Shown here: piece by piece, positions 1 through 49,287 of the stretch
How the letters are laid out: the number at the start of each line of letters is the position of its first letter
How positions within the stretch are numbered: the stretch's first letter is position 1
Assembly (NCBI GenBank): GCA_028709585.1
Contig: JAQVWS010000001.1
Coordinates: 8,791 to 58,077, forward strand
Origin: Syntrophomonas sp.
Lineage (GTDB): Bacteria > Bacillota > Syntrophomonadia > Syntrophomonadales > Syntrophomonadaceae
Reading direction: 5' to 3'
DNA: 49,287 bases
Program-made: the position numbers and the translations under genes
Notes under the pieces: generated by a model
The model's input: only the letters and a program-made list of their open reading frames with translations
Told to the model about the DNA's origin: nothing
Database searches by the model: none

Positions 1-84
1 TATATATGTTACATATTATATATAACATAATAATATTAATATGTATACATTTTTCATAGTTTTTAATTGAAGGGGGTTATTCTG

Positions 85-705
85 ATGTACGATGGGTTGG
101 TAAGCAGGAAAGAACTAATTGATACCGTTAACCTGCTGATTTCTAAGGGGGATGGGCCATTTAGTGTTGCCGAACTTGATTTGGATAACTTTGGATTTAT
201 CAATAATGTCCATGGAAAGGAACTGGGCGATGATATAATTAAGAAGTTAACTTCTATATTAAAAATGAATACTGCCGACAATGACCTTATTTGCAGGCAA
301 GGGGACCAGTTCACGATTTTATTGATTAGTAAGAGTGCCGAAAGAGGCTTTATGGATATGGAGGAGATTCGAAGATACCTTTCTGATAATACCTTTTCCT
401 TCCAAGGTAAAGATAAAACTGAAGATGTTTATATAACATTTAGCTGCGGCATTGCCAGTTATCCGCGCGATGCCAAGAACTCGGTTGAACTTTTAAGAAT
501 AGCAGACAGTGCCATGTTTAGAGGTAAAAAACTGGGCAAGAATAAAGTATGTTTATCGGAAGCTGAAAGTATGGCCCTAAAATCCAGCTATTTTACAAAG
601 ACTCAACTCGATAGGTTAGCTGCATTATCCAAAACCAATGAAAAAACAGAGGCTTTTCTCTTAAGAGAGGCTCTGGATGATTTATTTAAAAAATACTCAC
701 AGTAA
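85..705 (+). CDS. GGDEF-like domain protein with degenerate signature (QGDQF) and C-terminal RHH-like segment
   Basis: DLDNFGFINNVHGKELGDDIIKKL, CRQGDQFTILL and ADSAMFRGKKLGKNKV match the GGDEF fold; ATG at 85 follows AGGGGG; C-terminus YFTKTQLDRLAALSKTNEKTEAFLLREALDDLFKKY resembles RHH. Confidence 0.8.
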   Translation: MYDGLVSRKELIDTVNLLISKGDGPFSVAELDLDNFGFINNVHGKELGDDIIKKLTSILKMNTADNDLICRQGDQFTILLISKSAERGFMDMEEIRRYLSDNTFSFQGKDKTEDVYITFSCGIASYPRDAKNSVELLRIADSAMFRGKKLGKNKVCLSEAESMALKSSYFTKTQLDRLAALSKTNEKTEAFLLREALDDLFKKYSQ

Positions 706-750
706 CCCCCTGCTTACTTTTTTAATCCTTTTCAAATAAATAACCACAAA

Positions 751-801
751 TGGGGTATGTATCTGAATCAGCTGTTACAACTGGTTCAGATACATACCCC
801 A
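751..801. terminator. Long inverted repeat between convergent genes, possible bidirectional terminator
   Basis: TGGGGTATGTATCTGAA (751-767) and TTCAGATACATACCCCA (785-801) are perfect inverted arms, followed by TCGTTTTTA. Confidence 0.6.
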
Positions 802-872
802 TCGTTTTTACGATACGTACTATAAAAAATACACTGCATTAAATATGGACTGCGGCGGTAATTATTACCCTG

Positions 873-2318
873 TTATCTAATTGCAGCAATGGCCTTGTCA
901 ATGCGCCGCAAACATTCTTCCCGACCCCATATCAGTATTAGAAAAGGGAGTTCCGGTCCATGAGTTTGCCCACTTAAGGCGCTGCGCAGAGGCATATAGA
1001 CATTTTTCGCCTTCAGTCCAAGCTTCTTAACAAGAGCTTTGATAAATTCTTTGGCTTCAGCAAACTCAGATAATTGGGGCAGCTCCTCCTTGAAATATTC
1101 CAGGACAGTTATAGCTGTCTCTTCTTTCAATATCTGCAGAGCCTCTTCCTCAAATACTGCTTCCCGGAAAAAGACATCCATAAATTTGGTTATATCAGAA
1201 AGACATACCAGGTGATCCCGAACTGCTTCCACCAGTAGCATATAACTGAATTCATCCAGTTTTTCAATATCAGCGGCATACTCCGATGCCGCAAGGTAAG
1301 GCTTTAACATCTCGGCCAGTTCTTCAACTGACTTTTTTTTCAGGTACTGCTGGTTAACCCAGTTTAACTTATCTAAATCAAACACCGCCGGACTCTTGGC
1401 TACCCTATCCAAGGTAAAATGCTTGATGATCTCCTGGGCACTAAGAATCTCTTCTTCTCCTGACGGTGACCAACCTAGCAGAGCCAAAAAATTAAACATA
1501 GCTTCGGGCAGGTAGCCCAGTTCCCTATATTGTTTTAGAGAAGTAGCCCCATGACGCTTGCTCATCTTCTGACGGTCACTGCCCAGTATTAATGAGATAT
1601 GGGCAAACTCCGGGCGCGGAGAATTTAAGGCTTCGTAAAGCATTATTTGCCGGGGAGTATTGGATAAATGCTCTTCTGCTCGAATTACATGGGTTATTCC
1701 CATTAATATATCGTCTATCACCACTCCAAAGTTATAAACGGGTATACCATCCGATTTAACAATAATAAAATCGCCGCTATTATCACTTTCGAAACTTACC
1801 CTACCGCGAACCAGGTCATCAATCACATAAATTCTATGCTGGGGAACCCTAAAGCGAATGCTGGGCTTTATCCCTGCCTGAATTCGCTCTTCAACCTCCT
1901 GGTTGCTCAATTCACTGCATTTGCCAGAATAACGCTGCATCTTTCCACTGGCAATTTGTTCTTGCCGCTCCTTTTCCAGTTCTTCAAGAGTGCAAAAACA
2001 ATAATAAGCCATACCCTTGTCCAACAATTCTTTATAGTATTGCTGATATATATCTAAACGCTCGGTCTGCCGGTAGGGGCCGTTTTCTCCTCCCATGGCA
2101 ATTCCCTCGCTCCAATGTATTCCCAGCCATTGAAGGGATTCAATAATTTCGTCTTCATATTCACGCCGGGAGCGCTCCAGGTCAGTGTCTTCAATCCGCA
2201 TGACCATTTCTCCGCCCTGATGTTCCGCAAATAAATAGTTAAACAGAGCTGATCGGGCTCCACCTATATGCAAGGGACCTGTAGGGCTTGGCGCAAATCT
2301 GACCTTACATTTTCTCAT
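873..2318 (-). CDS. gltX: Glutamyl-tRNA synthetase
   Basis: [25 protein letters not shown] (HIGH-type motif) and [10 protein letters not shown] (KMSKS motif). Confidence 0.96.
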
Positions 2319-2409
2319 TATATCCCCTCCTTGTATAATGGCTAATTATAACACCTCTGCTTGTAACGTAGCAAGTAATCTACTTTTGAAGCAGGCGCTA
2401 TGTTGTACT

Positions 2410-3417
2410 TCACTGTACTATTTCATTGTATGTGTTTATATAGTCGGCCACCATCCGTTCCTTGCTAAAACGCTCCTCCACCCAGCGCCGACATTCACCG
2501 CGATCCAAATGGGGTATTATTTTCAGCTTATCCAGCGCTTCTTCAATATTATGGACCAGAAATCCAGACTGTCCTTCGTTAATAACTTCCGCCATGGAGC
2601 CGCGGTTATAAGCAATTACTGGCGTACCGCAGGCCATAGACTCAACAACGCTAAGTCCAAAAGGCTCATTGAAGTAAATCGGATGCAGTAAGGCATAAGC
2701 CCCGCGCAAGAGTTCATTTCTACCATCAGACCCGACAGAGCCTGCATATATAATATTAGAACCATCAATAAAAGGAGCAACCTGGGCCTTAAAATAATCT
2801 TCATCTTGAATGATGCCGGCCATGAGCAGCTTCATTCCAAAGCGCCGGGCAATTTGTATGGCATCATAGGTTCCCTTGTCAGGGTGTATCCTTCCAAAAT
2901 AAAGCAGGTATTCACCAGCTTGTTCGCTAAGGCTAAATAAATCCAGATCTATGCCATGGTATATAGTGCTTATATATTGCAGGTGCGGGCTTCGATCGGA
3001 ATTACTGATAGAAACATAATAATTATCACGGTTATAGGCCTGATAGACAGGCATTATCCTGGAATTAGAAAAACCATGTATAGTGGTTACTACCGGAGTT
3101 TTTACCAGACGGCTATACGACAGCGGCAGAAAATCATAGTTGTTATGAATTATGTCAAATTTACCGGCCTGCTCAAATAAATGTGCTATATGCAAACACT
3201 CCCACACCTTAGCATCCATTTCCTTGTTTTCCTCATAGGGCTCGGGACAAACATAGTCCAACCGTGCGCTGGTCTGGGAATCACCAGTAGCAAACAGGGT
3301 AACCTCCATACCTTGTTTTACTAATCCCTCCGCCAATAAAGACACAATGGTCTCCCAGGGACCATAATGCCGCGGAGGAGTCCGCCAGGCAATCGGAGAT
3401 AAAAGAGCAATTTTCAA
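2410..3417 (-). CDS. Glycosyltransferase, GT4-like
   Basis: YFGRIHPDKGTYDAIQIA and FNEPFGLSVVESMACGTPVIAYNRGSMAEVI. Likely TTG start (LKIALLSPIAWRTPPRHYG) after AAAGGAGGG; the ORF track start is 3441. Confidence 0.85.
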   Translation of the reverse strand: MKIALLSPIAWRTPPRHYGPWETIVSLLAEGLVKQGMEVTLFATGDSQTSARLDYVCPEPYEENKEMDAKVWECLHIAHLFEQAGKFDIIHNNYDFLPLSYSRLVKTPVVTTIHGFSNSRIMPVYQAYNRDNYYVSISNSDRSPHLQYISTIYHGIDLDLFSLSEQAGEYLLYFGRIHPDKGTYDAIQIARRFGMKLLMAGIIQDEDYFKAQVAPFIDGSNIIYAGSVGSDGRNELLRGAYALLHPIYFNEPFGLSVVESMACGTPVIAYNRGSMAEVINEGQSGFLVHNIEEALDKLKIIPHLDRGECRRWVEERFSKERMVADYINTYNEIVQ

Positions 3418-3449
3418 AAACGCCATCCCTCCTTTAGGCAAGTAGGCAA

Positions 3450-3549
3450 GGGGACGGTTCTTTTGCCTGCTTCCTCAGTCTGCCGTCCCCTTGCTTGTCC
3501 CGAACTTTTCGTAAACACCGAAACAAATGCAGGCAAAAGAACCGTCCCC
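3450..3549. repeat. 100-bp inverted-repeat element, copy 1 (REP/MITE-like)
   Basis: GGGGACGGTTCTTTTGCCTGC (3450-3470) and its exact reverse complement GCAGGCAAAAGAACCGTCCCC (3529-3549); internal GCCGTCCCCTTGC. Confidence 0.9.
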
Positions 3550-3637
3550 ATACATACATAAATATTCTTGGTAAAGACTGGACTTTTTATACTTGGGATA
3601 CTAATAAAATGTGCGGTGATCTTTATAATAAACCAGG

Positions 3638-4534
3638 TTAAGCTGTCATGCCGGTTATACCTTGCAGGAGGTTCCTTATTAACCTGGCCAGCCTTTGGAA
3701 AAAATTCTGAGCCTGATCGGTCTGAGTGCGGACATTGTCCAGCCCTTTTTGCAGCTTATCAAGCTGTTGGTTCAGCTGGGATATGTTGATATTCACCTGG
3801 TTGATCTTTTGCATCAGGGCTACAATGCGATTTATATCGTCTTCTGACAGGGTAATATTTAAATCTGTGCTGATCTGAATTACTATTTTCCTGATCTCAT
3901 CTGGATCAGCAACCTTCTTTTCTACTACTTGTTTCTTAACTTCATAAATAATTCTGCCGGCTTTATCCTGTCCAATCTTATCTCCTAGTTTGGAAGACTC
4001 GGCTATTTCATCGTTGGCAGCCTCCTTGGCAGTTTCATTCAAACTGTTCCCGCTGGCTGCCTCAAAGGCCTTGATAATACCGGTCAAAGCAGCTGTGCCG
4101 GAAACCTCAAATGGCGCCTCCACAAGAATCTGTACATCCTGTATACCTGCTGTATTGGCAGCGTTGGCATACATAAAGGGTGACACCCCGTTGATATTGT
4201 GGGTGTGAACCTCAATACCTTGGCCTTTGGATAATCCCATAACTAATGCACAGGAAATAGCCCGGCTCCCTATAATTTTTTCATCAATTTTGCCCTGCAG
4301 GTACTTTCTCTCTTCCTTGTTGCTGACACTCACATATTGAACCTGATCCAGATTAACCTTGGTCTTAAAATTTCTTATTACCTGATTTTTTTGCTCCTCG
4401 GTCAAATCCTGACCTAAGCTAATTACTGTAGCACCATCTTTTAATAAAGAATTAGTGCTGGCAACCTGTTCCTGGTATACCCATACAGTAGTTATAATCG
4501 CCAAAACTAAAAAGATTATTGAAATTCTGCGCAT
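3638..4534 (-). CDS. DUF1002 (YpuA-like) exported protein
   Basis: N-terminal signal/anchor; ATVISLGQDLTEEQKNQVIRNF, SRAISCALVMGLSKGQGIEVHTHNINGVSPFMYANA resemble the DUF1002 family. Confidence 0.75.
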   Translation of the reverse strand: MRRISIIFLVLAIITTVWVYQEQVASTNSLLKDGATVISLGQDLTEEQKNQVIRNFKTKVNLDQVQYVSVSNKEERKYLQGKIDEKIIGSRAISCALVMGLSKGQGIEVHTHNINGVSPFMYANAANTAGIQDVQILVEAPFEVSGTAALTGIIKAFEAASGNSLNETAKEAANDEIAESSKLGDKIGQDKAGRIIYEVKKQVVEKKVADPDEIRKIVIQISTDLNITLSEDDINRIVALMQKINQVNINISQLNQQLDKLQKGLDNVRTQTDQAQNFFQRLARLIRNLLQGITGMTA

Positions 4535-4598
4535 AAAAAATTTACCTCCTGACTTTCTGTTTAGTCTTCCTCTTGCAGAAGGTAAATAGTATGATTTA

Positions 4599-5069
4599 TT
4601 AATTTTCGATTAATACCACAGCCTGGGCAGAGATTCCTTCTCCTTGGCCTTCAAAACCCAGACCTTCCGTAGTGGTAGCCTTGATACTAATATTATTTAT
4701 ATCTATATCGAGAGCTTCTGCTATATTAACGGTCATAGCATATATGTAAGGAGCCAGTTTGGGTCTCTGGCAAACTATAGTGCTGTCTAGGTTAGCAATA
4801 AAATAGTTTTGTTCCTGCAATAAATGTCCCACCCGACCCAACAGAATGAGACTATTAATGTCTTTATATTCATCAGCAGTATCAGGGAAGTGTTTTCCTA
4901 TATCGCCAAGGGCAGCTGCACCTAAGAGAGCATCGCAAATTGCATGTACAAGTACATCTGCATCAGAATGACCTAGAAGTCCTTTGGCGAAGGGGATTTC
5001 TACTCCCCCCAGAATCAATCTCCGGCCTTCTGCCAGACGGTGCACATCATATCCTATTCCAATTCGCAA
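4599..5069 (-). CDS. ispF: 2-C-methyl-D-erythritol 2,4-cyclodiphosphate synthase
   Basis: [57 protein letters not shown]. Confidence 0.96.
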
Positions 5070-5104
5070 TTATATTTTCCTCCAAGCATATTAATTGTAG
5101 GCAA

Positions 5105-5204
5105 GGGGACGGTTCTTTTGCCTGCTTCCTCAGTCTGCCGTCCCCTTGCTTGTCGCGAACTTTTCGTAAACACCGAAACAAATGCAGGCAAAAGAACCGT
5201 CCCC
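5105..5204. repeat. 100-bp inverted-repeat element, copy 2
   Basis: Same 21-bp arms at 5105-5125 and 5184-5204; differs from copy 1 at one position by eye. Confidence 0.9.
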
Positions 5205-5215
5205 ATAGAATGGAG

Positions 5216-5905
5216 TTACCCTTTTAACAGTGCTTCAGCTATCAGCATATCTTCCGGAGTAGTTATTTTGATATTATTATAATCTCCCTCCACTACTTTA
5301 ACTCGTCCAATAAAGTATTCAAATAACGATGCATCATCTGTGCCTCGGAAATTTTCTTCATATGATTGCCGATAGGCTTCCATTAGTTCCTCATACTTAA
5401 AAACCTGCGGGGTCTGAATCGCGTATACATTAGTTCTATCCAGTGTCTGGCGAACAAAATCATCCCGGTCAACTGCCTTTATGGTATCCTTGCTGGTGAT
5501 TCCTGGTACCGCCGCACCCCATTCCTGTGCTCCTTCTAATAAGCGATAGAAAACCTTAACAGACAAAAGCGGCCGAGCACCATCGTGCACAGCCACCAGA
5601 TCCGTATCGCTGCTCAATTTCTGCAAACCAGCCCAAACTGAGTCCTGTCTTTCCTTACCTCCAGGAATAACCGCAGCAACTTTTTTATATTTATAAGGTT
5701 TTACAATCTCGCTTTCACAGTAGTTGAGTTCTTGCTCGCTAGTTACAATAACTATCTCATTCACTACCTCTAACTTCTCAAAAAAGTCCAATGAATAAGT
5801 CAATACCGGTCGCGAATTCAAAAGCATATATTGTTTATTAGTAGTGCTCTTCATACGGCTTCCTTTTCCAGCCGCTGCTATAACAACCCTAAGGTTGTTA
5901 GCCAT
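5216..5905 (-). CDS. ispD: 2-C-methyl-D-erythritol 4-phosphate cytidylyltransferase
   Basis: VIAAAGKGSRMKSTTNKQYMLL, VAVHDGARPLLS, IQTPQVFKYEELMEAY. Confidence 0.95.
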   Translation of the reverse strand: MANNLRVVIAAAGKGSRMKSTTNKQYMLLNSRPVLTYSLDFFEKLEVVNEIVIVTSEQELNYCESEIVKPYKYKKVAAVIPGGKERQDSVWAGLQKLSSDTDLVAVHDGARPLLSVKVFYRLLEGAQEWGAAVPGITSKDTIKAVDRDDFVRQTLDRTNVYAIQTPQVFKYEELMEAYRQSYEENFRGTDDASLFEYFIGRVKVVEGDYNNIKITTPEDMLIAEALLKG

Positions 5906-7012
5906 ACATATTCACCTCTTGTATAGGTAAACCTTTTAAGTTAGCCTTTTCCAGGCTGAGGTTAGACTCCTCCTTAAGTTTGCGGCTAAAAATCATTCTT
6001 CCGGCTGCGGTCTGGAAAACACTCGTTACTAAAACTTCGAGGCTATTACCTAATTCATCATGGGCATCCTCAACCACAACCATAGTTCCATCTTCCAGGT
6101 AGCCTACCCCTTGTCCAGGTTCTTTACCTTCTTTTAATATACTAATATACATGGTTTCACCGGGATAGACAACTACTTTTACCGCATTTGTAAGTTCATT
6201 TATGTTTAATACCTTTATACCCTGCAGTTCAGCAACCTTATTCAAATTATAATCATTGGTAATAATGCTGGCACCAATTTGTTTACACAGACGTATCAAT
6301 TTTAGATCAACTTCTTTTTCTTCCGGGATATTAACTTCAATAATATCAATTTTAATATCAAGGTTTTTTTGCATCTTCGATAACAACTCCAGGCCTCGTC
6401 TGCCTTTATTACGCCTCAAATTATCGGAGGAATCTGCAATATGCTGCAGTTCTTCAATTACAAAAACCGGCACCATAAGAATCCCTTCCAGAAAATTGCT
6501 CTGGCATACATCGTAAATACGTCCATCAATAATAGCGCTGGTATCTAAAACTTTATAACTATTAGCTAAATTTGTTTCACTTACAGCATTTTCATTTGCT
6601 TCTGAATGAAATAACCTCCATACATCGGACGCTTTGCGGCTGCCAATAATTAAGCCCAAGCAGCCACACAAAATAAAGCTCAAAATGACAAAATAGGCGC
6701 CCACCCCGCTCACCATGGACATTCGATAGCTACTCAAATAACCTACCATTACCCCAAATAACAAGCCTATGGTTCCTCCTAATAGCTTTTGAATATCCAA
6801 GTTATCCAGCCAAAGATTAAAGGCTTGTATCATTCTTAACAGCACTCGTTTCATGTAGTACGATGCGGCATAGAATAGCAGGCCAACACTCACCCCTATA
6901 GCAATTAGCCATCCATCGTTAACGTCCAGGTAGTACCTAACCGCCGCAACAGCCAATAAGCCAAACAGCAATGCCAGATATAAGATTGGTTTGAAAATTA
7001 AATTACTAAACA
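5898..7012 (-). CDS. PIN/TRAM domain membrane protein (YacL-like)
   Basis: N-terminal TM segments, PIN-type VLDTSAIIDGRIYDVCQ and TNDYNLNKVAELQGI, C-terminal TRAM-like region; synteny between disA and ispD. Start adjusted to MFSNLIF. Confidence 0.88.
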
Positions 7013-7159
7013 TATAATCATAATCACCTCCACTAATTATTTTTCTAGTAAAAAGCAATTATTATACAGCATTATAAAAATTTTAGTAATTATGGCAAAT
7101 ATTTTAATAAACTTTGATTATAGGAGTTAATATTTTACAACTCGAATTGACAACCTAAC

Positions 7160-7609
7160 TTGAGCAGGACTATAATTAAGGAAAGTTGGGCGAGAGGAGT
7201 TTACCTCTATATGAAAGATTTAATTTGCGATGAGTTTCAAAATACGGTAGGCGACCTCTTAATACGGCATCACAGTATAGTAGATGTCTTGAGCAAACTA
7301 TCAGAATCTGCGTGTCGCGTAAACCGGGCTGTAATAAAATCTGTAACCGATTGTGGCTGTGTTTCCATTCAAGCAGAAAAAACTGAAATACCTGATCATT
7401 TGGAATCAGTAGCCGAATTAAAAGCCTGCCTCGACAGCCACCTGCGCGGTGAGCTATGTTCACAATGTGATGAGGTGGTCATAAACGAAATAGGTAAATT
7501 GCTCTTTTACTCAGCTGCTTTGTGTAATATGCTGGATATTAGTCTCTATGATGTTTTTATTAAAGAACATAAGAAATCTCAGGCCTTAGGCTATTTCAAT
7601 ATGACTTAA
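7160..7609 (+). CDS. Conserved protein of unknown function; start probably internal at MKDLICDEFQ
   Basis: LICDEFQNTVGDLLIRHHSIVDVLSKLSESACRVNRAVIKSVTDCGC; C-terminus LLFYSAALCNMLDISLYDVFIKEHKK is faintly MazG-like. Located opposite disA. Confidence 0.7.
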   Translation: MSRTIIKESWARGVYLYMKDLICDEFQNTVGDLLIRHHSIVDVLSKLSESACRVNRAVIKSVTDCGCVSIQAEKTEIPDHLESVAELKACLDSHLRGELCSQCDEVVINEIGKLLFYSAALCNMLDISLYDVFIKEHKKSQALGYFNMT

Positions 7610-7620
7610 CTGCCAATCAA

Positions 7621-7651
7621 CAAAAACCGCTTAAAAGCGGTTTTTGTTTTT
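7621..7651. terminator. Terminator between convergent genes
   Basis: CAAAAACCGCTTAAAAGCGGTTTTTGTTTTTT hairpin with T-tract. Confidence 0.85.
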
Positions 7652-7674
7652 TCCCCAACTATAAAAAGTAAAAG

Positions 7675-8751
7675 CTATACCATATATTCCAATATAAGCT
7701 GCTCTCGCATCCTCTTTAAGCCGCTTTTTATTGAGCGTGCCCGGACCTCGCCTATTCCTTCCACATCATCCAGTTCTTCAATACTGGCATGCATGATGTT
7801 ATTGAGCAATGAAAAGCGCTCCACCAGGTTTTCCATAATGGCTAAAGGAATTCGTGGTATCTTATTCAGCATTCTATATCCGCGCGGTGCTACTGATTGT
7901 TCCAAATGGCTGCTGGCGGTTCCCAGGGCCAAAACTTTTAATAAAAATACTGAATCGGATACTTCTTCTTCAAAGGCACGCAGCATAATCTGCAGTATTT
8001 CAGCTGCTGATTTCTCTTTATTATTAGAATAATCTTTAATTATTAAAGTAGACTCTTCCTCTACATTGGATAACAGTTCATCCAATTGCATTTTGACCAG
8101 GCGGCCTTCACTCCCTAATTCACTTATGTAATTCTCAATTTCTCCAGCTATATTCAAAACCTTAATACAACGTCGGAGTACTTCACAGACCTCTACCACA
8201 GTTACCATGTCTTCAAATTCCAACCCCCCCAGATGCTGCAGCTCCCTGATATAAACGTTTCGATACTTCTCCAACGTCTGCAGAGCTTGATTGGCTTTTA
8301 CAAGTATGGAAGCAATATCTCGCAGCCGAAACCTAATATTGCCTTGATAGAGAGTAACCACTTGCCGCCGCTGCGACACAGCTACTACCAGTTCTCCAGT
8401 TTGTTGAGCCACCCTTTCAGCGGTACGATGACGTATCCCTGTTTCCTGGGAAGGCAGGTTAGGGTTAGGATCCAACTGGGCATTTGCAATTAGTATTCTG
8501 GAAACATCATGATTAGTGATAATAGCTCCGTCCATCTTAGCAAGTTCATATAGGCGCGCCGGGGTGAATTCGCAATCAATTTCGAACCCTCCGCTGACGA
8601 TATCCATCAATTCCGGGGAATCACCTACTACAATCAAACCTCCGGTATTGGCCTGCAGTACATTTTCAATTCCCAAGCGAAACACTGTCCCCGGGGCCAG
8701 CATTTTTAAGTACTTGCGAAAATTAGAACGGTAAATATCTTCTACCAACAC
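7675..8751 (-). CDS. disA: Diadenylate cyclase / DNA integrity scanning protein
   Basis: MDGAIITNHDVSRILIANAQL, TGIRHRTAERVAQQTGELVVAVSQRR; C-terminal HhH segment. Confidence 0.96.
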   Translation of the reverse strand: MLVEDIYRSNFRKYLKMLAPGTVFRLGIENVLQANTGGLIVVGDSPELMDIVSGGFEIDCEFTPARLYELAKMDGAIITNHDVSRILIANAQLDPNPNLPSQETGIRHRTAERVAQQTGELVVAVSQRRQVVTLYQGNIRFRLRDIASILVKANQALQTLEKYRNVYIRELQHLGGLEFEDMVTVVEVCEVLRRCIKVLNIAGEIENYISELGSEGRLVKMQLDELLSNVEEESTLIIKDYSNNKEKSAAEILQIMLRAFEEEVSDSVFLLKVLALGTASSHLEQSVAPRGYRMLNKIPRIPLAIMENLVERFSLLNNIMHASIEELDDVEGIGEVRARSIKSGLKRMREQLILEYMV

Positions 8752-10106
8752 GATCCCTCCATAACAATCTCTATAAATTCGTCCAGATTTCTTACTTCTA
8801 TTATTTCTAAACCGCTATGATTATAGATGCCATTATTTGTCCCTGCAGGAATCACTGCCTTTTTGAAACCTATTTTCTCAACTTCTTTAATTCGTGCCTC
8901 CAAAAATGGCACTGACCTTACTTCCCCGGAGAGCCCTAATTCTCCAATGAACACCATATCCACAGGCAACGGCCGCTCTCGATAACTGGAAACAATTGCT
9001 GCCGCAATACCTAAATCAACACATGGATCTTTAAGAAAAACTCCTCCGGCTACCTTAAGATATACATCATAATTGGATAGTCTAAGACCTCGCTTTTTTT
9101 CCAAGACCGCGATAATCAGAGCCAGACGGTTCTGATCAATGCCGGAAGCCATCCTACGACCATAGGCAGGTGCAACCGATGATACCAGCGCCTGCATCTC
9201 AATCAACAGGGGGCGGCTGCCTTCGAAGCTAGCAACTACAGCACTCCCACATACGGTAGGGTCTTTGGTATTCAAAAAAAGCTTGGAAGGGTCTTCAACT
9301 TCACTCAAACCCGAAGCGCTCATCTCCATTAAGCCAATCTCATTAGTAGCGCCAAAGCGGTTTTTTACACCCCGTAACAGTCTGAATGGAAAATTCTTTT
9401 CCCCCTCGAAGTAAATAACCACATCAACCATATGTTCCAGAACTTTCGGACCGGCTAAAGCCCCATCTTTAGTAACATGCCCAACCAAAAAAAAGGTCTT
9501 TTCACTCTTTTTAGCCATCTCCATAATCCTGGCAGTACATTCACGCAATTGAGATATACTGCCTGGAATGGAAGTAAGATTCTCAGAATAAACCGTTTGA
9601 ATTGAATCTATAATAATAAAATCGGGGTCAATTTCCTTTAAGTAGTTCCCCAATAGATCAATGTTTTGTTCATTTAAAAAGTATATAGAGTCACTATCAA
9701 TATCCAATCGCAAAGACCTTAGACGGATTTGTCCAGCTGACTCCTCCCCGGAGAGATAGAGTACCTTCTTGCCATTTTTAGCCACATTGAAGGCAACCTG
9801 CAATAGCAAGGTGGATTTCCCGATGCCTGGATCTCCTCCAAGTAAAACCAGCGAACCAGGTACGATACCCCCTCCTAACACTCGATCCATTTCATCCATT
9901 CCAGTAGAAAGGCGAAACAGATTATTATTGGGGATATCGCAAAGAGCCACGGCCTCAACCCTGCGGCTGCGGTGGGCAGGGGTGGCCTTAGGGCCGCTTT
10001 CTTCCAACAGGCTGTTCCAATTTCCACAACCTGGACATCGGCCTAACCACTTACCCGCTTCATAGCCGCAATTTATGCATACAAACCTGGTTACAATTTT
10101 CGCCAT
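8742..10106 (-). CDS. radA: DNA repair protein RadA (Sms)
   Basis: N-terminal zinc motif CINCGYEAGKWLGRCPGC, Walker A GDPGIGKSTLL, KNRFG motif, Lon-like C-terminus. Confidence 0.97.
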   Translation of the reverse strand: MAKIVTRFVCINCGYEAGKWLGRCPGCGNWNSLLEESGPKATPAHRSRRVEAVALCDIPNNNLFRLSTGMDEMDRVLGGGIVPGSLVLLGGDPGIGKSTLLLQVAFNVAKNGKKVLYLSGEESAGQIRLRSLRLDIDSDSIYFLNEQNIDLLGNYLKEIDPDFIIIDSIQTVYSENLTSIPGSISQLRECTARIMEMAKKSEKTFFLVGHVTKDGALAGPKVLEHMVDVVIYFEGEKNFPFRLLRGVKNRFGATNEIGLMEMSASGLSEVEDPSKLFLNTKDPTVCGSAVVASFEGSRPLLIEMQALVSSVAPAYGRRMASGIDQNRLALIIAVLEKKRGLRLSNYDVYLKVAGGVFLKDPCVDLGIAAAIVSSYRERPLPVDMVFIGELGLSGEVRSVPFLEARIKEVEKIGFKKAVIPAGTNNGIYNHSGLEIIEVRNLDEFIEIVMEGSCW

Positions 10107-10155
10107 TATTTTCCCTCATTATTATAATACGAATAAATCTTATTATAATACTAAT

Positions 10156-12666
10156 CTATAGTTCTTGCCCATCTTCATTAACAATAGGTTTTTTAACTAC
10201 CCCTATTTTTCCGTCCTGGGCATCTACCAGAATAGTGTCTCCAGGAACAACCGTTTTCTTTAGTATCTCTTCCGACACTTTATCTTCTACCAGTTTTTGA
10301 ATTGCCCTCTTAAGAGGACGTGCCCCGTAAGCAGGTTCATAACCTTCTTTCATGATCAATTCTCGAGCCGAATCATTAATCTCCAGTTTATATCCGTTAT
10401 CAATAATACGTTGACCCAGGTCATTAATCAAAAGGTCAATTATCTGTTTCAGCTCTTCCTCACTTAGACTCTGGAAGACAATAAGTTCATCAATTCGATT
10501 TAAGAATTCAGGCCGGAAAGTGTGCTTCATTTGCTCCATGACCCGTTCCTTCATTTGCATATAGTCTTCTGCTTCATCTGCCGCCCGTTTAAATCCCAGG
10601 GTCTTATTTTTCATCAGGGTATCAGCCCCTACATTAGAAGTCATAATAATAATCGTATTTCTGAAATCAACAGTTCTGCCTTGACCATCAGTCATCCGCC
10701 CATCTTCTAAAACTTGCAATAGAATATTGTATACATCTGGATGGGCTTTTTCTATTTCATCTAGCAATATAACTGAATATGGCTTTCTTCTAACCTTTTC
10801 AGTCAATTGACCGCCTTCATCATAACCAACATAACCTGGCGGGGAACCTATCATTCTTGATACAGCATGCTTCTCCATATATTCCGACATATCTAAGCGG
10901 ATAACTGCGTCCTCGCTGGCAAACATTGCTTCTGCCAATGCTCTGGCAAGCTCTGTTTTCCCCACTCCGGTAGGACCAAGGAATATAAAGGAACCTATAG
11001 GCCGTTTGGGATTTTTTAATCCAGCTCGAGCTCTCCGAACTGCTCGGGCAACTGATTTAACTGCCTCGTTCTGGCCTATTACCCGATTATGCAGAATTGC
11101 TTCCAGGTTAAGCAGGCGTTGCTCTTCTTCCATAGCTAATTTACTTATCGGCACTCCGGTCCATTTTGAAATAACCCTGGCAATTTCGTCAGGTCCTACT
11201 ATGCCTGCATGTACGGTTCTTTTGCTGAGCCATTCTTTACGCTGACTTTCGATGTCATCTTTCAGTTTTTGTTCCTCATCTCTTAACTTAGCCGCTTTTT
11301 CATATTCCTGAGCGTTGATGGCTTCCTCTTTTTCATTACTTATTTCCAATAGTTTAGCTTCCAGACCTTTTAGTTCAACCGGCAGAATATAGTTCATCAG
11401 CCGAACACTTGAGGCAGCTTCATCGATTAGATCAATTGCCTTGTCAGGCAGAAATCTATCGGTTATATAACGAGTAGACAGCCTTACAGCATCTTCAATG
11501 GCTTCGTCATTTATTTTCACCCCATGATGGGCTTCGTAGCGGTCCCGCAAGCCTTTTAAGATTTCAATACTTTCCTCCAGGCTTGGCTCTTTCACTAAGA
11601 TGGGCTGGAACCTTCTTTCCAGTGCCGCATCTTTTTCGATATACTTCCGATATTCGTTCACAGTAGTTGCCCCTACACACTGAAAATCACCTCTGGCCAG
11701 CGAAGGCTTTAATATGTTAGCTGCATCTATAGCTCCTTCTGCTGCTCCGGCTCCTACGAGGGTATGTAATTCATCTATGAATATGATTACATCCCCGGCA
11801 TTTTTTATTTCATTAATTATCTTGGTCAAACGATCTTCAAACTCACCTCGATACTTGGTGCCGGCAATCATAGAAGACAAATCCAAGGCAATAACCCGTT
11901 TGTGGCTCAAGGTTTCCGGCACATTATTCTCAAAAATTATATGCGCCAAGCCCTCCACAATAGCAGTTTTTCCCACCCCGGGGTCGCCTATTAATACCGG
12001 ATTATTCTTAGTGCGGCGGGATAAAATTTGAACAACCCTTTCAATCTCTTCTTCACGACCTATAACCGGATCAAGCCTGCCTTCACCTGCATCTTTAGTC
12101 AGATCACGGCTGTACGTATCTAGGGTGGGCGTCTTACTCCTTGGCTTACGAGCCTTTTGACTATGGCCTAAGCTGCTGCCGGCCTGCTCCATAGGCGGAT
12201 CCGGCCTGGTCATTCCTGATGCCTCCCCACCCAGAAGCAGCATAACCTGTCCTCTTAGATCATCCAGTTTAACTCCCATAGACAGAAGCACCTGGCTGGC
12301 TACTCCCTCTTCTTCGCGCAACAACGCCAGCAGCAAGTGTTCCGTACCAACATAATTGACTCCCTGAAGACGAGCTTCATCAAAAGCTAAGTTAAAAACC
12401 TTTTTAGCACGTGGTGTAATAGGCAAATCCCCGGCTGGTCCCTCACTAAAAGCTTGATTTTCGCCGATAAAACGTTTTACTTCTTGCCTTACATTATCCA
12501 GATCAATGCCTAAATTTATCAAAGCACGGGCTCCTACGCCTTCGCCTTCTCTTAAAAGGCCTAGCAGAATATGTTCTGTTCCAATAGCCGGATGAATAAG
12601 TTCTCTGGCTTCCTCCTGGGCATGGATAACGGTATTCCTGGCTCGCTGAGTAAACTTTCTAAACAT
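10156..12666 (-). CDS. clpC: AAA+ ATPase ClpC
   Basis: Double Clp N-domain, two Walker A motifs (GDPGVGKTAIVEGLA, GPTGVGKTELARALAE), UVR region between the AAA modules. Confidence 0.97.
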   Translation of the reverse strand: MFRKFTQRARNTVIHAQEEARELIHPAIGTEHILLGLLREGEGVGARALINLGIDLDNVRQEVKRFIGENQAFSEGPAGDLPITPRAKKVFNLAFDEARLQGVNYVGTEHLLLALLREEEGVASQVLLSMGVKLDDLRGQVMLLLGGEASGMTRPDPPMEQAGSSLGHSQKARKPRSKTPTLDTYSRDLTKDAGEGRLDPVIGREEEIERVVQILSRRTKNNPVLIGDPGVGKTAIVEGLAHIIFENNVPETLSHKRVIALDLSSMIAGTKYRGEFEDRLTKIINEIKNAGDVIIFIDELHTLVGAGAAEGAIDAANILKPSLARGDFQCVGATTVNEYRKYIEKDAALERRFQPILVKEPSLEESIEILKGLRDRYEAHHGVKINDEAIEDAVRLSTRYITDRFLPDKAIDLIDEAASSVRLMNYILPVELKGLEAKLLEISNEKEEAINAQEYEKAAKLRDEEQKLKDDIESQRKEWLSKRTVHAGIVGPDEIARVISKWTGVPISKLAMEEEQRLLNLEAILHNRVIGQNEAVKSVARAVRRARAGLKNPKRPIGSFIFLGPTGVGKTELARALAEAMFASEDAVIRLDMSEYMEKHAVSRMIGSPPGYVGYDEGGQLTEKVRRKPYSVILLDEIEKAHPDVYNILLQVLEDGRMTDGQGRTVDFRNTIIIMTSNVGADTLMKNKTLGFKRAADEAEDYMQMKERVMEQMKHTFRPEFLNRIDELIVFQSLSEEELKQIIDLLINDLGQRIIDNGYKLEINDSARELIMKEGYEPAYGARPLKRAIQKLVEDKVSEEILKKTVVPGDTILVDAQDGKIGVVKKPIVNEDGQEL

Positions 12667-12720
12667 ATCAATACTCCCTTCTTAATTTGAAAAATCCATT
12701 AAGCGGATTCTAATAAACTA

Positions 12721-13794
12721 TTATTCACTGATGGTACCTAATTTTTTTTTAATAACTTCAGCTCTTTTAATATCACGTTCTATTGCATCCATTTCCTTGC
12801 CGGTACGTTTTTGCATATGAGCCGGCTTTACCTCTACCATCAATTCATTGAGTGAAAAAATATTAATTCCCTTTAATATGCCCATATCCACACCTAGTCG
12901 TACATCTGAAAAAAGGGTTAAGGCTTCATTCGCGGTTATTACCCTGGCATTGCTTAAAATGCCGTATGATCTGCCTATCTTATCTTCCAATTGGTATTTC
13001 AAATCTTTCTCTAACCTCTCCCGCAGTAGCTTTTCCTGTTCTGCAATCTGTTCAGAAATAGTGTGCAGATAATTATAAATATCCTCTTCGGTCTGTCCCA
13101 ATGTAATCTGATTGGAAATCTGGAAGAAGTTGCCTATGGCTTCGCTTCCTTCTCCATATAAGCCTCGAACCACCAGACCTAATTGCGCGATATTCTGGAT
13201 AATTTGATTTAACTGCCCGGTCATCTGAATAGCAGGCAGATGCATCATTACTGATGCGCGCATGCCTGTTCCCACATTGGTTGGACATGCGGTTAGATAA
13301 CCACGGTTTTCATCGAAAGCATATTCCAGGCTGTTTTCAAACTCATTATCCAATTCCTGCACTCGCATATAACAATCACTCAGTTTAAGCCCGGGAAGAA
13401 GACATTGAATACGGAGATGGTCTTCTTCATTTATCATAGCGGACAAATAACCTTCGCTATTTACCAGTACCCCACGAAATGGTGAATCAGATTCTGCATG
13501 CAACGGACTTATAAGATGCTTTTCAGCCAGGATCTGCCGTTCCAAAGCTGGCAGCTGATCGAAGCTGATCATATCCATAGATGCCAAGACTGAACTAGCA
13601 GGTGATTTTTGCCATGCATTTTTAATCTGTTCTATACATTTCTCGCCATTTACCTGATCTAGTAAATGCGGAAAGGGTATCATATTTATATTTCGGGCTA
13701 AACGAATCCTGCTGCTAACCACAATATCTCTTTCACCAGCAGGTGTATCCATCCACTTTACGAAACTGCTGTTAACTACATCCGTAATACTCAT
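12721..13794 (-). CDS. mcsB: Protein arginine kinase
   Basis: DIVVSSRIRLARN, GYLTACPTNVGTGMRASVMMHLPA (guanido-kinase signature). Confidence 0.96.
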   Translation of the reverse strand: MSITDVVNSSFVKWMDTPAGERDIVVSSRIRLARNINMIPFPHLLDQVNGEKCIEQIKNAWQKSPASSVLASMDMISFDQLPALERQILAEKHLISPLHAESDSPFRGVLVNSEGYLSAMINEEDHLRIQCLLPGLKLSDCYMRVQELDNEFENSLEYAFDENRGYLTACPTNVGTGMRASVMMHLPAIQMTGQLNQIIQNIAQLGLVVRGLYGEGSEAIGNFFQISNQITLGQTEEDIYNYLHTISEQIAEQEKLLRERLEKDLKYQLEDKIGRSYGILSNARVITANEALTLFSDVRLGVDMGILKGINIFSLNELMVEVKPAHMQKRTGKEMDAIERDIKRAEVIKKKLGTISE

Positions 13795-13805
13795 ATTCCC
13801 ACCCC

Positions 13806-14315
13806 CTATAACAGTTTGCTCTCCATTTCTTTGACACTATCTCTTATTTCAGCTGCTTTCTCATACTCTTCTGCTCTAACTGCTTCCTGGAGTTGGTTCT
13901 TTAATTTTTCAATCTGTCTTCTAATAATTACCTTTTCTCCACCCCGGAGAGGTATTTTGCCCAAGTGCTGGCTGTTACCATGAATTCTACGCAAAGGAGC
14001 TTCCAGTTCTTGATTAAATACCTTATAACATTCACTGCAACCCAGTTTCCCAGCTTGCCTTATGTCCATATATCTCATCCCGCAATTGGGACAGATGCTT
14101 TGCAAAGCCAGGGCCGGCATTCCTTGCACACTGTAGCTGGAACCAAACATACCACCCAATAAGTTAGGAATAGAAAACTTATTGGCCGGGTCAAACATAA
14201 AGCCGCTTTTCTGGGATGCACATTCTTCACAAAGATGGCTCTCAGTTTTTTGGCCATTAAATACCTGAGTTAAATGAACAGTTGCTGATCTTTTTTTACA
14301 TTCCTCGCAATACAA
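13806..14315 (-). CDS. mcsA: McsA, UVR-motif zinc-binding activator of McsB
   Basis: MYCEECKKRSATVHLTQ, CEECA, CPNCG...CSECY, C-terminal UVR motif. Confidence 0.95.
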   Translation of the reverse strand: MYCEECKKRSATVHLTQVFNGQKTESHLCEECASQKSGFMFDPANKFSIPNLLGGMFGSSYSVQGMPALALQSICPNCGMRYMDIRQAGKLGCSECYKVFNQELEAPLRRIHGNSQHLGKIPLRGGEKVIIRRQIEKLKNQLQEAVRAEEYEKAAEIRDSVKEMESKLL

Positions 14316-14345
14316 TCAAATTTCCCCCTTACTGAATTTCTACAG

Positions 14346-14768
14346 TCAATAAATAGCATAGAACTGTCGCAATGCGTCTGCTATTCCTTTATTAAAAAGC
14401 ATCTTATCTTCGCTGGTCAGATCCTTGCCAACGTTGATAACAATATGTTGCAGCATGGCTTTTTCTCGCTCATTAATTAATTTCATGACGCTAAGTTGAT
14501 TAATAAGTTGCATAGCCTGTTTATCTCCAGATAGTTCCTCTTGCTGTATCTCAGTAATTCGAACATATCCTCGGCCCCCTCTTCTGCTTTCTTTATGATA
14601 GCCGTCTTTTTCTTTAAACCTGGTTCGCAACACATAAGTAACCTGGGAAGGAACACAGGCAAACGTCTCCGCTATCTCAGCCCGCTGTATTTCAATCTTG
14701 CGTTCTTCACTTCTGGCTATCAGAACCTTAATATATTTCTCAATCCTATCAGCTATACTCTTATGCAT
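14346..14768 (-). CDS. ctsR: Transcriptional repressor CtsR
   Basis: SIADRIEKYIK, RGGRGYVRI (winged HTH), synteny with mcsA-mcsB-clpC. Confidence 0.95.
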   Translation of the reverse strand: MHKSIADRIEKYIKVLIARSEERKIEIQRAEIAETFACVPSQVTYVLRTRFKEKDGYHKESRRGGRGYVRITEIQQEELSGDKQAMQLINQLSVMKLINEREKAMLQHIVINVGKDLTSEDKMLFNKGIADALRQFYAIY

Positions 14769-14780
14769 CCCAATTCCTTC

Positions 14781-14797
14781 TTTGACTTTCTTTGACC
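14781..14797 (-). promoter_or_regulatory. CtsR operator upstream of ctsR
   Basis: Plus TTTGACTTTCTTTGACC reads GGTCAAAGAAAGTCAAA on the minus strand, matching the CtsR heptad direct repeat. Confidence 0.9.
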
Positions 14798-15116
14798 TTC
14801 CATATAATTTTACCCTTATGTAAGTTAATTATGCAAGTTTTAATTTGGACCAAATTAATATAATTTTGACTTACATTAACTTATAGTTCAATATTCCCTA
14901 AATATATATAAAAGTATGTGTTAAAATAAATAGTAGTTATTATAAAATAAAAATATCGTAAAGTGTTGCATATAAATTATAAATAATAGCAGGAACATTC
15001 CTTCATTATAAAGAATTTATGGAAATATATGATTTTTCAGGATATTTAAATTAACCGCTTCATTTAAATGCTTAAAGCGTAAATCTGATTAAAATGTTTT
15101 ATAGGGAGTGTGTCTA

Positions 15117-16889
15117 ATGATTGAAAAGGGCAAGGAACATTATGTTGAGAAGATCCTTAGTCTGAAGCAGGTGCAAAATATATCCCTGGGGTCTGAGCTC
15201 GAGAAACTAGCTGTTCAGCAACCTGAGCATCCAGCAATTATCAACAATGAGCGTACCATTACGTATAAGCAGTTTAATGCACTTGCTAACCGTTATGCTA
15301 ACTTCTTTCGGGAACAAGGCTTTAAGAAGGGTGATGTAGTTGCCCTTATGATGGAAAACCGCCCTGAATTCTTAATAACGGTCACCGGTTTGAGCAAACT
15401 GGGGGTAATAACATCACTGATCAATATTGCGGTACGCGGAGAGGTGTTAGCTGACAGCATAAATAAGTGCGAAGCCCGGGCAGTAATCATTGGTCATGAA
15501 ATGTTGGATCTTTTCAAGACAATCGAAGAACGAATCCGTCTCAGAGCCCCAGCCCGGCTTTTTATCGAAGCCCCGAACAGAGATTTTGTCATACCAGATG
15601 GATTTGAAAATCTTAATATACAGTTGCAAAACATAAGTGATGCTAATCCAGATACTACCGGGCAGATTACTACTGATGATATATTAGTCTATATTTTTTC
15701 AGCCGGTAATACCGGCTGGCGGAAAGCTAGCCCGGTTACTCAAAGAAGATGGCTAAAAAAAGGTTTTGAGTATGTTGCTGTGGCCAATTTAAACCACAAT
15801 ACGGTTCAATATATGTGTCTGCATTTATATTACAATATGGCCTTTAATATATGTTTCTCAAGCATGATCCTATCTGGAAGCACCATGGTTTTAAAACGCG
15901 ATTTCTCCCTGCAAAGTTTCTGGGACGACATCCACAAGTATAACGCAAATTATTTTATATCCGTCAGTGAGATGGCCCGGTATATACTTAGCCTGCCCGA
16001 AAAATCCGAAGACGCTCACAACCCCATAGAAAATATGATCTGTAATGGTATATGGGGGAATTTAATTGAGACTTTCCGAAAACGTTATCAAATCAAACAT
16101 ATTTTCGAAAACTATGGCACTACCGAAGGTATCGGCACTTTTATAAATTATGAGGAAATTCTCGATATGTGTGGAAATTTAACTCTGTTGGGCATTCGTC
16201 AAGGTGAGCTCGTACGCTGTGATCCTATTAGCGATGAAATAATATACGATGCAGAGGGAAGAGCTGTCAAATGCTCTCCTGGGGAAGCAGGTCTTCTAAT
16301 TGGAGAAATAAACGAATTAAACAGGTATTCAGGATATTTACATGAACCTGAGGCGTCCGAATCCCGGCTCCTCCGCAATGTTTTTCAGGATGGCGATTTG
16401 TATTTTAATAGCGGGGATCTGCTAAAACTGCATGAAAATGATTATATTTCATTTATTGATCGTCTGGGAGATACTTATCGCTGGAAGGGTGAGACCGTAT
16501 CCGCCAGCCAGGTAGCTGACGTAATTCTTAAGTTTTTTGGCCCTATTGATGAATGCTTTGTTTACGGAGTTCGGATTCCAGGTAATGAGGGGCGTTGCGG
16601 CATGGCCGCAATTAAACTGCTCGAAGATCAAAAGCTGGATCTTAAAAAGCTGCTAGCCCATATCGATAGAAGGATGCCGCGTCATGCACGCCCGATATTT
16701 ATCCGCATCTACGATAAACTTGACACGTCTGAAAACCAGCAATTATTAAAAAAACAACTGCAGCAGGAGAGCTTTGACCTGAATCTAATCAGTGACCCTA
16801 TGTATTTTTTAGATCCTGGGAAGAATCAGTATGTTCCATTGACCACTGAAATATATAATATGCTTCTGAATAAACAATTTAGACTTTAA
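15117..16889 (+). CDS. AMP-binding (acyl-CoA synthetase / FATP-like) protein with atypical motifs
   Basis: NYGTTEGIGTF, YFNSGDLLKL, FIDRLGDTYRWKGETVSASQVADVI, PRHARPIFIRI; P-loop reads FSAGNTGWRKAS. Start ATG 15117 after GGGAG. Confidence 0.85.
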   Translation: MIEKGKEHYVEKILSLKQVQNISLGSELEKLAVQQPEHPAIINNERTITYKQFNALANRYANFFREQGFKKGDVVALMMENRPEFLITVTGLSKLGVITSLINIAVRGEVLADSINKCEARAVIIGHEMLDLFKTIEERIRLRAPARLFIEAPNRDFVIPDGFENLNIQLQNISDANPDTTGQITTDDILVYIFSAGNTGWRKASPVTQRRWLKKGFEYVAVANLNHNTVQYMCLHLYYNMAFNICFSSMILSGSTMVLKRDFSLQSFWDDIHKYNANYFISVSEMARYILSLPEKSEDAHNPIENMICNGIWGNLIETFRKRYQIKHIFENYGTTEGIGTFINYEEILDMCGNLTLLGIRQGELVRCDPISDEIIYDAEGRAVKCSPGEAGLLIGEINELNRYSGYLHEPEASESRLLRNVFQDGDLYFNSGDLLKLHENDYISFIDRLGDTYRWKGETVSASQVADVILKFFGPIDECFVYGVRIPGNEGRCGMAAIKLLEDQKLDLKKLLAHIDRRMPRHARPIFIRIYDKLDTSENQQLLKKQLQQESFDLNLISDPMYFLDPGKNQYVPLTTEIYNMLLNKQFRL

Positions 16890-16954
16890 TTCAGGAGAAG
16901 ACCTATTATAATAGCGGACGTTATGCCGCAAGACTTTAGGAGGCGTTGTTGTAA

Positions 16955-18091
16955 ATGAATATAATGGAATCTCTGATAGGTTACAATATTTATAAGAGTA
17001 ATCTGGAAAAAGGAATGGATTATTTACACCAAGTCAATCCCTTATTTAAAGATTACCCTTTGGTTAAACGCTATATAGATATTTTAATAGCCTTGCAGGA
17101 GCCGCATGTCAAGTGGTCTACACCTAATAATATTATTTATGAACATCAGACTTTGCGCTTGCGCCATTTTCCCAATAAAAGAGCTACCAATGCCAAGCGG
17201 CCCGTTCTCATACTTCCTCCTCAGGCTGGACATAGTTCCGTACTGGCTGACTATTCACCCGCTCAGAGTTTGGTTCGTGTTTTCCATCGTTATGGTTATG
17301 ATGTGTATGTTACTGAGTGGTTGTCAGCTACTTATGAATACCGCACTCTAGGTATGGATGATTTCATACGGCTGACAGATGAAGCTGTCGATATGGTTCG
17401 CGAAAAGACGGATGTTTATAAGATTCACCTGGTGGGTCAATGCCAGGGAGGCTGGCAAGCTTCTATATATACCTCTTTGTTTCCTGATAAAATATCTACG
17501 CTGGTCTCAGCAGCTGCACCTATTGATGTAAAAGCTGCACCCTCTCAGATAATTGATAATGCGCAGATGCCTCTGCCCGTTTTTGAATTTTTAGTAGCCA
17601 CCGGCAACGGACTCATGCAAGGTAAATATATTGTAAACGGGTTTAAAAACATGCAGCCGGAAGAACATTATGTTAAAAAATATGGCAATCTGTGGAATAT
17701 GATTAAAACCGGGGACGAAGAATCCTTAAAGCGATTTATTACCTTTGAAAACTGGTATGAATTAACCCATGATCTACCAGGTCGCTTTTACCTGGATGCC
17801 ATTAAGAATATCTTTAAAGCCAATAATCTTACCCAACCAGGCAGTTTCAAGCTGAATGGACGTGCGGTTGACCTTCGCAGCATTTCCTGCCCGGTTATCC
17901 TTATGGCTGGCAAGAAAGATCATATCACACCTCCGCCCCAACAATTTGCGCTTAAAAATCTTATTAGCACCCCCCCCGATGACATTGTGGAGATTCTAAC
18001 CGAGGGCGGACATATTGGAACGCTGATGGGTACCGAATCACTAAGGGAAGACTGGACCAGGGTGAACGAGGTGCTCAAACTGGCTAATTAG
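16955..18091 (+). CDS. PhaC-like alpha/beta hydrolase (PHA synthase or depolymerase family)
   Basis: Lipase-like box GQCQGGWQ with Cys, ISCPVILMAGKKDHITPP (Asp), EGGHIGTLMG (His); RBS TAGGAGG. Confidence 0.75.
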   Translation: MNIMESLIGYNIYKSNLEKGMDYLHQVNPLFKDYPLVKRYIDILIALQEPHVKWSTPNNIIYEHQTLRLRHFPNKRATNAKRPVLILPPQAGHSSVLADYSPAQSLVRVFHRYGYDVYVTEWLSATYEYRTLGMDDFIRLTDEAVDMVREKTDVYKIHLVGQCQGGWQASIYTSLFPDKISTLVSAAAPIDVKAAPSQIIDNAQMPLPVFEFLVATGNGLMQGKYIVNGFKNMQPEEHYVKKYGNLWNMIKTGDEESLKRFITFENWYELTHDLPGRFYLDAIKNIFKANNLTQPGSFKLNGRAVDLRSISCPVILMAGKKDHITPPPQQFALKNLISTPPDDIVEILTEGGHIGTLMGTESLREDWTRVNEVLKLAN

Positions 18092-18173
18092 AAGTTTACT
18101 GTTAACTCAAAATAAAATGAAAAAGCAATATCCTTAAAGATAGACCTATCCACATAATAAATACCGATACCTT

Positions 18174-18212
18174 GAATATGCTCCTTAAGAGATAAAGGGG
18201 CATATTCTTTTT
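18174..18212 (+). terminator. Terminator after the acyl-CoA-synthetase-like/PhaC-like pair
   Basis: GAATATGCTCC...GGGGCATATTC hairpin followed by TTTTTAT. Confidence 0.7.
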
Positions 18213-18291
18213 ATGGCCGGATCTGTTATGTAGAAACCATTTTTGTATTTGTGAACATAGTCCAATATATTAAATAACATTTTCTTTAGGC

Positions 18292-20421
18292 TCATTCCCA
18301 CCTTAATTCTATCTCACTATTGTTATGTATGGGGGTTGTATAACCCGCTTCTTCGCCATTTACCTTCATTATTAGCCGGCCAGTTGCAGATGGCTTTATA
18401 TTGACCACCTGAAATACATCACTCATAATCATACCGTTATCCTGATTATCCACACTTATCCTGGAGCCATTATATAACTCGTCATCAATACTTACGGGAT
18501 AACCGTTTCTTTTTACAATATTCATTTTACCTTTAAGGGTTGCCTTATCCCCATTAATTGTAACCTGACACTCCCTAACGTCAGATGATGAAATAATTAC
18601 GTCTCTAATCCTGGGTTTCTCCCGCTCCACTTTATATTCAATATAAGAACCAAAGTTAACTGTTTCACTAACTGGAGTATCACGGCCATCAACAGTAGCC
18701 TTAACTGGGCACCATTTTAATAACATAGCTTGCTCATTGAGATAATAATTATATGTTTTTTCAACCAGGAGATTGGGCTCAACTCCGGCTCGGCTCAGTA
18801 TATCCTCCAGCCGATTAACCCTTTCTATAACCACCTTGGCTCGATCAGGTATGTCCTCATCTAATTCCCGTTCTTCCCCGTTAACGGTTATTCTGGGATT
18901 TAGCTCAATTTTTTCACCATTAACGTTTACATATCCATTGGCGCCGGGGTTAATATTGGTGATATTTATTTTTACAGCTTTACCATCTGCGCCTTTGGTA
19001 AATTCAATATTATCACCATTTCTAACAGGCGTATCCAAGGTTGCCTCTTTGCCGTTTATACGAATTACCGGGGCCGTCCCCATTTCTCCTTTAAACACCT
19101 TCAGATAACCGTTAATTTCCAGTGTTTTACCCATTCCTGGCCTTCCATAGGCATTATTTAAGGATATGCCGGAACTAAGCAGCGCACTGGCAACATCAAT
19201 TTCGCCTAAATTCCACAGCGCCACCTCCCGATTATTTACAATAACTTGGATAAATGGCACTGGCGGTTTATTGAAAGAATTGTAGGCAATCCCTAAAGGA
19301 GTTACTCCCTGCGGCCCCTTTAAGGAAACAAAATCCCCCTCAATGTGTTGAAAGTTTTCTCGCTTCCTTATTCCAACTCTGTTGCGGGGCATTTCCAAAG
19401 CGTCGGCTAAATGGCTTACCAGGCCCGGGGTTAAGCTGCCCCCACCAACACAAAGAACAGCATCCGGGGTTTTCCCGTTCATCTCCAGTATATTCCTGGC
19501 AATTGCAGCGCTTAAATCCATCACTATTGGTTCAAAAACATCTTGAATTGCCAGGGCTTCACTTTCAATCTGATTGCCCAGAATATCATTAAACTGAAGA
19601 ATTTCCTGGGTATTCAGCTGGCATTTAAGTCTTTCCGCACTATTAAAATCCATCAGGTACTCAGCAGCAATATGTTCACTTAATCGGTCACCGCCACTGG
19701 GCACCATAGCATAGGCAAATATATTGCCGTTTTTAACTACTGCAATATCTGAGGTTCCGGCTCCTATATCAACCAGAGCCAGATTCAATAGGCGCATATT
19801 AGGGGGAATAACTACGGAAAGGGCAGCTATAGGTTCCAGGGTCATACTGTATATATCTAAGTCTGCTTTTTTCAGAGCAGAAAATAAACTGTCCACAACC
19901 ACCCGTGGTAAAAATGTAGCTACAACCTCTACGGATATTTCATTGCCAACTTGCCCCACCAGATTACCTATAGGCTGATTTTCCAGCATATAGGCAATTA
20001 CGCTGTAGCCCACACAGAAGTAGTTGTTTTTGCCTATATCTAGTTCTTTTCGGGCCAGCAAATATTGAGCTTCCTGAACCGCCTCGATCTCCAAAACCCT
20101 GACCTCGTCAGCACTAATCTCGCTTATAAAGCCCCGTTTTTTATTAGCTGACCCCCGCGAGGTTTCTAATGCTCTCCCGGCAGCCGCAATTGCTGCGGTC
20201 TCCAGCTTTAAGCCCAACCGTTCTTCCAAAGCGGTTTTAATATTCTGAATTGTCGCCGTCACCGTTTGCACGTCATGAATTTGCCCATCCATCATAGCTC
20301 GGGTGTTGTGCTCAATTATCTCTGAATCCAAAACTTTATATCCCGAAGGCGTCTCTTGCATTACCAAGCCCACGATTTTTCTGGTTCCAATATCCAAAGC
20401 AAATATCTTATCGCTGTCCAC
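18292..20421 (-). CDS. FtsA-like actin-fold ATPase with long C-terminal beta-repeat region
   Basis: FALDIGTRKIVGLVM, LVDIGAGTSDIAVVKNG, VLCVGGGSLTPGL; GTG start after AAAGGAGG. C-terminal VNG....NGxxI repeats. Confidence 0.85.
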   Translation of the reverse strand: MDSDKIFALDIGTRKIVGLVMQETPSGYKVLDSEIIEHNTRAMMDGQIHDVQTVTATIQNIKTALEERLGLKLETAAIAAAGRALETSRGSANKKRGFISEISADEVRVLEIEAVQEAQYLLARKELDIGKNNYFCVGYSVIAYMLENQPIGNLVGQVGNEISVEVVATFLPRVVVDSLFSALKKADLDIYSMTLEPIAALSVVIPPNMRLLNLALVDIGAGTSDIAVVKNGNIFAYAMVPSGGDRLSEHIAAEYLMDFNSAERLKCQLNTQEILQFNDILGNQIESEALAIQDVFEPIVMDLSAAIARNILEMNGKTPDAVLCVGGGSLTPGLVSHLADALEMPRNRVGIRKRENFQHIEGDFVSLKGPQGVTPLGIAYNSFNKPPVPFIQVIVNNREVALWNLGEIDVASALLSSGISLNNAYGRPGMGKTLEINGYLKVFKGEMGTAPVIRINGKEATLDTPVRNGDNIEFTKGADGKAVKINITNINPGANGYVNVNGEKIELNPRITVNGEERELDEDIPDRAKVVIERVNRLEDILSRAGVEPNLLVEKTYNYYLNEQAMLLKWCPVKATVDGRDTPVSETVNFGSYIEYKVEREKPRIRDVIISSSDVRECQVTINGDKATLKGKMNIVKRNGYPVSIDDELYNGSRISVDNQDNGMIMSDVFQVVNIKPSATGRLIMKVNGEEAGYTTPIHNNSEIELRWE

Positions 20422-21165
20422 TTAAATCCTCCTTTTATGTTTGCTTTTTAGGATCAGCCCCACAAATTTCGGTAAAACTAACTGACGTTGAATACGGCTG
20501 GGTTCTGATGCTAAACGGTAAAGCCATTCTAAATTCAATTTTATGATCCAATCCGGAGCTCGCTGTTTGAGACCAGCTATAACATCCAAACTGCCTCCAA
20601 CTCCTATGCATACTGGTACACTTAGTTGATCTTTATAATTTTTTATCCAAAATTCCTGTTTAGGTGCTCCTAAGGCTACAAAAAGAATATGGGGGGCCGC
20701 TTTTCCAATCTCTTGCACAATGGCTGGCATATCCTCATCTTTAAAATAGCCATGATGAATGCCGCAGATTTTTAAACCGGGGTAAGCGGCAGTTAATTTA
20801 CTGGCTGCTTTCTCCGCCACGCCTGGGGCCGAGCCTAATAAATATATTTTCCAATCTTCCCGAGTGGCTTCCTGGCATAACCTATAGAACAAGTCAATTC
20901 CAGCTACTCTTTCTTGGAACTTATATCCTAATTCTCTTCCGGCCCATACAATTCCAATACCGTCTGGAGTTACAACCTCAGCGCTATTTATGATGTTCTT
21001 CAATTCCGAGTTATAGTAAGCCTGGTAAGCTATCTCTGCGTTAAGGGTGATAATGTGCGCTGGTTGCTGTTTATCAATTAAATCCTTAATAGCAGACACC
21101 GCTTCAGCAGTTGTAACCAAATCCACCCGGCATCCCAGAATATCAGCAATTTCTCGTTGTGCCAT
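20422..21165 (-). CDS. WecG/TagA/CpsF family glycosyltransferase
   Basis: TLNAEIAYQA, TPDGIGIVWAGRELG, LFVALGAPKQEFWI, GVGGSLDVIAGLKQRAPDW. Confidence 0.93.
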   Translation of the reverse strand: MAQREIADILGCRVDLVTTAEAVSAIKDLIDKQQPAHIITLNAEIAYQAYYNSELKNIINSAEVVTPDGIGIVWAGRELGYKFQERVAGIDLFYRLCQEATREDWKIYLLGSAPGVAEKAASKLTAAYPGLKICGIHHGYFKDEDMPAIVQEIGKAAPHILFVALGAPKQEFWIKNYKDQLSVPVCIGVGGSLDVIAGLKQRAPDWIIKLNLEWLYRLASEPSRIQRQLVLPKFVGLILKSKHKRRI

Positions 21166-21289
21166 ACAGAACCCATATCCTTTAACTCTACTTAATTATA
21201 CAGATATATTAATATATCCTGCACTACGTATGTAATTTGCTTCTGACATTAGTTTTTCCTGCTTCTATAATATTAAGTTTTCAAAATTT

Positions 21290-21319
21290 GGGTAGGCAAG
21301 GGTAGGCAAGGGTAGGCAA
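21290..21319. repeat. Three tandem 10-bp repeats abutting the repeat terminus
   Basis: (GGGTAGGCAA)x3 running directly into GGGGACGG at 21320. Confidence 0.85.
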
Positions 21320-21638
21320 GGGGACGGTTCTTTTGCCTGCATTCGCAAGGGTAGGCAAGGAGACAGTTCTTCTGCTTCCCCACCATTTCTTGATAGTGAT
21401 GACGAGAAGTCAGCATGTACTTTGGAAGAAGGCAGAGCCTATCTTGAGGAATATTTACGTAATAATGCGATCTTCAAGGAGATTGGGCAAATCAAAGATA
21501 AGCAACGGTTAAGAAGTGAAGTTATTAATTGTCTCCGAACTAAAACAAACCTATCTCAGCGAACCATCGCGAACCTACTAAGAATAAACAAAAACACAGT
21601 ACAATGGCAGAAAAAATGCAGGCAAAAGAACCGTCCCC
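21320..21638. mobile_element. Degenerate REP/RAYT-type locus: repeat termini flanking a truncated transposase gene
   Basis: GGGGACGGTTCTTTTGCCTGC (21320-21340) and GCAGGCAAAAGAACCGTCCCC (21618-21638) enclose the 21422-21661 ORF. Confidence 0.7.
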
Positions 21639-21661
21639 TTACCCACTTAACCAATAAGTGA
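21422..21661 (+). pseudogene. C-terminal fragment of a REP-associated (Y1-type) transposase
   Basis: RSEVINCLRTKTNLSQRTIANLLRINKNTVQW resembles the C-terminal HTH of such transposases; no HUH/Y1 catalytic part is present; the ORF runs into the repeat (CRQKNRPL). Confidence 0.6.
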
Positions 21662-22534
21662 CCAGATAATCCCATGGAGGAGCTCAGTTTCACTGATTGT
21701 GACTTCATTTCTATCCATTAGCTCCATGATTACAAGTACGATAAGAACCCCTTTGTTAATGATATCAGCACGTTCCGGTTGCAACCCCGGCAACCTGCGC
21801 CGGAGAGACAGCGGCATCCTTTCCAGGAGATTATACAGGTCGCCAACTTCCGACCGTGTTAGCGCAGTGCCATGTACCAATTCGGCGTTATATTCATCCA
21901 TACCTAGCTTCATGGCCGCTAAAGTGCTGGCTGTTCCCCCTACCAAAACCAGCGGATGTTCTTGAAGCTGATTCTTGAACCTGGCCAGTGAGGTAATTAC
22001 TTTTGCTATCTGCAACGCTAACATATCAGCCTCAGTAGCTCTAACTGCTCCTATAGGGAATGATATCAGGAGGTCTTCGGGTGGATAGATAAACTCGGTG
22101 CTTCCGCCGCCTATATCAGCTACAACCGGTTCCGGCTCCATTTTTAAGCCCTTCTTAACACCCAGATAACTTAACCTCGCCTCTTCTTCACCGTTAACGA
22201 TCTTAACTCTCAAATTGCTATCTTCCCAAACCCTGTGTACGAATTCATCTTTATTGTCAGCTTCTCTGACTGCGCTGGTGGCAATAGCCTGATATTTTTC
22301 AACTTTATACTCCTGCATCTTCTGTTGATATTGCCGAAGGGTATTAAGTGTTCTAGACATTGCCTCGTTACTAATAAAGCCTGATTTGATGGTTCCTTCT
22401 CCTATACGAGTGGTATCAAGCTCCTTGCACAGAGTAATAAAGCTATTTTTGGTATCTGTATCAGCTATTAGCAGACGGCAGGAATTAGTCCCAATATCAA
22501 TAGCTGCTAGTCGCATATACTTCTTCCTTTCCAT
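21647..22534 (-). CDS. Ppx/GppA family phosphatase
   Basis: RLAAIDIGTNSCRLLIAD, ATSAVREADN, VVADIGGGSTEFIY. Confidence 0.93.
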   Translation of the reverse strand: MERKKYMRLAAIDIGTNSCRLLIADTDTKNSFITLCKELDTTRIGEGTIKSGFISNEAMSRTLNTLRQYQQKMQEYKVEKYQAIATSAVREADNKDEFVHRVWEDSNLRVKIVNGEEEARLSYLGVKKGLKMEPEPVVADIGGGSTEFIYPPEDLLISFPIGAVRATEADMLALQIAKVITSLARFKNQLQEHPLVLVGGTASTLAAMKLGMDEYNAELVHGTALTRSEVGDLYNLLERMPLSLRRRLPGLQPERADIINKGVLIVLVIMELMDRNEVTISETELLHGIIWSLIG

Positions 22535-22536
22535 TT

Positions 22537-22563
22537 AAAAAAGCACTTCCAGAGAAGTGCTTT
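22537..22563 (-). terminator. Hairpin terminator between the S1 protein gene and ppx
   Basis: AAAGCACTTCcagaGAAGTGCTTT with T-tract in minus-strand sense. Confidence 0.75.
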
Positions 22564-22570
22564 AAATTCA

Positions 22571-23029
22571 TTATTGATTGGGTTTATTGCGTTTTCTGGT
22601 CTCTATCTTATTCTTTAGAGGCTGCATCCTCTCATCGCTTTCTTTTAGGAAGCGAGCTATTTTATCATCCAAGCTAACCGGTGCCTCAATTCTTTTGGGA
22701 CTAAAACCTCTAGTATCCCGTCTGCTTGGAATAGGCCTGTTCTCAGGTTTATTAACCCTGGGGGGGATAATCTTGGGCGGAAGAGTCTGTTTAATTGATA
22801 AGCCAATTTTCTTCCCGGCCACATTTAGTACCTTTACTTTTACGCTGTCTCCCTCTTTAATAAAATCCTTGACATCTTTTACATAAGTGTCTGCAATTTC
22901 TGATATGTGTACCAGTCCCACTAATCCTCCGGGAAGCTCTATAAATGCTCCAAAAGTGGTGATTCCCTGAACCTTGCCATCTAATAAATCACCAGGCGCA
23001 ATAACAATATTTGTTTGTTCGGTTGGCAT
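22571..23029 (-). CDS. S1 RNA-binding domain protein (YabR-like)
   Basis: GDLLDGKVQGITTFGAFIELPGGLVGLVHISEIAD...VKVKVLNVAGKKIGLSIKQ. Start adjusted to MPTEQTN after GAGGGGG. Confidence 0.92.
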   Translation of the reverse strand: MPTEQTNIVIAPGDLLDGKVQGITTFGAFIELPGGLVGLVHISEIADTYVKDVKDFIKEGDSVKVKVLNVAGKKIGLSIKQTLPPKIIPPRVNKPENRPIPSRRDTRGFSPKRIEAPVSLDDKIARFLKESDERMQPLKNKIETRKRNKPNQ

Positions 23030-23109
23030 AGAAGTTAAGATCCCCCTCAAAAATTATACTATATTTATTCTATAGAATACACCGGCAGTAGTCAACCAGC
23101 AAACGCAAA

Positions 23110-23406
23110 TTACTTCTCCTGAATTACCTTTCTTATTGTTATTTCACCTTTTTTAACCATGCCAAGTTGTTCACGAGCAATGCGTTCTATGGCTTCGGGG
23201 GAATCAATGCTTTCCAAGGTCAGACGACGTTCTTCATTGATCTGGGTTAATCTTACCTTTTCTTTTTGCAGTTCCTTCTCACGAACTGATAATTCATATA
23301 TTACCTTGGCTCGGGGAACTATGGAGAATAACAACAGAGCACACAATAAAGCCGACATTAAAAACCACAGCGGTCTTTTACGTTTGCTAGCTTTCGTCCT
23401 CACCAT
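23110..23406 (-). CDS. divIC: Septum formation initiator (DivIC/FtsB-like)
   Basis: Single TM, coiled coil, IERIAREQLGMVKKGEI; synteny with yabQ and the S1 protein gene. Confidence 0.87.
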   Translation of the reverse strand: MVRTKASKRKRPLWFLMSALLCALLLFSIVPRAKVIYELSVREKELQKEKVRLTQINEERRLTLESIDSPEAIERIAREQLGMVKKGEITIRKVIQEK

Positions 23407-23692
23407 TTTCGTCCTCCCCTCTAATGCCCATAACACTACCGGGAAGCACGATTACTACTTCGTAACCCTTATTGCGAGCACGATTATACAGAGTGGCAAT
23501 TGTGCTGGGGGAAACTTTGAGAGTACGAGATATTTCTTCGGTGCTTTTCCCCATCTCTTTAAGTATAACCACTTGCCTCTCTCTAAAACTAAGTTTTTCT
23601 GCTCCCCTAATTTCAATACGCATTTTGTAAACTCTATCCACAGAATATCCACAGATTGTGGACAAATTTCTATTTACTACTTCGGAGAGCAT
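23387..23692 (-). CDS. Small HTH DNA-binding protein (sigma-70 region-4-like); start uncertain (23692 or 23623)
   Basis: LSFRERQVVILKEMGKSTEEISRTLKVSPSTIATLYNRARNKG. Confidence 0.75.
   Translation of the reverse strand: MLSEVVNRNLSTICGYSVDRVYKMRIEIRGAEKLSFRERQVVILKEMGKSTEEISRTLKVSPSTIATLYNRARNKGYEVVIVLPGSVMGIRGEDENGEDES
23634..23665. promoter_or_regulatory. Cluster of three DnaA-box-like 9-mers
   Basis: CTATCCACA (23634-23642), ATATCCACA (23645-23653), TGTGGACAA (23657-23665); each one mismatch from TTATCCACA or its complement. Confidence 0.5.
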
Positions 23693-23726
23693 AGCATAAA
23701 TTCCTGCTTAATGCAAAAATTTTTCT

Positions 23727-24158
23727 TTAATCATTCGTGTTATCTGGGGGAGGAGACTTTTTTCTTTTTTTATATTGCTCCTTCAACCATATAACAGCCA
23801 GCCTCAGTGGTTTCATAAAAGTATAAATAACCGTCTGGAGCATTGCTGCTGTTGCCCTGCCCAAAAAATAAATAGGCCGCTTTAGAAAACGGGCCATACT
23901 TATATAGTAGACAATTCCTCCTGCAACTAAACCAATAAAAACATATACGCGAATTTCACCTTGATTGATAATATACAAGGAAACTGCAATTATTATTATC
24001 ATCATTATCCACAGGATAAAGTCCATAATGTAAAGAGCATATCTGCCGATACGCAGATTATGAATCGTCGACTGGTAATAATGAAATATAATTGCAGTTA
24101 TTATTCCTAGCACAAAGGTCAGCAAGAATGTTTCAATCTGGGCAAATAGCCCCACCAT
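23727..24158 (-). CDS. yabQ: Spore cortex biosynthesis protein YabQ
   Basis: Multi-TM LLTFVLGIITAIIFHYYQ..., position between yabP and divIC. Confidence 0.88.
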   Translation of the reverse strand: MVGLFAQIETFLLTFVLGIITAIIFHYYQSTIHNLRIGRYALYIMDFILWIMMIIIIAVSLYIINQGEIRVYVFIGLVAGGIVYYISMARFLKRPIYFLGRATAAMLQTVIYTFMKPLRLAVIWLKEQYKKRKKSPPPDNTND

Positions 24159-24168
24159 GTAACCCCCC

Positions 24169-24438
24169 TTATTTAAACAGACGGCCTAACATATTCTTGC
24201 CTTTGGCTTTCAGATCAGTTCCCTGGGGCTTGTAGCCTATATTGTTTACATTCCCCTGGATTGCTACCTTTCCCTCATCAAGATTAAGTGCATTTATATG
24301 TAGTTCTTCTCCGGCAACAGAAAGATAGCCCAAGTTTGTCGATAAGATTATCTCTTGTTCATCAAAGCTAATAACATTATTTACTCCAGTTAATGCCAAA
24401 CGCTGACGATTGGCCAGATTTAGGGAATGTTCCGCCAT
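24169..24438 (-). CDS. yabP: Sporulation protein YabP
   Basis: HSLNLANRQRLALTGVNNVISFDEQEIILSTNLGYLSVAGEELHI. Confidence 0.93.
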   Translation of the reverse strand: MAEHSLNLANRQRLALTGVNNVISFDEQEIILSTNLGYLSVAGEELHINALNLDEGKVAIQGNVNNIGYKPQGTDLKAKGKNMLGRLFK

Positions 24439-24472
24439 AAAATCGCCTCCTTATAAACAGGTTTTTCTTTAT

Positions 24473-24502
24473 AGAATATGCTGTTGAGAATCATATTTAT
24501 GA
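24473..24502 (-). promoter_or_regulatory. Possible sigma-E-type promoter upstream of yabP
   Basis: Minus strand TCATAAAT-N14-CATATTCT. Confidence 0.45.
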
Positions 24503-24699
24503 CAGAGTTTTTTATGTGATATGCGAAAGGATAGAGATGCCTTCATTAATCATTTTTTGAGTTGAGTAAATTCGCTTATATTAAGAGAGGTGATATTTCA
24601 CTAACCTTTTCCCTTTTCATCAAACTTTTATCACAATTGTTCCCTATAATCAAATTATATCCTGGATCGAAATAAAAATAATTTTGAGGAGTGAAGAGA

Positions 24700-25194
24700 A
24701 TGAAAAGGGTTAAGAAGTTTGTAATGGCCTTCACGGTAATGGCTGTATTAGGAACAGCCAGTGTGGCTTATGCTGTGAGCGCCACGACACCAGCACAGAT
24801 AACAGCCGGATTAACCGGTAAGAGTGTTGAAACTTTAAATCAGGAAAGGGCAACCGGTAAAACCTATGGCGCAATTGCCAGTGAAGCTGGAAAGCTTGAA
24901 GAGTTTAAGGCGCAGATGCTAGAGCAAAAGAAAGTTATTCTTGATCAACGGGTAGAAGGTGGCAAAATCACCCAGGAGCAAGCCGACACCATATACACTG
25001 CTATCCAAAATAATCAAACCAACTGCGATGGAACCGGAAGTGCCAAAATAGGGCAAAAGGCAGGTATACGATTTGGGAATGGGCCAGGCGAAAAGGGACA
25101 AGGTGTTGGAATGAAACAAGGGCAAGGCAATCGGAGCAGAACCGGTATATGTGACGGTACCGGAATTGGAGCCGGACAAGGGCTTACCCGGTAA
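24700..25194 (+). CDS. Secreted DUF2680-like protein with Gly-rich tail
   Basis: Signal peptide KRVKKFVMAFTVMAVLGTASVAYA; ERATGKTYGAIASEAGKLEEFKAQMLEQKK...VEGGKITQEQADTIYTAIQ; two CDGTG motifs. ATG at 24700 after GAGGAG. Confidence 0.75.
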   Translation: MKRVKKFVMAFTVMAVLGTASVAYAVSATTPAQITAGLTGKSVETLNQERATGKTYGAIASEAGKLEEFKAQMLEQKKVILDQRVEGGKITQEQADTIYTAIQNNQTNCDGTGSAKIGQKAGIRFGNGPGEKGQGVGMKQGQGNRSRTGICDGTGIGAGQGLTR

Positions 25195-25201
25195 TTACCC
25201 C

Positions 25202-25248
25202 CTAATAATATAATCAGGAGAGCCTAGCTCTCCTGATTATATTATTAG
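25202..25248. terminator. 22-bp perfect hairpin after the DUF2680-like gene
   Basis: CTAATAATATAATCAGGAGAGC-CTA-GCTCTCCTGATTATATTATTAG. Confidence 0.75.
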
Positions 25249-25378
25249 CTTTTAAATATTCATTATTAGGTTGAGCAAGGCACCTCGCTATTCTGGGATA
25301 AGTCTCCAGATAGCTGAGCGAAACAAAGCCATAGCCAAACTTAACCAGCCTGATTACAACCCCTCATCTTACAGCTTG

Positions 25379-25621
25379 TCAATCAACAACCCGATATAAG
25401 TTTTTAGCTTCGTTTGCTTTTACATTATCCGCAGTCTGGATAATCTCATAGGATGTTTCCTTGGCTCCTACCCGTAGGCTGATTATGTCGCCCACCTTAA
25501 CCTCCGAGCTTGGTTTGGCAATCCTGCCATTCACCATTACTCTTTCACTCTCTGCAAATTCTTTGGCCACGGTACGGCGCTTAATAATTCGGGATACCTT
25601 CAGGTATTTGTCAAGCCGCAT
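25379..25621 (-). CDS. rqcP: S4 domain RNA-binding protein (RqcP/YabO-like)
   Basis: MRLDKYLKVSRIIKRRTVAKEFAESERVMVNGRIAKPSSEVKVGD. Confidence 0.92.
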   Translation of the reverse strand: MRLDKYLKVSRIIKRRTVAKEFAESERVMVNGRIAKPSSEVKVGDIISLRVGAKETSYEIIQTADNVKANEAKNLYRVVD

Positions 25622-25622
25622 C

Positions 25623-25892
25623 TTATAATGCTTCTTTTAAAGCCTTTCCTGGTTTGAAAGCTGGAACTTTCGCAGCAGGAATGTCTATCTCCGCACCTGT
25701 TTGAGGATTTCTGCCCTTGCGAGCCTGTCTGCTCCTTACCTCAAAGGTTCCAAAGCCGATAAGCTGTATTTTATCCCCAGATTTTAGAGCGCCTTCAACT
25801 GTAGCAAGAAAAGCATTAATAACCTTCTCAGCATCTTTTTTGGTAATTTCGGCTGCTCCGGCAACCTCGCTTATTAATTCAGTCTTGTTCAA
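25623..25892 (-). CDS. hup: HU family DNA-binding protein
   Basis: [11 protein letters not shown]...[44 protein letters not shown]. Confidence 0.97.
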
Positions 25893-25981
25893 AATATCCC
25901 TCCTCTTCTAATCATTGTAGTATTATAATCGATATTCGCTTTATTTTAATATAATCCTTCTTTTACCCTAAAAAACTTGTT

Positions 25982-26749
25982 CTAAAGTCCCCTGGCTTTT
26001 GCTTCAGTCCATATTTGATCCATCTCTGCTAAACTTAGATCGGAGAAGTTACGACCGGAATCCTTTATTTTTTGTTCTATGTAATTGAAGCGGCGTGTCA
26101 CCTTGTCATTGGCCTTTTGAAGAGCCTGCTCGGGTTCAACCTTATTAAACCTTGCTACGTTTACTAGCGCAAACAAAACATCGCCCATTTCTTCAATTAG
26201 TTCTTCATCATTGCGAGCATCGTTTAATTCCCCAAGCTCTTCAGTAAACTTGTCCCAGGCACCTTGAACATTCGGCCAATCAAAACCTACCCGACTGACT
26301 TTTTCCTGAATTTTTTCGGCTCGCATCAGAGCTGGCAAACCCTTGGGTATACTCTGCAGAAGACTCGTATTTCCCTCCTTCCTCTTAAAGTCTTCCCATT
26401 TATTCAAAACATCATCACTGGTCTGTAAATGCATCGTACCAAATACATGCGGGTGCCTGTCCACCATCTTCTTGCTGACTGTTCGCGAAATTTCAGCAAA
26501 GTCAAAATAGCCCTTTTGTTCCGCCAAGGCTGCATGGAATACAACCTGTAATAGTAAGTCTCCCAGTTCTTCACACAGTTTATGCATATCATTTACATCA
26601 ATAGCCTCAATTACCTCGTAAGTTTCTTCAATGAGATATCTAACCAGTGATTCATGATTTTGCTCACGATCCCAGGGGCATCCTCCAGGGGCTAATAATG
26701 TGTCCATTATTTGAATTAGCTCATCCAAAGCATCGGCTTTCTTACTCAT
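25982..26749 (-). CDS. mazG: Nucleoside triphosphate pyrophosphohydrolase MazG
   Basis: CPWDREQNHESLVRYLIEETYEVIEAI, EELGDLLLQVVFHA; start after GAAAGGAGC. Confidence 0.96.
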   Translation of the reverse strand: MSKKADALDELIQIMDTLLAPGGCPWDREQNHESLVRYLIEETYEVIEAIDVNDMHKLCEELGDLLLQVVFHAALAEQKGYFDFAEISRTVSKKMVDRHPHVFGTMHLQTSDDVLNKWEDFKRKEGNTSLLQSIPKGLPALMRAEKIQEKVSRVGFDWPNVQGAWDKFTEELGELNDARNDEELIEEMGDVLFALVNVARFNKVEPEQALQKANDKVTRRFNYIEQKIKDSGRNFSDLSLAEMDQIWTEAKARGL

Positions 26750-26778
26750 TAAATGCTCCTTTCTCATCTATATTTGCA

Positions 26779-28326
26779 TTATTTGATAATCCTGCGAATC
26801 ATATCTATATCAAATTCCTTTAACAATAATAACATTACCCCGTATACGGCAATTCCAACGATGATTGCCCCTAAAGTAGCTAGGTTAGAAATTAATCCGT
26901 AAGCCACCATGAAATTATATGCCAGATTGACTGCTACTCCCATTGTTAAAGTGATTAGAACCAGTTTCAGCAACCTGCCGATTTCATAATGCAATCCGGT
27001 CATTTTTTGCAGGTAATAGAGGTTTAAAGCGGAACCGATAGCAAATGCCAATAGGGTTCCGATGGCCGCACCCCTTATATTTAAAATCGGAATACTGGTA
27101 AGCGTATAGTTAAAGATGGTTTTCAATACTCCGGTTCCAATTAAGTTTCGCATGGCAATTTCCGGCCTGCCTATTCCTTGTAATCCTGCACTGCTAAGCT
27201 GGAATGCTGCCAGTGCTATAGTAGAAAAGGCTAGAATCTCAAGGGGTATTCCGGCTTCAGGGGTGGCATAAAGCAGATCGCATATCTGCCAGGCCAGGAC
27301 ATATAATCCAGCCGCACAAGGAAAGGAAATAATCATTCCGGCTCGCAAGCCATAGTTCATACGGCTATTTAATAGCTTATTATCACGCTGCGCAAGCGCT
27401 TCACTTATAGCCGGCACCAAACTGGTTGCAATGCTGATAGTAAATATGGTGGGTAATCCAATCAGAATTGCGGCCATTCCAGACAACTGCCCAAATAGCT
27501 CGGTAGCCTGCGAAGCGGTATATTGAATTGCCCTCAGACGGCCAGGGACAATTATCGCATCTAATACCTGCACCAGCGGCAGCACCACTGCTCCAAAAGA
27601 AACTGGAACCGCCAAATTCACCAGTTGTCGAGCCAATGTTGCTGTTTTATCCCCACTGTAAACTAATGTGCTCAGTTTCTCTTTCTCAAGGTATTTATAT
27701 CTTAAAAAGAATATGATTAGGACGGTTAACCCAACCGCCCCTCCCACTACTGCTCCAAAGGTTGCACCAGCAGCCGCAAATTCCAACCCTCGGGTAAAAA
27801 GTATATAAGCCATGATAATTACCGCAGAAACTCGGAAAAGCTGCTCTAATACCTGCGAAACAGCTGTAGGTACCATCCATTGATGACCCTGAAAATAACC
27901 ACGGAAAACAGACATCAAACAGGAGAAAAATATAGCCGGGGCAACTGCAAGTATGGGATAATAAGCCCGAGGTTCGTTTAAAACCGTATCAGCCAGAAAA
28001 CGCGCTCCCATTATTACCGCTATAGTTAGTAAAATGCCGAATATTAAAAGAATAAATAGGGATACCCCAAATATTTTTTTACTATCTCCAGTGTACCCCT
28101 GCGTTTCCTTGCGAGATACCAGAACACTTATAGCTACTGGCACACCAGCCGTAGCTAATGCCAGAATGGTTGTATATATTGGATAAGCCATCTGATAAAG
28201 ACCCATACCTTCTCCTCCGATTAACCGGGCTAAAGGCACGCGGTAAATGGCTCCCAGTATCTTACTAACTGCTCCGGCTATGCTCAAAACCAGGGCTCCT
28301 CTGAGAAAATTGCCTTTCTTTTGCAT
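26779..28326 (-). CDS. Polysaccharide biosynthesis/flippase family protein (SpoVB/YabM-like)
   Basis: Polytopic membrane protein; GALVLSIAGAVSKILGAIYRVPLARLIGGEGMGLYQMAYPIY; located between spoVT and mazG. Confidence 0.9.
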   Translation of the reverse strand: MQKKGNFLRGALVLSIAGAVSKILGAIYRVPLARLIGGEGMGLYQMAYPIYTTILALATAGVPVAISVLVSRKETQGYTGDSKKIFGVSLFILLIFGILLTIAVIMGARFLADTVLNEPRAYYPILAVAPAIFFSCLMSVFRGYFQGHQWMVPTAVSQVLEQLFRVSAVIIMAYILFTRGLEFAAAGATFGAVVGGAVGLTVLIIFFLRYKYLEKEKLSTLVYSGDKTATLARQLVNLAVPVSFGAVVLPLVQVLDAIIVPGRLRAIQYTASQATELFGQLSGMAAILIGLPTIFTISIATSLVPAISEALAQRDNKLLNSRMNYGLRAGMIISFPCAAGLYVLAWQICDLLYATPEAGIPLEILAFSTIALAAFQLSSAGLQGIGRPEIAMRNLIGTGVLKTIFNYTLTSIPILNIRGAAIGTLLAFAIGSALNLYYLQKMTGLHYEIGRLLKLVLITLTMGVAVNLAYNFMVAYGLISNLATLGAIIVGIAVYGVMLLLLKEFDIDMIRRIIK

Positions 28327-28390
28327 ATTAGTCCTCCCTGTTTTACGAGGTTTATTATATCATAATGACAGTGGCAAATCTTGCAGCAAA

Positions 28391-28490
28391 GGGGACGGTT
28401 CTTTTGCCTGCTTCCTCAGTCTGCCGTCCCCTTGCTTCTCCCAAATTTTTCGTAAACACCAAAACAAATGCAGGCAAAAGAACCGTCCCC
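28391..28490. repeat. 100-bp inverted-repeat element, copy 3
   Basis: Arms at 28391-28411 and 28470-28490; interior near-identical to copies 1 and 2 (about four differences from copy 1). Confidence 0.9.
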
Positions 28491-28513
28491 ATAAACCGCC
28501 CATAAACCGTAAA

Positions 28514-28547
28514 AAAGGCGATCTTATTCTAATATAAGACCGCCTTT
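28514..28547 (-). terminator. Hairpin downstream of spoVT
   Basis: AAAGGCGATCTTA...TAAGACCGCCTTT; T-tract in minus-strand sense. Confidence 0.7.
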
Positions 28548-28559
28548 GATAAACGACAA

Positions 28560-29120
28560 CTACTGTTCCATCTGTTTAGCCAGGAATCCAGCTGCGGTTT
28601 CAACCAGTTTAACCTCCATTTCTCCCAGCTTGGCTCCTTCCTTGCTAACGATGATAACCGCCCCAATTGGATCTCCTTGGGTAATAATAGGAGCTATTAC
28701 CTGAGATTTAATAGTATATTCACGATCATCTGTTTTAATGACATTCACGTTCTCATCCTCAGGATGTTCCACATCATTCATTATAATGGTATTGCGTTCA
28801 TTTAGAGCTCTCTCTAATAATTTTCCGACCGACTTGTTTAGGAATTCCTTTCTGTTGCCCCCAGCTACTGCAATTATTACATCCCTATCCGCAATCATAC
28901 AAATGTGACCGATTGTTTCATGCAGGGATTCTGCATATTCCTTGGCAAAATCGCCTAATTCCGCTATAGGAGAATATTTTTTTAAGATTACTTCACCTTC
29001 ACGATCCACAAAAATCTCCAGTGGGTCTCCCTCGCGAATGCGTAGTGTTCTTCTGATTTCCTTGGGAATTACAACTCGACCAAGGTCGTCAATACGGCGA
29101 ACAATTCCCGTTGCTTTCAT
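28560..29120 (-). CDS. spoVT: Stage V sporulation protein T
   Basis: MKATGIVRRIDDLGRVVIPKEIRRTLRIREGDPLEIF (AbrB-type) plus C-terminal GAF-like domain. Confidence 0.97.
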   Translation of the reverse strand: MKATGIVRRIDDLGRVVIPKEIRRTLRIREGDPLEIFVDREGEVILKKYSPIAELGDFAKEYAESLHETIGHICMIADRDVIIAVAGGNRKEFLNKSVGKLLERALNERNTIIMNDVEHPEDENVNVIKTDDREYTIKSQVIAPIITQGDPIGAVIIVSKEGAKLGEMEVKLVETAAGFLAKQMEQ

Positions 29121-29177
29121 TTTAATTCTGTCCCTCCTTTTTTATATATTGAAAAATATTGTTTTCTTTCTCAGTGA

Positions 29178-29208
29178 TAGTATATAACTCGAAATACCCT
29201 TTTATTCA
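29178..29208 (-). promoter_or_regulatory. Sigma-G-type promoter upstream of spoVT
   Basis: Minus strand TGAATA-N18-TATACTA. Confidence 0.65.
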
Positions 29209-29302
29209 CTTTTTACCATACAACTGCAAAAAATAATTCTTTACATATTTATAAAGACATCAGGTAAAAATAATACCGCATGAAAATTGGGGGCGGAATG
29301 AA

Positions 29303-30418
29303 ATGATTCGAATTACTAATTTCCAGATATACTGCTTACTCCTTTTAACAACAACGCCTCTGGCTTACCTGGTTACCCCTATGATGGTTACTCATATCGT
29401 TGATAACAACAGCTGGCTGGCTATCTTGACTGCTATAATCCCGGGAGCTCTGCTAATTTATGTTTACATATATATACTCAAGAATAGTATTCGGCCTTTC
29501 CCGGCTTTATTAGAAGATTGCCTGGGCAGTATAATCGGGAAAATAATCGGTTTTTTTTACATCTTTTCTTTTTTATTTGGAACTGCTGTGACCTTGCGAT
29601 ATTTTGTAGCTCTTATCGGTAGCAGTACAGTCCCGGATACCCCTTTAAGCATCTTTATCGGCGCTATGCTTTTGGTCAGCTATTATGCCCTTAAAACAGG
29701 AATGGCTAACATCGCTCGCGTTGGTGAACTGTTAATCATTTTCGGCCTACCTATCGCCTTTTTTATTATTTTAATCAGCCTGGCCCAAAAACCTGATTTC
29801 AATAGCCTGCTGCCTTTTAAATCTATCGATTTTGAGAGTTTTACTACTGGGATTTTTTATAGCTTTTATATCTTAGGCGATTTAATGGCTATACTAATAT
29901 TGGCTTATTTTTCCACCAACCGAGAAAAGATCCCCAGCACACTTTTTCACGTTTTATATACATATATCATACTAATTTCCCTGACTGCCGCAGTATCAGT
30001 CATCCAGTTTGGTTCGAATTATAACAATCTGATAACTTTTCCAACATTTAAGATGGTACGCACTATATTAATAAGTGATTTTATTCAGAATATTGATGTG
30101 GTATTCATAGCAATATGGATAATCGGTATGTTTGCTGCGATTTCCGTGAAGTGGTTCTTAGCGTGCTATACAATCCAGCAGTTATTCGGCCTGAGAGATT
30201 ACCGTTTTTTAGCGGCTCCAAGTTCAGTAGCCATAGGTATTATTTCTCTTATGATGGGAAGAAATATCATAGAAGTGCAAATTATTCTCCATAATATTAT
30301 GCCCATAATCTATAGCATATTTTACATCTTTATTCCCCTAATAATTTTTTTCATCCTGCTTTTTAAACCTAATCCCGGCGCAGATATTGCTACTGGTATA
30401 AAAAATCCCGTTTCATGA
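29303..30418 (+). CDS. Spore germination permease, GerAB family
   Basis: Polytopic; ITNFQIYCLLLLTTTPLAYLVTPMMV, FGLPIAFFIILISLAQKPDFNSLLPF; adjacent GerA and GerC homologs. Confidence 0.9.
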   Translation: MIRITNFQIYCLLLLTTTPLAYLVTPMMVTHIVDNNSWLAILTAIIPGALLIYVYIYILKNSIRPFPALLEDCLGSIIGKIIGFFYIFSFLFGTAVTLRYFVALIGSSTVPDTPLSIFIGAMLLVSYYALKTGMANIARVGELLIIFGLPIAFFIILISLAQKPDFNSLLPFKSIDFESFTTGIFYSFYILGDLMAILILAYFSTNREKIPSTLFHVLYTYIILISLTAAVSVIQFGSNYNNLITFPTFKMVRTILISDFIQNIDVVFIAIWIIGMFAAISVKWFLACYTIQQLFGLRDYRFLAAPSSVAIGIISLMMGRNIIEVQIILHNIMPIIYSIFYIFIPLIIFFILLFKPNPGADIATGIKNPVS

Positions 30419-30480
30419 AGATACCTATTTTTAGAGATGAAATATTTTATATTTGAAATAAAGCAAAGCAGGTATTTTAT

Positions 30481-32043
30481 ATGCGTTATATGAGAGGCAG
30501 AAGAAAAAAGGACAGTCCGCCCCCAACTCCAGAAATCATTGCTCAGCCAATTTCGGATGATATTCAGGAAAACCTGGATAATTTGCATCTTCTTCTGGAA
30601 AGATGCTCAGACGCAGTTTTTAAAGAATTTGCTTTTGGTCCTGATTTAAAGATCCGAGGCCTGGTAATATATTTTGACGGCTTGGTAGACCGGCAAGAGG
30701 TTGAAGATCATCTGTTGAAATCATTGATGCTGGAAATCAATATGCAGGACGATAACAAATATCACTGGCCCAAACACGATATTTTTCAATGGATTAAAGA
30801 TAGTATTCTTTCCTTAAGTGAAGTAAAAACTGTCACCACTCTGCAGGATCTTTGCCACTCCATCAGTTCCGGTGATACGGTACTGCTAATTGATGGTTAT
30901 GACACTGGTTTAATAGCGGGAACCCGCTCCTGGCAAGGGCGTTCCGTTCAGACCCCCGAAAGCGAAGTAGTGGTGAGGGGACCTAAGGAAGGTTTTACTG
31001 AAACCCTTCGTTTTAATACGGCTCTCTTACGTCGTAGATTAAAAACCGCTAATTTCAAGATAGAGAGCTTTGTTCTGGGAAGAATCACCAAAACCGATGT
31101 GGCTCTCTGCTATATTGAAGGTATTGCACCTGAAGAGTTAATTGCAGAAGTGAAAAAGCGCCTTGGCAATATAGATATTGACGGTATATTGGACACCGGT
31201 TACCTGGAGGAATTCCTTGAAGATAATCATTGGACCATATTTTCCCAGATGGAATATACTGAAAAACCGGACCGGGTTTGTGGTCATCTTCTTGAAGGTC
31301 AGGTATCCATTATGGTGGATGGTTCTCCTATTGCTTTAATCGCTCCCACTTCCTTTCCTCGTTTCGTGATCGCCTCTGAGGATTATTATGAACGGTATAT
31401 TCCGTCTTCATTATTCAGGATTATGCGCTTTTGCTCTTTTTTAGTAGCTCTATTGCTGCCTTCTTTGTTCGTTGCCTTAATTACTTATCATCATGAGATG
31501 ATTCCCTCCCCACTGTATTTAACTATTGCTTCAGCCCGGGAAGGAGTTCCATTCCCGGCTTTTTTTGAAGCATTGCTTTTGGAAATTACCTTTGAATTGC
31601 TTCGGGAAGCAGGGCTTAGACTGCCTCGGTCCATCGGACCTGCGATAAGTATCGTAGGAGCACTGATCATTGGAGATGCGGCGGTAAAAGCCGGTTTGGT
31701 TTCAACGCCCATGGTAGTAATAGTCGCTTTTACAGGAATTGCTTCCTTTATCACTCCATCTTATAATGCCGGAATTATTATACGGATTGCCCGTTTTGCA
31801 TTTTTAATCGCGTCTGGTTTTTTAGGTTTGTTTGGAATTATGATTGTTTTATTAGCATTCTTGATCCACATGGCTTCTTTAACCTCCTTTGGGCTCCCTT
31901 ATCTATCCCCATTGGCACCTTTTAACCCAGGCCAAATGACCGATATTATTGTTCGCCGGCCCTGGTTCATAAACACGATGCGTCCAACTATGAAAGGAAT
32001 TAGAAATGCAGTTAGACAAAAATCATCTGATACAAATGAATAA
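30481..32043 (+). CDS. Spore germination receptor A subunit (GerA family)
   Basis: GDTVLLIDGYDTGLIAGTRSWQGRSVQTPESEVVVRGPKEGFTETLRFNTALLRRRLK; ALLLEITFELLREAGLRLPRSIGPAISIVGALIIGDAAV. Confidence 0.96.
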   Translation: MRYMRGRRKKDSPPPTPEIIAQPISDDIQENLDNLHLLLERCSDAVFKEFAFGPDLKIRGLVIYFDGLVDRQEVEDHLLKSLMLEINMQDDNKYHWPKHDIFQWIKDSILSLSEVKTVTTLQDLCHSISSGDTVLLIDGYDTGLIAGTRSWQGRSVQTPESEVVVRGPKEGFTETLRFNTALLRRRLKTANFKIESFVLGRITKTDVALCYIEGIAPEELIAEVKKRLGNIDIDGILDTGYLEEFLEDNHWTIFSQMEYTEKPDRVCGHLLEGQVSIMVDGSPIALIAPTSFPRFVIASEDYYERYIPSSLFRIMRFCSFLVALLLPSLFVALITYHHEMIPSPLYLTIASAREGVPFPAFFEALLLEITFELLREAGLRLPRSIGPAISIVGALIIGDAAVKAGLVSTPMVVIVAFTGIASFITPSYNAGIIIRIARFAFLIASGFLGLFGIMIVLLAFLIHMASLTSFGLPYLSPLAPFNPGQMTDIIVRRPWFINTMRPTMKGIRNAVRQKSSDTNE

Positions 32044-33208
32044 ATGGAAATTAGTCTGCATTTTATTCTTGATTCTTTTTTCGCTGTTCTTTACAACCGG
32101 ATGCTGGAACCAGTTGGAAGTAAATGATACAGCGGAAGCAGCCGCTCTAGTTGTTGATCTGGAAGAGAACCAGCCAAGTCTTTCGGTGCAGCTGGTGCAT
32201 CGTTCTTCTGCAGGGGAGTCTGGATCAAGCTCACCCCAACACATAAATATAACCCAAGTCGCCTCCACCTTCACGGAAGCCGCCCGGAGAATCACGCTCA
32301 GCGTCCCCAGGCTCCCTACCTGGTCACATGCTGGGTCCATTATCATAGGCGATAATCTGGCCAGCCAGGATCTGGGCCGGGCAACAGATTTTTTAGCTCG
32401 CAACCGCAATATCCGCAAAAGCGCACTGGTCTTTATCAGTAAAGATGCCACCGGCAAAGAATGTTTGGATGCTGAAGTTTATTTGGAATCCCACGCGGGT
32501 AACGCTCTGAAAAAGCTTATCAGCATCCAGGAAACACAGTTGGGCATTTACACACCTGTAACTCTGGATCAATTCCTGCAGAATCTTGCCACTCCGGGGA
32601 TTGACCCCACTGTTCCCCAATTGTCTATCCAGAAGGACGGTGATAAAAATATGCTTCGTTTAGATGGAACCGCAGTCTTTAAAGAACGAAAAAAAGTTGG
32701 CTCGCTCAACGAGATGGAAAGTCAAGGATATCGCTTTATAAACCCCAAGATGATAACCGGTGGCCTTATCATTATCTTTTCGCCGCTGGAGAATATCCCT
32801 GACAGCGATAAGTTAATTTCTATAGAATTAACTCGTTCCCAGGCTAAAATTACTCCGCAAATCGAAGGTAATCGTATTATTAACATGAAAATTAGTATCG
32901 AAGCTGAAGGAAACTTTTATGAGCAAACCTTCGCCGAAGAATTTATTAGCTTCGATAATATAAATGCGCTGAATGAGATGGTCAATGAGAAGATCAAAGC
33001 GCTTATCATCGCTTCAATCGTTAAGGCTCAACTGTTGAACAGTGACATCTTCGGCTGGGGTCAGAGTGTATATCGAACCAATCCCTCTCTCTGGAATGAG
33101 ATAGAGAAAGATTGGCCGGAAATTTTCCCGTCAATTCAAGCTGATATAACTGTAAACTTCCAATTAAGAAGGTCTTACCTACTGGATGAATCCTTTAAGT
33201 TCAGATAA
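32036..33208 (+). CDS. Spore germination receptor C subunit (GerC lipoprotein)
   Basis: Lipobox TTGCWNQLEVNDTA; ATG overlaps the gerA stop codon. Confidence 0.92.
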   Translation: MNKWKLVCILFLILFSLFFTTGCWNQLEVNDTAEAAALVVDLEENQPSLSVQLVHRSSAGESGSSSPQHINITQVASTFTEAARRITLSVPRLPTWSHAGSIIIGDNLASQDLGRATDFLARNRNIRKSALVFISKDATGKECLDAEVYLESHAGNALKKLISIQETQLGIYTPVTLDQFLQNLATPGIDPTVPQLSIQKDGDKNMLRLDGTAVFKERKKVGSLNEMESQGYRFINPKMITGGLIIIFSPLENIPDSDKLISIELTRSQAKITPQIEGNRIINMKISIEAEGNFYEQTFAEEFISFDNINALNEMVNEKIKALIIASIVKAQLLNSDIFGWGQSVYRTNPSLWNEIEKDWPEIFPSIQADITVNFQLRRSYLLDESFKFR

Positions 33209-33226
33209 CCGTAAGGAGGCATAAAT

Positions 33227-33433
33227 ATGATTTGGATATTGGTTTTTATATACATACTAATCCTGGCCTCGGAATTACCGATGCTTATAAAGAAGCGCTG
33301 GTATAGAGAAATTGCAGTGTTCACCGTCATTTTCTTAATCAGTGTATATATGGGAATGGTTCAGTTTTATAACTGGCCTTTTTATAACCCCTTGGATTAC
33401 CTACTGCCAATATTCAAAGATTATGCCACATAA
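33227..33433 (+). CDS. Small two-TM protein at the end of the ger operon (possible D subunit)
   Basis: 68 aa, hydrophobic segments WILVFIYILILASELPMLI and VFTVIFLISVYMGMVQFY; preceded by AAGGAGG, 18 bp after gerC. Confidence 0.75.
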   Translation: MIWILVFIYILILASELPMLIKKRWYREIAVFTVIFLISVYMGMVQFYNWPFYNPLDYLLPIFKDYAT

Positions 33434-33497
33434 AAACCATTGCCTGCTGATGTAAAAAATACTTATCCAATTGCTACAATAGGCCTGTTAATACTGG

Positions 33498-36400
33498 CTA
33501 AATCATATCCATGACATATTTTAAACCCTGAAGTGCGGATATATTATCCAAGCGAATAGCCAGGCTATTAGGACTCAGTTTTTTATATTTTAAACCTCCG
33601 GGGGCTTCAAAATTGCCCGGCAGCGGGTGGGATAGATAGATTACTACCTCTTTTCCCTTGTGACGAAGTCCTTTGATGTGTTTATCCCGAGCCTTAAGAC
33701 GCAGATAGGCCACCTGCAGAAAATTTTCTACCGGCACTGGCATCTTGCCGAAGCGATCCTTTATTTCATCTCTTATTGACTCAATTTCAACAGGATCATC
33801 AGCCAGTAATAAACGCCGATAAATTCTCATCTTAGTGCCTGGATCGGGTATATAACTATCCGGTATATAATAGTCAACATCGATATCCAACTGGGGTTTT
33901 AGGGGTTCCTTGATAGTGGTGCCTTTGAACTGGGCGGTCTCCCGTTCCAGAAGCCGGCAGTACATGTCAAAGCCTACGGCATGTATATAGCCATGCTGTT
34001 CAGCGCCTAGAATGTTTCCCGCTCCCCTTATTTCCAGATCACGCAGGGCGATCTTTATGCCTGCTCCCAATTCATTGAACTCCCGAATGGCATTAAGCCT
34101 CTTTTGAGATGCTTCAGTAATCACCTTGTCAGGTCGATAGGTAAGATAAGCATATGCTATCCGGTTGGAGCGGCCTACCCGTCCTCGCAGTTGGTAGAGC
34201 TGAGCTAAACCCATATGATCTGCCATATCGATTATAATAGTATTGACATTAGGCATATCCAAACCAGATTCAATAATTGTTGTACACAATAATAGGTCAT
34301 ACTCGCCTTGCATAAAATCCAGCAGCGTTCGGGCCAGCTCGTCTTCGCGCATTCTGCCATGCCCCACCGCAATCTTTATATCAGGCAGTAGTTTATGGAG
34401 TTCTTCTTTGACCCTTAATATATCCTGTATTCGATTATGAACCAGAAATACCTGGCCTCCTCGATTTACTTCAGCTAGAACCGCCTCGCGCACAATTTCT
34501 TCGTTGTATTCCATAACATAACTAGTAATAGGGTACCGCTCGGGGGGAGGGGTTTCAATAACGCTCAGATCTCTAAGGCCGGTCAAACCCATATGCAAAC
34601 TCCTGGGTATGGGTGTAGCAGAAAGGCTTAGTACGTCTACCTGTGCTTTTAAAGCCTTAATTTTTTCCTTCTGTGCCACTCCGAAGCGGTGTTCTTCATC
34701 CACCACTAACAAGCCCAGGTTTTGAAATTTTATATCCTTGGATAAAAGACGATGGGTAGCAATCACAACATCTATGGCGCCTTTGCCCATTTCTGCTAAT
34801 ATTTTTTTCTGCTGACTGGCTGATTTAAAACGGCTTAATACTTCTACATTGGCGGGAAAATTCTGAAACCGTTTCTTAAAGGTTATGCCATGTTGTTCGG
34901 CCAGAACGGTGGTAGGAACTAAGATGGCCACTTGTTTGCCGTCCATAACTGCTTTAAAAGCTGCCCTCAAAGCTACTTCGGTCTTCCCATAACCTACATC
35001 GCCACACACCAGCCTATCCATGGGTTTAGGTTTCTCCATATCCTTCTTAACATCGATAATTGCTTTCAACTGATCAGGCGTCTCCTGATAGGGAAAATCG
35101 TCCTCAAACTGGGTCTGCCAAGGTGTATCCGGAGAAAAAGCATGTCCTTCAACTGTAGCCCTTGTTGCATATAAAGCGAGGAGTTCCTGAGCCATTTCTT
35201 GTATCGACTGAGTTACTTTCTGGCGTGTTCTTTCCCATTCTGTGCCCCCCAGTTTATTCAGGCGAGGTTCTTTGGCTTCCGAGCTGGAATATTTATGGAG
35301 CAAATCCAGCTTGTCTACCGGTACGTATAGCTTATCGGTTCCTGAGTATTGCAAGAGAATATACTCGCGCGTTACCCCATCGGTTTCTACCTGGGTAACT
35401 CCGCGATAAATCCCTATCCCATATAGTTCATGAACAACATAGTCCCCTCGTTTTAAATCTTCCGCCAGGATTCTCTGTTCAACGCGCTTCCTGGAGCGGC
35501 TAGCCCAGTTGTTTTTGTTGCCCCAAAAGTCCTGTTCGGTTACTATCACTAACTTAAGGGTCTGACTTTCAAAGCCACGTCGGTATCTTGCGGATATAAA
35601 TTCTACCCCGGCCAGATGCCGATCACTCAACTCTCGGCTTAATTCTTCCTTCAAGACTTCCTGCTTGATAGCCAGCCTGACAGTATACTTTTGTTTTAGC
35701 CATTCTGCTAAACGTGTGAAGAAACTATCATAACGGTTGTAAAAGGGTTCCATTTCCTTTTGCGATATATGTTCGTATACAGCTACATTAGCCTGGGGAA
35801 TATCGGAAGGGAAAAAGGAATGATATACTACCGTATGGTTGACCAGGTCAGCAACCAGCTTATCACGCTCTAATAAAGATAGTTCCTCTCGGTCTGAATT
35901 TTCCCTGCGCGCCTCCTTTATGAATTCACGGTACCTACGGCTCTGCTTATTTAAGTGTTGGTAGAATGATCGTGCTTCATCAAAAAACACCGTACTCCTT
36001 ACTGGCAGATAATCAAGAACGGTACTATCTAAATCTTCACCAACCAGTTCATCAGCCGGACTAATTAATATCCGTTCTTCTTTATTGCCTGAACGTTGCG
36101 TGTCTATATCAAAGCGGCGAATGGATTCCAAAACATCACCGAAAAAATCAATTCGGCAGGGCTCATGATCGCCGGTTGGGAAAACATCCACCAACCCGCC
36201 CCGAACCGCCAGCTGACCAGGGCGAGTTACAGTATCAGCTCTCTCATAGCCCGCTTCCAGAAGTTTCTTTAATAATTCATATACAGGATTTTCCTGACCA
36301 ACTTCCAATGTTATTATGGACTTCTTCATTTGTGCGGGAGAAATAATTCGATAAAGCAGCCCTCCCGGAGTGGTGATGATAACCTTATGGCGGCGGGGAT

Positions 36401-36752
36401 GAAAGAGCAACTCCTGCAGGGTAGATATACGTTGCATTTCCGTCTGGGAAACATTTTTCTTCATAAATACAAAATCGCGCTCCAAGAACAGCGCCACTTT
36501 ATCATTGCCCAGCAGGTTATTCAGCTCATCGGCTAAATCATATGCTTGCTCTTCTCCCGGAACGATACAGAGCAGCTTGCCCGCAGTGCTATTATATAGC
36601 TCATGAAGCAGGAAAGTTCGTGCTGTCCCCGCTAAACCACTTAACATTAAGTCTTTTTTACTATCTAAACAATGCTTTAAGGAATCCAACAACTCTATGT
36701 TCAAAACCAAACTTCCTCCCGCGATAGAGCTTGTAATAAATCTAGGGGCCAA
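33498..36752 (-). CDS. mfd: Transcription-repair coupling factor
   Basis: RAD module YVVHELYGIGIYRGV, helicase motifs GDVGYGKTEVALRAAF and VVDEEHRFGVAQKEK, QLRGRVGRS. Confidence 0.97.
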   Translation of the reverse strand: MAPRFITSSIAGGSLVLNIELLDSLKHCLDSKKDLMLSGLAGTARTFLLHELYNSTAGKLLCIVPGEEQAYDLADELNNLLGNDKVALFLERDFVFMKKNVSQTEMQRISTLQELLFHPRRHKVIITTPGGLLYRIISPAQMKKSIITLEVGQENPVYELLKKLLEAGYERADTVTRPGQLAVRGGLVDVFPTGDHEPCRIDFFGDVLESIRRFDIDTQRSGNKEERILISPADELVGEDLDSTVLDYLPVRSTVFFDEARSFYQHLNKQSRRYREFIKEARRENSDREELSLLERDKLVADLVNHTVVYHSFFPSDIPQANVAVYEHISQKEMEPFYNRYDSFFTRLAEWLKQKYTVRLAIKQEVLKEELSRELSDRHLAGVEFISARYRRGFESQTLKLVIVTEQDFWGNKNNWASRSRKRVEQRILAEDLKRGDYVVHELYGIGIYRGVTQVETDGVTREYILLQYSGTDKLYVPVDKLDLLHKYSSSEAKEPRLNKLGGTEWERTRQKVTQSIQEMAQELLALYATRATVEGHAFSPDTPWQTQFEDDFPYQETPDQLKAIIDVKKDMEKPKPMDRLVCGDVGYGKTEVALRAAFKAVMDGKQVAILVPTTVLAEQHGITFKKRFQNFPANVEVLSRFKSASQQKKILAEMGKGAIDVVIATHRLLSKDIKFQNLGLLVVDEEHRFGVAQKEKIKALKAQVDVLSLSATPIPRSLHMGLTGLRDLSVIETPPPERYPITSYVMEYNEEIVREAVLAEVNRGGQVFLVHNRIQDILRVKEELHKLLPDIKIAVGHGRMREDELARTLLDFMQGEYDLLLCTTIIESGLDMPNVNTIIIDMADHMGLAQLYQLRGRVGRSNRIAYAYLTYRPDKVITEASQKRLNAIREFNELGAGIKIALRDLEIRGAGNILGAEQHGYIHAVGFDMYCRLLERETAQFKGTTIKEPLKPQLDIDVDYYIPDSYIPDPGTKMRIYRRLLLADDPVEIESIRDEIKDRFGKMPVPVENFLQVAYLRLKARDKHIKGLRHKGKEVVIYLSHPLPGNFEAPGGLKYKKLSPNSLAIRLDNISALQGLKYVMDMI

Positions 36753-36866
36753 ATATAATCAATAACAAGCCCTTAAGTGGACACTGCTAAAATCAGCCTC
36801 CACCATTAATTAATAGTATTCTTATTTACGATTTAGATTCTATAGATTCGATTAAATTTAAATGTA

Positions 36867-37028
36867 CTAGCTGTAGAAGTGTTGACTTAATGATGCAGGT
36901 GCAACCAGACCCATTTCCAGAGCGCATTCGTCACACATACCCTGAACCTGAACCTCGCCTTCTTCACCCTCCACCTCAACCACACTGAACACTCGTTCAC
37001 AAAACTCGCATATATAATATATCTTCAA
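36867..37028 (-). CDS. Fin-like small double-CxxC protein (anti-sigma-F Fin family candidate)
   Basis: LKIYYICEFCERVF...GMCDECALEMGL; located between mfd and pth as fin is in B. subtilis; TTG start after GGAGGGC. Confidence 0.72.
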   Translation of the reverse strand: MKIYYICEFCERVFSVVEVEGEEGEVQVQGMCDECALEMGLVAPASLSQHFYS

Positions 37029-37118
37029 AATGCCTGCCCTCCTATGGTTTTTCTCATATCTTTCCATACCAGGGCGACAAATATACCCTATCGAATATTA
37101 AAACCATAATTAATAAAA

Positions 37119-37685
37119 TTATGGTTTGGCATTATTATATGTATTCATAACTTCAACTATTCCGACTGTTGCCCATTTCTCCAGAGCATCTGCCGTAATT
37201 TTTATTGTGCGCCCAATCTGCTCCTGGTCTTCCTCATTAAACCTGCCCAATACCCATGTTACTGCATCTTGCTTTTCAGGGCGGTCGATTCCGATGCGAA
37301 CCCGGGCAAATTCCTGGGTATTAAGATGTGCAGCAATGGATTTCATTCCATTATGACCGCCGTTTCCCCCACCGTTTCTAATACGGATCGTTCCTATAGG
37401 TAGATCCATGTCATCATAAACTACTATCAAATCATCTAAATTAAGCTTATACCAGTTAACTAAGGGTTGTACCGATTTACCGCTTAAATTCATAAATGTC
37501 AATGGTTTTACCAGCAATACTTTTTCGCCTTTTATCCTTATATGGCCGATAATGGCGTCAAATTTACTCTCTTGTTTTTCTATCTGAAAGCGGGCTGCCA
37601 ATTCTTCCAAAACCATATAACCCACATTATGGCGCGTGTTTTTATAATCCTTGCCAGGATTTCCTAGTCCAACAATTACCTTCAT
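37119..37685 (-). CDS. pth: Peptidyl-tRNA hydrolase
   Basis: MKVIVGLGNPGKDYKNTRHNVGY, GGGNGGHNGMKSI; start adjusted to MKVIVG. Confidence 0.97.
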   Translation of the reverse strand: MKVIVGLGNPGKDYKNTRHNVGYMVLEELAARFQIEKQESKFDAIIGHIRIKGEKVLLVKPLTFMNLSGKSVQPLVNWYKLNLDDLIVVYDDMDLPIGTIRIRNGGGNGGHNGMKSIAAHLNTQEFARVRIGIDRPEKQDAVTWVLGRFNEEDQEQIGRTIKITADALEKWATVGIVEVMNTYNNAKP

Positions 37686-37698
37686 ATTAAACCTCAAA

Positions 37699-38646
37699 TT
37701 AATCTTCGAATAGTTTACTAACTGACAGGTCTTCGTGAATTCTAAGCAAAGCTTCCCCAATGAGAGGTGCAATCGACAGAACGGTCACATTAGGCAATCT
37801 CCGTTCTTTCAACAGCGGTATTGTATTGGTTACAATAATCTCCTTAAATGGAGCATTCGCCAATCTTTCTAAAGCCGGACCTGAAAAGACGGGATGAGTA
37901 CAGCAAGCGAATGCCTCTCTGGCTCCATTTGCCAGCATCACCTCAGCGGCATTACATACCGTCCCGGCGGTATCAATAATATCATCGATAAGAATTACTG
38001 ATTTACCTTCAATATCACCAATTACATTCATAACCTCTGATACATTAGGGGCAGGCCGTCTTTTATCAATAATAGCCAGCGGAGCTCCCAGCCTGGCTGC
38101 CAAATCGCGTGCCCGGGTAACTCCTCCTACATCCGGTGAGACAACTACGGCGTCATTTCCCAATTTTTTGCCCTTAATATGCTCAGCCAGGGTAGCTACT
38201 GCAGGTAAGTGGTCAACCGGTATATCAAAAAAGCCCTGTATCTGAGTAGCATGCAGATCCACGGTTACAACCCGGTCAGCACCTGCCTCCACGATAAGAT
38301 TAGAAACGAGCTTGGCGGTTATAGGATCTCGGGCACGGCTTTTGCGATCCTGTCTGCCATATCCAAAATAAGGTATAACTGCATTAATGCGCCCTGCTGA
38401 TGCTCTTCGAAACGCATCCATTATGATTAGCAGTTCCATCAGATTTTCATTACCGGGTGTGCAGGTAGGCTGAACAACAAACACATCTACACCGCGCACA
38501 CTCTCGTTAATTTCCACACTGATTTCACCATCAGAGAAATGTGATACTGAAGCTTTAGCAAGGGAAATATCCAGATATGCTCCTATTTCTTTTGCTAAGC
38601 AGGGGTTAGCATTCCCTGTAAACAACTTCATTCGGTTTGCCTTCAT
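37699..38646 (-). CDS. prs: Ribose-phosphate pyrophosphokinase
   Basis: LFTGNANPCLAKEI, YFGYGRQDRKSRARDPITAKLV, VILIDDIIDTAGTV. Confidence 0.97.
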   Translation of the reverse strand: MKANRMKLFTGNANPCLAKEIGAYLDISLAKASVSHFSDGEISVEINESVRGVDVFVVQPTCTPGNENLMELLIIMDAFRRASAGRINAVIPYFGYGRQDRKSRARDPITAKLVSNLIVEAGADRVVTVDLHATQIQGFFDIPVDHLPAVATLAEHIKGKKLGNDAVVVSPDVGGVTRARDLAARLGAPLAIIDKRRPAPNVSEVMNVIGDIEGKSVILIDDIIDTAGTVCNAAEVMLANGAREAFACCTHPVFSGPALERLANAPFKEIIVTNTIPLLKERRLPNVTVLSIAPLIGEALLRIHEDLSVSKLFED

Positions 38647-38682
38647 ACTAACAATACCTCCGTCTTCGGATATTCAGAGCTT

Positions 38683-40050
38683 TTATTTTACGGGCTTGCT
38701 CTGACTCCTCTTTTTCAGGTTCTTTTGCTCGGCCCGTTCCACTGCCAGTGTATGGGGTGGAACATCGCGGGTAATAGTAGAGCCTGCCCCGGTAACAGAA
38801 TTTTGACCTACTTTTACCGGTGCTACCAGGTTGGTATTGCTACCAATAAAGACTCCGTCTTCTAAAATAGTCTCCCATTTATTAACGCCATCATAGTTGC
38901 AGGTAATGGTGCCAGCCCCAACGTTTACTCCCTTGCCCAATATAGCATCTCCTATATAGCTTAAATGCGGAGCCTTACTTCCTTCTCCCAGGGTTGATTT
39001 CTTTATTTCCACAAAATCCCCGACCTTTACCCTCCGGTGCAATATCGCCTGGGGCCGTAAATAAGCATAGGGACCTATGGTACATTCATCACCTACCTGG
39101 GCTTCTTTTATACGAGAGTTTTCAATAAGGACATTATTGCCAATACTAGAGGATGTTATGTGGGTTCCGGGCCCAATTTGACAGCCGCTGCCAATAACCG
39201 TGCGGCCTTCAATCAGGGTGCTGGGATAAATAATGGTATCACACGCAATTTCAACATCATCATCAATAAAAGTTGAACGAGGGTCAATTATGGTTACCCC
39301 GTTTTTCATCAAAGCTTCATTTTTACGCTTTCTGAGTATTTCTTCGGCCTTACTCATCTGAACCCGGTCGTTTATGCCATATATGTCTTCCCGGGCATCC
39401 GTCCGAAATATCTCAACTTTCTTGCCTTCGCTCATAAGTATCTTAAGTATGTCAGTCAAATAATACTCACCCTGCGCATTATTGGAAGTAATACGGCTAA
39501 GAGCAGCAAATGCTTCCTGCACCTGAAAACAATACATGCCAGAATTAATCTCGCTGACAATCTTATCTGTCTCACTGGCATCTTTCTCTTCCACTATTGC
39601 CTGGAAGGCACCGGTTTCATCCCTGATTATGCGGCCATAACCATAGGGATCTTCAACTTCCGTGGAAAGAACTGTAGCTATAGCCTGGCTTTCTTGATGG
39701 TAATTTAGCAATCCCTGCAGGGTAGTCGCCTGCAGCAGGGGGGTGTCTCCCGCCAATACCACAATAGTATCATCCTGACTAACCTTTTCCCAAGACTGCA
39801 TTAAGGCATGTCCTGTGCCCAATTGCTCTTCCTGAACCACAAATTCAACCATCCCGGGGCTAAACAAATCCTCCACTTTTTGTCGGCTATGACCAACCAC
39901 CAGAACAATCCTGTCGGCTCCCGCTTGTCTAGCTACATCTGCTACATGAACTACCATTGGTTTTCCAGCTACCTGATGAACCACCTTAGGGAGTTGAGAG
40001 CACATACGCACTCCTTTTCCGGCAGCCAGTATTACTGCAGTAATTTTCAC
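38683..40050 (-). CDS. glmU: Bifunctional UDP-N-acetylglucosamine pyrophosphorylase / glucosamine-1-P acetyltransferase
   Basis: VILAAGKGVRMCSQLPKVVH, hexapeptide repeats; probable GTG start after GAGGAGAGG. Confidence 0.96.
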   Translation of the reverse strand: MKITAVILAAGKGVRMCSQLPKVVHQVAGKPMVVHVADVARQAGADRIVLVVGHSRQKVEDLFSPGMVEFVVQEEQLGTGHALMQSWEKVSQDDTIVVLAGDTPLLQATTLQGLLNYHQESQAIATVLSTEVEDPYGYGRIIRDETGAFQAIVEEKDASETDKIVSEINSGMYCFQVQEAFAALSRITSNNAQGEYYLTDILKILMSEGKKVEIFRTDAREDIYGINDRVQMSKAEEILRKRKNEALMKNGVTIIDPRSTFIDDDVEIACDTIIYPSTLIEGRTVIGSGCQIGPGTHITSSSIGNNVLIENSRIKEAQVGDECTIGPYAYLRPQAILHRRVKVGDFVEIKKSTLGEGSKAPHLSYIGDAILGKGVNVGAGTITCNYDGVNKWETILEDGVFIGSNTNLVAPVKVGQNSVTGAGSTITRDVPPHTLAVERAEQKNLKKRSQSKPVK

Positions 40051-40158
40051 TTTTTTGATACCTCTCCTCATTATACCTTATATTCCAAGCAAATCAGCCC
40101 AGAATTTTTTTCAAATATATTATACCTCTTTATTATAGCAGCTGTAAAAACAAAATCT

Positions 40159-40941
40159 TTATTGGCTAAAATCTGTACCCCTAAGGTATTCTTGAGCTAA
40201 CTGCAGATCATTAGGTTTATCTACATCAACCCCTACCTCTGCATATGATGAAATTATGCCCTTACCCCTTATTCCTACTACTTCGCTAAACCTTTTCTCT
40301 ACCATTTGAATACTGAGTTGCCCCAGTAAATATCTCCATACCAAGCTTACTCCAAATAAACTTGCCATAGCCAGCGGATTCTTTCTTCTATGAAATAATT
40401 TCACCCCAATCTCCAAGCAGGCGGGAATATGTTCCGAGCGCAGCAAAAATAGGTTTCCACCTGTGAAAATGCCTTCTTTCAGGCGGACATAAGTCCGTAC
40501 TACACCGGGATACTTGTGTTCATTAACCTCCTTGCGAGTTAACGGGTAATAAAAATCAGCCTGTTGCTCTTCACAACAGTTCAAAAAGTCCTCGATGGCT
40601 TCGGACGTAATAAAGGGAACATCAGTGGGTACAACCAGAACCTTATCAGTTAGCTCTTTTTTATCCATGATTTCAACTGCTTGAGCAAAGCTTTCAATAG
40701 CGTTTTCCCCCCCCTCGACAAAAAGCAGTTTATCGTCACGGGGTAAAATGTTGCGTAAAGCGTCTACCGGTCCACTTATTATGATATTGTTGATAGCAGG
40801 CGTTGCTCGTAAAGCATTGTATACATAGTATATCATGGGATAGTTGCCTATTATTATCAAGGCTTCCTTTTCATAGGGAGCAATCTTTTTAAGTTCACTG
40901 CTGTTTTCGCCTCCAGCGAGTATGACAGCATCATATTGCAT
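40159..40941 (-). CDS. MobA-like NTP transferase
   Basis: YDAVILAGGENSSELKKIAPYEKEALIIIGNYPMIYYV, VPTDVPFITSEAI. Confidence 0.85.
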   Translation of the reverse strand: MQYDAVILAGGENSSELKKIAPYEKEALIIIGNYPMIYYVYNALRATPAINNIIISGPVDALRNILPRDDKLLFVEGGENAIESFAQAVEIMDKKELTDKVLVVPTDVPFITSEAIEDFLNCCEEQQADFYYPLTRKEVNEHKYPGVVRTYVRLKEGIFTGGNLFLLRSEHIPACLEIGVKLFHRRKNPLAMASLFGVSLVWRYLLGQLSIQMVEKRFSEVVGIRGKGIISSYAEVGVDVDKPNDLQLAQEYLRGTDFSQ

Positions 40942-40954
40942 CTTTCTACCTCCA

Positions 40955-41650
40955 TTATTCGTTTATAGAAAGACCTTCCTTTTTTAATGACTCAATGAGA
41001 ATAGTTTCAGCATTTTCAATGTGTTTCTGGGCTGTATGCCGGGCCTTTTGAATGTCACGGGATTGAATGGCTTCAACTATTTGCTTATGCTCATAAAGGG
41101 ATTCTTTCATTCGGCCTGGGAAGGATAACGAAGTAAAGCGAAACCGCTGAATTTGTTCTCTAAGGTTACTGATTATAGAAATCAGCCTCTCATTACGACT
41201 GGCTTTGTACAGAAGTTCATGGAAATTAGTATCCACCTCTACCAATTTATCTATATCATTGCGGGTAATAGCATCCTTCTTTTCCACCAGCTGTCTTTCC
41301 ATGTTTTCTAGCTCCTCATCAGTGATCCTTTCTGCTGCCAAGCCAGCAGCCAAACCTTCCAGCGCAGCTCTAATTTCAAAAACATCCGCGATATCTTTGA
41401 AGGATAGGTCAGCAACATACGCACCTTTGCGCGGAACCATAACAATAAAACCTTCCAGTTCCAGTTTACGCAAAGCCTCTCGAATAGGTGTGCGCGATAC
41501 ACCTAATTCCTCAGCCAACTGTATCTCCATCAGTCTTTCTCGCGGCTGCAAAACGCCACTCATAATAGCATTGCGGATGGCATCCAAAACAAGCTCTCGG
41601 AGAGGTTTATAAGAATCGAGATTTACCGGGTCAAGTCGTTTTTCCTGCAT
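40955..41650 (-). CDS. GntR family regulator, FadR/FCD subfamily
   Basis: LAEELGVSRTPIREALRKLELEGFI; helical FCD domain with DTNFHELLYKASRN. Confidence 0.95.
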   Translation of the reverse strand: MQEKRLDPVNLDSYKPLRELVLDAIRNAIMSGVLQPRERLMEIQLAEELGVSRTPIREALRKLELEGFIVMVPRKGAYVADLSFKDIADVFEIRAALEGLAAGLAAERITDEELENMERQLVEKKDAITRNDIDKLVEVDTNFHELLYKASRNERLISIISNLREQIQRFRFTSLSFPGRMKESLYEHKQIVEAIQSRDIQKARHTAQKHIENAETILIESLKKEGLSINE

Positions 41651-41664
41651 GTTAATCACCTCTA

Positions 41665-42522
41665 TTAATTATAAGACGAGATCAGATAGGTCTCTTTATA
41701 TTGGCCTTTAATTCTCTCCCAGGCTTCCCGGGCTTCTTCATAACTGGCAAAAACCCCAATGACACTCGGTCCACTTCCCGACATCAGCGATTTAATTGCT
41801 CCCAATGCATTAAGCTTATTTTTTATTATCTTAATATCAGGGCACATTTTAATACTGACTGTTTCAAGATCATTTTGCATGTGCTGAGTTAATCCTATAA
41901 TATCATATTTGAGCCATGCTTCAATAAAAGCCTTGTTGTCAGGGGATTGATTGACCCTTTCCCTTTTAAATTCTCGATAAACTGCTCCGGTGGAAAGTTG
42001 ATAATCAGGCTTTACCAGCAGCATTTCCAACTGAAGTCCTTTATTAAGCGCAGTCAGAACTTCCCCCCGCCCTTTGGCTAGGGCGATCCCTCCCATTATG
42101 CAGAATGGTACATCTGAGCCAATATTAAGGCCTATTTCCATAAGTTCATTTTTTCCTAAGCCCAGATTATGTAAATCGTTAATTCCAATCATCACTGCAG
42201 CTGCGTCCGTACTTCCACCTGCCAAACCTGCTCCTATCGGTATATTCTTCTCTATATAAATCCGGAGTCCTTCTTTTATGGAAAATTTTGTATATAATAG
42301 CTGGGCAGCTTTATAAGCCAGGTTCTCTTCGTCCTCTGGTATCATATGACTGTTGCTTTTAATCTTTATTGCTTGTCCACCACGCTCGAGTATGATTTTA
42401 TCTCGCAGGCTTATCTGTTGCATTATGGATTCCAACTCGTGATAGCCATCTGCTCTTTTCCCTAAAACCTTCAGGGTGAGGTTAATCTTGGCTGGAGCCT
42501 CTATCTCCAACTGCTTTTTCAT
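41665..42522 (-). CDS. ispE: 4-diphosphocytidyl-2-C-methyl-D-erythritol kinase
   Basis: APAKINLTLKVLGKRADGYHELESIM, NIPIGAGLAGGSTDAAAV, SLMSGSGPSVIGVF. Confidence 0.96.
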   Translation of the reverse strand: MKKQLEIEAPAKINLTLKVLGKRADGYHELESIMQQISLRDKIILERGGQAIKIKSNSHMIPEDEENLAYKAAQLLYTKFSIKEGLRIYIEKNIPIGAGLAGGSTDAAAVMIGINDLHNLGLGKNELMEIGLNIGSDVPFCIMGGIALAKGRGEVLTALNKGLQLEMLLVKPDYQLSTGAVYREFKRERVNQSPDNKAFIEAWLKYDIIGLTQHMQNDLETVSIKMCPDIKIIKNKLNALGAIKSLMSGSGPSVIGVFASYEEAREAWERIKGQYKETYLISSYN

Positions 42523-42621
42523 CCTCGTTAGCTCCTCGCAATTTTTACCTAATTATATCCCTAAAAATGCTTAACAAGAAATATTTTTATCTTCTTCATC
42601 CCAAGCATTGGGGGCAAGGGT

Positions 42622-42664
42622 GGCGGGGGCAACGGGGCAAAAGAACCGTCCCCTTGCCCCCGCC
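42622..42664. repeat. Variant palindromic repeat sharing the ggcaaaagaaccgtcccc core
   Basis: GGCGGGGGCAA (42622-42632) ... TTGCCCCCGCC (42654-42664). Confidence 0.8.
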
Positions 42665-42670
42665 AGGTCA

Positions 42671-43231
42671 TTATTCCTCTATGTCCGGGTTTATCCTTGC
42701 GGGGAGAAATTCCAAACACTTGAAAGTCACCCGGGCTTCTTGCGGACTGCTTAAGCTGAGTCCTTGATCTGTTGAAGACACTAAACAAAGCGGCGGAAAT
42801 AAAACACACCACCAGTTTTTGCCCTGTCCTTCGCCAATTATTACTCTGACCGCTTGATATGTTCCAGCTGGAAATACCACACTGCCATAGGACTTGATTG
42901 GAAATTCATATTCACCTACCACGACATTCACGGGATAATCATAACCATGAGCCCTTATATTCGCTTCTGCAACCGATTGAATATAGGCAATATCATGCTC
43001 CGCCATTTGCTTGGCATCATTCATATCATAAGCATTGCTGAACCTTGGCTTCATTGAATTTATAATGTCGTCTTTTACTGCTAACTTAAGAGCTTGATCT
43101 GCAGGCTCATCACTATTTGCTATTATATGCAGCCTTAATACCCTGTGGGAGAGGGGTTCAACCTGTATCAGCACTCCCACTGAGAAAACAACTATTAGGA
43201 AAATAATAATTCCGGTTAGCTTTTTATGCAT
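42671..43231 (-). CDS. spoIIR: Stage II sporulation protein R
   Basis: HRVLRLHIIANSDEPADQALKLAVKDDII, GQGKNWWCVLFPPLCLV. Confidence 0.95.
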   Translation of the reverse strand: MHKKLTGIIIFLIVVFSVGVLIQVEPLSHRVLRLHIIANSDEPADQALKLAVKDDIINSMKPRFSNAYDMNDAKQMAEHDIAYIQSVAEANIRAHGYDYPVNVVVGEYEFPIKSYGSVVFPAGTYQAVRVIIGEGQGKNWWCVLFPPLCLVSSTDQGLSLSSPQEARVTFKCLEFLPARINPDIEE

Positions 43232-43464
43232 ACAACATCCCTCCCTAGTAAATTAATTATTGACAGGAAGAATGTGCTTTAAACCTTGAGACTATTATTC
43301 TCCATATCCAGGCAATCACCCCGTTGGCCTTGGTTATGCATATTTCATGAAGCTAACCGCTTTCAATATATTAAAAATAAATTTATTCCCTATTGACAGA
43401 ACATATGTTTGTAGATAAAATAAAAACAGAACTAATGTTCTTGCCGAAGGGAGGCTTGCTTTCT

Positions 43465-43575
43465 ATGTTTGCAGACTTTAGCAAAAAAGAATTTTTGCAG
43501 ACTGCCGCCGGCGCAGTTGCCATAATTATTATTGGCTACCTTAGCATGCTGGGCATGTTGGTAATTATCCAATGA
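43465..43575 (+). CDS. 36-aa single-TM peptide
   Basis: GAAGGGAGG then ATG at 43465: MFADFSKKEFLQTAAGAVAIIIIGYLSMLGMLVIIQ; followed by hairpin at 43631-43663. Confidence 0.55.
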   Translation: MFADFSKKEFLQTAAGAVAIIIIGYLSMLGMLVIIQ

Positions 43576-43630
43576 TATTCGCACCGAGATAGATGTAAAT
43601 TGTTTATTTCTTTTTAGCTCGCATAGCAAT

Positions 43631-43663
43631 AAAGATAACTTGGCCTTTTAGGCAGTTATCTTT
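43631..43663 (+). terminator. Hairpin after the 36-aa peptide ORF
   Basis: AAAGATAACT-tgGCCttttaGGC-AGTTATCTTT. Confidence 0.55.
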
Positions 43664-43693
43664 AAAGATATTATATTTAATTGCCATTTAAAC

Positions 43694-43852
43694 TTAACTC
43701 TTATCTCTACCTTGTTTGGCTAGGTATTCTCTTATAATCATTCTGACCAGTGCGCTGCGTGATATTTGGTTGTTCTTGGCCAATTCCTTTATTTCATCAA
43801 CCTGGGTTTTTGTAAGATAAAAAGTAGCATGTTCAAATTGATCTGTTGCCAA
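43694..43852 (-). CDS. 52-aa ribbon-helix-helix protein (absent from ORF track)
   Basis: TTG start after GGGGAGGG; MATDQFEHATFYLTKTQVDEIKELAKNNQISRSALVRMIIREYLAKQGRDKS. Confidence 0.8.
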   Translation of the reverse strand: MATDQFEHATFYLTKTQVDEIKELAKNNQISRSALVRMIIREYLAKQGRDKS

Positions 43853-43943
43853 TTAAATCCCTCCCCTGCCAGGGTTTTTTGCTATGCTGTTAGGCTGCAT
43901 TTTATGCCTATTATATGTTAGCCGAAGAGGTTTTGTTACTTGG

Positions 43944-44807
43944 CTATTTCCCCAATCCTTTTTTTAATGCAGCAATATTCTCCCTCATTATCCGGCGCCC
44001 TGCTCTAATAATCTGGGGCGCATTTTGCATATCGTTTAAGCCTACATCGGGTACATCAGGAAACAAGAGCATATCTGCGAAAAACCTTTCCTCTGTATTT
44101 GAGGTTTCAAATACCATAATACTAATGGCGCGAGATATAGTTTGAGGTATTCCATTCACCTTTGTCTGATAAATTTCTTTGCCCAAATTAATAGCTAGCA
44201 CATAACTCGCCCCCATATATTTGTTAACCATAACGGGCACGATATCTTTTAATCCTCCATCCACCATCTGCATCCCCTGGCATACTTTGGGCTGAAAGGT
44301 AACGGGAATAGATATACTGGATCGTACGGCCTCACTTAGCAAAGCATCGTGGATAACAATAACGTCATCGGCTTCTTCCTTTATTGGCTGGTTGGTAAAT
44401 ATTATCTTGCTGCCGCTGTCAATGTCACAAGAAATAATTGCTAACGGCATTTTTATTTCCATGAGATATTTCCCTTTAGTCAGGTCGTAAATCAGTTTTT
44501 CAATCTTGTCTCCTACAAGGATTCCATCCAAATTATACTTATAGCCAGGAATCAAAAAATTTAGGAAATATTTGAACATGCCCATAACATTATAATCAAG
44601 ATAATCATTGGAGGTAAGACCGGTCACTATCGTCTCAATTCTATATGGAGATATCCCGCTGGCATAAAGAGCAGCTATAATACTTCCTGCACTGGTACCA
44701 GATATGAAAACTGGCCTGATATCGTTTTCGCAAAGTACTTGCAAAACACCTATGTGAGCCAATCCTTTTAATCCCCCGCCGCCGAGAGCTAATCCCAGAC
44801 TTTTCAC
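43944..44807 (-). CDS. Patatin-like phospholipase (RssA-type)
   Basis: LALGGGGLKGLAHIGVL, GTSAGSIIAALYA, MVDGGLKDIVPV. Confidence 0.94.
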   Translation of the reverse strand: MKSLGLALGGGGLKGLAHIGVLQVLCENDIRPVFISGTSAGSIIAALYASGISPYRIETIVTGLTSNDYLDYNVMGMFKYFLNFLIPGYKYNLDGILVGDKIEKLIYDLTKGKYLMEIKMPLAIISCDIDSGSKIIFTNQPIKEEADDVIVIHDALLSEAVRSSISIPVTFQPKVCQGMQMVDGGLKDIVPVMVNKYMGASYVLAINLGKEIYQTKVNGIPQTISRAISIMVFETSNTEERFFADMLLFPDVPDVGLNDMQNAPQIIRAGRRIMRENIAALKKGLGK

Positions 44808-44870
44808 GGTTGTTCACCTCTAAAACAAATGCCCGGCCATAAGCCGAGCACTTGCTGCAGAATTCATTTT

Positions 44871-45443
44871 CTAATAATCAACTTCAGGATCCAGTTCGCC
44901 AAAGACAATAATGTCATGCATCTTGCCTAATTTGTCTATAATATCAACATATACTTGTATATCCAGGCAGGTTCCGTCTACTACTGGCCCCAGGTGACTA
45001 TGACATGGGCTGTGACGATCTTCGCAACGGCCTTCAATATCATAATCAAAATCCCAGTTCTTTAAAATAATCTCTGAAGAATCAACTTCACTCTTAAATT
45101 CATCGGTGGTTAATGGCGGATCGAATTCGCATAACTCAATGGTATCCTCAAAAATATTGTTAGTTAAAGCAAATACTTGATAGCAGCTTACAGTAGCAAC
45201 TGATACTATTAGGCATAAATCAAAATTAATACAGATTCTCACCTTGTTAAAGCTAAAAGTTTCAGTGGCGCTATTGACCTTAATCTTAAAGTCTTCTACT
45301 TCAGTAATATACCCACCAACATCACATACCGGTATACATACCCTCTGATCAAGAACCTTGACCCCTTTTTCAATGTACTTGGCCTTAATCACCTTTGCCC
45401 ACAAATCCAGCCTACAACCCTCCGGGTATTCACATTTCAACAT
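44871..45443 (-). CDS. Cys-containing hypothetical protein, possible spore coat/sporulation protein
   Basis: MLKCEYPEGCRLDLWAKVIKAKYIEKGVKVLDQRVCIPVC...; ATG 45443 after AAAGGAGGGG; sporulation-type promoter upstream. Confidence 0.7.
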   Translation of the reverse strand: MLKCEYPEGCRLDLWAKVIKAKYIEKGVKVLDQRVCIPVCDVGGYITEVEDFKIKVNSATETFSFNKVRICINFDLCLIVSVATVSCYQVFALTNNIFEDTIELCEFDPPLTTDEFKSEVDSSEIILKNWDFDYDIEGRCEDRHSPCHSHLGPVVDGTCLDIQVYVDIIDKLGKMHDIIVFGELDPEVDY

Positions 45444-45525
45444 GTTACTTTCCCCTCCTTTTTTCTCTAATATCTCCTGTCGTGTCACCACAAACAGTGC
45501 AGAAATTTTCTTTAAATTTCTAAGA

Positions 45526-45554
45526 TATAGTATGAAAGAAGGTTACATTGTGTG
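45526..45554 (-). promoter_or_regulatory. Mother-cell sigma (K/E-type) promoter candidate
   Basis: Minus strand CACA-N16-CATACTATA, about 83 nt upstream of the 45443 start. Confidence 0.5.
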
Positions 45555-45656
45555 ATTACCCACTAATAAAAATTAATTCTTTTATATCTGCTATATATGC
45601 CCAGGCCGATCCATGTATTAAACTATAATTGGATAGCTGGTATTCTTCTATACTGA

Positions 45657-46454
45657 TTACAGGCTGTTCATGAACATCTGTTTAATCTTCTTGCCCAGAT
45701 TTACTTCTTCATGGTTCATTGCCAACATTGGCAGCACTTTAGAACGGTTTTCAAGCCTAGAGTTCTCATACGAACAAAGCAGCAAGTCTTTACGGGTGAT
45801 GGCCTCCTGCAGTTTATCCGCCAACTCTTTTGTCCCGCTTAACTCCATGCTCAGAGCCAGGCTTCGATCTTCAGCCTTCTTAATTCCTCTCTTCAGACTT
45901 ATTAAATCTTTCTCATAGAGAAATAGCTTGCGGTTTAACCTCTCATTATCATCACGTACCCGGTCCAGTTCCATTCCCAGCAGTTCATCTCTCTGCTCTG
46001 CCGGGCTTAATTCCAATTCCTCTGCCGCAAACAGGTCTACCACCTGTTCTCGTACAGCGTAGATCATGTAGCTTAAATAATAATTGATTTTAAGTTCACT
46101 TTTCTCTATTTCTCCATCCCAGCTCAAATCTTGAATACTTATAATAAACTTCATATCCTTCTTTATTTGTTGATCAAATTCCTCAATATATATGCGATCT
46201 TTGAGAATCTCTTGGCGGCTGATCAGCTGTGAATAACCTGATTGGTCTTCCATAATCGCAATTATTTCCAGGTTTACCAGGCTCACCAGGGCTTTGCCCT
46301 GCCAATCTGTACGGGGATTTTTAATCTTTATTTTTATATCCTCCATGCGATTAAATAGCTGATTAGTCTCAAACCGACTTTCCCGCTGACATATTCGGGG
46401 AACGATCAAACTGGCAACAATAACTGGAGACCACAAGCGAATATCCTGTTTCAC
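45657..46454 (-). CDS. Hypothetical protein with coiled-coil C-terminus, possible SPOCS (DUF3794)-like N-terminus
   Basis: RIYIEEFDQQIKKDMKFIISIQDLSWDGEIEKSELKINYYLSYMIYAVREQVVDLF followed by heptad-like region. Confidence 0.6.
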   Translation of the reverse strand: MKQDIRLWSPVIVASLIVPRICQRESRFETNQLFNRMEDIKIKIKNPRTDWQGKALVSLVNLEIIAIMEDQSGYSQLISRQEILKDRIYIEEFDQQIKKDMKFIISIQDLSWDGEIEKSELKINYYLSYMIYAVREQVVDLFAAEELELSPAEQRDELLGMELDRVRDDNERLNRKLFLYEKDLISLKRGIKKAEDRSLALSMELSGTKELADKLQEAITRKDLLLCSYENSRLENRSKVLPMLAMNHEEVNLGKKIKQMFMNSL

Positions 46455-46572
46455 AATATCACCTCATGATAAGAAAATATTATTAAAAATATATGGCTAT
46501 CAATTGGCAAGTATGTTATTAAGATCTCGCGTAATAACTAAACTAAAAAATTATTTACTTAATAGATGCCAA

Positions 46573-46599
46573 CAAAAAAGCTGCATCTTGCAATGCAGC
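46573..46599 (-). terminator. Terminator downstream of veg
   Basis: Minus strand GCTGCATTGCAAGATGCAGCTTTTTTG. Confidence 0.8.
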
Positions 46600-46615
46600 C
46601 CAGATTGCTTTTTAT

Positions 46616-46897
46616 TTAAGCATTTGCTGATGCTATTCTTATTTCAGAGTCCTGTTTATCATATACAAATAATTCGACTGTCTCGGTTAGTACGTCGGCA
46701 TAGCTATAGGAAACCTTTCTTACGACTTTGCGTTCATTTAACCTTACAATAAATATGTTAGGGTATAAAGAATCTAATACCCCTTCCTTCTCAATAATTC
46801 GGTTTCTTCCTCGGTTGGCTTTTAGTCTGACTTTGCTCCCTACGAAGAATTCCAGATCTTTTTTTATTTCCGAGATTGCTCTAGGAGAACTCACACT
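46616..46897 (-). CDS. veg: Veg protein
   Basis: ISEIKKDLEFFVGSKVRLKANRGRNRIIEKEGVLDSLYPNIFIVRL; GTG start after GAGGGTGG. Confidence 0.94.
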   Translation of the reverse strand, partial: SVSSPRAISEIKKDLEFFVGSKVRLKANRGRNRIIEKEGVLDSLYPNIFIVRLNERKVVRKVSYSYADVLTETVELFVYDKQDSEIRIASANA

Positions 46898-47056
46898 ACC
46901 ACCCTCTTTGCAAAATATAATGATAATGATATACCATATAGAGCAAATAGTCAATTAAAATAATTAGTATATAAAATAATACATGTAGTGTCAATCAAAT
47001 AATAAGGCAACTAATAATTATTTTTGTAAATTTTTATCAGATTATAACCGGGATGT

Positions 47057-47920
47057 TTATTGCACAAAAGCATTAACCAACCGAATAACGTCTTCTATAC
47101 TTAAATTTTCCGGTCTTAATTCCTCTTTTAGCCCAATTTCGGTCAAAATATTCCTGGTTTCTTCTTTACTAATATTGAAAAATCCGCTGGTAATATTTAA
47201 GATAGTTTTCCTTCTTTTTTGAAAGGCGACTAAAAGCAGCTTGCGGAAAATCTCTTCATTTTTTACGGGATACCTTTTAATTTTATTTGGGATTAACCTT
47301 AATACGGAAGAATCTACTTCCGGTTGTGGATAAAAGCAATTGCGGGATACATTCATAATATGTTTTACATCAGCATAATAGGCAGTGGATAAGGTTAGTC
47401 TTCCATATTCCTTGTTGCCTGGTGCAGCTAAAATTCTATCTCCGACTTCTTTCTGCATTAATAGTGTAGCTGCCTGCATATTAGGGCACTCTTCCAGCAG
47501 CTGAAATATAATAGGGGTAGTTATGTTGTACGGAATATTAGCGCAAACCTGGTAAGGCACCATTTGCTCGAGTTTAAAGGCCCTTCGCAGTTCTGCCTCA
47601 ATATTCACCTTGAGAACGTCCTGAAAAAGAAATGTCACGTTATTATTTTCGCTGGCTAATTCCATTAAAGCAGGTTCTAAGCTGGTATCTATCTCTATAG
47701 CTAATACTCCGCGGCTGCGTGCTGACAGTTCTTGAGTAAGTCCTCCCAGACCGGGCCCAATTTCCACCACGTACTCATGAGAAGCAATCCCGCAGGAATC
47801 AGCGATTTTTATCAATACATTCCTATCTAATAAAAAATTCTGCCCCAATCTTTTTTTAGGGAATAGATTATATTTTTTCATGAGCTTTTTGGTCACAGAT
47901 GGAGTTGCTCTATCCAACAT
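47057..47920 (-). CDS. rsmA: 16S rRNA (adenine(1518)-N6/adenine(1519)-N6) dimethyltransferase
   Basis: KKRLGQNFLLDRNVLIKI, VEIGPGLGGLTQEL, ANIPYNITTPII. Confidence 0.97.
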   Translation of the reverse strand: MLDRATPSVTKKLMKKYNLFPKKRLGQNFLLDRNVLIKIADSCGIASHEYVVEIGPGLGGLTQELSARSRGVLAIEIDTSLEPALMELASENNNVTFLFQDVLKVNIEAELRRAFKLEQMVPYQVCANIPYNITTPIIFQLLEECPNMQAATLLMQKEVGDRILAAPGNKEYGRLTLSTAYYADVKHIMNVSRNCFYPQPEVDSSVLRLIPNKIKRYPVKNEEIFRKLLLVAFQKRRKTILNITSGFFNISKEETRNILTEIGLKEELRPENLSIEDVIRLVNAFVQ

Positions 47921-47968
47921 CGATTGTACCTCGCTAAAATCATTTTTCTTATTATACTATAAAATCGC

Positions 47969-48004
47969 AAAAAACCCGGGGTATAAACCACCGGGCTGGT
48001 TTTT
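47969..48004 (-). terminator. Terminator downstream of the YhcN-like lipoprotein gene
   Basis: AAAAAACCCGGGGTATAAACCACCGGGCTGGTTTTT. Confidence 0.7.
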
Positions 48005-48020
48005 ATCATTTTATCGCTTA

Positions 48021-48560
48021 TTATTGGTTGCGCAGGCTGTTATTCAGCTCATCTACATTTTGGGCATAACTCTGCATAGGTTTACCCTGGATGACCCCGG
48101 CTGCAATATCCTGCAGCTTCTTAATCATGTCCGGATCACTGGTTAGCAAGACCTCGCTTACCTTTTGATTATCCGCCATTATCTTCGCTTTCACTTGTTC
48201 TTTAATAGCCATTTCCTTAGATTTATCCTGCGTTATATTGGAATTCAGGGTTAAGCCAATCATTACAACGAATTTCTCCCCAATTGGTTCAGGTTTTGTA
48301 GTTACAGGGCTGCCGGCCAATTCGGAAGTAGCTGTAACTACCGCCGTAGCCTTTTGCACTCCCTCCGTCTCCATGGCCAGGGTAGAGAATCGATTAGCCA
48401 TTATTCTCTTCTCAGCATCATTAGTCTGCTGGGGGGTATTCATTTGATTATCCGGCTGGTTTCCAAGCGGTTTTTGCGGATTACTTCCGCATCCGCCCAT
48501 AAAAATAACTAAACATAAAAAGACGTATAACCAGATCGTTGCTTTCTTTGCCACAGTCAC
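48021..48560 (-). CDS. YhcN/YlaJ family sporulation lipoprotein
   Basis: Lipobox FMGGCGSNP; KATAVVTATSELAG...NITQDKSKEMAIKEQVKAKIMADNQKVSEVLLTSDPDMIKKLQDIAAGV. Confidence 0.85.
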   Translation of the reverse strand: MTVAKKATIWLYVFLCLVIFMGGCGSNPQKPLGNQPDNQMNTPQQTNDAEKRIMANRFSTLAMETEGVQKATAVVTATSELAGSPVTTKPEPIGEKFVVMIGLTLNSNITQDKSKEMAIKEQVKAKIMADNQKVSEVLLTSDPDMIKKLQDIAAGVIQGKPMQSYAQNVDELNNSLRNQ

Positions 48561-48635
48561 TGCACCTCCATATTTTAGGTATAGTTTTTATTAATTATTG
48601 CTATTTCAAACGATGTAAAATATGGCATGAAAATA

Positions 48636-48671
48636 AATAACAGCAGGGCATTAATAATCCCTGCTGTTATT
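48636..48671 (-). terminator. Hairpin downstream of the 3D-domain gene
   Basis: AATAACAGCAGGG...CCCTGCTGTTATT perfect 13-bp stem. Confidence 0.7.
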
Positions 48672-48694
48672 GGCGATCAAATTCATTCCGCTAT

Positions 48695-49287
48695 CTAGGG
48701 CAAAAGATAAACCTTTACGGTTCGGCGTCCCCAATTTATACACTGGGAATACTCCTCCATAAACAGGTCGATTATATCTCCCTTGACTGCGCCTCCAGTA
48801 TCGGCAGCAAAGGCATAGCCATACCCTTCAATATACATCTTGCTGCCCAGGGGAATTACCTTCGGATCAACCGCTACCATTCCCACTGCCGGATTTTGAC
48901 CCGTGGCAGTCCGGTACCCGGTGTAAGTATAGGCTGTGGCTTGCATGTAACGAGCTTCTCTGAAATCAAGCCTTTCGCCGCCACGTGATACAGAGGTTAT
49001 ATTCCCCATGGCTATAACCCTTTTCTGAGGCTGAACCAGGGTTTCCTCTTTAATCAAGGTACGTTTGGCCTCCTGCCCGTTATAATAAGTCACCATTACT
49101 GTATTGCGGGTAATTCCTTTTTTACCGGCCTGCAAAGTCTTGGTCAGACCCACCTCCAAAGTATTATCAGTGGTTCTTTCAATAGGGTAAGGCATTTCTT
49201 GCTCTTCGGTAATTTCTTCTTCAGTAACTCTAATTACCTCAATCTCCTGCTGGGGAACTACAATTGTAACCGGAAGCGTTTTAACAA
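48695..49287 (-). CDS. G5/3D domain protein (YabE/Rpf-like), truncated by window edge
   Basis: ATAYTYTGYRTATGQNPAVGMVAVDPKVIPLGSKMYIEGYGYAFAADTGGAVKGDIIDLF; the frame stays open to 49287. Confidence 0.92.
   Translation of the reverse strand, partial: VKTLPVTIVVPQQEIEVIRVTEEEITEEQEMPYPIERTTDNTLEVGLTKTLQAGKKGITRNTVMVTYYNGQEAKRTLIKEETLVQPQKRVIAMGNITSVSRGGERLDFREARYMQATAYTYTGYRTATGQNPAVGMVAVDPKVIPLGSKMYIEGYGYAFAADTGGAVKGDIIDLFMEEYSQCINWGRRTVKVYLLP

Follow-up and report, generated by a model that had tools for sequence, protein, structure and literature searches.

GGDEF domains are abundant, and the roles of the degenerate ones are mostly unknown. By a Pfam count, about a quarter of GGDEF domains have degenerate signatures (PMC3974145). 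The locus described here raises the question of what such a domain might do when it is joined to a putative DNA-binding domain. It lies at the start of a 49,287-nucleotide stretch of a Syntrophomonas sp. contig (hereafter the window, meaning the whole stretch that was analysed), where a first-pass annotation described a degenerate GGDEF domain fused to a C-terminal segment resembling a ribbon-helix-helix (RHH) domain. It proposed a single-component regulator of doubtful cyclase activity, possibly responsive to nucleotides.

An isolated gene with scattered relatives

The open reading frame at 85-705 (+ strand) is a real, monocistronic gene encoding a protein of 206 amino acids, with an ATG start and a Shine-Dalgarno-like AAGGGGG at 70-76. 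Its neighbours, gltX on one side and cysE on the other, are both on the opposite strand, and the gene stands alone. Downstream of it the convergent gltX occupies 873-2318. At 752-800, between the two genes, the DNA can form a 20-bp hairpin, probably a terminator common to both (for 736-815, -38.1 kcal/mol and z -8.5). The cysE side continues with cysS and the remainder of a conserved cluster. A T-box leader (Rfam RF00230) precedes cysE at 7946-8172 (- strand) of locus L034. On the same locus a scaffold gap of 100 N (8691-8790) lies directly ahead of window position 1. Identical stretches of 20-odd bases flank the gap on both sides, and the two contig ends probably overlap there rather than sequence being missing.

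G001 and G005 belong to the window's genus, and in both of them gltX adjoins cysE with no GGDEF-RHH gene in between. A search with the tail through all 63 genomes of the window's class matched the window alone and none of the other 62. Because gltX and cysE are adjacent in G001 and G005 and the tail is absent from the other genomes of the class, the gene is a sporadic insertion here and was probably acquired laterally. The cluster is rearranged in the relatives G006 and G004 (loci L075 and L076, respectively), where genes for an NhaD/ArsB-like transporter and a KefB-like antiporter replace gltX upstream of cysE.

The first-pass annotation had called for a search for other GGDEF-RHH fusions, and these were found in ten other genomes, drawn from several families and from two or more classes besides that of the window. 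A survey of RHH_3 domains in 300 genomes of the phylum identified one further long frame with GGDEF, in G335. A tail-only profile (A1), built from two sequences and with no GGDEF sequence in it, gave eight further good matches in 154 genomes of the class of G335 and one match in G535, which belongs to a third class. With the exception of a truncated copy in G476, the matched tails sit C-terminal in single frames that also encode GGDEF. The family therefore has ten full-length members including the window protein (the other nine are in G335, G387, G407, G490, G477, G478, G386, G462 and G535), in addition to the truncated copy. None of the full-length members has an additional sensor domain. In G476 (locus L100) the C-terminal part alone stays in frame, as a result of a frameshift, a sequencing error or decay. 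The weaker tail matches in G409 and G302 are separate small RHH proteins.

No further members were found in 59 genomes of the class of G535, and a whole-protein search of genome contigs returned ordinary GGDEF domains only. Viral contigs held no family member, plasmids gave no tail match, and phages gave GGDEF matches only. We also sought conserved neighbour genes that might name a target across the members, and none was consistent.

Identity to the window protein is 36-60% in the tail compared with 26-35% in the GGDEF part. In a tree of GGDEF domains built without the tail, a single branch divides all ten members from 28 other GGDEF domains (support 88/75, one change, 90% of bootstrap trees). 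Three rows of this tree have long branches, and the tree is consistent with one origin of the family. Chance does not account for the fusion, since other genomes encode it too, each time in a single open frame. We therefore consider it highly improbable that the window gene is a diguanylate cyclase gene in decay whose C-terminal extension arose by chance. Such an account would suit the degenerate motif, the absence from the class's other 62 genomes and the lack of a gene between gltX and cysE in G001 and G005. However, the frame is intact, a ribosome-binding site is present, and decay is already contradicted by a fusion that is conserved in distant genomes and whose tail is the best-conserved part.

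The C-terminal tail

The putative RHH tail comprises residues about 163-205 (571-699, + strand), as placed by Pfam and profile comparison. Its elements would be a strand at about 164-170 and helices at about 172-183 and 187-205, the helix positions coming from a low-confidence AlphaFold model. In a Pfam scan of the protein, RHH_3 (residues 167-204) and Antitox_RHH each matched the tail with an E-value of 1.2e-3, slightly under the cut-off. RHH_3 was above the cut-off in the genome scan (22.9 bits with neighbours against 21.6) and in seven of the nine other full-length members, the scores of single members lying near the cut-off. G462 has a weak match to RHH_1, and G386 has no RHH Pfam match.

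Profile comparisons were made with hhalign against 29 RHH_3 domains taken from other, stand-alone RHH proteins. A profile of 11 tails matched this set at 98.1% over 46 ungapped columns. The window tail alone matched at 96.4%, compared with 9.7% or less for 100 column-shuffled controls. Comparison of the tail family with the single sequence of CopG was weak (12%), and the RHH assignment therefore rests on the 29-domain profile. On these comparisons a relationship of the tail to the RHH families is well supported, and the tail is homologous to RHH_3 and Antitox_RHH (PF12651 and PF20605). None of the other RHH_3 frames examined in the survey is a GGDEF fusion; they are small proteins or ParA-type fusions. 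In four loci (L039, L040, L041 and L054) frames of 334-349 amino acids encode a ParA-type ATPase with RHH_3 fused at its N terminus.

The first-pass annotation had named a tail predicted as a single extended helix as grounds for rejecting its reading. The AlphaFold monomer, computed from an alignment of the window protein with related loci and viral sequences that included no tail homologues, instead has two helices (159-183 and 187-205), but the first runs through the expected strand region, so that the strand is not formed, and confidence here is low (pLDDT about 54-66). In four members the Tyr-Tyr of the presumed strand is followed immediately by a proline, as would not be expected within a single long helix. 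Arc and other RHH proteins likewise have a proline ahead of helix 1.

The modelled helices, together with the weak matches to antitoxin families, could mean that the tail, instead of a DNA-binding RHH, is a hairpin of helices or a protein-binding domain of the antitoxin type. We regard this as quite improbable given the 98% match, without gaps, of the tail profile to stand-alone RHH proteins, the proline straight after the strand in four members, the palindromes upstream of members (see below) and the lack of a toxin gene beside the window copy. That copy is flanked by opposite-strand gltX and cysE, and a type II toxin-antitoxin reading was dropped since there is no toxin neighbour.

The GGDEF domain

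The GGDEF domain (residues 6-154; 100-546, + strand) matches Pfam PF00990 above the cut-off (E 4.9e-22). It begins at the extreme N terminus, with no sensor domain ahead of it. The GGDEF region has a pLDDT of about 90 or more in the AlphaFold model (88 overall), and the best PDB match of the model in Foldseek is the GGDEF structure 4iob (E 3.4e-14). The predicted structure confirms the GGDEF fold of residues 6-154.

Translation bears out the degenerate signature QGDQF at 298-312 (+ strand) that was first read from the DNA, in which the third-position Asp is kept. Compared with the canonical R-x-G-G-D-E-F, the R-Q-G-D-Q-F of the window protein is changed at positions 1 and 4, and in the alignment it is also one residue shorter. 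The protein lacks the GG(D/E)EF signature of an active diguanylate cyclase even when Ala or Ser is allowed at position 1. It also lacks the RxxD motif of a c-di-GMP receptor acting through the I-site, having AxxD instead, and the Arg of this inhibition site is absent from all ten full-length members. The family signatures are QGDQF, AADEF, GPDEV, AGDEF, SGDEF (two), GGDEF (two), GRDAF and SGDQF. The intact GGDEF motif persists in G478 and G477, and the Asp/Glu of the signature is retained across the family. Because a cyclase with AGDEF or SGDEF can still be active (PMC3974145), the signature alone is not decisive for inactivity.

Residue roles were assigned in PleD numbering (PMC12943098, PMC7288161). 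At the position of K332, the transition-state Lys (PMC12943098), the alignment places Gly37 of the window protein (193-195, + strand). A Lys is found at this position in none of the ten full-length members but in 20 of 20 compared GGDEF domains. The remaining GGDEF proteins of the window's genome all keep both this Lys and the GG(D/E)E signature (8/8). Judged from the alignments, the family-wide loss of the Lys is a stronger sign of non-catalysis than the signature, and with QGDQF it supports the earlier doubt about cyclase activity. The Arg equivalent to R446 is lost in most members and is Gly in five.

Other contacts are largely kept. Asp32 (178-180, + strand), equivalent to the metal ligand D327, is present in ten of ten full-length members, as is the second metal-binding acid, equivalent to E370 (D74 of the window protein). 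The equivalent of the phosphate Lys, K442, is kept in nine of ten. The guanine-binding Asn and Asp are each kept in eight of ten, G387 and G386 having lost these as well.

These residues bear on two alternative roles for the domain. The protein could be a DNA-bound diguanylate cyclase, the RHH tail dimerising or localising the GGDEF domain and thereby controlling c-di-GMP synthesis, at least in members with an intact motif. The metal ligands are invariant, G478 and G477 have GGDEF, four others have AGDEF, SGDEF or SGDQF, and such AGDEF and SGDEF motifs are compatible with activity (PMC3974145). However, none of the ten members, not even G478 or G477, retains the transition-state Lys, the R446 equivalent is Gly in five, and the window motif is altered at positions 1 and 4 and one residue short. 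In VCA0965 a Glu-to-Ala change at motif position 4 abolished activity (PMC3974145). We consider a DNA-bound cyclase unlikely.

It is also rather unlikely that the GGDEF domain is ligand-free and serves an RHH regulator as a structural or oligomerisation module, or as a docking site for a partner protein. The faster divergence of the GGDEF part than of the tail and the additional loss of the guanine Asn and Asp in G387 and G386 would be expected of such a module. The conservation of the metal-binding acids in ten of ten members of a divergent domain, and of the guanine Asn and Asp in eight, would not. From the retained metal and guanine contacts we infer that the GGDEF-RHH protein may be nucleotide-responsive. 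The solved PleD complexes with ppGpp and pppGpp (9g85 and 9g86) are among the Foldseek matches, and (p)ppGpp is therefore a candidate ligand besides GTP.

Upstream palindromes and a proposed regulator

A candidate operator lies ahead of the window gene at 5-29, where the palindrome TATGTTACATATTATATATAACATA contains TATATATA (17-24). The palindrome is not significant alone (32 of 500 shuffles were as good), and in this AT-rich genome, with 161 copies of TATATATA in 2.28 Mb, the copy at 17-24 is mildly notable. In seven of eight high-GC members the 120 bp upstream of the gene contain TATATA or ATATAT. There are 10 clusters of these sequences in 960 bp of upstream DNA compared with three in the rest of the loci, which amounts to about 99 kb, and of 1000 sets of dinucleotide shuffles not one had upstream sites in seven of the eight members. 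These figures are to be read knowing that the loci on which the pattern was tested are those in which it was first noticed, that promoters are AT-rich, and that G477 and G478 are congeners. Some of the upstream TATATA sites overlap possible -10 boxes and may be -10 elements.

Copies of TATATATA just upstream of the GGDEF-RHH gene account for one of two in the whole genome of G478, two of four in G477, and two of four, overlapping each other, in G407. No clear regulon emerged from the remaining genome-wide sites in these three genomes, most of which are inside predicted frames. By eye, a TTGACC-17-TATAAT promoter in G335 is closely preceded by two copies of ATATATG spaced 13 bp from each other, and in G490 a likely -10 box is closely followed by TATATA. 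The sole TATATATA of G387 directly precedes a gene pair for an RHH-like antitoxin and a PIN-like toxin (L130, 1488-2254), a similar-looking operator for a different RHH protein.

Because a single chain combines an RHH domain with one domain that has nucleotide contacts without catalysis, a one-component regulator is suggested. The earlier proposal of such a regulator fits this anatomy, with no other sensor domain, an RHH tail and TATATA-type palindromes upstream. We think it reasonably probable that the protein is a one-component, probably autorepressing regulator whose non-cyclase GGDEF domain would bind a guanine nucleotide. The C-terminal RHH domains would pair into dimers (or tetramers) on TATATA palindromes, the sites would include the gene's own promoter, and autorepression would probably follow. 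The GGDEF domains would have given up cyclase function, with the Lys and the RxxD product-inhibition site lost and the metal and guanine contacts kept, and as a pair may bind GTP, (p)ppGpp or a relative. Binding would in turn alter the affinity of the RHH dimers or how they are spaced; as with DNA binding, autoregulation and ligand binding, we infer the direction of this effect. More tentatively, the family may represent a cyclase domain turned ligand sensor (for GTP, (p)ppGpp or related nucleotides) of an RHH repressor, present in distant Bacillota with a conserved TATATA operator.

GGDEF diguanylate cyclases (PF00990) such as PleD, DgcR and DosC share with the family the fold, the metal-binding acids and, mostly, the guanine Asn and Asp. 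Unlike these cyclases, the family lacks the transition-state Lys, RxxD and an N-terminal sensor, and has a degenerate signature and a C-terminal RHH domain. SgmT, CdpA, YybT/GdpP and PelD likewise use a GGDEF fold for something other than synthesis. The degenerate GGDEF domain of PelD binds c-di-GMP, as does that of SgmT (for SgmT, PMC3974145). In contrast to both, the GGDEF-RHH family lacks RxxD, and its partner domain is predicted to bind DNA.

The RHH protein NikR combines an N-terminal RHH domain with a nickel-binding ACT-like domain. It thus resembles the present family in having RHH and ligand domains in one chain, although in this family the RHH stands at the C terminus and is partnered by GGDEF. 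In Myxococcus xanthus, CdbA is a stand-alone RHH DNA-binding protein that binds c-di-GMP through the RHH itself (PMC7156744). It ties an RHH protein to guanine-nucleotide signalling but has no GGDEF domain, and it is the closest functional idea rather than an architectural relative.

Our literature search found no description of GGDEF fused to RHH, CopG or other DNA-binding domains. The parts are already known; what is new is that GGDEF and RHH are combined, that the Lys is lost throughout the family, and that there is a candidate operator. At about 206 residues, and with that candidate operator to hand, the system could be tested using a single protein and a single DNA probe. If the proposal is true, it would offer a simple setting in which to ask whether a GGDEF domain can act as a nucleotide sensor in transcription.
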